Origin: Hyaloraphidium curvatum
Taxonomy: Eukaryota > Monoblepharomycota > Hyaloraphidiomycetes > Hyaloraphidiales > Hyaloraphidiaceae
Direction of reading: 5' to 3'
Length of the DNA: 64,000 nucleotides
Assembly: GCA_025558095.1 (NCBI GenBank)
Contig: JAIVFI010000045.1
Coordinates: forward strand, 62,001-126,000
Positions 1 through 64,000 of the stretch are shown here, piece after piece. How positions within the stretch are numbered: the first letter of the stretch is position 1; every line of letters begins with the position of its first letter. Both the position numbers and the translations under genes were made by a program. The notes below the pieces were generated by a model. That model saw only the letters and a list, made by a program, of their open reading frames with translations. It searched no databases and was not told where the DNA came from.

Positions 1-665
1 TGCATCATGGCGGCGCTAGGCCTGCCCACGCGGCGCGTGTAGTTCGGTGTGGCGCGGTCCAGCTGCGCAGCCCGGACCTTGTTCTTGTTGAGGGAAAGTG
101 CCGGCGTGCGGCCGGTGCCTTTCGGCTGCCCCCGCTCCTCTGCGAGTTCGGCCAGCGACATGTGCGGGTCCACGAAATCCTGCGGCACCGCGGGCGCCGG
201 CTCGGGCTCCCCGACTCGCTGGGCCAGGATGCGGAAGCCCTCGTTGTAGAACGCCGCGATGTGCGCCGGCATTTTGGAGCGCCGCCCGGCAAAGACGGCG
301 AGCAGCGCCTTCCGCGCCTGCGGGTCCGACCGGAATTGCGCGATCGGCTCGTCGATGTCGGCGAAGGCCGCGTCGATTGCGTGCCCGGCGGCCGCCAGCG
401 CCGCCTCCCGCTCCGCCCCGTCCGGCCCGGCGACGCCTCCGAAGCCGGCATGCTGCCCCAAATCGCCGCCGTCGTCGGGCAAATCCAGGTTTCCGAGAGC
501 CGCGGCCGCGAGCGCGTCGGCGTACCACGCCGCGAACGACACCGGCCGCCGCGTGGCCTTGCCCCGGTACGGGTCCGCGTCCGCCGTCGCCTTTGTCTTC
601 GTCGGCTTCGGCGGGCGCCGGCGGCCGCCCCGCCGGCCCGCCCGGGTGTCCGAGTCGGACGACAT
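1..665 (-). CDS. hypothetical protein, 3' part beyond window
   Basis: An open frame runs from an ATG at 665 to the window edge without a stop, giving at least 221 codons, so the C-terminus is missing. The protein starts MSSDSDTRAGRRGG with a basic, Arg/Lys/Pro-rich stretch of about 30 residues, continues with an Ala-rich segment and then a mostly helical-looking region containing PIAQFRSDPQ and HIAAFYNEGFRILAQRV. The last visible residues are basic (NKNKVRAAQLDRATPNYTRR). Codons have G or C at almost every third position, unlike the other frames. I recognise no family; the charged ends suggest a nuclear or nucleic-acid-associated protein, which is only an inference. Confidence 0.55.
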   Translation of the reverse strand, partial: MSSDSDTRAGRRGGRRRPPKPTKTKATADADPYRGKATRRPVSFAAWYADALAAAALGNLDLPDDGGDLGQHAGFGGVAGPDGAEREAALAAAGHAIDAAFADIDEPIAQFRSDPQARKALLAVFAGRRSKMPAHIAAFYNEGFRILAQRVGEPEPAPAVPQDFVDPHMSLAELAEERGQPKGTGRTPALSLNKNKVRAAQLDRATPNYTRRVGRPSAAMM

Positions 666-837
666 CGGCCCAGCTGCGCAGTGCACTGGGAGCGTCGGTT
701 TGTTTACGGGACCTGCGCCCCATCACTGTCCTCACGACCATACTTCGACCCAACGATCTAGCATTCGCAAATACTCCCGGCGACATAGAATACTCCCCTG
801 GTCAATTCCCGGCCCCAGAACCCTGCCTTTCCCACTC

Positions 838-2958
838 TCACGTCGCCCGTGTGTACTGGACCTTCAGGAACAGGTTCTTGGCCTCCTGCTCCAGGCTGAG
901 CTCGATAATGTCCTTGGAGAGCATCTGGTAGTAGAGCGCCGCGTGGTTCTGGCCGTTGGGATTGGCAGCGTACAGGTGCAGGTTGTTGGCGGGGTCGATG
1001 ACGACCTGGAAGCGGGGAGGCAATCAGGCGAGGCGCTAGCTCCTGAAACGGGTGACCCACGTCGAAATATAGCTGCCTGTTCTCCCCCAGATCCACGAGT
1101 TCCGCTTCGCCCTTGCCGACTGGCACCGAGATGGGCGGCTTCTTTGGCGCGAAGCACCCACAGATCCCGCCCCCGCCCCCCTGGCGGAACGTGAGGTTCG
1201 ACTGCGTGACCTCCACGGTGACCGACTTGGCAAAGATCATGTCGACCAGGGCCTTGGCGCGCGTCGTCTCCCGCCCCTCCATCTTGAGCTTCTCCTCCGT
1301 CTCGTTGTCGAAGGTCTTGTTCCACTTGCCGTTGAAGTCGCGGAGCTCATGCTGGAAGGCGCGGGAGGGGGGGATGTACGCCTTGGCGAGCTGCTTGAAC
1401 TTTCTCTGTCGGCGGGGCGGGCGGGGCGTCAGATCATGCTGCGGTGCTGCAGGAAGGGGGACACCCACGATGTCGACGAGCTTGGTCTCGTCCGCCGGAA
1501 GCCCCTCGTGGAGCGGGATCTCGGACATCTGCGTCGAGCTGGCCCCGAGCGGCTTGTCCGCCGCGCCCGCCGCCGGCTCCGCGAGGGCGGAAGCGGCCGC
1601 GGCGGCCGCGACCGGAGCTGCCGGCGCAGCGGCGGGCTGAGCGGAAGCCGGGGCGGGCCTGGATGCTGCGGGTGCCGGCGCGGGCGAAGCTGAGGAGCTC
1701 GGCGCCGCGGCGGGCTTGGATGCCGCCGGGGCCGGCGCGGGTGCCGCGGCGGGCTTAGACGCCACCTGGGCGGGCGCCGGCGCCGCCGCAGGGCTCGGCG
1801 CCGGAGCCGGGGTCGGCGCGGGTTTCGTGGCTGCGGCGGGTGCAGGGGCCGGAACAGGGGCTGCAGGGGCGGCGGCGGCGGCCGACGCGGCAACGGGCTG
1901 CGGTGCCGGGGCGGGAGTCGGCTCGGGTGCCTGCGAGGCGGAGGAAGCTTCCGTCCTGGTGGGCTCGGCGGCGGGCGCGGCCCCGGCGGGAGCGTTGGGA
2001 TCGACGTTGGCATCCGGATCGACCGCCTTGGGAGCTGATCGAAAGGCCACGAGTCACCTGCCGCAAAAGTCGCGCGAACCATGTGCCCCCGAACGAACCT
2101 TCGAGAGTGAGCTCGAACTGCTGTCCCGTGTGCTTTGCGATCTCTGTCCCCGCCGAATCGGTCACCGTCACGACCGCGTAGTAGGTTCCCGCGGCGAGAT
2201 CGGTCGCCGGCACCCAGTCGGCCGTCCCCGCGGCGGCATCGGTCGCCTCGACGACCGTCGCGGCGACGGAATCGGTGCCCCACGCGGCGCCGAAGATCTC
2301 CACCTTGGCCACGGCGCCGGCCGGCATGTCCTTCGCAACCCAGGTCACGGGGATCTTGGTGAAGTTGGGGATCGCGGTCTGGGGAAGCTGGGGCGAGGTC
2401 ACGGTGACGGAGGGCGGCGCGCCTGGATGCCGAAACGAGTTTGGCCGACGGCGCGGGGGAGAGGCTACATGTCAGCCCCGCGCGGGCAACCGACTTCGGG
2501 ACGAATCCCACCGAGCGGCTCGATGAAAAAGTTGTTGCTCGCGGCCTTGACCGTCCCCGCGGTCATGTGGAAGTAGTACTTGGCCCCCTTCTTGAACGTG
2601 ACGCCCTCGGTCGGCACCGTGTACCCCAGCGCCTCGTAGGACAGGTCCGCTGCGGGATCCACGTTGGTCACCACGGGATCCGTGCCCCACGCGCTCTCGT
2701 AGATGTCGATCTTGGCCGTGGGCGGGTTCTCGGTGGGCAGGTTGGTGTTTTTCCACCGGAGGACGATGTTGTCGCCCGGTTTGAAGGTGGCATTGGCCGC
2801 CGGCTCCGTGAAGGCGATCGAGAAGGCGGTCGCTGGGATAATTGCGGCGGGGGGACACGGAGCGGCGGGGGCGGGTAGCCGATTTGAGGGCGTGCGGCGG
2901 GGCGGGATCCGAGGGCCAGCGAACCTAGCGAGCTGCTCGAGCCGAACCAGGACGACAT
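838..2958 (-). CDS. two-repeat Kre9/KNH-like protein with PA-rich linker
   Basis: Five exons fit: 2958-2925, 2832-2512, 2422-2099, 2034-1061, 1005-838 (606 aa, introns 55-92 nt). After a short Ser-rich start come two related beta-sandwich repeats, residues about 12-118 and 120-225. The first has FTEPAANATFKPGDNIVLRW and FKKGAKYYFHM; the second VTSPQLP, KIPVTWVAKDMPAG and LAAGTYYAVVTV. Both carry a YES/FGA-AWGTD motif. This is the Kre9/Knh1-type (Ser-Thr-rich GPI-anchored protein) repeat of fungal wall proteins. A linker of about 150 residues is nearly only Pro, Ala, Ser and Lys. The C-terminal 190 residues, with CGCF and NLHLYAANPNGQNHAAL, are unknown to me. No signal peptide is visible, which is odd for a wall protein; the first small exon is the least certain part. 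Confidence 0.7.
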
Positions 2959-3188
2959 CGTGGCGGTTTTACGCTCGGCAGCGTCGAACGTAGATCGCGA
3001 TGTGGGGCCCGGAAGTTGGGGAGGGTCCGCCCCAAGTCTGTCGGGGTCTGCCGCCCGCACCGACAGGGACCGCCAAAAACCTCGCAGGTGGCCGTGATTG
3101 AGACCTTCAGCTGCTCTGCAACAAGACATTTTCAGCCTTTTTGACAGAGTCTGCCCGCAAAGGGGCGAGATTCACAAGCCCACGGAAG

Positions 3189-4097
3189 CTACATCTTCGC
3201 CTTCTCCTCGCCCCCTGCCCAACGCAGCAACCCCACCTGTTTCGTCCTGCAGAGCAACCTGCCATTCGCGGGATCCCAGAGCTCCACTTCCTCCCCGACC
3301 CTGCCGCCATCCATCCCCCCCGCGACCCACCTGATCGACTCTTTGGCGACCAGCAGCTCCGTCCCGTCATCCATCCGGAGCCCCGCGGCGGAACCGGGCT
3401 CCATGGCCGAGCAAAACTCAACCGTCATGGTCAGGGTGACCCAGGTCGGGTATCCTTTCGCGGGGAGCTTCCCGCCCCTCGCGAGCTGCGCCCGCAGGCC
3501 GATCGGGACGAGCCCGTCGACCCAGTACGCCGCGCCGAGATACCCTCCACACGGGGTCGCCCGCCAGCCGACGTAGCTGGCATACGTCGGATCGTCGGGC
3601 GAGGTGGAGGGGTCGAGCGGGTTGACGGTGTGCGGCCGGTCCATCTCCGAGAGGCCCCGTTGGCGGGCGAAAGCGAGGGCTTCGACGCACATTTCAGGTG
3701 GCGGTAACGTGGGACAATCCGCGTCCGAGGCAATGGCATCGGGTGGCGAGGAGGAGAACAGCGCCTCGGCGGCGAACCCCGGGGAAGCCTGGCCTTGTCC
3801 CGCGACCGAAAGCGACAGGAACGCGAACCTCTTCCCCGCTTTCCTGGTCTCTACCTTCACGGTCCACGGTGAGGCGTCGAGCATAACCGGAGCAAGGTAA
3901 GACGCGTGCACGCTCGCCGGATGGGGAAGGGCTGGCCCGAGGGCGTCTCGGGCGGCCGAGAGGGCGACGGCGAGCAGATACCCGCCGTGGGCCGAGTTCT
4001 GAGCGTTGGAAAACAACGATGAAGGGAGGGCAAGGTACGTATTTGGCTGCGGAGCGCGTTCGAGGCGGATCTCGCTTTCGAGGAGGGAAGTGGCCAT
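3189..4097 (-). CDS. acyl-CoA thioesterase-like protein, C-terminal AKM
   Basis: Single exon, 302 aa. The first 120 residues (SLFSNAQNSAHGGYLLAVALSAAR, with HPASVHASYLAPV) and the second half (YASYVGWRATPCGGYLGAAYWVDGL, TLTMTVEFCSAMEP) match the double hot-dog thioesterase-like superfamily (4HBT_3 type), which hydrolyses acyl-CoA or related thioesters. The protein ends in Ala-Lys-Met, which fits the PTS1 consensus [SAC][KRH][LM], so import into peroxisomes is likely. An in-frame upstream ATG at 4211 would add an Arg/Ser-rich, acid-free 38 residues like a mitochondrial presequence, but base use there resembles a leader, so 4097 is preferred. It diverges from the NTF2-like gene at 4330 across 232 bp, and that neighbour also ends in a PTS1-like tripeptide. 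Confidence 0.8.
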   Translation of the reverse strand: MATSLLESEIRLERAPQPNTYLALPSSLFSNAQNSAHGGYLLAVALSAARDALGPALPHPASVHASYLAPVMLDASPWTVKVETRKAGKRFAFLSLSVAGQGQASPGFAAEALFSSSPPDAIASDADCPTLPPPEMCVEALAFARQRGLSEMDRPHTVNPLDPSTSPDDPTYASYVGWRATPCGGYLGAAYWVDGLVPIGLRAQLARGGKLPAKGYPTWVTLTMTVEFCSAMEPGSAAGLRMDDGTELLVAKESIRWVAGGMDGGRVGEEVELWDPANGRLLCRTKQVGLLRWAGGEEKAKM

Positions 4098-4329
4098 GGC
4101 GGACCGCGAAAAAGGGCGGATGGCGGCAGGAGCGCGGGACCGAGTACGGTAACGAAGAGACGCAAAGGATACGGAGGTCGTTAACGCGATCCTCAGTCCT
4201 TTCAGGTGCATAGCAACACCGATGTTTGGGGTCGCAATCTCCGGCCTCCATCTGTCCCCCACTCTCCAAACACCGAACCGCGCACCCGCTTCCGCCCCCC
4301 GCCCTCCCCACCCGGCCGGCGCCACCACC

Positions 4330-5032
4330 ATGGCGCCGGCGTCCCGCTTGCCCCCCGCGCAGTCGGAGGCGCCCGATGGTTCGGTCGCCGCGGGATTGGT
4401 GGACAAGTTCCTCGCCGGATTCCCGGGCGAGGAGTCGCTGGGCATGCTGGACGACGCGTTCGATATGCGGATCCTGCCGGGTTCGCTGCGCGTGCCGAGG
4501 ATGGGGAAGGCGGAGTGGGTGCCCCGGCGTCGGAGTGCGGGGGCCATGTGACTGATCGGGTTCGGGCGCAGGTATCTCGTCTTCCTCAGGGACGGGCTGC
4601 TCAAGGGGTTCAAGAGCGTCAAGGTACGATGCTCGTGTTGCTGCAGTTCGCGGGATTCCGGCTGACCGTGCTCGATTCCGACCGCAGATCACGCCGACCG
4701 AGTGGATCGTCGAGAGCCAGTCCCGCTCGGACGGGCCCGACAAGGGCCTGACCCGCGTCGTGATCCAGGCCAGGTCCCACGGAATATCGGCCGTCGACGG
4801 CGCCGAGTTCGGCCAGGAGTGCGTACATCTGCGACGCTCCCTGGCTTGTGCGCCACTCTTCCATCCTGACCGCCCATCCTGCAGGTACTTCTTCCGCTTC
4901 CTGGTCAACGTCAAGACGGGCAAGATCGCCGGCCTCACCGAATACGTGGATTCGCTGTACATGGCCAACTGGACCGGCAAGCAGGCCAAAGCTGCGGCGG
5001 CCAAGGCCAAGGAGGCGGACGCGCGGCTCTAG
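4330..5032 (+). CDS. SnoaL/NTF2-like protein, C-terminal ARL
   Basis: Four exons, 4330-4514, 4572-4623, 4688-4818, 4885-5032, give 171 aa; donors are GTGGGT, GTACGA and GTGCGT and all joins keep phase. The start sits in a strong context (gccaccaccATGG). The fold signature is NTF2/SnoaL-like: LVDKFLAGFPG, GKAEYLVFLRDGLLKGFKSVK, TPTEWIVESQSRS, VIQARSHGISAVDG and EYFFRFLVNVKTGKIAGLTEYVDS. Such proteins are small single-domain enzymes or binding proteins (polyketide cyclase, ketosteroid isomerase-like). The C-terminus ADARL fits a PTS1 variant. Shared promoter region and shared PTS1-type end with the thioesterase suggest a common peroxisomal task; substrate unknown. Confidence 0.85.
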
Positions 5033-5355
5033 CGCGCTGCCCTTTGATGCGCGACTTGTCGTGGTTTTGGAATGCGAGTGCCGCGTGTGCGATATTGTGC
5101 CTCGTCCTCTTCACCGCTGGAGTTCGGAATCCACGAACAAGTCCTCGCGCGGAGGCGGCTGCTCCCCGCATTTCTTTACATGATTTTAGACACGCGAGGT
5201 TTCCGACCTCCAGAGGAGGCTGTCTGTGCAGTCCACTAGCTCGACCCAAAGAATCCCGGAACAACGGAGATACGATGGGCGGCCCGCGTACCGCAACGTT
5301 CCAGACCGGCGGCGCAAGTCGGCACGGACCTGTTTGAGGTGTCCCAGGGACCCCT
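5033..5355 (+). other. intergenic, no gene seen
   Basis: About 320 bp between the NTF2-like gene and the Fungal_trans gene. I looked here for an upstream exon encoding the missing zinc cluster of the next gene and saw none in any frame: there is no CxxC-x6-C pattern. It presumably holds the 3' end of one transcript and the promoter of the next. Confidence 0.5.
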
Positions 5356-7212
5356 ATGGCTGACGAGGAGGACGGCGAGGAAACCTCCGGCGGATGGGCG
5401 GGTCCGCCGGCGGACGCGCTCGCGGTGGCCCTCGCGGCCATCCGGGCCGGCCGGGGATCCGAGGACTTTGACCGAATCGCGCTGCTCGACGCTTCGGCAC
5501 GGCTTACCGCTGCGGGAATTTACGCTCCGGAAGTTTCCGTTCCGCCGCCGCCGTCGCCGCCGCCGGCGCTGGCCGCCGCGGCGCGCCCGCCGCCGCCCGA
5601 GATCCTGCGGCCGGCGCTGGACGCCTTCTTCGCGTACGGCCAAAAGATGCTGCCGATCGTCCACGAAGCGTCGTTCCGCAAGGCTCTCGGAGACGCCGGC
5701 ACGCCGTCGGCATGGGGCGCCGCGCCGCCGCTGGCGCTCATGTACGCGCTGGCGGCCCTGGGGACCCTCTACGCCCACACGGGGGACATCTCGGGACTTT
5801 CCGCCTCGGAGCGCAGGCGAGCCGGGCGTTACTACGGCCGCAGGGCTAAGGAGCTCGTCATGGCTGGCTACCTGGGCAAGCAGGCGCCGTACCGGACCGT
5901 TGGGGAGCTGGAGGCCGCGCAGACCATGATCCTGCTCGTTAACTTCTACCAGCCCGTGGGCCAGGTCTCCCAGATGCAGCCGCTGCTGCAGCGGCTGTCC
6001 GACATTACCCTGGAATTGTGCCTGGATCGGCAGCGCCGCCGGTGGCGAACTTATTCCCCGCCGCAGCCGGCGACTTGGCTGGAGTGGGCCTACCGGGACA
6101 TGCTTTCCCGCCTGTGGGTTATCGTCGGGATCACCGACATTTCCTTCGCCTTCCTGGTGCCACGCGCCCCCTTCTTCGACTACTGGAGCTACCCGGCGCC
6201 CATATCCTCGTGCGAGGTGTGGTTCGACGCCGAGGACCCCGCCGCAGCATTCGCAGCCGCGCCAGCCGTCGAGACCATGGACCTCACGCCCCTGCTGGAC
6301 CCCACCGCCTCGCCGCGCCGCATCCGCGCCTCCCTCTCCCTCCTCGCGTCGGGCCCCTTCCTCCGGACGGCGACCTTCGTCTCGGTCCTCATCCTCAACT
6401 CCGTGCTGCGCCACCTTACCGCCCAGCTGCGCGACCTCGCCCTCGCTGGCGGCTTCGAGCCCCTCTCGCTGCCCCTGCGCGATGCCTCGCGCGATACGGA
6501 GCACGAGCACGCGTACCGCGCCCTCGCGCGGCACATGCTCGCCCTCGTCTCGGGCTTCTTCTCCGCCCTCGGACCGTGGGGCGCCTCCCTCGCCGCGGGC
6601 GACCTCTCCCCCTTCTTCGCGGCCGAACCTTCGCTGTTCCCCATCAAGGGCTACTCGCAGTACTTCCTCCTCGGGTGCGTGCACCTGCAGACCTACCCGA
6701 TCGAGGCCGCCATCCAGGGCGACCCCGCCGCCGCGTCGCCGGACCTCGTGGGATCCGCGGCGTTCCTCGCAGCCGTGGAGGCCGCAGTGCTGCAGGCGCG
6801 CATCGCCGCCGCCATGCTCGCCTCTGATCCCCTGCTGCGGTGGACGCACTCGAGCATCTACACGGCGTTGCTGCGGGGCGGGTACCTCCTCCTCGCCTGC
6901 GCGAGGGCCGCGGGCCCCGTGGCCGCGCCGGCCGCCGGCGTCTCCGCCGTGCTGGCCTTCCTCGCTGCGATGGCACCCCGCTTCGCCCCCCTCGGCCCGG
7001 CGCTGGCCGCCAGGTTCGCCGGCGCGATAGCCGGCGCCGGATTACCCGCGTTTCCGCCGCCCGCGCCGCCGCCGGCGCACGCGGAGGAGGAACCGGGGGT
7101 GGTGCCTGCGCTGCCCGACGCCGTGGTTGGAGGGGGACAGGGCGGCGCGACGGAAGAGGTGGCGAGGAGCGTGATCGGAGTCGGGAGGGCGTTCAAGGGA
7201 TGGACGGCGTGA
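5356..7212 (+). CDS. Fungal_trans-domain protein lacking a zinc cluster
   Basis: Single exon of 618 aa. From about residue 75 it follows the fungal-specific transcription factor (Fungal_trans) middle-homology region: LDAFFAYGQKMLPIVHEASFRKAL, then PPLALMYALAALGTLYA, RRAKELVMAGYLGK and GELEAAQTMILLVNFYQPVGQ. This order parallels the tandem Zn2Cys6 factors at 17.7-23.8 kb (HPVVHRKTFQDA; FVEGLGS; EAVQTIFLVVQ), so it belongs to the same broad family. Unlike them it begins MADEEDGEETSGGW and has no Cys6 cluster, nor is one visible in the 320 bp upstream. It may act without direct DNA contact, or as a partner of clustered factors, or an exon is too far away to see. Confidence 0.8.
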   Translation: MADEEDGEETSGGWAGPPADALAVALAAIRAGRGSEDFDRIALLDASARLTAAGIYAPEVSVPPPPSPPPALAAAARPPPPEILRPALDAFFAYGQKMLPIVHEASFRKALGDAGTPSAWGAAPPLALMYALAALGTLYAHTGDISGLSASERRRAGRYYGRRAKELVMAGYLGKQAPYRTVGELEAAQTMILLVNFYQPVGQVSQMQPLLQRLSDITLELCLDRQRRRWRTYSPPQPATWLEWAYRDMLSRLWVIVGITDISFAFLVPRAPFFDYWSYPAPISSCEVWFDAEDPAAAFAAAPAVETMDLTPLLDPTASPRRIRASLSLLASGPFLRTATFVSVLILNSVLRHLTAQLRDLALAGGFEPLSLPLRDASRDTEHEHAYRALARHMLALVSGFFSALGPWGASLAAGDLSPFFAAEPSLFPIKGYSQYFLLGCVHLQTYPIEAAIQGDPAAASPDLVGSAAFLAAVEAAVLQARIAAAMLASDPLLRWTHSSIYTALLRGGYLLLACARAAGPVAAPAAGVSAVLAFLAAMAPRFAPLGPALAARFAGAIAGAGLPAFPPPAPPPAHAEEEPGVVPALPDAVVGGGQGGATEEVARSVIGVGRAFKGWTA

Positions 7213-7541
7213 AATATCGATACCTTACTTGGTTATAGTGTGTTGGAGATGGGACGCCCTCGCTTACGCGGCGTCATCGGATGAGGGGCTCGACTGAACG
7301 TCGGGCTTGACAGTTCAATCCACATACTTCGCGATCTTCGTGATCGGGCGGGAAGAAATATTGATCCTCGGTCGTCAGAGGCTTCTTGGTCATACTTGTT
7401 GCGGCGATGCGACCGTCTTGGCTTGGCCAAAGGTGCAGGACGTTCATTTGGCACGTGTACATCAATCATCCGCACTCTCGAGCCGTCATTGGACCCCGCT
7501 TTGTGCACCGAACACTCGGACTCGGCCGACCTCAACCTCGA
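7213..7541 (+). other. intergenic, no gene seen
   Basis: About 330 bp after the Fungal_trans gene, less GC-rich than its surroundings. No frame shows a convincing protein. It ends at the GGTCT tract that may mark the 3' end of the LINE remnant. Confidence 0.4.
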
Positions 7542-7576
7542 GGTCTGGTCTGGTCTGGTCTGGTCTGGTCTGGTCT
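7542..7576 (+). repeat. (GGTCT)7 microsatellite
   Basis: Seven perfect tandem GGTCT units. On the minus strand this is (AGACC)7 and lies about 115 bp downstream of the last readable codon of the LINE remnant. LINE elements often end in simple repeats, so it may be the tail of that insertion. Confidence 0.9.
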
Positions 7577-7691
7577 ATCCGCCGGCGTCGTACTACATGA
7601 GTAACTCGATGCCACTAGGTTATCGCGCCAAAGCGCTGTGTCCGCCGTCAATTCCTTTCCGTCAAATCCACTCCGCCATCGCCTTGGCGAT

Positions 7692-8815
7692 TCAGAGCTC
7701 CGGATCGGGGTTCGTCTCGCGCACCTTCAAGGCCGAAGCCACGAAGGACGCTACCCACTTCCGAATCCGGGGAGACAGGCGTTCATCCTCCAGCATTGTC
7801 GAAGGATCCTGCCACGTCGTCTTGAACAGGGCAGGAGGCGACCAAATGTGCCCAACCGTCGCTAGGCGGTCGATGAGCACCGCCCGCAAAGCATCCACAT
7901 GCGTGCACTCGAAGAGCAGGTGCAGCTCGTCGTCCACGGCACGCTCTTCCGTGCCACCAATCCTCCATCTACAGTTGCAAACCCGCTGGTAGCGCGGCAC
8001 CACGGAGCCGTCCGGGTGGCGTTCGCGCCGGCCTGTCTACGCACGCAGACAATGAGTGCTCGTGAGGAGCCGCAGCATCGCTTGTCGCTGTGCACGGTGC
8101 ACAAGATCCAGCACCTGGTGCCGGCCGAAGATCCACTCCGAGTCCTCCAGCTGCAACCATCACCAAAAGCCAGCTTCCCGTGCTTCAGAAGCGCAGGGCG
8201 CAGCACTTGTGCCACGAACGACGTTTGCACGGTCATCCGCACGTCGTGCTGTTTCCAGCACGTCCTCGCCGCCCAGTGCTCCATCCCGCCGTAGTACGTC
8301 AGCAAGGCGTGGGCGTAGACCGCGAAGTTTCCCGTCTCCCCTCCCTCGAACGCCCGCTCCTTCTCACAGACCACGCGTGCCGGGTCCCCCCGGTCCGCCC
8401 TCATCACGTGTCCGTAAAACCCCAGTGCCGCAATGTGGTCGGTGACCACGATCGGCATCTCCCCGGTCAGACCGAAGACGATCGCCGCCGACACCGTCGA
8501 CGGGAGGCCGAGGTAGCGCCGCAGGCTTGCGACATGGACGCCGTTGACGGAGTTGGGGGAGGCGTCGAAGAACGAGGAGGGATCTATCGGGAGTTGGACC
8601 GTGAGCGCCGCGCCGTATGTGCCAGTCGCCGTTACCGCGCTCCGATAAAGCATCAAGCCGATCTTGGTCGGGAGAACTCGGTGGTCGTTGGAGAGCCCGA
8701 CGAAATCGCGCGATGCCTGCATCAGTCGGCCATGCCGTGCCTGTAGGTCAGTCAGCGTCGTGTCGAGTTCGCGGGTTCGCTTCCCCAGGTGACTGTGTTC
8801 CGTCACCTCGGGTAC
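7692..8815 (-). mobile_element. 5'-truncated non-LTR retrotransposon remnant
   Basis: Reading the minus strand from about 8815, one frame has the region that follows the reverse transcriptase core in LINE ORF2 proteins: LTDLQARHGRLMQASRDFVG, KIGLMLYRSAVTATGTYGAAL, HVASLRRYLGLPSTVSAAIV and LGFYGHVMRADRGDPARVV. Around 8170-8000 the frame shifts, and the new frame has the end-domain zinc knuckle (RVCNCRWRIGG, DDELHLLFECTHVDALR) before a stop at 7692. Fingers, palm and any endonuclease are absent, so the copy is truncated at its 5' end, as is usual for LINEs, and is frameshifted. It cannot encode a working element. Confidence 0.65.
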
Positions 8816-8930
8816 CTCCTTAGCCAGGAGCGACGATGAGGGCGCCAACGCGTTCGCTCCAAAACCTCCAAAACACCCGCGCCCGTCTCCCCCACATCCC
8901 CACCCTCCCCCACACTCGCCTCCTACAAGA

Positions 8931-9113
8931 ATGGGTTCCAAGTCCTCCAAATCCGCCGCCCCCCCCACCCCGGCCGCGCCCCCGCCGCCGGCGTGGAAGC
9001 CCGGCGACGACCCGGCGCTGCGGCCGTGGTACATGGACGAGAACGGGAACGACCGGCGGCCGCTGGACGAGAGGGAGGGGTACAGCGCGGGGCAGAAGAA
9101 GGCGTTCCGGTGA
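8931..9113 (+). CDS. small predicted N-myristoylated protein
   Basis: A 60-codon frame encodes MGSKSSKSAAPPTPAAPPPP followed by an acidic/polar tail with RPWYMDENGNDRRPLDEREG and ending QKKAFR. The start is a textbook N-myristoylation signal: Met-Gly, Ser at position 6 and Lys at 7. A lipidated anchor followed by a flexible Pro/Ala spacer would tether the tail to a membrane. Codon third positions are G/C-biased as in real genes here. The last codons are followed at once by a possible GTGATG donor, so a further exon is possible. Function unknown. Confidence 0.55.
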   Translation: MGSKSSKSAAPPTPAAPPPPAWKPGDDPALRPWYMDENGNDRRPLDEREGYSAGQKKAFR

Positions 9114-9369
9114 TGGGCTGCGGAGGGGGTGTGGAGGGGGGCGGGGGCGGGTGGCGTTGGGGGACAGCGGTCGGGTGACTCGGTGGCGGTGGCGGCTGCC
9201 GGTCGCGGCGCGTGCGGATCCGGGTGCGATTGGACGGGAAGACTTCGGTTCGGACGGACGCGTGGGACCGGTGGGGGGCGCGGTGCTTCCGAGGACCCCG
9301 GAGGCGGCGCGGAGTGCCGAGGGAGTGAACAGTCCTCGAGGACCTCCTCTCTGGCGGATATGGCGGCCG

Positions 9370-9555
9370 GTTCGGACGTTCGGGGCGGATGGCGATGCAA
9401 TCGATGTCATAAGCAATGGATTCGGTGGTGACCTCGAGAGACAGGGTATTCTACACAGCCCGCCGCCCAGAGTTCAGAGCACCAGCGCCCCAGCGCCGCG
9501 ACCGCCATCGCGAGCACCGCCGCCTCCCGTACCTCCCTCCCCCGTGCGCCCGACG
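9370..9555 (-). repeat. inverted partial copy of the 13.56-13.77 kb segment
   Basis: Read on the plus strand, this matches the reverse complement of 13557-13770. Shared blocks include CTCGAGAGACAGGGTATTC, CAGAGCACCAGCGC and CGCCCGACGGCC, plus the spacing between them. The copied stretch covers the last 30 or so codons and 3' flank of the chitin deacetylase gene. No other part of that gene is present here, so this is a fragment, not a paralogue. Confidence 0.7.
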
Positions 9556-9720
9556 GCCTGCCCGTGCCCGTGCTCGCGATCGCCACCTGCGTCGAGGAGG
9601 AGCGCGAGGAAGTCGAGGAGGGCCTCCAAGCGCGGGAAAGGTTCCCCGCCTCGATCTGCTTCCGAGCACGCCTTCTGGGCCTCGGTCTGCGGCGGCCCCG
9701 ACGATGCGCGGGGCCGGTTC
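9556..9720 (+). pseudogene. fragment of an F-box protein C-terminus
   Basis: Split over two frames this stretch encodes AGKVPRLDL and, after a deletion, SEHAFWASVCGGPDDARGR. The minus-strand F-box gene at 15.2-16.3 kb has AGKVLRLDL then SEHAFWASVCGAPGDAWGR. Upstream, the residues LAIATCVEEEREEVEEGLQA correspond loosely to VVCATRGTLDPEAMPALRAA of that gene. A deletion between the two blocks moves the frame, so this is a broken 3' fragment. Confidence 0.55.
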
Positions 9721-10966
9721 GGCGGACGGCCGGGTGTTTACCTGCAGGTTCGTTCACCCCTCGGCAAACGGGGATGCGGTGGGAGGCTGGAGAGGGGGTA
9801 CGACCGGGGGATGGGGATGGAGATCGACGGCGCGTCCGAGGCGTCGACGCCGAGCATGAGGACGGACGAGTGGGATGGTGAGGAGGAGTGGGGGGAGGAG
9901 GACCGAGGAGGATGGGGCTGCGGAACGTGAAGATGACGAGGAACCTGCTGGGACTCAAGAAGTCGGGGAAGAAGAGGCGGATGCGGAGGGTTGCGGTGGC
10001 GAGGACGGCGAAGGAAACTAGAGGAGCTTGGAGCATCGGATGGAGCGGAGACGGCGGGGTTGGAAGAAGCTCGAATGGGGCGGACGGGTTTCCCTCCTTG
10101 ATCCAGTACTGGCCTCGCTAGCGAGTGCGACCGCGGCGGGCACGATCCACCTCCGCCGCTTCCCTCCATCCGTCCCGCCCTGCTCCCCGCAGGCTCGGTC
10201 CCGGCCGCGCGTCCCGAGCTCCGCCCGCATCTCTTGCGCACGCCACCGCCGCCCATCCTTCCCCGGGACGCAGCACCGCCCTCGACCCCGCCCGCCCGCG
10301 TCCCCGTCATCCGCCCCCGCCGATGCGGTCCCTATCGGCCCGTGCGGCCGCGGACCGCACCGGCACAGCCCTGCGCTCCTCCCCGGCGGTGTTCCGCGAC
10401 GAAACCCGCCCGGCCAGGGAACTGCGATCCGCGGGATAATCCCGGCAGAAGGGGCGCCGCAGGTGCCGGGAAGCGGCGGCCGGACGCGGTCGGGCGGGGC
10501 CGGGTGGGGTTGGTCATTCGGCGTCTGGGGGGGGAGGCCGGGTGCGGTCTGGACCGCCGATGACGGTCCCTTGGCCGCGGGGGACCGGACGTTGGGGGGA
10601 TGGGGAGGCGGCGGGGGGGCCGCGGACGGGGCGGACTGCGGCGGAGTAAGGCCGACGGATGTTGTTGAGGGTGGATTCCGCGCGAGGAGCTCGGGGAAGA
10701 CGGCGGGCGGGGTCGATGGGATTCTTCGACGTAGGTGCGGGCCGTCATCCGGCCACGTCGTCCGGGGACCGAAAGGGGCGCGGAGGGCGAAAGCTGCCCG
10801 GCGGACCGGCGGTCTAACCTCACCAGGATTATTGCGGCGCGATCCCGGTGCTCCGGTGTCCGGCAGCCGCGATTGGCCGGTGTCGGGGTTGGCCGGCGGG
10901 CGGAGGCCTGGTTTTTTTTCGGACCGAACCGAAAACTGCTGACGTTCCCGCGCGGGCATTTGCGCG
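9721..10966 (+). other. long GC-rich stretch, no supported gene
   Basis: Long frames exist on both strands but consist of low-complexity Arg/Pro/Gly runs typical of chance frames in GC-rich DNA. Around 9810-10020 two plus-strand frames in succession give acidic peptides (MEIDGASEASTPSMRTDEWD and, one frame on, QEVGEEEADAEG before a stop); they may be the remains of a coding exon, but no splice pair of usual length joins them. Confidence 0.4.
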
Positions 10967-11752
10967 ATGGGCGCGCCGGCGCACCTGCCGGCATTGTTTG
11001 GCCTGGCGCACATGCCGCGGCCGCCGCCGCCGCCGCGGTGGCCGCTCCCCCGCGGGCCGCCGCGCTCGTCGACCGCCGACTCGGCCGCCACCGCGGTGGC
11101 ATACGCGTGCGCGCACTCGGCCGCGGGAGAGGGCGCGTGCTTCGCTTGCTTGGCGGAGCAGGCGGCACAGGGGGAGGGCGCGCGGGACGCCCCCCCCGCA
11201 AAGGGCGGCCCCGCCCCGACGGACGCCCCGCACTACGCCGACCTCATCCCCGTGATCCCCGTCTCGCTCGCCGCGCAGGCGTCGGCATCCAACTCGTCCT
11301 TCGGCTCGGCGTCGACGAGCAAGACCGTGCGCTTCGTCGAGGAGGTCACGGTGTGCTGGACCTGGTCCAAGGACGAGTACCGCGCGCGCTCGTCGTCGGC
11401 GCCCGACGTGGAGGGCGAGGACTGGTCCGACGACGAGACGGACCTCGGGGTGCCGCACCCGCCGACCTCCCCGCTGGTGGGCGCCGCCCCCGCGCCCGGC
11501 GCGCAGGCGAAACCGCAAGCGGACCCGTGGGCGCCGCCGCCGACCGCGCTGCACGACCCGCCTCCGAGCCCGGAGCCGCCCGACCCGCTGCAGACCCACG
11601 AGAGGGTGCTTTCCTGGGGGTCGGAGCAGTACTCGGACGCAGGCGCGCCGCCGTCCCCCCTGCGGAGCCCCTCGGCAGAGGCGATGGTGGCCAGGCTGTC
11701 GCGGCTGATGAACGCCGCGGACGAGGCGCTGGCGAAAATCGGGGCGGATTGA
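10967..11752 (+). CDS. hypothetical protein with PP1-type KTVRF motif
   Basis: Single exon of 261 aa; an inner ATG at 11009 is an alternative start. The N-terminal 90 residues are Pro/Ala-rich with a CFACLAEQA segment. The middle has KTVRFVEEVTVCWTWSKDEY, which combines an RVxF-like protein phosphatase 1 docking motif (KTVRF) with the aromatic stretch seen after it in several fungal proteins of unknown role. An acidic region (DWSDDETDLG) and a Pro-rich, Ser-rich tail follow, ending in a short helix (MVARLSRLMNAADEALAKIG). It is probably a mostly disordered phosphatase-binding or phosphorylated regulator; this is inferred from motifs only. Confidence 0.6.
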   Translation: MGAPAHLPALFGLAHMPRPPPPPRWPLPRGPPRSSTADSAATAVAYACAHSAAGEGACFACLAEQAAQGEGARDAPPAKGGPAPTDAPHYADLIPVIPVSLAAQASASNSSFGSASTSKTVRFVEEVTVCWTWSKDEYRARSSSAPDVEGEDWSDDETDLGVPHPPTSPLVGAAPAPGAQAKPQADPWAPPPTALHDPPPSPEPPDPLQTHERVLSWGSEQYSDAGAPPSPLRSPSAEAMVARLSRLMNAADEALAKIGAD

Positions 11753-12214
11753 TTGGGGCGATGTTTTGGATAGGACTGCCCGGATGCTTGGAGGAGGTAT
11801 TGGGGACTGGGGCACGGAAGGGGACTGGGATGCGGCGGATACCCTAATTGCCGCACGGATTCGCGGACGTAGAAGGAGTCTTCGCGATGTAGATGCGGGG
11901 ACGGAACGTCTTTGTCGGGACCAGTGCAAGGGGATGAGGGCGTCCGCAGCGCACTTTTCGGTCCCGTGCGGCGCCGGAGGCCCGTCTCGATGCGCGGATC
12001 CCGCGATCCGGTCCCGAAGAGTGCAGGCAGAGTGCTTTGGACGGGTGATTGAGCGGGATGCGCGCGGGGGACCCTGCTGCCGGATATGGTTTATTGGGGC
12101 TGCGCCGACGCTTCCGTTGCTCTCTCTCCGGCAACCCATCGCGCGCTCTTTCACCGCGATCCGCCCTTCCGTCCCCTCCGCGCCCCGGCGGATCGCGCCT
12201 TCCGCGCCGCCAGC
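11753..12214 (+). other. intergenic, promoter side of chitin deacetylase
   Basis: About 460 bp with no protein-like frame. A somewhat A/T-richer patch with TTTATTGG lies near 12090, about 125 bp before the deacetylase ATG. No clear regulatory site can be assigned. Confidence 0.4.
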
Positions 12215-13648
12215 ATGCCGCGGCCGGCGCATCGCGGCGCGGCCCTGCTCGCCCTCCTCCTCGCCGCCCTCCTCCCCTCCGCGCTCTCCACCGACCCATC
12301 GCTTCACCCTCCCCGCCTGCGCCTCCTCTCGCACCCGCACCGCCGCAGCCTGTTCAACCCCACCGCCCCCGAGGCCGTCCGCGCCCCCTGGACCGGCCCC
12401 GTGCGGGAGCTGCGGTACCGCGGGTACAACCTGCGGGTGCCGCAGACGCCGCCGAGGGATCCCAACACGACGCAGGGCGTCAGCTGCACGTGGCAGGGGT
12501 GCGACGACGATTACTACCTGTACGGGTGCTGGGACTACCCCAAGAAGGCGGTCGTGAGCTTCGACGACGGGCCGAGGTGGGTCGCCCCTTCGCCCGCTTC
12601 CGAGTTGGGGCGGGGCTGATGGGATGGCAGCCGCTGGACGGGGGAGCTGCTGGACGTGCTCAGGGACAACGGGATGAAGGCCGTGTTCTGCTACCTCGGC
12701 ATGCAGGTGGAAAAGTACCCCGAGATCGTCAAGCGGACCGCGGACGAGGGGCACGAGCTGTGCATCCACAGGTGGGCCGCCCTCCTCCCCGCAGGCCCGC
12801 GGACAACGCTGACCCGCGCCGGCGACAGCTGGAACCACGGCCAGATGACGGAAATGTCGGACGAGGCCGTCGTCGACCAGCTCGTGCAGACGCAGGAGGC
12901 CATCCGCAACGCCACGGGCGGCCGCACGGCCTTCTGGTTCCGCCCGCCCTTCGGTTCCCTCGACATCCGCGTGAAATGGATCGCGGAGCAGCTGGGGTTC
13001 AAGTTCCTGTTCTGGTACTCGGACACGGAGGACTGGCGCTGGGCCCTGGGCACCACCGAGGAGCAGGTCGCCGGCGCGCTGCGGACCTACTCGCGCGACC
13101 TCAGGCCGGAGAACCGCACCTCCCCGATCTTCCTCGCCCACGACATGCACCGCGGGTCCAACCTCGTCATGCCGCAGGTCAAGCGCCTCGCGGCCGAGTC
13201 GGGTTATGAGCTGGTGTCGGCGCGGGAATGCACCAAGCTCTCCCCGGCCTTCTGGAACTGGCAGCCGCCCGTGTGGCAGCCCGCCACGGGGACGCACGGG
13301 AACTACTCGCTGTTCGAGGGGCGGTACGACGGCGTGGGCGGCCACCCGAACCAGACGGGGGTGCTGGCGAGCGAGTGGGTGCCCAAGGTGTTCCCGCAGT
13401 TCGCTTCCATGTTCCAGGACTCGCCCGTGACCTCCACGGCGGCGTCGACGGCCAGCAGGACGGGGACGCTGGTGGTGCTGTCGACCGCGGCGCCGGCGGC
13501 GACGACGCGGGTGGAGGCGGTGCCGACGCAGGCGGTGGTGGTGAGCACCAGCACGAGCAGGCCGTCGGGTGCGGGCGGGAGGGAGCGGGGGACGGCGGGG
13601 TTGGTGTTGGCGGCGGCGGGCGCTGCGTTGGGAGCGCTGGTGCTCTGA
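12215..13648 (+). CDS. chitin/polysaccharide deacetylase, secreted, GPI-anchored
   Basis: Three exons, 12215-12576, 12631-12771, 12829-13648, encode 440 aa. Both introns interrupt NodB active-site motifs and splicing restores them: VVSFDDGPS (motif 1) and HELCIHSWNHGQMT (motif 2, metal-binding His pair). Motif 3 is FWFRPPFGSLD, motif 4 EDWRW and motif 5 PIFLAHDMHRG. These are the catalytic Asp, metal ligands and substrate-groove residues of carbohydrate esterase family 4, which removes N-acetyl groups from chitin. A signal peptide (ALLALLLAALLPSALS) opens the protein. After the catalytic domain comes a Ser/Thr/Ala/Val-rich stalk and a hydrophobic end (GLVLAAAGAALGALVL) typical of a GPI signal. 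Expected site of action: cell wall. Its 3' end is copied at 9.4 kb. Confidence 0.95.
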
Positions 13649-13770
13649 GCGGAGGGCGGTGGAACGGGCGCGTAGAATACCCTGTCTCTCGAGATCACCT
13701 CTACATCCATTGTTTACTGCAACGCATCGGAGAGCCAAGTCATCCAACTCCCCAAACGTCCATGGGAAGC
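13557..13770 (+). repeat. source or partner of the 9.4 kb inverted copy
   Basis: Covers the last codons of the deacetylase, its stop and about 120 bp of flank. The reverse complement recurs at 9370-9555 with substitutions and small gaps. Confidence 0.65.
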
Positions 13771-13905
13771 AAGGAAACAAACGCACATCCGTCTGCATCC
13801 GGATCGGCCGCTGCCAAGTGAAGCAGGCTACTGGAACAGGTCCGCATCGATCTGGAGCTTCCCGGGGATGACCCGCAGCCTCTCGCGGATCTCGCCCCGC
13901 ATGGC

Positions 13906-15206
13906 CTAATCCAGCTGCGCGACCTCGCGGCTCCAGTACTCGTGCAGTGCGCGATCCGCCGGGGCGCGAGGGCCGCCTCAAAGTCCGCCGGCATCTCGAT
14001 GCTTTGTCCGGGAGCGGCGTTCTGTGGGCATTTGCGCACGTGCCTGTGGGCGTCGTGGCCGCAGTACGCCCCGCACCAGAAGCAGATGGCGGCTTTGCAG
14101 CTTGAACACTTCAGAGCCGCGCACCCGCCGTCCGCGATGTGGTATGCCAAACGGCATTTGGGGCACGTGAGTGTAAGGATCTCCTCGGCAATGCACCCCG
14201 CGTGGAAGGAAGCGACCTTTCCCTCGGCAAGGATCCGGCGCTCCCGTTCGAGCTCTGCTTGGTACGCGCGACGCTGCTCAGCGATGATTCGGCTCTCGAC
14301 CTTCAGCTTCATCGCCGCCATGTAGGCCTTGAAGCACTCCTCGGAGACGATACCCGCGAGCTCCTTGAGCGAAAACGGCGGGGCCAAGCACTGCGGTTTG
14401 TAGCAGCGCAGCAGGTGCCCGTCCTCCTCCAGGCGTGCTCTCTCTTCTGGTTCTGCGAGAACCTTGAGATTCCTCTCGGTGCAGTCCCTGCAGGCGAAGT
14501 GGCCCTTGGCACACACAAGCCCGTGCTTGATGCGCGCACGTTCTAAGCATATCTCACAAGTCTCGAGCATCTCCTTCTGGATCCGATCCCACTCGGCCTG
14601 GGGGTCGCGGCTACGAGGGAGCAGGATCCTCGCGGCCTCCAGCTCGCGGCGGGCCTCCGAAGCGGCGAACTCGTTCCGGAAGTGGTGCGAGGCGATCGCG
14701 GCGTCCAGTGCGGCAAGGAACTGCAGCACGCGCTCGGTGTCTTCCTCGTGCATGAGCAGGGCGGAGCGGGCTGCTCGCAGCTGCCAGGTGAGGGGTCTCG
14801 TGGCGCCGTCGGCACCGCGGGTGTCAAGGCCGAGGAAGAACTCGCGCGCGGCGCGCACGGGCTCAGCCAGCGCCACAGAATCCGTTGGCCGCCGACGGTG
14901 CACCAACTTGGCAATCTCGGGCAGGCGCTTCGACCAGAACGAGGTCATGGCGCTGGTGACGCTCGTCGGCGCCCATGGCGGCCGCTGCGAGCCGACAAAA
15001 ATGCACGCTTCCAGCATCGCGCCGTGTACCGGTACGCCGTAAAGAGCCACGCATCCGTCGGCCACCGCCCTTGCCCCCGGGCGCCCGACGCCCGTGACGC
15101 CGCACCAGTCCGAACCCGGGAACTCGTCTGTAGGCCGCCCATCCAGGAGCAGGATGCCCGCGTTGAGGGCAGCGAGCCCGGCGACGAGCCGACCTGCCCC
15201 ACGCAT
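13906..15206 (-). CDS. RING/IBR-like zinc protein, frame disturbed at 3' end
   Basis: An ATG at 15206 opens a frame with LVAGLAALNAGILLLDGRPTD, then helical segments and a first zinc unit beginning CEICLERARIKHG with GHFACRDCTERN. A long helix (residues about 305-345) follows, then LTCPKCRLAYHIADGGCAAL and CSSCKAAICFWCGAYCGHDA ending HRHVRKC. The last pattern is the IBR/RING-like domain of the CPxC...GCxALxC...CFWC...DAHxHVxxC kind found in putative E3 ubiquitin ligases. Near 13950 the frame breaks: the ORF frame runs on to 13740, while the frame one over gives ADRALHEYWSREVAQLD and stops at 13906. No intron of proper phase repairs this, so a frameshift or an assembly error is likely. The upstream F-box frame overlaps the start, so a single fused gene is possible. 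Confidence 0.55.
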
Positions 15207-16298
15207 CGCCGGGGGCGCCGCAAACGGAGGCCCAGAAGGCGTGCTCGGAAGCGGGGAAGGAGGAGGGGATAGAGAGGTCAAGGCGGAGCACCTTCCCCGC
15301 GCTTAGTGCGGCACGGAGTGCCGGCATCGCCTCCGGATCCAGGGTTCCGCGCGTGGCGCATACGACGAGCCTCGGGAGAGGGTGCGGGAGGTCCGCGATG
15401 CGCGCGAGGAACCGGCTCGGCACCCCGCGGATGTGCACGGCTTTCGGCGGGGTCGGAAGGATGCCGATCGCGGGAAGCAGACCGGTGCCATCGTCATCCG
15501 AGGGGAGCGCGAGGAGCTTGTCGAGGGCGAGTTTGTGCAGCGGGATGCCGGCTTCGTCCAGCTGGCCGAACACCACAGGGTCCGCGCGCAGCGTGCGCAG
15601 GACGCGGAGCGCGGGTTTCCAGGCCAGGGGATCCTCGACCCTGCCGATGTCGTCCAGTAGGTGCAGCTCGGCGATCCCAGGCGCCCAGGTGCGGATGTTG
15701 GCCAGGACCAGCTCGGGCTTGTTGATGCAAAGGTGGACCAGAAAGACAGCCTGCCCACGGTGTGGATCCTGATTATCCAGGGGCGCCGCGGCAGGGGACC
15801 GCAGAACTCCAGCGCTTCCGCGGCGGAAGTCTGCAGGTCGAGGTCCAGCTCGACCAGACTCGGGTGGGAACCGGCCAGAGCGTTGGCCAGCGCAGGGAGC
15901 TGTGCCCGGCTCTTGGCCGCGGTCTTGAGGCTCCGCAGCTGCGAGCATTTTGACAGCAACCGCGAGAGCTGAGCGGAAGGGACGCCGGCGTAGCCCCTGA
16001 ACTCCTGCATGCCCGTGTCGATGGAACGGACGTGCCGGAACTTGTCCGTCCGCAGGCCGTCCTTCAGGAACGCCGCCAGCATCTCCTTGCCACCGCGCGG
16101 GTCGCGGGCAAAGCGCAGGTCGAGGTGGCGCAGGAGGACCGGCAGGCCGGCGCGGTAGTGCACCTTGGAAAGGAGGATGAACTTGAGGAGCTGCCGCTTC
16201 CGTCGGAGAAGAAACTCGGCCACCCGGGCAAGCACGGCCGGCGGCAGCGCGGGGGCTGTCACGGCCGTGACGGTCGCGTCCTTCTGAGCCCTCGGCAT
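15190..16298 (-). CDS. F-box/LRR-like protein, exon join unresolved
   Basis: ATG at 16298. The N-terminus ALPPAVLARVAEFLLRRKRQLLKFILLSKVHYRAGLPVLLRHLDL is F-box-like with the familiar fungal RAGLPVLLRHLDL continuation, as in F-box genes at 52.7 kb. Leucine-rich segments follow (LSRLLSKCSQLRSLKTA, HPSLVELDLDLQ). Around 15,770 the coding signal moves to another frame (ELVLANIRTWAPGIAELHLLDD, then PLHKLALDKLLALPSDDDG). A candidate intron there (GTGGGC...AACAAG) would be only 42 nt; an 86-nt alternative has a poor donor. The C-terminal part AGKVLRLDLSIPSSFP and SEHAFWASVCG is clear, but no stop is met in this frame before the next gene. F-box proteins are substrate adaptors of SCF ubiquitin ligases. 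Its end is copied at 9.6 kb. Confidence 0.6.
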
Positions 16299-16647
16299 TG
16301 CGGAAAGATGAGCGAGAAGGCCTTCGATTCGGGAAGAAAATGCTGATGATCCGGGACGGTTGTACCCGCACGCGCCGCGCCCGGCATGGCGGGTCGTCCT
16401 CGGCCGACGCAAATCTCGGGCGGCGGAGGACGCGTCTGTTCACCGATTCTCGCACCGTCTGTACAGTGTCTTTCAAGGACGAACGTTTCTGCTCAGAGCA
16501 CACGTGGACTTGATTCAACTTCGTCCTTCCGACCGCTTTGTCACCCAGACCCCGAAGGTCTCCGCATCGCCACAACAAGCCCGATACTCGGGCAGAAGAC
16601 CCAATCTCCTCTATCTTGAAGTCCATTTCGACCGTCACTGCCTGTCG
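16299..16647 (+). promoter_or_regulatory. bidirectional promoter region
   Basis: About 350 bp between the start codons of the F-box gene (minus) and the 2-hydroxyacid dehydrogenase (plus). It is visibly less GC-rich than the genes. No specific operator recognised. Confidence 0.4.
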
Positions 16648-17679
16648 ATGGCGGCGCGACGCGTCGTGCGCTTCGGCCTCCCCGGGCTGGACCGCGCGTT
16701 CGCCGACATCCTCTCCTCCGCCGGCGTGCACCTCGACACCATTCCGCTGGACACGCCGGAAGACGTCGCCTTTGAAACCCTCTCGAAAGCGGACGTGTAC
16801 CAGATTTCCTCCGCCAAGGACGAGCTGGGCGCACGGTTCGCCGCCGGCCCGGGCCTCCTCGTGCGGTGCCCGAGCCTGCAGATGGTCTCGACCAACGGCG
16901 CCGGCTTCGACACGGTCGACGTGGCAGCATGCACCGCCGCCGGCGTTCTTGTCGCGAACCAATCGGGCGCCAACGCCGCCGCCGTCGCCGAGCACACGAT
17001 CGGGTTCCTTTTGACGCTGGTCAAGAGGATCGGCGAGAGCGACCGCCGCCTACGTGCTCCCCAGCGTGGGTTTGTGAGGGAGGACCTCATGGGCCGCGAA
17101 GTCGGCGGCCGCACGATTGGCCTGGTCGGCATCGGCCACGTCGGCACCAAGGTCGCCGCGCTGTCCCGCGCCCTGGGCATGCGCGTGCTCGCCACCGACC
17201 CGCTCCTCGCGCCCGAGGAGATCGTCCGCCGCGGTGCGGACCCCGTCGGCTTCGAAGACCTGCTCGCCCGCTCGGACGTGGTTTCGCTGCACTGCCCCCG
17301 CGACGCCTCCACCGCGGGTCTCTTCTCCGCCTCCGCCTTCTCCCGCATGAAACCCGGCTCGCTGTTCCTCACCACCGCCCGCGGCGGCATCCACTCCGAG
17401 GCCGCGCTGTACGACGCCCTCGCGTCGGGGCACCTCGCCGGCGCGGGCGTGGACGTGTGGGACAAGGAACCGCCGCCGGCGGACCACCCGCTGCTGTCGC
17501 TGCCCAACGTGGTCGCCACCTTCCACACCGCGGGGGTCACGTTCGAGGCGAGGAAGGCAATGGCGGAGTGGGCGGCGGAGCAGATCGTTGGGCTGTTCAA
17601 GGGAGAGGTGCCGCCACGCCTTGTGAATCCCGAGGCGTTGCCGGCATGGAAGGAGAGGTTCGGAGGAAGGGCCGTGTGA
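16648..17679 (+). CDS. D-2-hydroxyacid dehydrogenase (NAD(P)-dependent)
   Basis: Single exon of 343 aa, the usual length. It catalyses reversible reduction of a 2-oxoacid to the D-2-hydroxyacid in the cytosol. The nucleotide site is GLVGIGHVGTKVA (GxGxxG) near residue 160, followed by an acidic residue after ATDPLL that may favour NAD. The catalytic triad is visible: Arg in LTTARGG, Glu in WDKEPPP and His in TFHTAG. The N-terminal part has MVSTNGAGFDTVDV and GANAAAVAEHTIG, the standard family signatures. Exact substrate (glyoxylate, hydroxypyruvate, phosphoglycerate) cannot be told. It runs convergent with the first Zn2Cys6 factor, with only about 70 bp between stops. Confidence 0.93.
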   Translation: MAARRVVRFGLPGLDRAFADILSSAGVHLDTIPLDTPEDVAFETLSKADVYQISSAKDELGARFAAGPGLLVRCPSLQMVSTNGAGFDTVDVAACTAAGVLVANQSGANAAAVAEHTIGFLLTLVKRIGESDRRLRAPQRGFVREDLMGREVGGRTIGLVGIGHVGTKVAALSRALGMRVLATDPLLAPEEIVRRGADPVGFEDLLARSDVVSLHCPRDASTAGLFSASAFSRMKPGSLFLTTARGGIHSEAALYDALASGHLAGAGVDVWDKEPPPADHPLLSLPNVVATFHTAGVTFEARKAMAEWAAEQIVGLFKGEVPPRLVNPEALPAWKERFGGRAV

Positions 17680-17748
17680 CAAATCGATGCTGTTGGGCCA
17701 GATCATGTATTGGCTTTCCATAACCAGAACACTCCGACCCCTCCCCCC

Positions 17749-19975
17749 TCAGCCCGCCGAACTCTGCGGCACCCACGCCGCCAGGTCCCTCTCGCTCGTC
17801 AGCACGATCTTGGCAAACGTCCGTGTCGGATTCTGCGGTTCGACCGCCTCGACGACGAAGGTGCCCATCTGCGAGGGCAGAACCACCCGCTCCCCAGTTT
17901 CGTCCAGAACCGGGGACGACGCCGGGACGACGCCGAGGGCCTCCATGGTGCGCCGGAAATTGTCCGCGACCTTCTTGGCCGGCGCCCCGTAGCATGTCCC
18001 GATCCCGTCCAGGTACCTCGCGATCACCCGCAGGTCGTGCGCGTGCCCGCTCGCCTCGACCGCGGCCGCCAGCTCCCCGGGCGGAAGCCTGGCCTTCATC
18101 ACCCCCACCGCGGCCATGTTCAGAGCGCCGATCAGCGAGAGCGCCGTGATGGAGAGCTGGTGCAGGCCCTTGCGCGAAGGGTCGGCGCGCATCTGCCCTT
18201 CCGCCATGCGGACAAAAAGCACCGACCCCTCCAGCACGGGCAGGAACCCTGGTGACGAGAAGAGCCTTTCGTCTGCAGTTGCGGGGTCCCCCTGGATCCA
18301 GTGCTCCGCCTTGTAGGCGTGCATGTGCGTGAGGACGACCCAGAAGAGGTGCGCCGACGCGTCCGAGGCAAAGTGCGCCCCCGCCGAGGCGAAGAAGGGC
18401 GCGGCGTCGCCTTGGGCCGCGGCGGGGCCGAAGGCGGGGGGAAGGTGCCTGAACATCGCCGCGCAGAGGGACTCAAAGACCTGCACAAGGTCGCAGTACG
18501 TTAGTTCCGCGTGGGTCAGCTCGTGCGGCTCCTTGGCGACAGTCCGGAGCGTCTCGACCCCGGACCGCAGGGCAAAGGAGCGCATCCGGAGCCGCAAATG
18601 TCGCAGGAAGTTGGCGAGCAGGACCGCGGAAAACACGGGGCTCGCCCGCCATAGGAATGCGGGCTCGATGAGCGAGGCAACGAGGCGTTCGCCCGTCGGG
18701 GCGTCCGGGGTCGCCAGGAAGGGCCGGAAATCGACGGTAGCACGGTCGTCGTCCGAACTCTCGGCGCCATGCAGTTCTCGGAAGGCGAAATCCGGATCCT
18801 GGTGCTCGAAGTAGACGTCGTGGCACGGGAGGTCGAAACGCGGGGCGAGCTCGAAGAAATCCGGGTCCCCGTCCCGGTTGCTCACGTAGGCAAAGATAAG
18901 ATGGAAGTTCATCATGGCGATCCACAGACGGCGGCAAATCTCCCCCATGATCCAGTCCGCAACGTTGCGGGGGGGTCCGGAGGGCAGGAGGACGCCGGAG
19001 CGGCCGACGCAGAGCTTCCGCAGCACGCGCAGGCCCAGCTGAAAGATCCCTTCCGCCCGACCGGCAATCCCGAGCGAGACCATGACCTGAACAACCAGAA
19101 AGATAGTCTGGACGGCCTCAATCTCCGTCATCCTGCCACCGCCTCCGCTCCCGAGTCCCTCCACGAAGCCCGCGAGGATCAAATCCCGCGCACGTTCCAC
19201 GCAGAGCCGCGCGATCCATAGGCGTTCGGCATCCGTGAGCGCGAAACCGTCCACGAGCCGCGCGCCCTGGGCCGCCGCGGCGTAGAACAAGGCGAGCGGC
19301 CTGGCGGCGCGGTAAACCGAGCTGTTCCCGGCAGCCACGGCATCCTGGAACGTCTTGCGGTGCACAACCGGGTGCGCCGCGTTGCAATCCTCGAAAAAGG
19401 CGGTGACGCAGGCCGCGATGAGTCCCGAGCGGGGCAGGGTCTCGAACGGCGGAAAGGCCAGCGTGAAAAGTGGTTGGGAATTGGCCTCAGGCATCCACGG
19501 GGTTCTAATGCTGCCGGCAAAAGTGCCAAAAGCGACCCCGGTGACCGAATGTGACGGTGGGGAGGAGCCGAAGCCGGACTCAAGGTGAGCAGGCAGAAAG
19601 ATGCGCTCCAGGGGCGAATCGGGGCTCGACGGCGACGCCCCAGCAGAAAGTCGCTCCACCGCCACGCCTCCCACGTCCTGCCCCCGGCCGAGCTCGGCCT
19701 TTCGCAGCCGCTCCCTCTGACGTCTCGAGAGCTCGAACGTCTGGGGGACACAGGGCCGCCGCAGGCGGGCACACCGCATGCACGGGCCGCCCATAGGGCT
19801 GGAATGACATCGCTTTTTGTCGGAGTGACAGCCAGCACTGGGTCGGACGAGATTGGCCGGGGTAGGCGAGTGAGTGAACGAGGCGGCTTCCGAGGGGAAA
19901 GGCCCACCAGCTCGCCCGGTCCGGGCCCTCGGCCACGGCGCTCCGAGCGGTCCTGTCGGTGCCCTCATGCGCCAT
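17749..19975 (-). CDS. Zn2Cys6 transcription factor, tandem copy 1
   Basis: Two exons, 19975-19908 and 19837-17749, give 718 aa. The 70-nt intron splits the zinc cluster: exon 1 ends with two bases of the first Cys codon, and splicing yields CAGCHSDKKRC, then PCMRCARLRRPC, that is C-x2-C-x6-C-x8-C-x2-C-x6-C. A basic segment (LSRRQRERLRKAE) follows, then the Fungal_trans region from about residue 170: FFEDCNAAHPVVHRKTFQDA, ERLWIARLCVERARDLILAG, EIEAVQTIFLVVQ and DWIMGEICRRLWIAMMNFHL. It should bind DNA as a nuclear regulator. The copy at 21.4-23.8 kb is strongly alike at protein and DNA level, including intron position and phase, so the two arose by recent tandem duplication. Confidence 0.92.
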
Positions 19976-20042
19976 GGGCCGGCGGCCACCCGGCGGCCGA
20001 GTCGGCCGCCGCCAAGTCAAGGACGGTTTGTGGTGGCGTCGT

Positions 20043-20290
20043 TCAGACCCGTTTTGGACCCGCGGCCGCCGTCCGTCCCCGCGCAACTCCGCAAGGGACG
20101 CTTTACGACATCACTTCGTGGTTGGAAGATACAGTGCCTTAGACGATGGGCGCCTTTCGTACTACTTGGGTGTATACAGCGCCAACCACCTCCCCGGTCG
20201 TGCGTTTCGCATTCCCAAGTTTACCGCACCCCAGACCAGACGCCGACCATACAGCAAGCCCGCGAAAGCTAGATATTGGCTCCGGAGTGT
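20043..20290 (+). repeat. direct repeat, copy A
   Basis: Clearly related to 21170-21420 in the same orientation. Shared blocks include CAAGGGACGC, ACTTGGGTGTA, ACAGCGCCAACC and CGCGAAAGC. It lies just upstream of factor copy 1, whereas copy B abuts the stop of factor copy 2. Confidence 0.75.
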
Positions 20291-20414
20291 GCTACGAGGT
20301 TTCAGTGTTACGACCCCCTGTGGACGAGTAGATGGGGCAGGAATGCAGGAAGGAACAACTCGGTCGCCCATGAACTCATGAAGATGATTTTCTGCGCGTC
20401 TTAACACGGGTTCA

Positions 20415-20860
20415 TCAAAGCGTGCAAGTGCCGCTGACGCAGGTGCCCTGGCCCGTCATGCAGGTGTTGCCCGGGCAGCAAGCGTCGCCGTCCATCGCGA
20501 CGCACGTGCAGACATCCGCGTTGGAGCATTCCAAGTTCTGCCCCGAGCAGAGGCCTTCGCAGCAAGCCGCCCCGACGGTGGTGCCGCACGCGTAGCGCCG
20601 GTAGAGCTGGTGCGCGGAGCTGTACTTGGTGCAGGAAACCGCAGCTTCACCGGCGATGTGTTCGCCTGCGGCCCAGGGTGGCTTCAGAGTGATGCGGGCG
20701 CCCGGAACGGCAGCGCAACTTTACAGTAGAAGCCTTCGGCGCACTCGGCGCAGCTCGAGCGCTTCACGATGATTTCCTCGGGCGGCGGATGAGACCCTAT
20801 AAAGCGGGACACAAAGGTCTCTCTCCCGCTTCCCCGTCCAGCCTAATTTGGGTCACATCT
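20415..20860 (-). pseudogene. decayed cysteine-rich secreted-type gene
   Basis: The minus strand encodes, in one frame, KRSSCAECAEGFYCKVALPF and, after a one-base shift near 20705, ITLKPPWAAGEHIAGEAAV followed by a dense Cys stretch (AACCEGLCSGQNLECSN, DACCPGNTCMTGQGTC) and a stop at 20415. Sixteen or so cysteines in about 110 residues suggest a disulfide-rich extracellular protein. No start or signal peptide is seen; the frame opens after a stop near 20860. The frame break and missing 5' end make it a probable pseudogene or the last exons of a gene whose start I cannot find. It lies between two direct repeats. Confidence 0.5.
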
Positions 20861-21059
20861 GGAGACGTTTCTGTTGGCCTGGATGAATTCGGTAGTTCGT
20901 ATTGCCGTCGAGCCGGCAGTCCAACGGAAAGGAATCGTGCCATCCGGCGAAGGCGAGACTGCAAGTAAAAGATCCCGGCATCCTTCTGCGGGATCGGACT
21001 GCGGCGCAGGCGAGCGTCGTCTGCCGGCTGACGGGGGCCCGGGTCCTAATTGCGCGACA

Positions 21060-21093
21060 CCGATCCACCTGTCCCTTGCGGCAGGTGGATCGG
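21060..21093. repeat. perfect 12-bp inverted repeat (hairpin)
   Basis: Arms CCGATCCACCTG and CAGGTGGATCGG enclose a 10-base loop. It lies between the cysteine-rich pseudogene and repeat copy B, away from any coding end, so it is not an obvious terminator of a known gene. Confidence 0.85.
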
Positions 21094-21169
21094 AGAAGGA
21101 TACGACGACTGCGCTTCGATCTATGTCGAGCTACATCATTGCCCTGTCCGATCCGTGGCCGACCGAAAG

Positions 21170-21420
21170 CACCACCGTCCCCTCCACACCTGATGCATGT
21201 TGGGCCCGCGGCCGTCTCTTCCCGCACAACCCTGCAAGGGACGCGCTACGATACAACTTCAACATTGATGGATGAGAGAGTACCTCGGGCCACGGACGCC
21301 ATTCGTACAACTTGGGTGTACACAGCGCCAACCGCCTCCCCGAATCGTGCGTCGCATTCCCAAGTTCCTCGCAGCCGATCATACGGCAAACCCCGCGAAA
21401 GCGAGATATTCCGTCCCTCT
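21170..21420 (+). repeat. direct repeat, copy B
   Basis: Partner of copy A at 20043-20290, about 1.1 kb apart. It runs up to the stop codon of Zn2Cys6 factor copy 2. Confidence 0.75.
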
Positions 21421-21428
21421 GTACACCC

Positions 21429-23774
21429 TCACCCCGCCGAGACCCTGGGCACCCATGCCGACAGCGTCCTCTCGCTCGTCAGCACGATCTCGGCGAACGT
21501 CCGCGTTGGGTTTTCGGGCTCGATGGCCGTGGCGCCGAACGTGCCCGGCTGCGACGGCATCTCCAGGTCTTCCTCGGCGTCCTCGGGGGCCGGCGAGGCC
21601 GCGGAGGTGACGCCGAGGGCTTCCATCGTGCGGCGGAAGTTGTCGGCCATTTTCTTGGCTGGTTGCGGGGACGGGGGCAGGAGGCGGCGTCAGCCGCAGA
21701 AAACGGGGACGTGCTCGCGGCGTGCACCGACCTGGGGCACCGTACCACGTCCCGATCCCGTCGAGGTATCTCGCAATCACCCTCAGGTCGTGCGCATGCC
21801 CGCTCGCCTCGACCGCAGCCGCCAGCTCCTCGGGCGGCAGCCTGGCCTTCATCACCCCAAGCGCGGCCATCGACAGCGCGCCCATCCGCAGGAGCGCCGT
21901 TATCGAGAGCTGGTGCACGCCCTTCAGCGACGGGTCTGCTGCCATCTGCCCCTCCGCCATCCGGACAAAGAGCACCGCCCCCTCAAGGACCGGGAGAAAG
22001 CCCGGGGAAGAGAAGAGCCTCGCATCGGCGGCGGCGGGGTCGCCCTGGATCCAGTGTTCGCAGCGGTACGCGCGGAGCTGCATCAACACCAGCCAGAAGA
22101 TGTGCGCTGCGGCGTTCGAGTTGAAGTGGGCGCCAGAGGCGGCGAAGAACGGGGCGGCCTCGCCCTGCGCCGCGGCGGGACCGAAGCCGGGGGGGAGGTG
22201 CCGGAAGGCGGCTTCGCAGAGGGTTTCGAAGACCCGCACGAGCTCGCAGTACTTCTGCTCTGCGTCCGTCAGCTCGCGGGGCTCCTTCGCGAGCGTGCGG
22301 AGGGTTTCGACGCCGGAGCGCGACGCGAAGGAGCGCATCCGGAGCCGCAGGTGGCGCAGGAAGTTGGCGAAGGCCACCGCGCAGAACGAAGGGCTGGCGC
22401 GCCATAGGAATGCGGGCTCCATGAGCGAGGCGACGAGACGGTCGCCCGCCTGCACGTCCGGCGTCGCCAGGAACTGGGAAAAGTCGACCACGGCGGGCTC
22501 ATCGCCCGAGCTTCCGGGGCCGTAGAGTTCCGTGAAAGCGAAGCCGGTGTCGTGGTGCTCGAAAAAGACGTCGTGGCACGGCAGCTGCAGCCGCGGCGCG
22601 AGGACGAAAAAGTCCGTATCTTCCTCCCTGTTGCTCACATAGGCGAAGATGACCTCGAAGTTCATCATAGCGAACCAAAGCCGGCGGCACATTTCGCCCC
22701 TGATCCAGTCCACGACGTCGCGCGGAGGTGCGGTGGGTAGGAGCACGCAATCCCGGCCCGGCGGGAAACCTCCTCCGGCTGGGTCTGCCTGGGTGAGGCA
22801 GAGCCTCTGCACGATGCACAACCCCAACTGGAACAGCCCCACGGCACGCTGGGCAAAGCCAAGGTAAATGCCGGCCTGCACAACGACAAAGATGGTCTGG
22901 ACGGCCTCCATCTCCGTCATGTGGCCGCCCGCCGCGCTCCCGAGACCCTGCACGAAGCCAGCGAGGATCAGATCCCTCGCCCGTTCCACGCAGTGCCGCG
23001 CAATCCAAAGCCGTTCGACGTCCGTCAGCCCGAAACCCTCCACGAGGCGCGCGCCCTGGGCCGCCGCGGCGTAGAGCAGCGCGAGCGGCCTGGTGGCGCC
23101 GTAAATGGGGCTGCTCCCCGCAGCAAACGCGTCCTGGAACATCTTGCGGTGCACGACGGGGTGGGCCGCGTTGCAATCGTCGAAGTAGGCAGCGACGCAG
23201 GCCAGGATCAGGTCCGAGGGCAGGTTCGCGGCTGTCGAGCCGGCCGGCGCAAAGAGGGAGTGGGGATGGGGCACGGGCGACCACGGGAACGTATGGTTCC
23301 CGGCAAAGAAGCCGAAACTGTCCATCGGGGCCGAATTCGCCTGAAGCGGCGTGCCGAAGCCGGCCACCGGGCTCGGTGCGAGAGGCGAGAAAAGGGAGGC
23401 CGTCTGGGGTGCCGGATCCGGGCTCCACGGCGCCGACGCGGCCGGCACCCACGATGCCACGGCCCTGTCGTTCACCGGGCCGGCCACGGCCTTCCGCAGC
23501 TTGTCCCGCTGCCTTCGCGAGAGGCCGAACGTCTGGGGCACGCACGGCCGGCCCACTTTCACGCAGCGTGCACACGGCCCCCCGCCCGGCGAGGGCTGGC
23601 ACCGCTTTTTGTCCGAATGGCAGCCGTGACTATTGCGGATTGGGGGAGCTGGGCGGTTAGGGAGCCCTTCGCGGGGGACGAGTGCGACACCCACCAACTC
23701 GGCTTACCGCCGCCGAAGCCCGCCACGTCCGGCGCCGCCGGCGGCGCGCCGGCGTCCGCGCCGCTCGCGGGCAT
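21429..23774 (-). CDS. Zn2Cys6 transcription factor, tandem copy 2
   Basis: Three exons, 23774-23695, 23629-21732, 21658-21429, give 735 aa. As in copy 1 the first intron (65 nt) splits the first cluster Cys codon and splicing gives CHGCHSDKKRC with PCARCVKVGRPC. A second intron (73 nt) falls before KKMADNFRRTMEALGV; copy 1 has no intron there but the same peptide, so an intron was gained or lost after duplication. The Fungal_trans region matches copy 1 block by block (YFDDCNAAHPVVHRKMFQDA, MEAVQTIFVVVQ, DWIRGEMCRRLWFAMMNFEV). An upstream ATG at 23813 would add 13 residues. The target genes are not known; neighbours give no pathway hint. Confidence 0.92.
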
Positions 23775-24416
23775 CGCAAAGGAGCGCTGCCGCCCGGTCG
23801 GGTGTCGCGGCAAGTCGGTGTGGTTTGGTTTTCAGGGACGACGGTTTAGCCTTCCTGCAGGCCAGCCAGAAAGCCATTTCATCGTCCCTGGATGTGAGAT
23901 ACCCCGCTGCGAACCCCCTGGGGCACCGCCATGAGCCGAGAACTCAGGATACGCTTCCGATCGAGAAATGTAGTTCAGTCCGGGCGGATCGGCACCGTGG
24001 AACTCGCGCAGTTGGACTTGAAGAGACTTGCCACCGCGCCGGCCGACAGCCAGAAAACGGCGAATCGTCGGGGATGCTCCTGTCGGACCGGGTCCATGGA
24101 AGAATCAGCTTGAACGATACAACTGCTCATACACTGCACTTGCTGCTGAGCGGAGGGCCAGAGGCTCGTTCATCCCTGCGTGCCGCAACTCCAGACGGCC
24201 ATCTAGTACACGCAGGCAAGGAGGAGTCACCTTAAAGAACCACTATAAACGTGAATTCCTCCTAGACACTCGTTTCGCAGCAGCTTATTCATTTTGCTCG
24301 CGATGTTGATTTACTCTCCAAGTGTGAGTGCCGGGGAAGTTGAATGAGGCTGCCAACCTGCGCGACGAGGAACACGACTCTCAAAGCACCCCGTCCCCCG
24401 GGTTGCCGCCTCCGCC
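23775..24416 (+). other. intergenic, promoter side of the SNF2 gene
   Basis: About 640 bp between divergent genes without a supported frame. A TATA-like ACTATAAAC lies near 24241-24250, roughly 170 bp before the SNF2 start. The final 100 bp are less GC-rich than coding DNA. Confidence 0.4.
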
Positions 24417-27400
24417 ATGTCCAGCGACGACGAGTCGTTCGCCACGCCGCCGTCGTCGCCCGAGCCCGACGGCGGCCCGGCGGTGCCCCGCCCGCCGCCG
24501 AGGCGCGACTCGCCCGCGCTCGCGCCGCCCGCGCCCGACGTGCCCGGCCTCGCGGACGTGCTGAGAGGCCTCGACGCGCTGTCGCTGCCGAAGGCCGTGC
24601 CCGGGGAGTCTGCGGGCTCGACGGGGGCACGGGGTGGGAGGCGGGACGCGGGGACCGCAAACACGGAAGGCGGACCGGGGACGGTGCGGACGCTCCAGGG
24701 GCCCGCGGGCAAGACGCTGGAGGACCTGATCTTCCCTCCCACCCCGGACGGGCTGCCCGTTGGACCGGAGGAAACGCAAGGGGGACGGGGAAGCGCGGAG
24801 CCATCGCCCGTCAGGGGCGTGCCGCCGAGGTGCCTCGGGTCCCCTTCGGCCTCGTTCGACGACTTCTCGCGGCTGGAAGAGGACCTGGACGGCTGGGACG
24901 TCGGCTACGGACGCGGAGAATCGCCCAGTCCAGAGCCTGAGCGGCAAGAGGACAGCGAAATCGCAGACACGGTTCCCACTCCCGCCGCCGCCCCGCCCCC
25001 CGAACAAGGGAAGTCCCTGGAGGACCTACTCTTCCCTCCCACCCCCGAAGCGGACCGCGGCAGACCCCGTGCCGGCACCACCCCGTCGCCCGCCTCGCGG
25101 CCCCGCGCGGTCAGCGCCGACGAGCTGCAGACCCCGAGGTCGGCGGTGCGGTCGCCCGGCGGGGCGTACGTGCTAGACACGGACAGCGAGGACGATGTGC
25201 GCCCGTCGGGGAGCACGGCCGGGACGATGGCGACGCGGGAGGAGGTGGACCTCATGGACTCGGACTCGGACGACGGGCAGCGCGCCTTGCCGGCGCCGTC
25301 TCGGGTCGGTCAACCCCCCGTGGACTCGGATTCGGACGACGAACTGCCGGTGCTCGCGCCGCCAAAGCCGAAACCGGACCTGGACAGGTGGCGCAAGAAC
25401 AACGCGACGCCGCCAAAGAACTCGACCGTCCTCATCGACCTGACCAACTCGCCCGGAGACCTACCCGGATTCCTCCCGCCCCCCGGCAAGACCAGCGGGC
25501 CCCCTTCCGACCGGTCGCCCGGCTCAACGCCCCCGAGGCCCGTCTCGGCCCCGGTGGTCTTTGCCAAGCCGAAGCTCGTGCTCCCCGTGAATGACTCGTA
25601 CTCCACCTTCGATGCCTCTTTCCGCGCTCCCAGCAAACCCCTCCCTGCCGAGCAAACCCCCGACTCGCCCCCGCCCCCCGACTCGGCCGGCCCCGACGGC
25701 GTGCACCCCGCCCTCGCCCTGCTGACCAGCGACCCCGACCCCTCCCTCCTCGCCGACGTCGACCAGCCGCGCGACCTCACCGTCAGGCTCATGCCGCACC
25801 AGCTCGTCGGCCTGCGCTTCCTCGTCGGGCAGGAGCGCGCCTCGGCCCGGCGGGGCGGCATCCTCGCCGACGACATGGGCCTGGGCAAGACCGTCCAGAC
25901 CATCGCCCTCATCCTGGCCAACCGCCCCCGCCCGGACCCCGCGCTCGCATTCGGCCAGCCGAAAGACCGCAAGGCGACCCTGGTGGTCGCCACCAAGGCC
26001 CTGGCGCCGCAGTGGGCCCGCGAGGTCAAGTCCAAGACCCGCCCCGGGGCGCTCTCGGTGCTCGTCTACCACGGCCCCGTCCGCCCGCGCGACCCGAGGG
26101 TGCTGGAGCGGTACGACGTGGTGATCACCACCTACAGCACCCTGGAAGCCGAGCGGCGGTCGCACGCCGGGTCAGACGCCGAGGCCGAGCGGGAGCTTGG
26201 CACGCTGTTCCGCGCGCGGTGGCTGAGGGTGGTGCTGGATGAGGCGCATCTGATCAAGAACAGGGCGGCCAAGTCGAGCGTGGCGGCGTGCCATCTGGAT
26301 GCCAGCTACAGGCTGTGCCTGACGGGGACGCCGTGCCAGAACTCGCTCGAGGACGTGCATTCGCTGCTCAAGTTCCTGCGGATCCCTCCGTACGACGACC
26401 ACAAGTTGTTCAAGAGCGAGGTGCTGGAGCCGTACAAGCGTGCCAAGGGCAACCAGGCCGTGCTTGCCCTCGAGAGGCTGCGCGCGGTGCTGGCCACGGT
26501 CATGCTCCGCCGGACCAAGGCGTCTGTCGACGGCGCCGGCAAGCCGCTGCTGGAACTCCCGCCCAAGGATGTGGACCTGGTGCGGTGCGAGCTCGGCGAG
26601 CGGGAGCGGGCATTCTACGACTCGCTCGAGGGGCGGATGCGCGCCGAGTTCGAGGGGATGGCGGCGGCGGAGCAGAGGAAGTACACGACGGTGCTGACGC
26701 TCATCCTGCGGCTGAGGCAGTGCTGCGACCACCCGGCGCTGGTGGGCGCGGTGGAGGAGGAGGAGGCCGAGGTGGACAGGGAGCTGCGGGGGGCCTCGGC
26801 GGGATCGGAGGTGGACGGGCTCTCGGAGCGGCTGGCGTCCTTCTCGGTGTCGTCGTCGGCGGCGGCTGGCAAGGGCCCTGTATCGCGGGAGAAGAAGAAC
26901 GCGGCGGTGCTGGCCCGCCTCTTGCGCAGCTGGACGCCCTCGGCCAAGACGGACGCGGCGATGGACCTGCTCCGGCGCGAGCTGGAGGAGGACGCGGGGA
27001 ACAAGGTCTGCGTGTTTTCGCAGTTCACGAGCTTCCTGGACGTCTTCGAGATCCCGCTGCGCGAAGCCGGGTACCGATTCGTGAGATGTGGGCGGCCATA
27101 CTGGGCAAGGTCGTGGCTGCTGTGCTGACGTTTGTCGCAGATGACGGTACGATGAGCATCGCCCAGCGCGAAGAGGTGCTCGCCTCGTTCCGCAACAACA
27201 AGAATGTGCGGATCATGCGTGGGTGCTTTCTTTTTCATCTGGCGGAGCCCTGCTCACGGCCCTCTGCGCACAGTTATCAGCCTCAAGTGTGGATCGCTCG
27301 GCCTGAACCTCGTCTGCGCCAACAAGGTCATCGTCCTCGATCCCTGGTGGAACGGCACGATCGAGGACCAGGCCGTGGACAGGGTGCACCGCATTGGGTG

Positions 27401-27689
27401 AGTGTTTCTTTTGGCTGAAGCTCGCGATGCCTCATTTGTCGTGTCAGGCAAACGAAGCCCGTAAGGGTCAGCAAGCTCATCGTCGACGGCACAATCGAGG
27501 ATCGGATCGTTCAGGTTGGCTTGCCCTCTGCCTGCCACAGCAGTTCTTTGTTGATCGCGGCCGCAGCTCCAGGAAAAGAAGCGCGAGCTGATCAAGGGCG
27601 TCATCGGCGAAGGAGGCGTGGCGGGCGGGGACAGGCTGACCTGGGAGCAGCTGCGGTTCCTGTTCCAGCCCTCGCGCAGGGCCGAGTGA
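24417..27689 (+). CDS. SNF2-family DNA translocase with SIM-like motifs
   Basis: Five exons, 24417-27087, 27141-27218, 27274-27397, 27448-27514, 27567-27689, give 1020 aa. The first 450 residues are disordered and acidic. Two copies of LEDL[IL]FPPTP and two of DSDSDD occur there, as do [10 protein letters not shown] and [11 protein letters not shown], both good SUMO-interaction-type motifs. The helicase core follows: [35 protein letters not shown] (Walker A), [11 protein letters not shown] (DEAH), [31 protein letters not shown] and [12 protein letters not shown]. The type is that of Rad5/Rad16/Uls1/TTF2 remodellers, but no RING lies between the two halves. It likely moves along DNA using ATP and strips proteins, perhaps sumoylated ones. 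The next gene starts only 24 bp after its stop. Confidence 0.92.
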
Positions 27690-27712
27690 GGCCGGCCATC
27701 CATTTTGTTGCC

Positions 27713-29352
27713 ATGCAGAGTGTTGCTTCTGCCAACCCACCTTCGCAAATGTCCCACGCGCTCTCGCCCGCCGAATGGGCCGCTGTGTTCCCGGCGGACG
27801 CGTCGCCCGGTGGCACGGGTGGCCTCGCGCCGTACGACCCCGCGGCGGAGCTGCGGGCGGCCGAGCCGCTGACGCCGCCGGCGACGCTCGCGCTGCTGCG
27901 GCCAGTGCCGCTGGCGTCTTTTCTGCTGAAAGTGCAGATTGCGGTCGCCGGCCGCGCCGGCGCGCTCATGGGCGCCGTGCTTTCTCTAACGTCGCTGATC
28001 GTCCCGCTGTGGACTCTCCTCCCGATGTGGCTCGCGTGCAACGGCGGCCGTTTCGCGGGGCGAGAGCTCGCCGTGGCCACCGCCTGCGTCGCACTCACCC
28101 ACGTGTGCGGGACGTGGCTGCTCATCGCGACCCCGGGCTTCGTGGACTCTTACCGCGGTCTGCGGGGCAAGGAGACGCTCGGGGACCACGCGTTCGCCGT
28201 CCTGGCCCGCTGGCTCCAGCTGGTTTCCGCTGACTCCCCGACGAGCACTTCTGGGGACGAGGACGGCGCCGGCTACGGCCTGGTGGCGCACCGTCCTGAC
28301 GACCGCGAGTGCACGTGCCCGCGCAAGGGTTGCTCGGGTTCGCTCCCAGCGCAGGCCGCAGTCAGCACACTGATGCTCACGCTCTACATCGTCCTTTATA
28401 TCTCCGCGACATCAGTACTCTCTTCGTATTCCAGCACCGTGTCACTCGCCCGCTGTACGTGGACAACGCTGTGGACCGCAACCCTGGGCGGCGTTTTCTG
28501 TGCGTTCCGATCGATTGACTGTTATCTGGGACTGACGCGATCGAGGTAGACGTTGCCTTTCTGCTACAGTCGGTTTCCTTGGCTGTCAACGCATCGGCAA
28601 CGGCCCCCTCGCTGGGTAGCATGCGCCTGCAGGCCCGGCTGCTCAAGCGAGCCGCACGGATCTGCGTGGACCGCGTCATGGAGCCGTTCCGTGCGGCGGT
28701 GGCGGCTTCTGCAGGCGGCGGACGGGCTGCCGTGCAGGGGCCGGGCACGGCCGTTGGCGGCGTCAAGTCCGTCGACGACACCGAAGAGCGCCTCGCCGCC
28801 GTCGTCGAGCTGTGCGGGCTCCACCGCTCCGCGACTGAGACACTCTCGCAACCCCCGTACCACCTTGCGGCCCCGTACTCTTTCGCGGCCTACGTCGTCT
28901 CGGGGTTGGTCGCGATGCTGGTCGAGATCCTCGCCGCCGGCTGCCTGCCTCTGTCCTCCTACACCAATATCCTCTTCATGATTCTGGGCTCCAACGCCGT
29001 GGACCTCGTGAACCTCGCCGTCTACAACGGCACCCTCACCGGCCTCCTCGACGTGTACGCGCGAGCTGGCGAGGAGGCCCGCACGGTGCTCGCCGTCGGC
29101 GCGGCGATCCCGGGCGCCGCGGGCGCCGCCTTTCGCCACAGCCTGGCGCCGGAGCTCGACGCGGTGGACAAGCTGCTGGCCTCGTTCGCCGAGATCGGAC
29201 GCCACCGGGCGCGGTTCGCTGGGTTCGTTATCACCGGATCGGTCGTCCGGTCCTATTTCACCGCGCTGCTGACGGCGGTGCTGGGTCTGGCGAGCGTGCT
29301 TCACAATTTCGGGGTGCCGTTCACGGCCGAGACGGCGTGTCCGGTGCAGTGA
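27713..29352 (+). CDS. seven-TM membrane protein, paralogue A
   Basis: Two exons, 27713-28545 and 28620-29352 (521 aa); an ATG at 27749 is an alternative start. Seven hydrophobic segments can be counted: around GAVLSLTSLIVPLWTLLPMW, VATACVALTHVCGTWLLIA, STLMLTLYIVLYISATSVL, TTLWTATLGGVFCAF, AAYVVSGLVAMLVEILAAG, YTNILFMILGSNAVDLVNL and TALLTAVLGLASVLHNFG. The N-terminal 80 residues and two loops (TM4-5, TM6-7) are long and soluble. The TM2-3 loop has ECTCPRKGCSGSLP. Paralogue B at 30.8 kb shares the AEWxAVxP start, this C-x-C-x4-C motif and all seven segments. I cannot name the family; a receptor-like role (compare fungal gustatory-receptor-like 7TM proteins) is a guess. Confidence 0.75.
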
Positions 29353-29524
29353 CTTTTTCGAGCGCCGTCGGAGGAGACGCCGCAGTGACCTGATCTGTGA
29401 CTGCTTTGGGGAGAAGAAGACTGGTAGGCGTGATCTACTGCGATCCGCCATGCTACGAACATTCGCTTCGATCCAACCATCCGTTACTCTTCCGGTCCCC
29501 CGCAACTTGCCGGCATCCCACCGG

Positions 29525-30292
29525 TCACAGCTTCGAGAAGTCCGCCTGCCGCTTCTCGCGGAACGCCGCCAGCGCCTCCAGGTTGGCCGGCCCGAGGCGG
29601 AGCTTGGCCAGCCCCTCGTTCTCCCTCCTGTTGGCGAGGTGCATGGCTTCCCTGTGTGGCCCCACGAGCAGCTCCTTGGTCTGCAGCAGGGACGCCAGCG
29701 GCAGGCGGGCCAGGTCGCGTGCGTAGGCCAGGACGCGCTCGAGGAAGCCGTCGCCGTCCGGGAGCACGTCCAGCACGAGCTTGTCGGCCTTGCACTGCGC
29801 CGCCGACCACCACTCGGCGCCAAGCAGGAAGCGTGAGGCGGCCTGGGGCCCCATGATTCGCGGGAATGTGTAGGTACTCGCCCCTTCGGCGGTCAGGCCG
29901 AGGGTGGAGAACGGGCACCGGAGCCGGGCGCTCTCGGCCATGAACGCCGCGTCCGCGAGCCCGAGCATGGTCGCGCCCCATCCGACGCCGATGCCATTGA
30001 CGGCGAGAATCAACGGCTTGGGAAAATCGATGCAGACGTCCACAAGGCCCGGGAAGCCGTACTTGTAGGTGCGGCCCGACGGGCCCTTGGCCATGGATCC
30101 CAAATCGGCGCCGGCGGAAAAGGCCCGGCCGGATCCGGTGATCACGACGACCTTTGTCGCCGGGTCGTCGCGCGCCTCGATCATGCGCTCGGCTTGCAGC
30201 TCGAACTGGTCGGGATCAAAGGCGTTGAGGACGTTGGGCCGGTCCAGGGTGAGCAGGCGGACGCCGCCGTCGAGGAGGACGGACTGGATCAT
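29525..30292 (-). CDS. peroxisomal enoyl-CoA isomerase/hydratase (ECI2-like)
   Basis: Single exon, 255 aa from ATG 30292. Crotonase fold: GSGRAFSAGADLGSM forms the first oxyanion-hole loop and NGIGVGWGATMLGLADAAF the second. CPFSTLGLTAEGASTYTFPRIMG matches the region of peroxisomal delta3,delta2-enoyl-CoA isomerases (ECI2/Dci1), with Glu as probable base, rather than classical hydratases with two Glu. The C-terminus is Ser-Lys-Leu, the canonical PTS1, so it acts in peroxisomes, shifting double bonds during beta-oxidation of unsaturated fatty acids. An upstream in-frame ATG (30433 or 30421) would add a basic extension, but the SKL end argues against mitochondrial import. It lies between the two 7TM paralogues on the other strand. 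Confidence 0.9.
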   Translation of the reverse strand: MIQSVLLDGGVRLLTLDRPNVLNAFDPDQFELQAERMIEARDDPATKVVVITGSGRAFSAGADLGSMAKGPSGRTYKYGFPGLVDVCIDFPKPLILAVNGIGVGWGATMLGLADAAFMAESARLRCPFSTLGLTAEGASTYTFPRIMGPQAASRFLLGAEWWSAAQCKADKLVLDVLPDGDGFLERVLAYARDLARLPLASLLQTKELLVGPHREAMHLANRRENEGLAKLRLGPANLEALAAFREKRQADFSKL

Positions 30293-30797
30293 GTCCGGTT
30301 GTGGCGATTGGGCGCGATCCGAGGGGAAAGACGCGTAGGAGTCGGCGACTCGTCCGTTGGATCGGGCCGGCAGTCGGCGGCGGGTGTTGCGGAGGACGGA
30401 CTTGCCACTCGGCAAGTTCATCCCCCCCCACATCGCTGGCTCACTTTAGTAACATGTCAGCTTTTTCGGCTCCGGGGTCATCAAGGAGCGTTCGAGCCAG
30501 GGATCAGCAATCCGTCGACGCACTTGATGCGCCGTGGGAACGGCAGGGCAGCTGGCAGGCATCCTTCTTTGGGTGACATCAGCGACATCTTCGCTCGAAA
30601 GCAAGCAGGCCGTGATCGCAGATATCACTGCAGCTACGTACGCCTATCCGCGGAGGCCCCGGTCGTTTCCGTATGCACCGCCCGCCAACTCCTCACTCCG
30701 ATCGCGATCAAATACGGACCTTCGACACCGCTGCCAGCTCCTAGTCCCCCGGAGCGCCTCGCTTGCACCCCCTTTTCCGACTTTCTGGCTCCTAATC
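30293..30797 (+). promoter_or_regulatory. intergenic between divergent ECI-like and 7TM genes
   Basis: About 500 bp separating two divergent start codons; no supported coding frame. Composition is A/T-richer from 30430 on. Individual binding sites cannot be assigned. Confidence 0.4.
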
Positions 30798-32302
30798 ATG
30801 GAAGACGAAGTCAAGCTCGACGTTGAGCCGCGGCCCTTCTCCCTCGGCGGCGCCGAGTGGCTCGCGGTGCTCCCTGCCGCGCCCGACTGGAGCCCCGACC
30901 TCCCCGCCGCGGCCCCAACGGATCCCGCCGCGGAAGCTCGCAAAGAGGCCCCGTTGGATTTCGACGCGTTTGTCGGCGCCCTGGAGCCCAAAGCGGGCGC
31001 CATGGCCGCGTCGGTGCGGCTGCAGGTGCATCTCGACCCGTGGGGCCGGCGGGCGCTGCTCCGCTCGGTGGCGGTATATCTGGGCATCGTCGGCATCACG
31101 GTCGTGTTTTGTGTCTTCGGTGCCGGCTACTACGGGGCGGCCCAGCTCGCGGCCGGGGCCGTGTCGAACCTCGGGCAGGTCTTTGCCGGCAGCCTTGGAG
31201 TCGCGCTTTTTGCCGCCTACCGGTCCTCTCTACAGGCGGTGGGGGACCGCGGGCGCGGAAAGCAGCTCAAAGCAATTGTCGACTTCTCTCATCACGGCGC
31301 GGCCGGGTTGGCACGTTGGCTGCAGGTGGCGTCGGCGCCAGCGGGTTCCCTGCTCGAACACGAACCTAACGACAGCCTGTGCCCGTGCAGCGCACCATCG
31401 TGCGCCGGCAACCTCCCGGGTTTGGCTGGCGTGGCTCGCTTCGCCGAGTCCTTCTTCAAGTTCACCATCTTTCTGCTCTATACCGCGCTGGCGGTTGCAG
31501 CTGTGGCCATCTTCCCCCCATTCTCCTCGCGAATCTGGGCAACAGTGTGGGCGGCGACCATCCTGGCCTTGTTCTGCACCGCAGCCTTTGCCTTCGGCGT
31601 CCCGGTCTCGTTCGTGCGCTTCTCCACCAACCTCCCGCTCCTCCAGCTGTCGCGGAGGGTCAACGTCGCGCAATGAGGCTGGCCCTCGCGCCGATGGTGC
31701 AGCGGTACCGCGACGCCGTGGACTCGGGAAAGTGGTCCGGCGCCGAGAAGCCGGAACGCGCATCATACATGCTGTTGCACCGCCTCCTGTCCTGTTCGTG
31801 GCGGAACAGCATCAGGACCTTCAGCACCTCCTCCCCCATGTTGCTCCCCGTCTCCACCGCCATCGCCTGCGGCCTCGTCAACATGGCCGCCGGGTCCTGC
31901 CTGCCCGCCCTGTACCCGGCCTACCTCGCCTACATCTTCGTCGCCACGCTCATCTTTGACCTGATTCACGTCGCGGCCAGCAACGCCCAGATCACCGGCA
32001 TCCGCTCGCTGTACCTCGACGCGGCACAGGAGCTCGCCGCGCTCAGGCGTGAGCTCACCTCGTGCGCCTCGTCGCCACCGGACTCCGCCCTCCTTGCCGC
32101 CATCGAGGCCGACTCTGCCGTGCTCGCGGGCTACATCGACACGGACAGGTACAGGGCTAGGTTCCTGGGGTTCGTAGTTACCTTCGGTACCGTGCGCACG
32201 CTGATCGTCACGGCGCTCACCCTTGTGCTCGGGCTGTGGAGCGTGTTCAGGAACCTGGGAATCGTGCTCACGGGGGAGCTCGCGTGCCCGCCGCGGGCGT
32301 GA
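30798..32302 (+). CDS. seven-TM membrane protein, paralogue B
   Basis: ATG at 30798; exon 1 to about 31613 and exon 2 from 31658 (486 aa). The proposed 44-nt intron (GTGCGC...GCGGAG) keeps frame but is short and its acceptor is weak, so the join could lie a few codons away. Seven hydrophobic segments: AVYLGIVGITVVFCVFGAG, NLGQVFAGSLGVALFAAY, FTIFLLYTALAVAAVAIF, IWATVWAATILALFCTAA, VSTAIACGLVNMAAGSCL, YIFVATLIFDLIHVAAS and TLIVTALTLVLGLWSVFRNL. Shared with paralogue A: GAEWLAVLP near the start, ARWLQ before the Cys loop, LCPCSAPSCAGNLP, and DRYRARFLGFVVTFGTVRT before TM7. Overall identity is modest, so the duplication is older than that of the zinc-cluster factors. Function unknown. Confidence 0.72.
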
Positions 32303-32484
32303 TGGGCGGGGTGACCAACTGCCGTTGGAGTCGAGTTCGAGACAAGATTAGTTCCTGTAGCGCGTCCTCGCGCGGTGTGAGCCGATCAGTGATCGTCAAC
32401 GGTGCGAATCCAACGTCAACACCGACGAAGGCACCCCGCGAATCCCGCCGTCTGCCGCTCCTCCTCCACGCCTCCGCACCCAGC

Positions 32485-33303
32485 ATGCGCGCTTTGGACC
32501 TCGCCGACGTCGCCGCGGTGCGCGAGGCCCGCACCGCCCGCGCCTCGCGCCGCCCTCCCCCGTCGTTCCCCGCCAAGCCCCCGCCGCTACCGACCCCGCC
32601 GCCCGAGACCCCGCCCGCGGACGCTCAGCGAAACCTTCTACTCGCCCTTTTCCCAGAGCTGGCGACCGAAACTGTGGCCGCGGGCGAAAAGGGTGCCGCG
32701 ATCGGCCACGCCGCGCTGCCCACCGGCCTTCGCACCCCGCAGCAACTGGACATCTCCTCCCCAATCTCCCCGATCTCCGCGGACTCCGCCGCGCTCTCTC
32801 TTTCCGCTCGCGACGTCTACGGACCCGCGGCGTCGGACGTCACCCCGGCTTCGAGCCTCCCTTACCAATCGACTCTTTCACACAACGCCATCCCCGCCCC
32901 CACCCACCTCACCCCGTCGAAATCCCCCCACCCGTGCCTCCACCTCGACTGCTCCATCATCCATGCCTGCTTCGGCCTCCCCAACCAGGTTCCCATCGCC
33001 TGCGCGCAGCACCGCACCCCGGCCATGCACAACCTCACGGGCCGCGGCCGCCCCCGGAAATCGCCCCACCCGTCGCGCTCGCCGGAGCGCGTTTTCGAAA
33101 ACGGGAAGGAGAAGGAGGCGCCGCGCGGTCGGTGCGGGGTGTGCGGGCGCAAGGGGGTGTTCGGTTCCTCGGACGGGGGGGAGAGGCGGTGCGCGGCGCA
33201 CAAGACCAAGGGGATGGGAAGAGCAGGGGCGGCGAAGGCGGGAAAGGTGGCTAAGGGTGAAGGGAAGGCGACGAGGCGGTCCGCGAGGGTGATCAGTGCG
33301 TGA
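32485..33303 (+). CDS. AT-hook protein with two EsV-1-7-like Cys-His repeats
   Basis: Single exon of 272 aa. Residues 1-150 are Pro/Ser/Ala-rich and disordered. At 151-176 lies C-x4-C-x16-C-x2-H (CLHLDCSIIHACFG, CAQHRTPAM), exactly the spacing of the EsV-1-7 repeat. A second, slightly deviating unit spans 217-239: CGVCGRKGVFG with CAAHKTKGM, C-x2-C-x15-C-x2-H and the usual GM after the His. Between them is an AT-hook-like GRGRPRKSP (about 186-194). The tail is Lys/Arg-rich. EsV-1-7 proteins are known from brown algae (IMMEDIATE UPRIGHT), some other algae, oomycetes and large DNA viruses. A chromatin or DNA-binding role is inferred from the AT-hook and basic tail. No start ambiguity is evident. 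Confidence 0.75.
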   Translation: MRALDLADVAAVREARTARASRRPPPSFPAKPPPLPTPPPETPPADAQRNLLLALFPELATETVAAGEKGAAIGHAALPTGLRTPQQLDISSPISPISADSAALSLSARDVYGPAASDVTPASSLPYQSTLSHNAIPAPTHLTPSKSPHPCLHLDCSIIHACFGLPNQVPIACAQHRTPAMHNLTGRGRPRKSPHPSRSPERVFENGKEKEAPRGRCGVCGRKGVFGSSDGGERRCAAHKTKGMGRAGAAKAGKVAKGEGKATRRSARVISA

Positions 33304-33714
33304 TCTCGGACATGAACGGGATTGGTCAACGCCTTTGGCTTGGTTGAGGCAGAGCGGACGCTATCACTATCGGCTATCTCTGATGACTATTGTAGAACAG
33401 ATCAATTATTTCCATTGCGTCTCCTCTTTGGTCCTCCCGTGCTAGTCAGAATCCGAGTGGCCGCAACGACTTTGGCGCCGTCGGAAGTTCACTTGGCCAG
33501 TTGAGTCCCAAGCGCAAGACTTCGCAATTTTCCGATTCTTCCCTTGGTTCTACTCCATCAGAATAGCAGCAAATTCGTTGTGTGAGTCTAGCTAGTCGAG
33601 ACACTCGCTGCATGCGCGTTTACTTCGCCTGTCATCTCAGTTCGCCACTCTGTCCCGTGACCATCCGCCGGCCGCTGCCGGGGCCTGTCTCGGGCTCACG
33701 AGCATCCACGTACG
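33304..33714 (+). other. A/T-richer intergenic region, no gene seen
   Basis: About 410 bp with clearly lower GC than its neighbours and no protein-like frame. Most likely the 3' flank of the EsV-1-7-like gene and the promoter of the receptor gene. Confidence 0.45.
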
Positions 33715-36163
33715 ATGTTTTCCTCTCCGCGAGCCCTTCCGCCGGGTCGCGCGACGCTCCGCGACCTCATCGCGGCGCTCTGCGCTGTGGCGCTCCTCCC
33801 CCTCGCGCACGGCGCTCCCGTCGCCATCACCGTAAACAAGACGTTCCGGCTCCGTTCGTACATCCGCAACAACCAGGGCATGAACCTCTGCGTCGACGTG
33901 CCGACCGTGAGCCCCCTCCCGAGCTCCAAAGGTGGCGGCTGACCTGGTCGCAGACGGTGGACCGTGCCCAGCTCATCGTCCAGGAATGCGCCTCCACCAA
34001 CTCCCAGCTCTTCTACATGTCCGTCAACCAGCAGGTCGTCCATTTCCCCTCGGGGCAGTGCGTCGACGTCGGCACGGGCCTGATCCTCGGCGAGGGCCGC
34101 GACCGGTCGGACCCGGGCAACTCGGTGCAGCTGTACCGGTGCACGGGGCTCGCGAACCAGCAGTGGGTGGTCGACAGCACAGGCAAAATTGCGTCGCTGG
34201 CGCCGCCCGGCGGGTGCATCGACCTCGCGGGGGGCACGGACTACGCGTTCCCGGGGCGGAACATCCAGACGTGGACGTGCAACTCCACGTTCGACGCGCA
34301 GAACGGGAATCAGGTGGGACGAAGCTTTTCTGCCTTCTCAGTGCGTAGAATCTGATCATGCTGGTCCTGGCAGGCTCGGCTTTGGTACATTGATTACTCG
34401 GATGCGTCACCGAGCACGCTGAGCACAGGAGCCATCGTCGGCATCGTAATCGGATCTCTTGCGGCCCTTGCTCTGATTGCCGGCGGCATACTCTGGCTTG
34501 TCATGAGCAAGCGCAGGGGAAAAGCCGCGCCGGATGTTTCTGCCGAACCCATCAGCGAGGAGAAGCCCGCCAAGGCCGCACCGGTGCTGCAGCAGCAAGT
34601 GGAAGCCAACAGCCCCGCCGCTCAAAAGGATCAGAATCCTCGTCAACTGCCCGAGCAGAGCACCGCACAGCCCAGCGCCATCTTTTCCATGTTCGGCGGG
34701 GACCTGAGACGCGGCGACAAGGCCGTGGACGTCTTCGCCCTCGCGCAGGCCACCGACAACCACTCCCCCGCCAGCGGCACCGAGGTGCCTCTGCGGATCG
34801 GCGACGCGGTCTTCGTGGAACGGGCCTTCGCCAACGGGTGGGCCTCGGGGACCAACCGGACCCGAGGGGGGCAGGGCTTCTTCCCGGCCGACTTTGTGCA
34901 GATCGTCCCCGAACGGGTCGGCTCCCTCGTCGAAGCGGCGCAGGCTCCGCCGCCGAACGAGGTGCATGCATCACCTGCCCCATTGCCTGCCGTGCTTTAC
35001 GCAGCGGAGCGGGCCTCGCCGTACGCCGATCCCAGGATCTCCCCGATCGGCCTCCCACCGCCCGCTGACATCCGGGCGTCGCCCGCCTTCGCGCCCCTGT
35101 CAGTATCCCCGACCGCACCCGCCCCGTCGCCGGACACAGCTGGGTTCTCCGTATCCATCCCCAACAACGGCGCCTCCCCGTCGGACGCCACGCCGATCCT
35201 CTCCCCCACCCAACCGCTCCAAGCCACGATGGGGTTCGCCACCGTCCAAGGCATCCCAGTGCAGAGATCAAAGCTCCTCGTGGGATCGGACGATGTCCGC
35301 GTCGACCGCTCGGCGAGGCTCGGCGGGGGCGGGCTCGGGGAGGTGTTCCTCGGCGTGCTGCGGGGGTCTACCAGGGTCGCGGTGAGGCGGCTTCCGGAGC
35401 CGATGGATCGGGAGACGACGGAGGTGTTTGCGAGGGAGGTACAGGGCCAGGAAGGGCTCGTGCAGCGCAACGGTGCGGGCTATTCGGCGATCGCCCGGCG
35501 GGATTGCTGCTGACTGTTGCATCGCCCCCGCTTTAGTCCTCCCGCTCCTCGCCTTCTCCCTCCAACCCCCCATGCTCATCACCGACCACCTGCCCGACGG
35601 CAACCTCCGTAACTTCCTCCTGGAAAGGGGCTGGGACCAGCCCCTGGGCCTCTCCCTCCTGCGCGACGCCGCGGCCGGGACCGCCTACTTGCACGCCGCT
35701 GGCATCGTGCACGGGGCCCTCCGGAGCACCAACGTCCTCGTGGACGGCACGCGGGCGCTGGTGTCCGGGTTCGGCCTGGCGGGCCTGCGGGAGAAGGTCG
35801 GAGGGGGTGCCACGGTCCGATCGGCGGCGCCGGAAGTGCTCGCGGGCGGGGGGGCGAGCAAGGAAGCAGACGCCTATGCGTTTGCGATGATGTGCTACGA
35901 GGTGCTGAGCGATGGCGCTCTGCCGTTCGAGGGCGCGTCGGACGATCTGGTGGGTGCCCAAACGTGCAGACTGCTGAGCCTTGGGGATCCTGATTGCGGA
36001 TGCCTGCCAGATCAAGCACGTCGTTGCCCAGGGCAAGAGGCCGTCGAGGCCGTTCGGCTCTCCGGATGCCTTCTGGGCCCTGGTGGAGAGGTGCTGGGCT
36101 CAGGATCCGAGAGAACGGCCATCTTTCGCGGACATCCGTGACGAGATGGCGCGTTTCTCGTGA
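33715..36163 (+). CDS. receptor-like protein: ricin-B lectin, TM, SH3, pseudokinase
   Basis: Five exons, 33715-33906, 33954-34313, 34374-35472, 35537-35949, 36011-36163, give 738 aa; introns are 47-64 nt. Order: signal peptide (LIAALCAVALLPLAHG); ricin-B lectin domain about 42-184 (NLCVDVPT, GQCVDVGTG, NSVQLYRCTGLANQQWVVD, GGCIDLAGG, IQTWTCN); TM about 204-227 (IVGIVIGSLAALALIAGGIL); SH3 about 302-363 (ALAQATD, GWASGTN, GFFPADFVQIV); kinase fold about 486-735 of tyrosine-kinase-like type (LGGGGLGEVFLG, NVLPLLAF, LITDHLPDGNLRNFL, CWAQDPRERPSFADI). Catalytic residues are replaced: VAVK Lys is Arg (about 522), HRD reads HGA (609-611), DFG reads GFG (628-630). So it should sense glycans outside and signal by binding, not phosphorylation. 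Confidence 0.88.
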
Positions 36164-36340
36164 TAGAAACCTGGTGTGTTGGCATCCAATGGATTAGGAG
36201 CTCCATGATTGATCATGCTGTGAAGTGGTCCGAATGAAGGCGCAGGCAGGCCATGGGAACGCGACACAAGCACCGCCATCGTCGAAGCCATATATTGGCC
36301 GCGCCTGCCATTGGAGACCGGCACCAGGCGCCGGGAACAA

Positions 36341-37060
36341 TCACTTGACCCTCACGACGGTCAGCCCGTCGAACAGCGGCAGCAACACCGACTCCACCCC
36401 TTGATCCGCCGCCACGTAATCGTTGAACTCCTGCATCAGCGCCGCCTCCTTCACCAGCTTCTTGTCCCCCGCGAACGGCGACCCTTCGTGCCCCCCCAAG
36501 ACAAGCCCGCGCCGAAGCACGTTGTCGCACAGGATCAGCCCGCCGGGGCGGACCAGCCCACGCTCGCGAATGGTGCGGTAGTAGGAGAGGTACCCCGGCT
36601 TGTCGGCGTCGATGAACACCGTGTCGAACGGGGAATCGGAGGGGAGAGAGAGCAGCGAGTCTAGCGCTCGGCCGCGGAGGACCTTGGCGCGGTCCGCGAA
36701 GCCGGCTCCGGCAAAGTTGCTTTCCGCGACCCCGGCGAATGCGTCCGAGAGCTCCAGCGTGACCAGCTCCTTTGCTCCGGCCTCGAGGAAGATGAGGGCG
36801 CTGCAGCCCGCGAAGCACCCGATCTCCAGGACCCGGCCCGGGCCCTGAAGCTTCGCGAGCACGTAGAGCAGCTGCGCCTCCAGAATTGGCACCAAGTAGA
36901 TCGCATGCGGAGCAGTCACAGGGTCCTCTGCGACGCGCTCGCGTGCGCGCGAGACCGAGGCGGGGATGGCCGCCGAGTGCTGCTGGGAATAGGCCTGGGA
37001 GGCCTCCGCGAGGGCGGGCGTGGCGGACAGCCACATTTTGGATACGGTTTTGTCGGTCAT
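36341..37060 (-). CDS. class I SAM-dependent O-methyltransferase (CCoAOMT type)
   Basis: Single exon, 239 aa. It has the compact layout of caffeoyl-CoA/catechol-type O-methyltransferases: substrate-side helix (AIYLVPILEAQLLYVLAKL), SAM motif VLEIGCFAGCSALIF, the acidic ribose-binding residue in LVTLELS, and metal-site FDTVFIDADKPGYLSYY with GLILCDNVL and EFNDYV. The Asp of FIDADK, Asp-Asn of CDN and Asn of FND are the usual divalent-metal ligands. It methylates a hydroxyl on a small phenolic or similar metabolite using S-adenosylmethionine; substrate unknown. No targeting signal. It lies between the receptor gene and the dehydrogenase E1 gene, and diverges from the latter with 114 bp between start codons. 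Confidence 0.92.
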   Translation of the reverse strand: MTDKTVSKMWLSATPALAEASQAYSQQHSAAIPASVSRARERVAEDPVTAPHAIYLVPILEAQLLYVLAKLQGPGRVLEIGCFAGCSALIFLEAGAKELVTLELSDAFAGVAESNFAGAGFADRAKVLRGRALDSLLSLPSDSPFDTVFIDADKPGYLSYYRTIRERGLVRPGGLILCDNVLRRGLVLGGHEGSPFAGDKKLVKEAALMQEFNDYVAADQGVESVLLPLFDGLTVVRVK

Positions 37061-37174
37061 TGCGGATTGCTGTCTGTTGATGGCGTGTCTGATTGTGGAA
37101 CGGCCTGTCGCGTTGTTGACCGATCAAGGGAGTTCCGGGACGCGTTCCACCTTCGATCAGGGCCGGCGCCGGAG

Positions 37175-38693
37175 ATGAAGCGCGCCGCGGGATCGATAGC
37201 GCGATGCGCGCGGTGCTCCCTGCGCATCGCTCCCGCGCGCCCTCCGCCCGCGCGCCGCGGCTTCGCGTCGGCCGCGCCCGCGTCGCCCGTGTCCAAATTC
37301 ATGACGGGGCTGGACAAGTCCGATTTCATCGTATCCGACGCGCAGAGGGCGCTTGCGCTGGGGGAGGTCAAGGACCAGCTGCAGGTCAAGGGTGCGTGGG
37401 CGCGGCCGGGAGGAGGGGCGAAGTTGACGCGTCTTTCCGGCACGGAACTTCCAACACCCCCGGCGGAAACAGAGACGAAAAAGATGAACCTCTGCCAGGC
37501 TGTGAACGACGCGCTGACGATCGCGATGGCGGCGGACGACTCGGCGAGTGGGTGGTTGGGCGTGGGCACCTGCCGCCGACTGAGGCTCACGCGTCGGGCC
37601 CCCACACAGTCGTGTTTGGGGAGGACGTGGCGTTCGGCGGCGTGTTTCGGTGCACCGTCGGGTTAGAAGAGAAATTCGGTGGGTGTCGGAGCGGAATGTG
37701 GGGGGCAAGGACTCCCGCTCACTTCCCCATCAGGCCGGGATCGTTGCTTCAACACCCCCCTGACCGAGCAGGGCATCGTCGGCTTCGCCATCGGCGCCGC
37801 TGCCGTCGGCACGACCGCCATCGCCGAGATCCAGTTCGCGGACTACGTCTTCCCCGGCTACGACCAGCTGGTCAACGAGGCGGCCAAGTACCGCTACCGC
37901 AGCGGCAACCAGTTCGACTGCGGCCCGCTGACGGTGCGGATGCCCGGGATGGCCGTCGGTCACGGTGCGCTGTACCATTCCCAGAGCCCCGAGGCGACCT
38001 TCCTCCAGGCCAGTGGGCTTAAGGTCGTCGTCCCGCGGTCGCCGATCCAGACCAAGGGCCTGCTGCTCGGCGCGATCCGTGATCCCAACCCCGTGATCTT
38101 CATCGAGCCCAAGATCCTGTACCGCGCCGCGGTGGAGCAGGTCCCCGTGGACGACTACGTGCTCCCCCTTTCAAAAGCCGAGGTGCTCAAGGAGGGCTCT
38201 GACATCACCCTGGTGGGATACGGGCCCCAGCTGTACGTGCTCGAGAACGCGGCGAGGATGGCGGAGGCGGAGATGCCGGGGCTGCGGTGCGAGATCATCG
38301 ACCTGCGGACCATCGTGCCCTACGACGCCGAGACCATCATCAACGTGGGCTGCCTGGCTGTGCCTCGCCCGGTCTAGGCGACTCATTCCTTCCCCGGCAT
38401 GATAGTCGGTCAACAAGACCGGCCGCCTCCTCGTCTCCCACGAGGCCCCCCTCACCGGCGGCGTCGCCCAGGAGATCGCCGCCACGGTACAAGAAGCCTG
38501 CTTCCTCCGCCTGGAGGCCCCCGTGGTCCGGGTGTGCGGATGGGACACGCCGTTCCCGGTGAGTTGGGCCGGGCCGTGCCGTCGGTGTGAATGGGAATGA
38601 CACGCACGCGGGTGACAGCTGGCGTTCGAGAGGTTCTACCTGCCCAACATCGTCAGGTGCTACGAGGGGATCGTCAAGGCGATGAAGTACTAG
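37175..38693 (+). CDS. BCKDHB: 2-oxoisovalerate dehydrogenase E1 beta subunit, mitochondrial
   Basis: Six exons, 37175-37391, 37473-37547, 37610-37678, 37734-38344, 38406-38558, 38619-38693, give 399 aa; every intron restores conserved sequence. An Arg/Ser/Ala-rich presequence ([19 protein letters not shown]...RGFASA) targets mitochondria. Family signatures: [108 protein letters not shown] and [11 protein letters not shown]. The GGVFRCT and EPKILYR motifs separate it from pyruvate dehydrogenase beta. With E1 alpha it oxidatively decarboxylates branched-chain 2-oxoacids from Val, Leu and Ile using thiamine diphosphate. Confidence 0.95.
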
Positions 38694-38960
38694 CGTGCGC
38701 GTGCCCCCGCTGGTGACCGCGGCGGGCGTGTGGTGATTTGTGCATCCTGCGCTGTACCCATCGGACAACCATCCAGCAGCGGCCGATCCGGGTGGAGATA
38801 AGCGCTCACGACCGCACAGGCAGTAGTTGATCGCCATGCTATTGCTGCCTGGGAGTAGAGGCGAGCGTCGATGCCGTCGTCACTGACATCAGCGGGACTC
38901 TAGTCACCGCCCCCGTGGCCTAACCAAGTCTGCTGCCCCACCGCCCGACGCAAAGCCAAC

Positions 38961-39539
38961 ATGCCTTCCGAATCCGATCCCGCCGACGACGGCCTCGGCG
39001 GCGTCCCCGCGCCGGCGCCGTTACTCACGCCGCGCCTCTCCCTGCGGCGGTGGACGCGCGCCGACGTGCCGGACCTGCTGGACCTCGACGACGACCCCGA
39101 CGTCGTGCGGTTCGTCGGCGGCCCCGAACCCCGCGGGGAGCGCGAGGCAAGGTGGCGCGCGAGGGAACCGAAAGACGTGCCCAAGATGGTCGTCCGCGAG
39201 CGGGAATCGGGCGCGTTCGTCGGCTGGGTCTACGTCGCGCCGTTCCCTTCCCGCCCGGGGCAATGGGAGCTCGGATACCGCCTCAGGAAGGAGCACTGGG
39301 GAAAAGGCTACGCTGCCGAGGCGGCGGCACCCCTGCTGGAATGGGCGTGGACGCGGCCCGAGATCGACGCCGTGTTCGCGGCGTACGACCCCTCCCACGC
39401 CGCGTCGAGGAGGGTGATGCTCAAGCTGGGGATGGAGGACGGCGACGGGGTGGTGGAGTACCCGGAGGAGGACAACGCGGCGTTTCCGTACTGCCTGATT
39501 CGCAGGCCGGATGCCGTTGAGAAGGGGGCGGCATCTTGA
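38961..39539 (+). CDS. GNAT-family N-acetyltransferase (RimJ/RimL-like)
   Basis: Single exon, 192 aa. After a short acidic/Pro lead comes LLTPRLSLRRWTRADVPDLLDLDDDPDVVRFVGG, the start of RimJ/RimL-type acetyltransferases. The acetyl-CoA site is in QWELGYRLRKEHWGKGYAAEAAAPLLEWAW (motif A, R/QxxGxG/A form), followed by FAAYDPSHAASRRVMLKLGM, the usual N-x-x-S-xx-V-LxK-x-G region, with Asp in place of the common Asn. It transfers acetyl from acetyl-CoA to an amine; such proteins act on small molecules or on protein N-termini. Substrate unknown. Confidence 0.9.
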   Translation: MPSESDPADDGLGGVPAPAPLLTPRLSLRRWTRADVPDLLDLDDDPDVVRFVGGPEPRGEREARWRAREPKDVPKMVVRERESGAFVGWVYVAPFPSRPGQWELGYRLRKEHWGKGYAAEAAAPLLEWAWTRPEIDAVFAAYDPSHAASRRVMLKLGMEDGDGVVEYPEEDNAAFPYCLIRRPDAVEKGAAS

Positions 39540-39891
39540 AGACTACCTTGGCGGAGCTCACTCAGCCCGAAGGGGTCCCGGTGACGATCCAGCATTGAGT
39601 CCAACTCGTCGGATGCCAGCACGCCTGTCTATCCATGGGCGCCGTGCCATTTTGTTGCAGATGTCCGCTCGCGAAGTCAGCGGGCTGACAGTCGCGGGTC
39701 AACGGATTCATCCCCGACGCTTCGTGTCTGTTTCTGCGGTTCTTGCGATGGGCAGTAACAGGGACAATGGCTCGATAGAAAGGTTACACGATGACGATGC
39801 TTGTGTCAGGTTTCGTGGCATGTCCAGCCCCCTGCGCTCCTATCCGGGCAGGCAGCCCGCCGAATACCCTCAATCAATCCTGCCGGCAAGC
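39540..39891 (+). other. intergenic between convergent genes, no gene seen
   Basis: About 350 bp between the stop codons of the GNAT gene and the GPI-protein gene on the opposite strand. No frame with coding bias; presumably shared 3' untranslated sequence. Confidence 0.4.
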
Positions 39892-40864
39892 TCAGAGGCC
39901 CCAAGCCACCGCCACGGCAACGGCAGCGACCAGCGCCGCCATCTGCGACAGCGGGTGCATCGCCCCGGCACCCGAGGGGACCGACGTCGACCTCGCCGGC
40001 GCCTGCGTGGTCTCCTGCGCCGCAGCCGACGTCGTCACCGGCACCGGCGCCGCCGAGCTCGTCGCCACCACCGCTGCCGTGGTCGTCCCCGCCCTGCTTG
40101 CCGTCCTCGACCTCGTCGCTCCCCCCCTGGCCACGAACTCGACGTTCCTGAACCTGACCCCCGTCGAGCTCTGCCGGGGCACCTCGCCCCCCGCGCGGCC
40201 GGCGGGCCAGTTCTCGTAGCGCGAGGTGTAGTTCATCACCATCGCGAGGAAGGGGGTCGCGTTGAGGGCGTCGGCGAGGTCGGGGGTGGGGACCTCGATG
40301 GTGCGGGGGACCGGCCAGGAGCCGACGGGCCAGTTCTCGCCCCAGCTGGCGGAGGAGGGGGGGATGGGGGCGGGTGCCGGCGGGGTGACGAACAAGGAGC
40401 GGCGGAGGTGGGGCATTTGGAGCCGGTCAGAGCCTGTTGTGCGCTGCAAGCAAGGACAGCCCCACGCTCCCGAAGGGCAGCTCGCGTTGCCCCCGCAAAA
40501 GTCCGTGTAGTCCTTCACGAGCACCAGCACGGTCTCCCCGTTGGTAAAGCTTCCAGAGGCATCCACCGTTGAGAGGTAGATGCTCTCTACTCCCTGGGGG
40601 TCGCGGATGTTGGTGTCGGCGACCGAAGCGACAGAGAGCGGCGCGGTGGTGCCGGCGGCGAGGGTGATGTTTATCGAGTTGATCCAGGGCTGCTGCGGGT
40701 CGGGGAACCTGCACGGTGGCGGCCGGTCAGATGCCTGGCTCTGGTGGCTGCGGGGACGGGGGTTACCAGAGCAGCAGCCGTGCGTGCGCGCCGGCCGGCG
40801 CCAGGAGCAGCGAGGCCAGCAGGCCGGAGGCGGCGAGCAGCGCGCCGCTCCGCAGACGGGGCAT
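39892..40864 (-). CDS. secreted GPI-anchored hypothetical protein
   Basis: Two exons, 40864-40767 and 40708-39892, give 304 aa; the 58-nt intron has a GTAACC donor and splits a Trp codon. A signal peptide is clear (GALLAASGLLASLLLAPAGAHA). The mature part starts RLLLWFPDPQQPWINSINITL, has a CGGNASCPSGAWGCPC segment and several N-glycosylation sequons (NIT, NAS, NAT, NYT). A Thr/Ser/Ala stalk (TTTAAVVATSSAAPVPVTTS) and a hydrophobic tail (MAALVAAVAVAVAWGL) indicate a GPI anchor. The middle may be a small adhesive beta domain, but I recognise no family. Expected at the cell surface. Confidence 0.75.
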
Positions 40865-41026
40865 CTCGGGGCCAGGTGGGGAGCAGACGGGGGCGCAGCG
40901 GGCTTTGGCGGTTTGATTTGGCTCCGCCGTGTTTGTGTGGGACGCACGCGGGTGACGTTGCGGGTTAAAGGTTTCTCGACCTACCGGAATCCGCTAACGA
41001 GAAGTCGCTGGCCTCCATCCCTCGCG

Positions 41027-41849
41027 ATGTCCCGGCGCACGCTGTTCGTCGCCGGCTTCGGCTCCGGGACGCGGGCGCGCGACCTCGCGCACGAGTTCGA
41101 GCGGTGGGCCGCCCCGCCGCGCCGTCCGGCCCCGCTGACCCGTTCCCCCTCGCCCCGCCGCGACCGGTCGCCGCCAACACCGCCGTTCCCCGCGTCCGTC
41201 GCGCCTCCGTCGAACCGAAAACGCCGGCAGCTACGGCCGCCTCGTCCGCTGCGACATCCCCGCCCCCCGCAGCTCGACCAGCAAACCGTACGCGTTCGTC
41301 GAGTTCGAGGACCCGCGGGACGCCGACGACGCCTACTACGAGCTGCACGGGCGGTCGCTGGACGGATACAAGCTGAGCATCCAGGTACCTTCTTCCCGCC
41401 GTCCGCTGAAGGGGGTTTTCTGACGCCTCGGGGGCAGTGGGCAAAGAGCCCGCCCGCGAGGGGGGAACGCCGGCGCAGGTCCTATTCCCGCTCGCGCTCG
41501 CGCTCCCGCGGCCGCCGCTCGCGATCGAGGGACCGGGACCGGGACCGCCGCGACGTGGGTCCTTCCTTCCCGCCGACGGGTCCGCTGCTGACCTTTTGTG
41601 AAGGGTTCGCGCGACAGGGACCGCCCCGACCCGCGGGACAGGTCGCGCTCCCCCGCGCGCAGGGAGAAATCGCCGCCGCGGGGGCGGTCGCCGACGCCGC
41701 GGGATCCGGCGCCGGCGGAGGAGGAGCGGAGGGAGGAGGGATCGGCGGCGGGCGAGAACGGGGCGGAGGGGAGCGTGCCGAGGGAGGCGTCGGGGAGCCC
41801 GGGGAACGCGGATGGGGAGAACGGGACGCAGGACGGGCGGGATGATTGA
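41027..41849 (+). CDS. SR-type splicing factor (RRM plus RS domain)
   Basis: Four exons, 41027-41103, 41231-41384, 41438-41554, 41604-41849, give 197 aa. The first intron splits the RRM; splicing joins HEFER to YGRLVRCDIPAP. RNP2 is LFVAGF and RNP1 is KPYAFVEF, ending GYKLSIQWAK. The RS domain has [20 protein letters not shown], then RDRPDPRDRSRSPARREKSPP, and an acidic Gly/Glu tail. This is the architecture of SRSF-like and Srp1/Srp2-type proteins that bind exonic enhancers and recruit the spliceosome; the phosphorylated RS region acts in the nucleus. The many short introns in this genome suit such a factor. Confidence 0.9.
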
Positions 41850-42139
41850 GGGATTGGTCAAGGATGGCAAGGACTTCAAGGGAGCCGACGAGGAAGGAAT
41901 AGAAGAACCGCAGCGCCGCCGTTGCTCCGGCCGGATCAACGCCCGAACAACGCCCGTAACCGCTGAGCCCGGCCAGACAATGGCATTGGCTCTCGAAACA
42001 CGAGGCGGAGATTTTTCGACTAGGAGATCTCTTGTATCTCGGGCACGGGGGAGGTTGATGGACGCGGCACAGGCGTATGTCGGGCCACTCAGCAGAAGCG
42101 ATGGAGAGAGCTTCAATCGATTGCCAGACACAGCGCTGC

Positions 42140-43431
42140 CTACTGCCCCAGGTTGAGCAGCAGCGTCTGCTTCTGCCCGTCCTGCCCGCCCGGCAGGTAC
42201 GTCACGTTCCTCGCCGCCGACAGGGTCCCCGCGATCTCCTTGGCCGCCTCGATCTTGCGCAGCTCGATGTGCCCCATCCCGGCCTTCTTGTACGCGTCCG
42301 AGATCAGCTGCGCGGCGGCGGCCTCGCCCTCGGCGCGGATGACGACCGCCTGGCGCTCCTGCTCGGCCTTTTCGACGACGAAGCGCGCGCGCTCGGCTTC
42401 CTGCTGCGCGATCTGCTTCTGCTCCACGGCGTTGGTGAATTCGCGGCCGAAGGTGAGGTCGGTCTGCCGGACGTGGGGGATAGGGGTCAGTTGCGGCGGC
42501 GGGAAGCCGGGAGGGAGGGGAGGGAGGAAACCCACAATGGCGACGTCCTCGAGAACGATGTTGAACTCGCTCGCGCGCTTCATCAGGTCCTCGGCAATCC
42601 GCTGGGACACCTGCACGTCGCGGAGAAAAGGGTGCATCAGCTCCTGTTCCGAGAGGCGATCCCCGGTTCCGGCCCGATCCCCGATCCGCGATCCCGTCCC
42701 CCTCCTTCCCAACGACAAGGCTCAGGGCGCCGGACGATGAATCCGGCGCCTCACTCTGTTGTGATCACACTCCCCGGAGGGTTCGAGGTGAGCTGGGTAG
42801 AGTGTCTCCTCTTTGCCTCCCTTCCTTCCGTCCGCCTCCCGCGGTTTCCACCGCCAATCGAGCACCCAGGTTACCCACCTGCTCGCGCTGCGTGATCAGT
42901 TCGCTCGCGTCGAACTGCGCGACGATGGCCTTGAGGACCTCGTTGCCGATGGAGGGCAGCACGCGCTCGTCGTAGTCGAGGCCGAGCTGCTTGTAGATGT
43001 CGGGCAGGTGCACGAGGTCGGGGCGGTGCAGCACGCGGAGGGAGAGGGAGATCATCCTGTGCCGACCACGTCAATCAGTAGTGTTCACCGAAATTGGCGG
43101 AAGGGCCAGATCACGCACTGCATGTCCTTGGAGCCGGTGGTGGTCGCGATGTTGCGCGGCCGGGTGCGCGTGTCCATGATGATGGCGCGCTGCAGCCACG
43201 GCACGAGGAAGTGTGTGCCCTCGGGCGCCACGTCGGGCAGCACGCCCCGCAGCCGGTCGAAGATGACGGCGCGCTGGCCGCCCTCGACGTTGTACATCGA
43301 GTACTGTCGGGAGCGGGGTCAGGGCGGGAAGGGGCATCGCGCGGCCGCCGCACCTGCAGGCCCGTCACGGCCACGCCCAGCGGCAGCGCATAGCGCGCGA
43401 GGCGGTTGAGGATGACCTCCGGATTCGCCAT
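42140..43431 (-). CDS. PHB1: prohibitin-1, mitochondrial inner membrane
   Basis: Five exons, 43431-43354, 43303-43119, 43056-42879, 42610-42536, 42463-42140, give 279 aa, the normal length. Introns are 50-268 nt. Conserved blocks: [128 protein letters not shown] and [10 protein letters not shown]. The N-terminal hydrophobic stretch [13 protein letters not shown] anchors it in the inner membrane, where it forms ring complexes with prohibitin-2 and supports m-AAA protease and respiratory complex assembly. The intron between GFLPP-type intronic sequence and TDLTFG must be removed to restore the domain. Confidence 0.95.
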
Positions 43432-43650
43432 CGGGGAGGACGCAAGCGGGCTCGCGGGAGGCCGTTGGTTGTTGGATCGTCAATCCCTTGTCCGCACGGC
43501 TGCGCTGGCTGCTGATCCCGTACCCCCGAACTCGGCGGTCGGGCGAAGAACGCGGCTAGAACACTAAGCGGCACATCGTTCACTTTCCATCTCCCTAAGG
43601 GCGCGGGTTAGTGCGGCTTGAGCGCCCTCCCGCCGCTCCATCGCGTCGCA

Positions 43651-44937
43651 ATGTCGGACCCGTACCATTCGTGGGCCCCCGCGGGCGCCCCGCCTCCGCC
43701 CCCTCCCGGAGCATACGCCTCGGCACCCGCCGTGCCGCGCCCGCCTCCGCCGCCCAAGCCGGCCGAACTCTCCGCCCACCCGGACGACCAGCTCTTGAAT
43801 GCCCGCGCCGGCCTGCGCAAGACGGGCGGCCCGAACTCGGACAGGGCAAAGAGCCCCGTGCGGGGGACCGCGTCCAGCGTGCTCGCGGGCGAGGCGCTGT
43901 TTGGTGGGCTGCGATGGCGCGATTAATGGGCAGGCGTTCGGGGAGTTCTGACGCGTCTTTCGGACTGCAGGCCTCAACCTCTCCTCGTCCTCGCTGTCGT
44001 TCCTCACGCCTGAAAAGGCGCAGTACTACAAGGACATTTTCGACGAGGCGGGCCCCGTGCTGCCCCGGTTCGCGAGCGAGCGCGGCTTTCTCGAACGTGG
44101 GCACATCGTCGTCTTGCGTCCCCGGCCCGGCCGCTGACCGAGGAGCTCATGTACCTCACAGACGAAAAGGCCCTCGCCGAGTTCAAGAAAACCGGCTGCC
44201 CCGACGACTTTGTCCAGATGATCTGGGCCCTCTGCAACGTCACCCCCTCCCCCGGCTACACGCTGCCCGAGTTCTGCCTGGCCATGTCCCTCTGCGAGCG
44301 CGCCGCCGCGGACCCCGACGGCGAGATCCCCACGCACCTCGACGACCTGGTGATCAAGGAGGTGCAGATCGCGTCGGGGTACACGGCGCCGGAGGACAAG
44401 CGCCCGGCCGCGTCGCCGTCGTCGGCGGCGGGGAGGACGCTTCCGGCGCCCGAGGTGGGCGCGGCGAGGCCGATGCGGCCCGAGGTGCAGACGGGGCGGG
44501 CCAAGGACGCCGAGAACCCGTTCAGGGCGATGATGCGGACGCCCGAGGCGCCCGCGCAGCCGGCCGCGGCGCCGCCGCCGCCGCCGCCGGACGACGGGCC
44601 GATCCCGCGCGCCGAGAGGCAGAAGGCTGCGGACCTGTTTGGCGCGCTCAAGGGGGACGACAACCTCATCGACGGTACGCCTTGCTGCCCCCTCGCTGAA
44701 CTACCCTGCTGACCGCTCCCCGGGACAGGCCTGACGGTCAAGGAACTCTTCACCGAGTACGGCCTCCCCGATTCCGCGCTGGCGCAGGCGTGGGACCTCT
44801 GCTCGCGCACGGTGCCGGGCAAGCTGACGCAGGGCGAGTTCGCGGTGGCGCTGCACCTCGTCGACGGCCTGAAAGCGGGGACGCCGCTGCCGGCGGCGCT
44901 GGATCCGGGGCTGCTGGGGGTGCTGGCGGGGCGGTAG
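43651..44937 (+). CDS. EH-domain protein (endocytic, Eps15/End3-like)
   Basis: Four exons, 43651-43903, 43971-44056, 44143-44674, 44729-44937, give 359 aa. The N-terminal 85 residues are Pro-rich (PPPPPPGAYASAP). The first EH domain, about 90-180, has FLTPEKAQYYKDIFDEAG, LAEFKKTGCPDDFVQMIWAL and GYTLPEFCLAMSLCERA; the second, about 265-345, has RAERQKAADLFGALKGDDN, LFTEYGLPDSALAQAWDLC and KLTQGEFAVALHLV. Calcium-loop residues are poor in the first domain. EH domains bind NPF peptides at endocytic sites, and the linker here itself has ENPF (about residue 235), which could bind in cis or to a sister copy. Probable role: actin-linked endocytosis at the plasma membrane. The second intron (86 nt) is the least certain join. 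Confidence 0.88.
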
Positions 44938-45106
44938 GATTGGAGGGGGGTTAGGTTATGTATTCCCGGGCATGGGCATGGGCAATTGAGTTCGAATCGC
45001 GGGTGCTGCTATAGGTTCCTTTTGCGCGACAAGACATGCTGCCATAAGAATGCAAACTGCTTCCGACCGAGACCCCAGCCGCCGCCTCTGCTTTCTTCCG
45101 GATCGC

Positions 45107-47243
45107 TCACTTCCTCGCCCCGTAGTCCGTCCGCCGGATCGGCAGCAGCGGCACACCGTGCTTGGGGTGCGAGGTAATGCTGTAGGCGTTCATTTCCTCG
45201 AAGTCCTTGGTCCACCTGAAGGTGTAGCTGCGGTAGACCATCGCGAGGATGGTCTTGATCTCGAAGAGCGCGAGCCTCTGGCCTGTGCGGGCGTCAGGAA
45301 GGGCGCGACTCGCTGCGAAACCATTCCGCTCACCGATGCAGTCCCTCGGGCCCTTGGAGAAGGGGATGTACGCGTAGGGATCGAGCTTGGCCGTGAACTC
45401 CTCGGTCCATCGCTTCGGAGGCGGTCAGAGGCTGCAAATCACACTTTGCCGAAAACACAACCCACGTCGGGATTGAACTCCTCCGCGTCCTTCCCGTAGA
45501 TCTCCGGGTCGCGGTGCAGCACGTACGTGGGCATGTAGACGATCGAGTTGGACACGTCGTATTTGCCCAGGATCGTCTCGCCGCTGACGCCCCACCGCGC
45601 CGACGCCGCCGGCGGGTTTAGGCGCAATGTCTCTTTCACGAGCTTATCGAGAAAAGTGAGGCGCGACAGGTCCTCGTTGGTGGGGTCGCGGTCCGAGTCG
45701 CCAAAGACAGAGTAGAGCTCGTCGACGAGGCGGCGCTCCAGCTCGGGGCGGCGGGAGAGGTGGTAGGCGCACCAGGCGAGGGCGCTGGAGGAGGTGTCGA
45801 AGCCGGCGAAGAAGAAGGTTTTGCTGTTTGGCAAAGCGTTGGCGAACAAGGAGTTGGTTTGTTGAAGTGTGAGGCGGCGAGTGCAAGTGAGGCAGCGAGC
45901 GGGACGAAATGAGTTGGCAACCTCTTCAGACAACCCAAACCACGGTCAACCCACAGCTGCGACGCCACCTCCTCGATGTCCAGCGTCCCGTCCCCGCTCT
46001 CCGACGCCACGCTGACCGCCACGCTCAGGATGTCCTTGTTCGCGCCGACCTTGGCCCTGAGCTGCTCCTCGTCCTCGTCCCTCACGGTCCCGGTTGCGAT
46101 GCTCGCGTCGTCCTCGGAGTTGCGCTGGGTCTTCTTGCTCCCCGCGGACGCCCGCGCCCTGGCCTGGGCCTCCTCGATCGGCTTGCGGACGAGGTCCATG
46201 AGCACGGCGTCGAACTCCTTGGTCGCCTTCTTGATCTCGGCCTGGTTCCACGGCAGCGCCCGCGTCCACTTGAGCGGCGGACGGACGATGTACCATATCA
46301 GGATATCCATAAGCTTTATGAAACGGTCGTGGAGGGGGTGGTCCGAGGTCTGCACGTCCACGTCGAGGCCGAAGGCGATCTTGCAGATGACGTCGCTGGT
46401 AAGCAGCATGATGTGCTCGTGGATCCTGACCTCGGTGCGGTCGTCGGCGGCGCGGGCGAGCTTGCCGAGGAAGGTGCGGGTCTTGGAGCAGAAGACGGGA
46501 AGCATCTGCTTGAGGAAGAAGGTACTGAAGGCGAACCATGAGAAGGGAACAGGGGAAGAATAGTCGCGAGACATCTACCTGAAGCCCGGGTTGAAGGACT
46601 TGCGCTGGTGCCGCCAGATGGTGCCCTCGGTGGTCAGGATAGACTTGGTGCCGATGAGCGGGACGAGGTCGTCGTAGGTGGGCGACTTGGGGAAGTTGCG
46701 GTCCTGGCAGATCTCCTTGATGGCCGCCGGGTCGGTCACGATGACGGTGGTGGGGCCGCCGAAGGGCGGGATGAGCTCGTAGATGCGGCCGAATGTCTTG
46801 AGCCACTTGGCGAATTGCAGGTCAGGATGAAGAGCAATATCCTGGCACGGCGAGGGGAGAAGGAGAGGAGAAGAAGTAGGTGAGGGAGTAAGAGGAGGGA
46901 GGGAGGGAAAGAGAAGGAGAAAGGGGGGAAGGGGAGAAGGAAGGGGCGGCGTGTCGGGAAACCGGCTACCTTGCTGAAGGACAGGCCTAAGACCCACCTC
47001 GGTCATCATGTGGAGCAGGTTACCGATGAACGGCAGGCTCCTGCCGATCCCCGGAGGCCTTGGAAGCCCACCTGCCGACGACGCGACGGCGAGGCACAGA
47101 CAGGATGGTGCGAGCACACGCTGTCAGCCCCCGTTTGCCCCCTGGACGCAATGCAGAAGACGCTTACTTGGCGTAGACTGGCCATAGACGAGCTTGTAAA
47201 GCAGGTAGAGCGTGGGGAGAAGCAAGATCCACGTCGCCAGCAT
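45107..47243 (-). CDS. cytochrome P450 monooxygenase
   Basis: Seven exons, 47243-47168, 47071-46998, 46841-46579, 46524-45955, 45823-45466, 45412-45334, 45282-45107, give 531 aa. N-terminal ER anchor TWILLLPTLYLLYKLVYG, then Pro hinge (LPRPPGIGRSLPFIG). C-helix WRHQRKSFNPGF; I-helix FFFAGFDTSSSALAW; ExxR in KETLRLNPP; heme loop FSKGPRDCIGQRLAL, assembled across the last intron with the axial Cys just before it. Intron 2 is 156 nt and pyrimidine-rich; the others are 51-131. An insertion before the G-helix (NSEDDASIATGTVRDEDEEQ) is acidic. It oxidises an unknown lipophilic substrate at the ER with electrons from a reductase. A Dap1-like heme protein lies 0.8 kb away. Confidence 0.94.
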
Positions 47244-48051
47244 GGCGACTGGGAGGGGGTTGTCAGGCCCGTTCCCGCCCGGCGCCGCGCGGCAACCGCT
47301 GTTCGGCATAGAAACTGCTCACCTGTACGTTGCTGGGCTCTAGCGACGTGCGCAGCGTCGACGGGAAGCTCCGGCTGTTCGGCAAGTGTATAGGCTCAAT
47401 TTTCAGAGGGGCGCAAACAACAATTGAGCCTCGCGCGGCGCACAGCGCGCGGCCCGCCGGACCCTGGTCAAGGATTGTCTCCCGTGGATCGGAGAACGTT
47501 TGCTGCCATCTGGTCGGCCGATGTTGTTCGACAGTCGGATTGCTGTTGCGGCGGACGGGTGGGAGGGGATCAGGGTGCCATGGAGTCCGCGATCGGGGTG
47601 TTGGACGCCTCGGGGATTAGCCTCAACCCGCAGGCGCAGGCTCCGTGCCATCCGGTGATCGGGTGCCGGCTCGATCCAGGGTGGGAAGAACCGAGGGAGC
47701 CGGGCAAGAAGATCCGGGCATGCCGCGTCGAAGGACCTCCACACCCGGCTCCGAAAAGTCGCGATCCGCTCAAAGATGAGAAAATTCGCCAAACGGGGTG
47801 CTGCCGATCCGTCTGCCCGGCCGTGATCCCAGCAGTTGGGCCTCTGCCGCGGCCTTCCCCCGCCCCGACCTCAACGAACGTGATCGAACACCTCCATCAC
47901 CATTCCAGGATCCCCTGGACCCGCGACCGCCCAAAAACACGGCACCGAGACGCAGCACTTGCATTCTCCACGAAACTCCGACACCGACCCCTCATCGCCC
48001 CGATCCGCGATCACATCTTCACCGTCCCAACCACAGGGTACTAAAGGAACG
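47244..48051 (+). other. 800-bp intergenic stretch, no supported gene
   Basis: Between the P450 start and the Dap1-like stop. Plus-strand frames exist (for example one with MESAIGVLDASGISLNPQ) but they lack coding bias, introns or recognisable motifs. It must hold the P450 promoter. Confidence 0.4.
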
Positions 48052-48423
48052 TCAGCTCCCGCTCACCTCAAGAAAAAAGTAGCCCACCTTCTTCCTGTAA
48101 TGCGCCTCCCATTTTTCCAGCGTCTGCAGCTCCTCCTCGTCCAGGCCCGTGGTGTCGGGCACGCAGTCCTCGGGCTTGAGGCTCGACTTGCCCAGCGCCT
48201 GCCGATTCCCCTCATCAGCTCCTCCCTCCAACGTGAAAATATAGACGAAACGTACCCGCGACGCGTCCTTCCCCGCGAAGACCGAATAACCCTTCCCCGG
48301 GGTGTACATGTCCCGCCCGCTGCTCACGTCGAACACCGTGCCCCTGACCGCCAGGTAGACCGGCAGCGACGGGTCTGTGCCGTCGTACTTTGCGAGTTCC
48401 GAGGGTGTGAACTCCTTGCTCAT
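48052..48423 (-). CDS. cytochrome b5-like heme protein, Dap1/MAPR type
   Basis: Two exons, 48423-48256 and 48198-48052, give 104 aa; the 57-nt intron has a GTACGT donor and splicing joins GKDASR to ALGKSSLKPED, as in the family. The fold is the b5-like heme/steroid-binding domain: FTPSELAKYDGTDPSLPVYLAVRGTVFDVSSGR, YTPGKGYSVFAGKDAS and a closing helix ELQTLEKWEAHYRKKV. The conserved Tyr of GYSVF and the other Tyr (MYTPG) fit the MAPR type in which Tyr, not paired His, binds heme. Yeast Dap1 and its relatives bind heme and sustain P450 enzymes. Unlike PGRMC1 it has no N-terminal TM helix. The nearby P450 is a natural partner candidate. Confidence 0.88.
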   Translation of the reverse strand: MSKEFTPSELAKYDGTDPSLPVYLAVRGTVFDVSSGRDMYTPGKGYSVFAGKDASRVRFVYIFTLEGGADEGNRQALGKSSLKPEDCVPDTTGLDEEELQTLEKWEAHYRKKVGYFFLEVSGS

Positions 48424-49007
48424 CGTCGCTGGCGTGGGGCGGGGAGGAGGAAGCGCTGCACGAGGAGGCCGACGAGGACCTTTCGGGGGGTCAGCGGGGC
48501 AAGATGGGGCAGGTAGGGGGGCATACGGAGGCGAGAAAGATGGGAACGAGGTTCAGGCGGGAGAGGGACTCGAGGAGTCGGGCGAGGAAGGATGCGGGAG
48601 CGGAGGGCATGTGCCGGCGGCAAGCCGAGCCGGGCCGATCGCCCGCGCAAGGGCAGGCCCAACTCGGAGGCACCCTATTTCGAGCCCTCTGGCACAGGAT
48701 ACCGAGTCGATCTGAGTTCTCGGAAGTAATCTGATTGCGTCACTTGATGACATCGGAGAATCGGACCGGCACAAAAGCAATCGGCGTGTTCTTCCCGCCC
48801 AACGGTTACATCTCCCAACAAAATTCCATCCAATGGTCCAATCGGCAAATAATCGGTTCCCGGCCGCGAATCCGGTATATGTACATGTCGCGGCCCGTTG
48901 ACCCATGGGGCGTGATATGGTACAGCAAATGACGCCCGTGTGCGAGAGAGGGTTGTCGTCCGGAGGCAGGTTGCGAGGTGCAGAGGCCGTTGCGCCATCC
49001 GAAGACG
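48424..49007 (+). other. intergenic, no gene seen
   Basis: About 580 bp upstream of the Dap1-like gene and downstream of the small secreted gene. The stretch around 48,730-48,900 is A/T-rich. No frame with coding character. Confidence 0.4.
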
Positions 49008-49611
49008 CTATGGCCACGCTTCCTTGCAGATTGGCTCGCCGTTGCGCTGAACCAGGCGTGAGCCGTCGGGGCAGCGGACCACGACGCGCCGTTCGCAGTG
49101 CACGTATGCTTGCTGATTGAAGACGGCGTATGGCCAGGCATCCGTTACGCCTGGAAAAATCAGATCGGCAGCGCAGAAAACGGAATCGGTAGTAGGGGAG
49201 GGGAGGGGTCAGCTGGGGCGAGCAGGGGCAGGCGGGGGACGTACGGGCAGAGAGGCAGTGCAGCCACGCCTTGCGCCACGGTTCGGCGTCCACGCAGCGC
49301 TGGGCATAAAGCTCGACCTGCATGACATCGTCGAGGAACGGGTGGCACACTTGGCCGGCTGGGCACTGGGCGTCCGTTGCGCAGCGGGGGGAGGTAGAGG
49401 GCGGTGCTGTGGAGGGCGAGGGGACCGCGGCGACGGCGGCAGCCGCCAGCAGGGCAATAAGGGAAATAAGGAGAGTCCGTTGCAGCGAGATCGCGGGGCG
49501 GGAGCCTCGGTGGAGTCCGCGGCGAGGGGTGCCTGGAAAACGGCAGTGCGGCGGAGTTCCGCGGCCATCGCCGGCCCGTGCCCCGCCCGGCCCGCCGCCG
49601 GACGGGCTCAT
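49008..49611 (-). CDS. small secreted cysteine-rich protein, start uncertain
   Basis: Two exons, 49611-49245 and 49108-49008, give 155 aa. The hydrophobic TLLISLIALLAAAAVAAVPS looks like a signal peptide, but about 40 basic residues precede it from the first in-frame ATG, so the true start may lie in another small exon. The secreted part has CATDAQCPAGQVCHPFLDD, QRCVDAEPWRKAWLHCL and, after the intron (GTACGT donor), HCERRVVVRCPDGSRLVQ with EPICKEAWP. Eight cysteines in about 80 residues suggest disulfide bonds; the first unit resembles the C-x5-C-P-x-G-x-x-C knot found in many extracellular repeats. Role unknown. Confidence 0.55.
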
Positions 49612-49800
49612 CGCGGCCGCAAGCGGAACGCCGTGCGAGATCCGCACGGGGCGACGCCGGGGGAGCGCTGCTGAGGTTGCACGGAGTCGAGGAACCGCAG
49701 CGGTTTCCCGGTGGCTGAGCCGCGATCGAGGTCCGTGCGGCGGAGCCGAGTCAACTCGAAGCCCCGACTCCTCAGAATCAGGCCATCACCGCCAAACGCC

Positions 49801-51095
49801 ATGCAGGACGCGCCCTCCGATCACCCCTCCGAAGTCCCGAAGCGGCCCCCCGCCGACCCGGTGCCCGGCGAGCAGGTGCGGCGGTCCCTGCGCAACGCCC
49901 CCTCGCCGTGCCGCTAATGCCTGACCTGCAGCCTGAACCGAAGAAGCCGCGTTCTGCGGAGCCTGATGAGGTTGGGAAAGCCGAAGGTGAAGGGTGGAAC
50001 GGGGAGGGAGAGGGGATCGCAAAGGGGGAGGGGGAAGAGGGGACACGTGGCGGTCCCCACGAGGCGCCCGTTCACACCAGCAAGGACGACGGAGCCATGC
50101 CTGCCGCCGATGGAAACGATCACGCCCAGTATGTGAAGGAACCGGAAAAGAAGACCGCGGAGGGAACGAGCGGTCAGGCTTCGGCGGAAACCGGGGTCGA
50201 GAAGCCGCCGCCGAGCGGTGCCGCAGCCGATTCCCGCCAGGAAGGCGTTGGAGCCGAAAACGAAAGCAACAAGGCGGTTGCACAGGCCGGAGCGGCTCAG
50301 GGCAAGGAGGAACTTGCGGGAATGGGCCCGGAGAAGCACGACGACGGCCCGAGCATCGAGCAGAGGGCGCACGCCGCGGGACAGAAGCGCGAAGCACCCC
50401 GCGGGTCTTCTCCCGCTCCCGCACAGAGCAAACAGGAAGCTGCACCGATCAAGGAGGATACCGCCAAAACCCGGCCGCCCGCGGATCAGGACCCCGGGAC
50501 GGCTTGCAAGGACGCCGCCGTTGCGCCGGCCCCCGAGAAGCACGTCACGCCGCAGCCCGAGCCCGCTGGAGCGCACGACGATGGCAAAGAAGAAGGAGCG
50601 CGTGTCGAGGATCTGCGCAAGGCTTCGGAACCCCCGCGAGACGAGCGAACCGCGGAGCCGAAGCACCCGGAAGCAGCCCCCGCCCCGTTGGGCCGCGCGC
50701 CTTCGGCCGAGCCCCCGCAGGAACGCGTCCCCGCGAGCGAAGCCAACCCTGCCGAGCACGGAGAGCACGCCGAGCATGCTTCGCACCCGATCGAGCACCG
50801 CGCCGGCGCTCCCGCCGAGGACGCGGCCGCGATCGCCGGTCGCTCCACCCCTCTTCCCCCATCCTCCGACCCTCCCGCGCACCCTTCCGATCAATCCGAG
50901 CACACGGCTGACCCCTCGCTCTCCGAGCGTGTGGAACCCGTCAAGCCCGCCCCAGAGCCCGCCGAGAAGCCGTCGTTCGCGGAGCTGGGCGGCAGCATCG
51001 ACGCCCAGCTGGGACTGCCGTGGCCGAAGACGCCGACGCTGGCGGAGGGGGGACCGTTGAAGGAGGAGGGGGAGGCGCCGATGGATATGGATTGA
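49801..51095 (+). CDS. large intrinsically disordered Glu/Pro/Ala-rich protein
   Basis: Two exons, 49801-49875 and 49932-51095, give 412 aa; the GTGCGG intron is 56 nt. The frame is free of stops for over 1.1 kb and rich in Glu, Pro, Ala, Lys, Ser and His, with no hydrophobic core. Segments such as EHGEHAEHASHPIEH are His-Glu repeats. A short ordered-looking end, PSFAELGGSIDAQLGLPWPKTP, precedes an acidic PMDMD. The end fragment may be a docking helix. Composition suggests a nuclear or scaffold protein, but nothing names it. If exon 1 is wrong, translation could start at 49908 or 49917. Confidence 0.5.
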
Positions 51096-51179
51096 AAACA
51101 GGGCGAGACGCCAGTCGAGTGGAGCCACGTGATCCGCAAGCGCGAACTCAAGATGGTGTGTCCGGGTCAATCGATGCCA

Positions 51180-51587
51180 ATCAGTTTCTTTGCTGTCGAG
51201 TGGTTCCAGTTTTATTCCGATGCGTGACGTGTATACCGGTGTGGCCGCTGCGGGCGGGTGTTTTCGAGGCAGGGTTAGTGGGAAAGGAGTTGACTGCGTG
51301 ACGCCCGAGGAAGCTGCACGTATTCCGGCCGTCTTGGACATGAAGAGGCAATTTGGCGGGTTCACCGACATGAAGAACATCGTGGATGCGTTCGTGCGCG
51401 GCTCATAACGGATGAGGAGGAGAGGGGAAGTACGGTGCTCTTTTTCCGGGAGGCGATCGACTATCAAATGGGGCTCAGCACGCACAACTTCGCTTCGAGG
51501 GAGCAGTTTGGGAGCAGCTACGGCAAGGCGGTCGCAAGCTTGAAGGCTGCCTTGAGGAAAGCTGCCAGCACTGCTGGTGCAGTCTAG
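51180..51587 (+). pseudogene. possible decayed gene fragment
   Basis: Two successive frames look protein-like: DVYTGVAAAGGCFRGRVSGK and TPEEAARIPAVLDMKRQFGG up to a stop at 51408, then, shifted, LITDEEERGSTVLFFREAID and STHNFASREQFGSSYGKAVA ending at 51587. No intron of normal length joins them. Base use is less GC-biased than in neighbouring genes. I do not recognise the family. Confidence 0.3.
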
Positions 51588-51777
51588 CTTCATGTGGTTT
51601 TCTACTCACGAGCATCCATTCCTCCACGCTGATCACCCTACACCTACAGTCAATTTCATGAACGGGAGCCTTGGAACTTCAGGTCCCGCTATCCACAGAG
51701 GTACGCCAGAGTCCGCTTTGCATCACGGGATCGCTCTGCATTCCTCTGCGGTGACGGCCAATCCTACGCAGAGTCCC

Positions 51778-52260
51778 TTAAGCCGTCTTGTCCTTTTCGG
51801 CGCCGGTGAGCTGCAGATAGAGCCCAGCGAGAGATGTGGCGACGATGGCGATGTGTCCGATGCCCGCCTTGGCCAGGCTGTCGCGCTGCAGCTCCGCCGA
51901 GCTCGACGCGGCCTGCAGCACCGCCTCATTAGGCAGCACGAACCCCGCGAGCGCGGCCCATCCGGCGACGAACAGCCCCGCGGACGCCTTGTCCGCCGAG
52001 CTGCCGCGCTTGAGCGCGACGCGCGTGCCGTAGGCGCCGGTGACGAACAGCGCGCCGAGGTACGCGAGGTGCAGCGGCGATGCGGCGAGGAACTTGTACG
52101 CCGCGCGGGTCATCACCACCGAGTCGGCGACGGCGGCAGGGGGCGGTGCGGCGCGGGGAAGGAACCGCGCGAGAAAGGCCGGAAGGTCCATCACGACGTG
52201 CGCCTCGACGACCGAGGCGATCGCGGAAAAGTACACGACGTACGGCACGTTGAGGCCCAT
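51778..52260 (-). CDS. four-TM membrane protein of unknown function
   Basis: Single exon, 160 aa, ending EKDKTA. Four hydrophobic stretches: VPYVVYFSAIASVVEAHVVM, LHLAYLGALFVTGAYGTRVA, SAGLFVAGWAALAGFVLPNE and IGHIAIVATSLAGLYLQLTG. A Pro/Ala linker with RFLPRAAPPPAAVADS joins TM1 and TM2. Charged residues are few and mainly between segments. No signal peptide apart from TM1, no known motif. The nearest gene is the plus-strand F-box gene, 440 bp away, transcribed divergently. Confidence 0.6.
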   Translation of the reverse strand: MGLNVPYVVYFSAIASVVEAHVVMDLPAFLARFLPRAAPPPAAVADSVVMTRAAYKFLAASPLHLAYLGALFVTGAYGTRVALKRGSSADKASAGLFVAGWAALAGFVLPNEAVLQAASSSAELQRDSLAKAGIGHIAIVATSLAGLYLQLTGAEKDKTA

Positions 52261-52701
52261 CGCGGCTCCGCGAGCGAGACGGAGAGAGGGAGGGAGACGT
52301 TCGTTCTTCGGTCGGTTTTCGCGACGGGCTGGTGGCTCGCCCGAGGTCCGACCTTGAAGTCGACGGGTCCCGCTTTCTCCAGCGCGGTCGATTCTTAGTA
52401 TCTGCGATTCGCAATGATGACAAGCGAGAACTGATGCACTGATCGCATCCACGGTGAATGAAGAGTCCCGCTTCGCCGCTGCTGAGTGACTTGGGCGCGG
52501 CTCGCAAGGCAAACTGGCTCTCAAGCTTCGAACAAAAGCATCCTGCTGGCACGCGGGTAGATGATCTTCACGGATGCAAGTAGATGAGTGATGGATGTGC
52601 ACAGGATCACCACAGAGGCCGTTGAAGACATCGAAATCGGGACGTCGGTCCCCCCCAACTGTAACTAAACTCCGCAACTTCGCCCCTCGTCCCGCCGCGC
52701 C
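52261..52701 (+). promoter_or_regulatory. intergenic between divergent genes
   Basis: 440 bp between start codons of the 4TM protein (minus) and the F-box gene (plus). No supported frame; the central part is A/T-richer. No defined site. Confidence 0.4.
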
Positions 52702-53406
52702 ATGCCTCCCGCCGCCCTCCCCGCCGAGCTCCTCCTCGCCATCATGGACCTCCTCGCCTCGCGCCGCCTGTCGCTCACCCTGCTCCGCATGTGCCTCGCC
52801 TGCCGCGGGTTCTACGCCGCGGGGCTGCCGTTGCTCCTGCGGCGCATCGACGTGCGCGCGGGGAACCTCGACGCGGTGGTCGCGCGGTTCGAGGGGAAGA
52901 GGCCGAGGGGGATGGGGTTCGCGAGGGGGGCGAGGACGTCGGAGGTGCTGCTGGTCTCCGAGGTCGCGGTCCGGTTCGCGGGGATGGGGCAGTCCCACCT
53001 CTCGAAGCTCAACGCGACGCTGCTGCCCAAGTTTAGAGCCCTGCGCTCGCTCGAGCTCGACTTCGCCGGGTCGATGTTCGGATGGGAACCGCACTCATTC
53101 CGCAACCTCGACAACATCGTCGTCTTGGCGCCTATGGTTATGCAAGCGAAAACCTTGCTCTACGATAGCAGTTGGTGGCCCGGAAACGGACTCCTTGTCA
53201 TCCACCCCGTGGATCCCGCCTCGTTCGGCAGCCGCAGCAAACTCCCCTCGATCGACATCCCTTGGCGGCCCACCGAAAGGCCACCGGACCGCGCCTGGCG
53301 CGCCGAAACCGGCGGGCTCATCGACTGCGGCGCGAGCGGAGGATGGAGCCTGGAGCAGCAGCGCGGCTACTGGGAGGCGTTCGGGCGCGTTTCGGTGGTC
53401 GCGTGA
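52702..53406 (+). CDS. short F-box-like protein
   Basis: Single exon, 234 aa. It opens ALPAELLLAIMDLLASRRLSLTLLRMCLACRGFYAAGLPLLLRRIDV, an F-box followed by the fungal AGLPLLLRRIDV element shared with the gene at 15.2-16.3 kb (AGLPVLLRHLDL). The middle has LNATLLPKFRALRSLELDFAG, an LRR-like unit. It ends LEQQRGYWEAFGRVSVV, comparable to SEHAFWASVCG in the other. It is shorter than that relative, with a compact substrate side. F-box proteins bind Skp1 and choose targets for SCF-mediated ubiquitination; the target is not known. Confidence 0.7.
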   Translation: MPPAALPAELLLAIMDLLASRRLSLTLLRMCLACRGFYAAGLPLLLRRIDVRAGNLDAVVARFEGKRPRGMGFARGARTSEVLLVSEVAVRFAGMGQSHLSKLNATLLPKFRALRSLELDFAGSMFGWEPHSFRNLDNIVVLAPMVMQAKTLLYDSSWWPGNGLLVIHPVDPASFGSRSKLPSIDIPWRPTERPPDRAWRAETGGLIDCGASGGWSLEQQRGYWEAFGRVSVVA

Positions 53407-54195
53407 GCGGGTGCGAGCAGTCGAGAGTGGACGAAAGCCGGTACCAGACAGCAGCAACCACGATCATGACCACCTCGCAAAAGTCATTCTGCATTTGGTT
53501 AGATGCCTCATCCGCATAGGCTTGCTGCCTGCGTTGACCCTGGTTGCGTGGCCCGCTGTAGTGACGCAAAATGAGGCTCGAGGCCCGACCAGATCCCCTC
53601 CGAAACAATCACCCCGCAAATCTGGTCTCACTGTCCGTCCTCTCGAATGGCAAGTGCCGGGCATGCGTCGAAACTAGGCCAGGTCATCGCAGGGTGATCG
53701 GGCATCACGTGCGAGGACGCAGGTCCCCCGGCCATGTCACCCGCGCCGGATTTCCATTCCGGGCCGCCCAGCACTCATCATCCAGCCTGAATCGGTGCGT
53801 GATCTGATGATTCGTGATGAAAAAGGGGATGGATGGGCGGGTGGTTCGCCTAGCCGACCGAGGGCCCGGCGGCGCGGTCGATCCGAGCCGGATGCCCGGT
53901 TCCGCCCCTCGTGCAATGCTTCTGCATTGAATGAAATCTGATCGGACATTTTCATTCAGCCGGGAAGGGGGACGACCCCAGGGGACGATCCTCCCCAGTG
54001 ATTGGTTGCGGCAGGCGGGCTACCAGCACCTCGTCTTCGTTTCCGTTTCCTCTGCCCCGCCTTCCCCCACCATCCGCCGCGGCGCGCGCGTCCCGGACGA
54101 GGTGCGCGCCTTAGCGTTCCCTAAGCCGGGCGCCCGGCGAGCCTGGACGGGGCTAACCCCGGGCGTTTCCTGGTATTGGCTCCCGCGACCCGCAG
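53407..54195 (+). other. 790-bp intergenic stretch, no gene seen
   Basis: No frame has coding bias. GC content falls around 53,780-53,960. The last 200 bp form the promoter and leader of the DEF1-like gene. Confidence 0.4.
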
Positions 54196-57194
54196 ATGGC
54201 TCCCCCGTCGGATCCCCCCGCGCCGCCCGCCGGCGGCAAGAAGAAGGGCGGTGCGGCCGCGGCCGTCGCCGCGCCGGCCGACGCCGCCGCCGACGCGCGC
54301 ATCGAGGCGCTCAAGGCCGCGCACGCAGACGGCCTCGCGCAGCTCGCCGAGATCTTCCCGGAGTGGACCGCCGACGACCTGGTGCTCGTGCTGGACGAGT
54401 CGCGCGGCGACGTCGACGTGGCGGTGTCGCGCATCAGCGAGGGTGCGTGAATGGGGCGCGAAACTGGTTCGCAGTTCCCCCGGGCTGACCACCCCCAACC
54501 GCAGGCCACGCATCGCAGTGGACTGCCGTGTCGGTCGAGAAGCCCAAGAAGGCCGGTGCGTCGCCGTAATCCGGCCCCCATCGGTCCGTCCCGCTCAGAC
54601 ACACCGCAGCGCCCAAGCCCGCTGAAAAGGCCGCGGAGGAGCCGGCGCCGCCCAAGCCGGCGCCGCTGCCGGAAAAACCCGCAGTCACCGCGCTGCCGCC
54701 AGTGAATGGAATCGCCACGAGGGGCGGATACCGCGGGACGCGCGGAGGTGCGTGGAGTTCCCCCTCGGACCGACCCTGCGCAGACTGACGCGCCGAAAAA
54801 TTCCTTTGCCGGCACAGGCGGCGTTGCCGGGCGCGGAGGACGCGGCGTTGCCCGTGTCGGACGTGGAGGGATGGTCATGGCCAACGGTGCGCCCGCCCTT
54901 GCGCCGCCGCTGCCCACCGAGGCTGACCATGCGCTCCCAGGCCACGCAACCCGCCCGCCGCGCCAGTCCGGCCCGACGGCCGACGGCGCCGACAACGACA
55001 AGACGGACGCCCCCGACGCGGCCTACACCAGCTGGTCCGATTCCCCCGCGGGGACCGAGGAACCCCCGGCGCCCGCATCCGGGGACGGCTGGTCCGGCGC
55101 CGCCGCCGGCGAGCCCGTCGAGCGTGCCGCGGCCAAGAAGCCGGTGCAGAAGCCAATCGGCGCGCGGCCGATCGGATCGACGAGGAAGGACGCGCCCCCG
55201 GCGGGCTCGGCCAAGCCGTTCGTGCCGGCCCCCGCGCCGTCCAAGCCGGTCAGCGCCGGGACGAGCTGGGCAAAGATTGCGGCGCCTGCAGCGCCCAAGT
55301 GGGTTTCCCCGGGCCGTTGCCGCGATCTCATTCTGACAAGTCGCTTCGCCGTACCCACAGGCCCGAGCCCACGGAGCAAAAGCCCCCCGCCCCGTCCCTC
55401 CCGGCCGCCCCCTCCGCCGGCGCCGGCGACCAGCCCCCCTCCAAGCCGTCCGACAAGGCCGTCGGTCCCCCCGGTCTGGCGGGCAAGCCCGGCGCCCGCG
55501 CGCCGCAGCCGCCCGCCGCGGCCGCCGCCGCCGGCGCGCCGGCCAAGCAGCAGCGCCAGGTGAAGCAGGAGGCCGCGGTGGTGATGCCGTCGTCGGTGAG
55601 CAACATCAAGGAGAACCTGGAGGCGCTGGGCGTCAAGTTCGGGAGCCTGGGGGTGCAGTCGCCTACGTGGGTTGCGGACGGGATGCCTCTGCCAGGGATC
55701 GTCGCTCACCGACGTCGAAGCAGCAGCGAGGCGGCCAAGCCCGTGCCCGAGCCGGAGCCGGTCCCGATTCCCGTGGAAGACAAGGCCGTCCAGGAGCGGC
55801 TGGAACCGCAGGAGGAGCCGGCGCCCCGCGAGGAGAAGAAGGTCGAGGAGGAGGCCGTTTCGCCGCAGCGCGTCGACCGGTGGGATCATCCGTGCCTGCC
55901 GTTCTCTGAACTTGGACGCCTTACTCTTTGTGATCTACAGTGCCGAGGCCGCGACGCAGGTTTCCCAGGCCGCAGGCGCGACCAACGGCCCCCTCGGGAG
56001 CCAGGAGTCCTCGCCGACACCGGCCGACAAGCCCGTCGAGCCCTTCGCCCAGCAGCCCGCCGGCCTCGAGATCCCGTCGCTGGGAACGAACGCCAACCAG
56101 GCGCAGCAGCTTTATTCGGCGATCAACGGCCTCGGCGCGGGCGGCCTCTGGCCGAGCTTCAACCCTGCGCTCAACGACTACCTCGCCATGTACGGCTTCA
56201 ACCAGCCCGCAGGCTCCATGAACCAGACGCCGGAGCTCAACGCCCTGGCGGCCATGAACAGCATGCGGGCCATGATGGGGTACCCGTACGACCCCAACAC
56301 CTACGCGCAGACGGCGCCCGCGATGCCCGCCGCGCAGAGCCAGCAGCCGCGCCAGCCAAGCCAGCTCGCCCCCGGCCGCGCCCCCGAGGGCGCTGGAGGG
56401 CAGCGCTTCGGCCCGTCAAGCACGCAGTCGCCCGACGCCGGCTTCCCGGGCCAGCCCGCGGCGACCGCCGCCCCGGCCATGCCCGGCGCCCAGCCCCCGG
56501 CCTCGTATGCCGCGCAGCCCGCCACCGGCTCGGCCGCGGCGCAGCTGGGCGGCATGCCCTTCTACGCGCAGCAGCCCTTCTACGCCTACCCGCCGCAGTA
56601 CGGGTACCCCGGCGCCGGGGCCAGCCAGCCCTCGCTGGGCGCCTACGGCGCCCGCGGGTACGGCATGTATTCCGGCGCGGGCGGGTCGGCCGCCCCCGGG
56701 GGCGGCGCGCCCGCTCCGGGCCCCAAGCCGCAGGCCTCGGCCGGCGCGGGCTACTACGGGTACGGCTTTGGGCCCGAGGGCGGCCAAGGCGGGGCCGGGC
56801 TGCAGCAGTCGCAGCTCGGGGATTACGGCAAGAACCTGTACGGGATGAGCGGGGCCGGGTTCGGCGGGTTCGCCGGGCAGGGGCTCGGAGGGCAGGAAGG
56901 GTTGGGCGGGCAGCCCAAGCAGCTCGGCGGATACGGAAAGGTGGGCTGACGGCGGGGCGCCAAACATTCAACGTTGCTGACCATCTCTGCAGCAGCAGGG
57001 TGGCTACGATTCGCAGATGTCTGGACCCGGAAGCCAGAGCAAGAACCCCTACGGCGGTCCTAACCAGGTGAGCATTCCTCTGCCTGCTTTTGCCCTGATC
57101 CCGGCTGACTTCGAGCCAGGGCCAGAGCTACAACCAAGGCTACTACCAGGGCGGCCGCTCGCAGGGCTATGCCGGCTGGAACCAGCAGAACTGA
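54196..57194 (+). CDS. DEF1-like CUE-domain protein (RNA polymerase II degradation factor type)
   Basis: Nine exons, 54196-54442, 54505-54555, 54610-54747, 54818-55298, 55361-55666, about 55724-55879, 55941-56940, 56993-57067, 57120-57194, give 842 aa. The CUE domain is at about 40-82 (LAQLAEIFPEWTADDLVLVL and DVDVAVSRISEGHASQW), with the HASQW end assembled by splicing as in yeast Def1. An RGG-like GRGGRGVARVGRGG follows, then long Pro/Ala-rich disorder and NIKENLEALGVKFGSL. The C-terminal half has QQPFYAYPPQYGYPG and Tyr/Gly/Gln-rich low complexity ending QGYAGWNQQN. Def1 promotes ubiquitination of stalled RNA polymerase II. The acceptor of exon 6 could be three bases either side, all in frame. 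Confidence 0.85.
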
Positions 57195-57392
57195 ACGCCC
57201 GCGGGGACGGGCTCTATTTTTCGGGCGAGGAAGCCGGCGATGCAGCGGCCCACGCCCCGTGTACATTCTCAGCGCAGACGGGAGGATACCCCGTTGTCGA
57301 GAGCCAAAAGGACCTGAGTCGATTGAGGCTTCGCGGTGTAATGTTGTACCCCATACACCGTTTGGCTCTTATCTCGCGACGCACCGCCGTCT
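57195..57392 (+). other. short 3' region between convergent genes
   Basis: About 200 bp between the DEF1-like stop and the stop of the minus-strand F-box-like gene. Nothing recognised. Confidence 0.4.
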
Positions 57393-58361
57393 TTACTGGG
57401 CAAGCACCTCGCCCACGTTCTTCCGGATCACACGTATAATCCTGTCGGTGTTTTTCACCGAATCTGATCCGATCGCCGTCCGGAAGATGCTCCTGTAGTG
57501 AGCTGCAGCATCCCCTCCCTCAGCCGGGCGCGGTACCTTCATCCACGGCCAATACAGCGCCAAGGCCAGGCGCCAGTATTGCGGCCACGTGACGAGGTAG
57601 GCTCTTACCGACGCCGACAGTACGGGTAGGCGATCGAAAGTCGCCACGTCCAAAAGAGAGATCACGAGCGCCAACGCGTCCGAATCGAGGGCGGTGAAAA
57701 GAGTTCCGAGCGATTTCGGATCGGGAACGCCGTCCCGTTTCCACGGTTGTGGCCGATCCGGCCCGGTTTGGCCCGCCGGCGTGCTTTCCGGCGCCGGTGC
57801 AGCCAACGACGGCTTCGCCATCGCGAACCGCAGATTGCGCGGCAGCCCGCGGAACGCGTCGTTCCAAAAGTCTTCCGGTCCGCCGTAGTTAAAGTCCAGT
57901 CCCCGAGGCCAGCCGCCGAGGGGCCACCTTTCCCGGCGTCGGAACAGAATGAGCAGCCGTTCGAGGTTGGCATTGGCATGGAGCCCCGACAGCAGATCCC
58001 AGCACGCTCCGTGAATCGGAAATGAGTCCTCGCTTTTGAACGGGCGGAAAGACCTCCATTCGACCGTCCGTCCTTCGTCGTTTACCACGGGAGCCGTGAT
58101 AACGCAGCAGGATTTGACGCGTCCGCAGAAGAAGGTGCCGTGGCCCGTGAGGGCCACCCTGCCGCCTCCAGCTTCCCCGCTAGCCTCCCACGGCCTATAC
58201 AGGACGCGTAGATCCGCGAGCCAGAGGAGCGACGCGTCCGCGGTATCGCCCTCGGAGATCGGAGCCGGGTACCCGCAGACGAGGCCGCAGAGGGAGCAAT
58301 AGACGTGCCCGGAGCACGCCAGGCTCGGATAAGAAAGAAGCTGCGAGTCCAACGACGCCAT
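57393..58361 (-). CDS. F-box-type protein with N-terminal Cys-rich region
   Basis: Single exon, 322 aa. Near the start lies CSGHVYCSLCGLVCGYP, a Cys-x2-Cys-rich knuckle, then ADLRVLYRP and, at about 115, FPIHGACWDLLSGL; this Cys-start plus HxACWxLL layout recurs in families of fungal F-box proteins. The F-box-like part is at about 225-275: LGTLFTALDSDALALVISLLDVATFDRLPVLSASVRAYL, with WPQYWRLALALYWPW. The F-box therefore comes after, not before, the putative substrate part, as in that family. Role: probable substrate adaptor. It diverges from the acyl-CoA ligase gene with 135 bp between ATGs. Confidence 0.7.
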   Translation of the reverse strand: MASLDSQLLSYPSLACSGHVYCSLCGLVCGYPAPISEGDTADASLLWLADLRVLYRPWEASGEAGGGRVALTGHGTFFCGRVKSCCVITAPVVNDEGRTVEWRSFRPFKSEDSFPIHGACWDLLSGLHANANLERLLILFRRRERWPLGGWPRGLDFNYGGPEDFWNDAFRGLPRNLRFAMAKPSLAAPAPESTPAGQTGPDRPQPWKRDGVPDPKSLGTLFTALDSDALALVISLLDVATFDRLPVLSASVRAYLVTWPQYWRLALALYWPWMKVPRPAEGGDAAAHYRSIFRTAIGSDSVKNTDRIIRVIRKNVGEVLAQ

Positions 58362-58496
58362 CGTTGGTCGATTCCACGCTGTTCAGAGCTCCCGATTGGT
58401 CGGTCGGCCGTCGCGGGCGGGCGATCGCGCGCCGCGCGCGCGGTCGTCCTTGCCTCCTGCCTTTGTTGACCACACTTAGGAACGCCGGCAGACACC

Positions 58497-60958
58497 ATGG
58501 CGGCCGAGATTCCGCCGCCGAAGATGACGCACGCGCAGGCAAATGCGCTGCTCACGGCTGCCGGTTCTCCCTTTGAGACGGAGGACATCGTCGTCCGCGG
58601 GATCAAGATGAAGATCTTCAAGCACGCTCCGAAGACGCTTGTCGAGATGTACAAGGCCGGCTTGGCTGTCGCGAAGCCGGAATCGGACTACCTTGTGCTC
58701 TACGATGAGAACGGGAGGCCTGCGGACCGTCTCACATGGGTTGGAACTAAGTTAATCCTCGAGCGGGTGACACTTCATACTTATTCTGCTTCCTCGACAG
58801 CGGCAATCGTCGGAAATCATCGCGGCCTTTGGTCACTTCATGCGGAATGAGCTCGGCGTCAAGAAGGTGGGAATTGGCAGCGGAAAGCCTTCGATCGACC
58901 TCATGAGTCCCCACACACTAGGGAGACCGCATCGCCCTCGCGTTGCGGAACTGGCCGGAATGGATCCTCGCTTTCTGGGCTGCTCAGACCCTTGGTGCTA
59001 TTGTGACGCCCCTCAACGGATGGTTCACGGGACCCGAGCTTTCGTACTGTCTCGAGAACTCTGGCACCTCCCTCCTGATCGCCGACGGGGAACGCTACGA
59101 GCGCCTCATCCCCGAGCTGGACGCCCTTCGCAAGGGCAACCTGAGGAACATCGTCGTCACGAGGCCCGTTGGCGGCAAGAAGTACCAGGGAACCGTTGCG
59201 TGGGCGGACGCGGTCGCGGCCGGGCGACGGATCGGAACCAGCCTACCCGAGACAGACATCCACCCAGACGACTCGTGCTCGATCTTTTACACCAGTGGCA
59301 CTACGTAGGTTCTAACGGCCGAGCGGCTACCTGAGGTGGCTGATCGCTTTTCAACTTCGTAGCGGAAAGCCTAAAGGCGCTGAGGGAACGAATCGGAATT
59401 GGTGCCAGCTCCTGCTCGTGTCCAACTTCCAAGGAGCGCGCCAGCTCGTGCGTCAGGGCGAACCGCTCCCCGAACCCGACCCGAACGCCATCCAGAGGGC
59501 CATCCTCATCTCGGTGCCACTCTTCCACGCCACCGGATATGCTTTCATGCAGGCCACAACGTTCCAGGTGAGCAAATTGTTCCCCGCACAGAATATGTAT
59601 CTTCACATCCAGGACCTTGCAGGGCGGGAAAGTAGTACTGATGTACAAGGTACAACCTCGTTCGGGTGGTTGTAGTGGTCATTTTCTCATGATTTGTTCC
59701 GCAGTGGGACCCGGAGACGGGACTGCGTATCCTGCAGGACGAAAAGATCACAGCTGCTGGAGGCGTGCCGAGCATGGTGTGGCAGATGATGGAGCACCCC
59801 AACTCCGACAAGTACGACATTTCGACGGTCGAGGGCTGGTACGTGGGCCGGGCGAGCGCTTGCGCCCATCGATGACATTCCACGTGCTCAGGACCTACGG
59901 TGGAGCGCCTAGCGCGCCGGAGCTTCGGCATGCTGTGGCCAAGAGGTCCCCGAAAGCACTCTCCATGAACGGCTACGGCATGTGAGTGGTGGCGTTGTCT
60001 CAAACTGGTGGATCCCACTGACCACCGGCCCGATTCTTCAAGGACCGAAACGACGGCCGGAGTGATCACCAACGTCCTCTATGACTACGCCAGGAAACCC
60101 GACTCGATCGGCTACCCCGTCGTGACCTGCGAGGTCAAGATTACCGACCCCGAGAACTTCTCCAAAGAGATGCCGAGGGGCCAAATCGGTGAAATCTGCA
60201 TGCGTGGGCCGCAGATCATCAAGAGCTACTGGAACAACCCCGAGGCGACGACCAAGTCGATCGTCGACGGGTATATGCGGTCTGGGGATCTTGGCTACAT
60301 GGACAATGAGGGTTTCGTTTACATTCGGGATCGCGCCAAGGATATGGTACGTCGTTTCAGCACCTTTTTGGAGCTCTAGACTGATGATTGTTGGCTCAAC
60401 AGCTGATCCGATCGGGCGAGAACATCTGTGAGTCTCTGCCGCCCCGGAAGCCGTGCTGCCCGCTGATCTGCTCCCTCTTCCAGACTGCATCGAAGTGGAA
60501 GACGCCCTCTACTCTCACCCGGCCGTCATGGAGGCCGCAGTCATCGGTCTCCCGGACGTGGGTTGTCCGACTTGGTCGATCGGCTCCTTCGCTGACCCCT
60601 CATTCTCCATTAGCGCATCTCGGGCGAGGAAGTCGGCGCCGTCATCCAGGTCAAGCCTGGAATGAAGACGACCCCGGAAGAGCTCATTGCTCACTGCAAG
60701 GGCAAGATCGCCCCATTCAAAGTTGGACTCTTTGTCTCGACGCGTGGTAGATGGCTCATTTCTTCGACAGGTCCCGATATTTGTTCAGATTCGCGAGACA
60801 GAGCTGCCTAAGAACCCGAACGGCAAGGTATTTCGCCGCCGCCGACCATCCCCGCATCCCGCTCATCGCTCGTGCCGCAGCCCATGAAGAGCATACTCAA
60901 GACCGAGGTCATCCCCGTCTACGAGCAGAGCAAGTCCGCGCCCAAGGCCAAGCTCTAG
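58497..60958 (+). CDS. peroxisomal acyl-CoA synthetase (AMP-forming, 4CL-like), 13 exons
   Basis: Exons 58497-58739, 58801-58866, 58922-59304, 59363-59567, 59623-59649, 59705-59838, 59892-59981, 60043-60346, 60403-60427, 60484-60557, 60614-60721, 60771-60827, 60881-60958; 597 aa. It activates a carboxylic acid with ATP to the adenylate and then the CoA thioester. Motifs: IFYTSGTTGKPKGAEG (P-loop, split by intron 3), FHATGY, EGWTYGGAPSAPE, NGYGMTETTAG, GYMRSGDLGYMD and LIRSGENIYCIEVEDAL; catalytic Lys in ELPKNPNGK. The end SAPKAKL is a PTS1 variant, so it works in peroxisomes. Exons 5 (27 nt) and 9 (25 nt) are very small. Its stop overlaps the stop of the opposite-strand reductase gene. Confidence 0.93.
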
Positions 60959-62330
60959 AACTTGAACACCTGGTAGAGACTAATCAGCATGTAGCTTCCG
61001 ACTTCACCACGATTATCCCACCTCGGCTTCTGTGTACCCCATCTTCTTGAGCAAGCCCGAAAGCTCGCCCTGCGACTTGTCAGGCGCCTTGTCGCCCGAC
61101 ACGTGCTTCATCATGCCCGGCGGCCCGCACACGAGCACCCTGCCGCCCGACCCCGGCGCGGGCAGCTTCCCCGCCAGCATTTCCTCGGTGATGAACCCCT
61201 TGCCCTGCTTCCATCCCTCGGGAGCCTTATCGAGAGTGTAGTATAGGTGGAATCTGTCCTTGTACCTGGCGGCCCAGGCGTCGAGCAGGTCGCGGCAGAT
61301 GATGTCGTCCTCGGTCTGGTTGGCGAACAGCAGGTTGACGTGCGTCTTGTCGTTCGGGTTGCTGAGCACCTCGCGGGCGACCTGGATCATGGGGGTGATG
61401 CCCGAGCCGCCGGCGATCATGGTGATCTGCGGGATCTCGTTGGGTTTGTAGACGAACTTGACGAGGGGTCCCTTGAACTCGAGCTTGTCGCCGGGCTTGA
61501 GCGAGTGGATGTGCGAGGAGAGGACGCCCGTGGGGTACTTCCTGGATCGTGGAGCAAACGGTTAGCTACAAGGAAAGACGAAGTGACCATCAAGACCAAC
61601 TTGACGATGAGATCAAAGTACCCGTGCCCGTCCTCGGAAACCGGCGTGTACGGCCGGATTGCGTAGTCCGGCGTCCCGTCGGGCTTGTCCCCGACCTTGA
61701 CGCGGGTCATCAGGAACGACGCCGTCGTCATGCCCAGCCGCTCCTTGCCGTCCGGCAGCGCGAAGCGGAAGATGCCCGTGTTGGGCGTGATGAACTCGAC
61801 CTCCTTGACCGTGAAGGGCGTCCAGTCCATCTCCTTAGTCAGAGCGGGTGCCGATTCGGCCTTGATGGTCCCGAAGGGCCGGACGAGCAGGTCTGAAAGG
61901 GAGAGACATGTTTCGTAAGCCAGCATGAACCAGTCCCAACAATCCGGGGGCGGGGGACGCTTCGGCCCCAGCAGCTTCGTCAGAAACAGATGACCAGTGA
62001 AGCCAACTATCACTGATCTTTACGAGAAGAAAACAGCTGGCGAAGTGCTGTCTCCGGCCCGTGTGCAGCTGTCAACCGATCGGCTGTCTTCCGACCATTG
62101 ACACCGAATCCAACTCCCATGTGGATGATGAAGGACAACTTACAGGCGCCGAGAGCGGCAACCGAGCCCGCGATGGCCCCCCGGGCGCGGCTGGGAGCTG
62201 TTTGCGCCGACGACGAGAAGGCGCGTGCCGGGGCTGCCATCGGGGTCCGCACGGCCATGCGGGGGCCCAGAGGCACGGAGGAGCGCACGAGGCGCGAGAA
62301 TCCGCGCGTTACTGCGGCGTTGGCGGCCAT
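60955..62330 (-). CDS. MCR1: NADH-cytochrome b5 reductase, mitochondrial (Mcr1-like)
   Basis: Exons 62330-62144, 62012-61941, 61892-61601, 61541-61022, 60969-60955 give 361 aa. The first 60 residues form an Arg/Ser/Ala presequence (SRLVRSSVPLGPRM, RAFSSSAQTAPSRARG) with a hydrophobic segment, as in mitochondrial Mcr1. FAD part: AIRPYTPVSEDG and KKYPTGVLSSHIHSLKPGD; NADH part: MIAGGSGITPMIQVAREVL and VLVCGPPGMMKHVSG. It passes electrons from NADH to cytochrome b5 or similar carriers. The 48-nt intron before YLLVRPFG is inferred from its pyrimidine tract. The last exon is only 15 nt and supplies the family end VFKF after a GTGGGA intron; without it the protein would stop after EVG. Confidence 0.92.
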
Positions 62331-62423
62331 CGCAGCGGAATCCGAGTGTGTTTGCGGGAGGCAATCGACGCGATGATGGCGGTGCGCACGGCTCCATCAA
62401 TCGCGCTTCGGAGCCCCGCCAAG

Positions 62424-64000
62424 ATGTCCGCGTCGCCGCCGAGCAGCGCGATCGAGATTTCGCGGCCCGCCGGCGGCGATGACGACGCGTTCGGCCTCGG
62501 CAAGTCGGGCCCGAGCGGCGGGCGCCGGCAGCACTTCCTGTCGCGCTCGCCTCTCAAAGGCTCGCAGGGCGCGCCCGCGCAGCCGTCGGCGGACCAGCGC
62601 GCCGTGCGATACCTGCGCTCGCTGCCGGCCGTGCGCGAGCGGTGCGCCGCCGTGTTCGAGGCGTTCCAGAAGAAGGGCGAATCCGAGTACTTCACGCTCG
62701 ACCGCGTAATGGTCGACGACATCGCGGCCAAAGTCGTCGAGATCGGGCACAGGGACTACGGGACGGACGCCGGCATCGACCCCGCAAAGGTGCCGGCCCA
62801 CGCCCGCTGGCGGCACTACGCGGCTGGCGGCCCGGACCGCGCAGAGGCGCTGATCTCCGAGTGGGGTGCGGGTCCGAGATAGCCGGTTGACGCATTCCAT
62901 TCGCTCACCGGACGCGTCCTGCCAGGCTCCGAAGTCAATACGCTGGAAAAGACGCGTCGGTTGGTGGATTTGACGGTCATTTCGGTGCTCGTGGACGCGG
63001 GAGCGGGGCCGGATTGGAAGTACACAGAGGAGGGAGGCAAGACCTACACGCGCAGCGAAGGTCTGGCCGTGGCGAGCGTCGACATGTTCCGGAAGGGGCT
63101 GTTTTCCTCCAGCTCGACCTCGAAGCACCACGTTGATGGTGGGTCTTGGCTTTCTTCCAGAATCACCTCGTATCTGACGTCTCGCCCCGATCAGCCAAAG
63201 CCCTGAAATCGCTCCAGGCCCAGGCCCTCGCCGCCGCCTTCCAGCACTCGGACTCCAACCCCCTCGTCGGCCTCGAAGGCCGCCACGACCTGCTCAAGCG
63301 GCTCGGCGAGGCCCTCGAATCCTCCCCCCAGTTCTTCGACCCCGCCTTCGGCTCACCCAACCCTTCCCCGCGGCCGGGCAACATGGTCGACTACCTCCTC
63401 GGCAAATCCGAGCGCGTGGGCGAGATCTCCGAGTACGGCACGGGCGGGACCGTGCGCATCTCGCTCAAGGACCTGTGGGAGGTGCTCATCTCGGGCCTTG
63501 GACCTGTGTGGCCGAAGACGCGGACGCAGGTGGCCGGCCAGCCGATGGGCGACGTGTGGCCGTGCGCGCTGCTGGGGGATGGCACCGAAGCGCTGGTGCC
63601 GTTCCACAAGCTGACGCAGTGGATGGCCTACTCGCTCGTCGGGGTGCTGGAGCGCGTGGCAAGGTGGGAGGTGGCGGACCAGGAGCTGCTTACGGGGCTG
63701 CCCGAGTACAGTGGGTGTCCACGGTGCTCATGAAGCTGGTCGTTGTTGATTCGCTTCTTTTGCTGTGCAGGGAACGGCGGGATTATCGTCGACTACGGCC
63801 TGCTTATGGTCAAGGATCCCAAACTGATCGAAGAGCCCCTAGACGTCGGCCACCCTCTCATCGTGGAGTGGCGTGCGCTCACCGTCGCCCTGCTGGACAT
63901 GATCGCCGAGCGCGTGCGGCGGTACCTGAGGCTCACGCCCGAGCAGCTGCCGCTGGCAAAGGTGCTCGAGATGGGGACGTGGAAGGCCGGGAGGGAGGAG
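62424..64000 (+). CDS. URC4/urg3-like DUF1688 protein, 3' end beyond window
   Basis: Exons 62424-62865, 62926-63138, 63195-63710, 63771 to window edge; at least 467 codons. DUF1688 signatures: QRAVRYLRSLPAVRERC, RRLVDLTVISVLVDAGAGPDWKY, RSEGLAVASVDMF, SNPLVGLEGRHDLLKRLGEAL, GNMVDYLL, VWPCALLGDGTEALVPFHKLTQWMAYSL and NGGIIVDYGLL. In yeasts URC4/urg3 belongs to the uracil catabolic (URC) pathway, whose biochemistry is only partly known. An in-frame ATG at 62373 is an alternative start; from 62424 the gap to the divergent reductase start is 93 bp. The frame is open at the window end. Confidence 0.9.

What the first reader, a model, noticed from the sequence alone, without database searches (positions are those of the whole stretch)
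33715..36163. Fungal lectin receptor with SH3 and a triply degenerate kinase domain
One spliced gene encodes signal peptide, ricin-B lectin, one TM helix, SH3 and a tyrosine-kinase-like domain. The VAVK Lys is Arg, HRD is HGA and DFG is GFG, while the fold motifs (Gly loop, NVLPLL, DPRERPSF) are kept. All three key catalytic residues are lost together, so it is very likely a receptor pseudokinase: glycan sensing outside, scaffold signalling inside. Lectin receptor kinases are well known in plants; this combination with SH3 in a fungus is unusual.
Basis: partly seen in the sequence, partly recalled or inferred. Interest (0 to 1): 0.85.

Follow-up and report, generated by a model that had tools for sequence, protein, structure and literature searches.

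The report
Fungal lectin receptor with dead kinase
This fungal gene encodes a cell-surface sugar-binding receptor whose internal kinase has lost all three residues needed for catalysis, and it belongs to a large, modular set of receptor kinases in this fungus, a type of protein that an earlier survey did not find in fungi.

Summary
One five-exon gene (33715-36163, 738 aa) encodes a signal peptide, ricin-B/CBM13-type lectin, single TM helix, SH3 and a TKL-type kinase domain. TM, SH3 and kinase N-lobe lie in one uninterrupted exon, and both kinase introns match intact relatives in position and phase. The active site is lost (VAVK to VAVR, HGD to HGA, DFG to GFG), the activation segment is about 8-10 residues shorter, and fold residues are kept. 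Two corrections matter. First, HGD, not HRD, is the family norm: of 100 aligned relatives in this genome nearly all keep K, D and D, and this is the only one lacking all three. Second, the architecture is not unique: two intact relatives share the order ectodomain-TM-SH3-kinase, others are RCC1-TM-kinase, several are ectodomain-TM-SH3. The larger finding is this modular receptor repertoire; a 72-genome survey reported no receptor-kinase architectures in fungi. Most likely the protein is a glycan-binding co-receptor or scaffold beside active siblings. A decoy receptor is the main rival, because the SH3 ligand surface is also partly changed and the kinase domain has drifted in composition. Ligand, partners, expression and inactivity are untested; no orthologue was available.

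The parts
33715..36163 (+). whole gene, five exons, 738 aa plus stop
   Evidence: model; canonical GT-AG introns; GC at third codon positions 0.84
33715..33813 (+). signal peptide (about residues 1-33; hydrophobic LIAALCAVALLPLAHG)
   Evidence: read from the translation; inference, no signal-peptide predictor run
33832..34394 (+). ricin-B / CBM13-type beta-trefoil lectin (about residues 40-191), interrupted by introns 33907-33953 and 34314-34373
   Evidence: Pfam PF00652 2.3e-16; PDB matches to CBM13 of arabinofuranosidase and xylanases, best 7e-10; second and third repeats keep CVD/CID, QLY/QTW and NQ motifs; only ricin-B match over cut-off in the genome
34434..34499 (+). single transmembrane helix IVGIVIGSLAALALIAGGILWL followed by VMSKRRGK
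   Evidence: hydropathy 2.54 over 20 residues and basic residues after it
34722..34907 (+). SH3 domain (about residues 301-362); conserved Y/F of the first strand replaced (H at the aligned column)
   Evidence: Pfam SH3_9 7.2e-6, below cut-off; AlphaFold2 model and Foldseek; alignment
35301..36160 (+). TKL-type pseudokinase domain (residues 494-738), interrupted by introns 35473-35536 and 35950-36010
   Evidence: Pfam PF07714 2.4e-38; family alignment
35385..35387 (+). R522 (AGG) in place of the ATP-binding VAVK lysine
35716..35718 (+). A611 (GCC) in place of the catalytic HxD aspartate (family norm HGD)
35767..35769 (+). G628 (GGG) in place of the DFG aspartate
35770..35835 (+). activation segment about 8-10 residues shorter than in intact relatives; GTPGFVAPE replaced by TVRSAAPE
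   Evidence: alignment

Best explanation
A type-I single-pass receptor of a fungus. Shown from sequence: ricin-B/CBM13-type ectodomain, TM, SH3 fold and a kinase fold with the active site lost. Inferred: the ectodomain binds a carbohydrate (cell-wall or environmental polysaccharide); the kinase domain cannot transfer phosphate and instead serves as a protein-binding surface, most likely pairing with catalytically intact sibling receptor kinases (such as those at C8:336 kb and C38:59 kb) that carry the same TM-SH3-kinase order, in the manner of HER3 with EGFR or BIR2/BIR3 with BAK1. It belongs to a large modular receptor family in this genome in which ectodomains, SH3 and kinase modules occur in different combinations.
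For: Gene model and domains. All three catalytic residues lost while 32 of 34 non-catalytic top-conserved columns are kept. No alternative N-lobe lysine (only K484, before the Gly loop), so a WNK- or POMK-style rescue by a moved lysine is not seen (read from sequence). Open frame, canonical splicing and coding third-position GC kept on a branch of 0.85-1.19 changes per site, which a decayed gene would not keep. Kinase introns at the same position and phase as in intact relatives. Sibling receptors with the same order and intact motifs: L026, L033; ectodomain-TM-SH3 proteins without kinase: L031 (RCC1), L034, L036, L039 (EGF). Allosteric pairing of pseudokinase and kinase is a documented mode: HER3:EGFR (PMC10211241); BIR2/BIR3 pseudokinase receptors regulate BAK1 signalling (PMC10317173).
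Against: No expression, partner, ligand or activity data. The SH3 has lost an aromatic that all seven aligned relatives keep, so SH3-mediated scaffolding is doubtful. The kinase domain has drifted to GC-rich amino acids (GARP 0.383 against 0.324 +/- 0.040; K/(K+R) 0.17 against 0.38 +/- 0.12) and all four catalytic substitutions raise GC, which fits relaxed constraint on catalysis rather than selection for a new role. No orthologue from another species was available, so purifying selection on the pseudokinase could not be measured.
Confidence: 0.6

Rival explanations
1. Decoy or sink receptor: the lectin binds the same ligand class as active siblings, but neither SH3 nor kinase relays a signal; it titrates ligand or forms dead-end complexes.
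For: Lectin sugar-site motifs look intact, while the kinase catalytic residues and an aromatic of the SH3 ligand surface are both lost; composition of the kinase has drifted.
Against: Fold-critical kinase residues are almost all kept, which a pure decoy would not need; the other SH3/kinase siblings do not carry a detectable ricin-B domain, so a shared ligand is unproven.
Confidence: 0.25
2. Atypical but active kinase using moved catalytic residues, as POMK does.
For: POMK lacks all three motifs yet phosphorylates a sugar (PMC10211241).
Against: No spare lysine in the Gly loop, beta-2 or beta-3 region, no new aspartate in the catalytic loop, and a shortened activation segment without the GTPG motif.
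Confidence: 0.05
3. A gene under relaxed constraint on its way to loss, with no present function.
For: Long branch, drift to GC-rich amino acids, only one copy, catalytic changes all GC-raising.
Against: 738 codons open across five exons with all splice sites, coding-type third positions, and fold residues intact on a long branch.
Confidence: 0.1
4. Gene-model artefact: lectin and kinase parts belong to different genes.
For: No transcript evidence was available.
Against: Exon 3 alone carries the end of the lectin, TM, SH3 and the kinase N-lobe in one open frame; conserved kinase intron positions; same order in L026 and L033.
Confidence: 0.02

Closest known systems
Plant lectin receptor kinases (L-, G- and C-type LecRKs)
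   Same: Extracellular lectin, one TM helix, cytoplasmic kinase domain; non-RD kinases occur among plant immune receptors (EFR is called non-RD in PMC10317173)
   Different: Ricin-B/CBM13 ectodomain instead of legume, bulb or C-type lectin; SH3 between TM and kinase; catalytic triad lost; different lineage
Receptor pseudokinases HER3 (animals) and BIR2/BIR3 (plants)
   Same: Single-pass receptor with ligand-type ectodomain and a pseudokinase that acts through active partners
   Different: Lectin ectodomain and SH3; all three catalytic residues lost; fungal; partner unknown
Intact sibling receptors in the same genome (L026, C8:336 kb; L033, C38:59 kb)
   Same: Ectodomain-TM-SH3-kinase order, 50-51% kinase identity, same kinase intron positions
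   Different: VAVK/HGD/DFG intact; ectodomain not recognised by Pfam; the three kinases do not form one clade (AU p 0.0001), so SH3 was gained or lost more than once
TM-SH3 sensor Sho1 of yeasts
   Same: Membrane protein whose cytoplasmic output module is an SH3 (my knowledge)
   Different: Sho1 has several TM helices and no lectin or kinase domain (my knowledge)

Membership tests
Pseudokinase | absence of one or more of VAIK Lys, HRD Asp, DFG Asp (definition in PMC10211241) | tested here: met
   R522, A611, G628; relatives have K 97, D 97, D 94 of 100
Pseudokinase | no detectable phosphotransfer | not testable with these tools
   needs biochemistry
TKL / PK_Tyr_Ser-Thr kinase fold | profile match over the curated cut-off and kept fold motifs | tested here: met
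   132.4 bits against 23.1; 32 of 34 non-catalytic conserved columns kept
Ricin-B lectin / CBM13 | profile match over cut-off with repeated QxW-type motifs | tested here: met
   60.6 bits against 29; NQQW, SQLF and ARLW motifs; PDB CBM13 matches
Ricin-B lectin / CBM13 | carbohydrate binding | not testable with these tools
   second and third repeats keep Asp, Gln-x-aromatic and Asn-Gln; no ligand data
SH3 domain | SH3 fold | tested here: met
   AlphaFold2 pLDDT 84.6; TM 0.88 to POSH SH3-4; Pfam score 26.2 is below its cut-off of 30
SH3 domain | canonical PxxP-binding aromatic surface | tested here: inconclusive
   Trp and Pro kept, first-strand Tyr/Phe replaced
Single-pass receptor kinase architecture | signal peptide, ectodomain, one TM, cytoplasmic kinase fold in one protein | tested here: met
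   signal peptide by inspection only
Plant lectin receptor kinase family | legume-, bulb- or C-type lectin ectodomain | tested here: not met
   Pfam finds only ricin-B type
Animal-type receptor tyrosine kinase system | SH2 readers of phosphotyrosine in the same genome | tested here: inconclusive
   no SH2 match, but the control genomes were silent too

The most novel reading that the evidence does not exclude
This fungus independently built a large plant- or animal-like receptor-kinase system by shuffling ectodomains (ricin-B, RCC1, EGF, others), a TM helix, SH3 and TKL kinase modules, and it includes a dedicated lectin pseudokinase co-receptor that regulates active siblings.
Probability: 0.4. 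Interest if true: 0.82.

Novelty: new variant of a known kind. Interest (0 to 1): 0.64.

Why it matters
[quoted passage not shown] This genome, with fungal hallmarks (chitin synthase 1, 96 Zn2Cys6 matches), shows at least 16 kinases with a TM helix upstream, RCC1 or other ectodomains, and SH3 modules. If confirmed, receptor-kinase signalling with its own pseudokinase branch arose in fungi too, which would make the rules for how such systems and their dead members evolve directly comparable across plants, animals and fungi.

Tried and rejected
An AlphaFold2 model of the L026 ectodomain failed (pLDDT 33), so whether sibling ectodomains are beta-trefoils is unknown; Pfam finds nothing there, and L036 gives only RicinB_lectin_2 at 0.27. 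The spliced kinase domain was not sent to structure prediction because the stated rule admits only proteins read letter for letter from the DNA. The idea that SH3-kinases form one clade was tested and rejected (p 0.0001), with the caution that the window row is long-branched. No orthologue search in other fungi was possible: genome contigs holds only bacteria and archaea. Species not identified: Hyaloraphidium was considered but no nuclear-genome paper was found; IFT57 did not pass its cut-off, which suggests but does not show a non-flagellate fungus.

Full report
OBSERVATION. Pfam finds Ricin_B_lectin (2.3e-16), a sub-threshold SH3_9 (7.2e-6) and PK_Tyr_Ser-Thr (2.4e-38). The weak SH3 call was tested: an AlphaFold2 model of residues 285-372 has mean pLDDT 84.6 and matches POSH SH3-4 at rmsd 1.0 and TM 0.88 by target length. 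Exon 3 (34374-35472) is a single open frame from the last lectin strand through TM and SH3 to the kinase N-lobe, so these parts cannot be separate genes joined by a wrong splice. The lectin is joined by one intron; the sequences on its two sides, GNQ and ARLWYID, together complete the third trefoil repeat.

KINASE. In the same genome (G000, 31.9 Mb, window = C45:62001-126000) PF07714 gives at least 158 matches, counted exon by exon. I aligned 100 kinase loci, the window gene included, with a splice-aware aligner written here. Beta-3 Lys is present in 97, the HxD Asp in 97 and the DFG Asp in 94; a few of the remaining cases look like alignment or gene-fragment problems (L094, L106, L121). The window gene is the only one with all three lost. 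At the 40 best-conserved columns of 95 members it departs at six, four of them catalytic: K522R, D611A, K613R, D628G (P about 0.002, with the catalytic set chosen from general knowledge). The activation segment is about 8-10 residues shorter and the GTPGFVAPE motif has become TVRSAAPE. Gly loop, alpha-C Glu, catalytic-loop Asn, APE, alpha-F Asp and the alpha-I Arg-Pro are kept. The N-lobe has no spare lysine near the pocket. K-to-R, D-to-A, K-to-R and D-to-G all raise GC, and the domain as a whole has drifted to GC-rich residues, so relaxed constraint on catalysis is part of the story.

FAMILY. Kinase introns fall at the same position and phase in the window gene and intact relatives (residue 68 phase 1, and a second one near residue 206-223 phase 0). 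Upstream sequence shows TM helices 78-388 residues before the kinase in at least 16 of the loci, the window gene included; this is a lower bound because many loci were held with only 350 bases upstream. Ectodomains include RCC1 repeats (L013, L014, L015, L020, L045; Pfam checked on L015; the others read by eye). L026 and L033 have the order ectodomain-TM-SH3-kinase with VAVK, HGD and DFG intact; after removal of an in-frame intron the L026 SH3 scores 44 bits. L031 (RCC1-TM-SH3), L034 and L036 (unassigned ectodomain-TM-SH3) and L039 (EGF-TM-SH3) lack a kinase in the stretch read. The three SH3-kinases do not form one clade, which with the above suggests repeated domain shuffling. The window gene carries the only ricin-B match over cut-off in the genome.

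ORGANISM. Chitin_synth_1 (2e-62) and 96 Zn2Cys6 matches support a true fungus. IFT57 did not pass and no SH2 was found (control silent). The species was not identified.

FUNCTION. The lectin matches CBM13 modules of xylanases and an arabinofuranosidase; repeats two and three keep the Asp, Gln-x-aromatic and Asn-Gln pattern of sugar sites (pattern from my knowledge). The best-supported reading is a carbohydrate-binding receptor with a non-catalytic kinase fold acting through partners, as for HER3 and BIR2/BIR3. Steps shown: gene, domains, loss of motifs, sibling repertoire. Steps inferred: surface location, glycan ligand, lack of activity, pairing. The decoy reading is the main rival because the SH3 has also lost a conserved aromatic.

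NOVELTY. Receptor pseudokinases and lectin receptor kinases are known kinds. The ricin-B/SH3/pseudokinase combination in a fungus, and above all the surrounding receptor repertoire, are not described in the papers I could search; Kiss et al. 2019 report no receptor-kinase architectures in fungi (PMC6733946). My literature search covered open-licence papers only, with ten queries.

Noticed in passing
window 32161-33300 (+): Upstream neighbour carries an EsV-1-7 cysteine-rich motif (Pfam 1e-6, over cut-off), a motif I know mainly from brown algae and their viruses; unexpected in a fungus.
   Followed up: partly
window 27419-32299 (+): Two similar pairs of hydrophobic frames without Pfam match, apparently a tandem pair of multi-pass membrane protein genes.
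   Followed up: no
L018 (C30:167291-168010): A second likely pseudokinase: HSN instead of HxD and SFG instead of DFG, lysine kept, next to an intact tandem neighbour (L082); its activation segment is also unusual.
   Followed up: partly
L124, L118, L074, L107: Further relatives with one or two catalytic residues missing or unclear; may be pseudokinases or model errors.
   Followed up: no
L013, L014, L015, L020, L031, L045: RCC1-repeat ectodomains on single-pass membrane proteins, with kinase or SH3 tails; RCC1 propellers as ectodomains are unusual.
   Followed up: partly
L039 (C31:74.9 kb) and L035 (C4:627.9 kb): EGF-repeat-TM-SH3 and another TM-SH3 protein with a juxtamembrane stretch before the SH3 (F..G......VPVK.FGVA) resembling the window gene's.
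   Followed up: partly
L094, L106 (C48): Near copies of L051/L052 with damage around the DFG region, pseudogene-like; contigs C48, C52 and C51 look like near duplicates of parts of C30, C1 and C10.
   Followed up: no
L010, L016, L021, L022, L126: Several relatives are ankyrin-repeat kinases without a TM helix in the stretch read, so the HGD-type kinase family extends beyond receptors.
   Followed up: no
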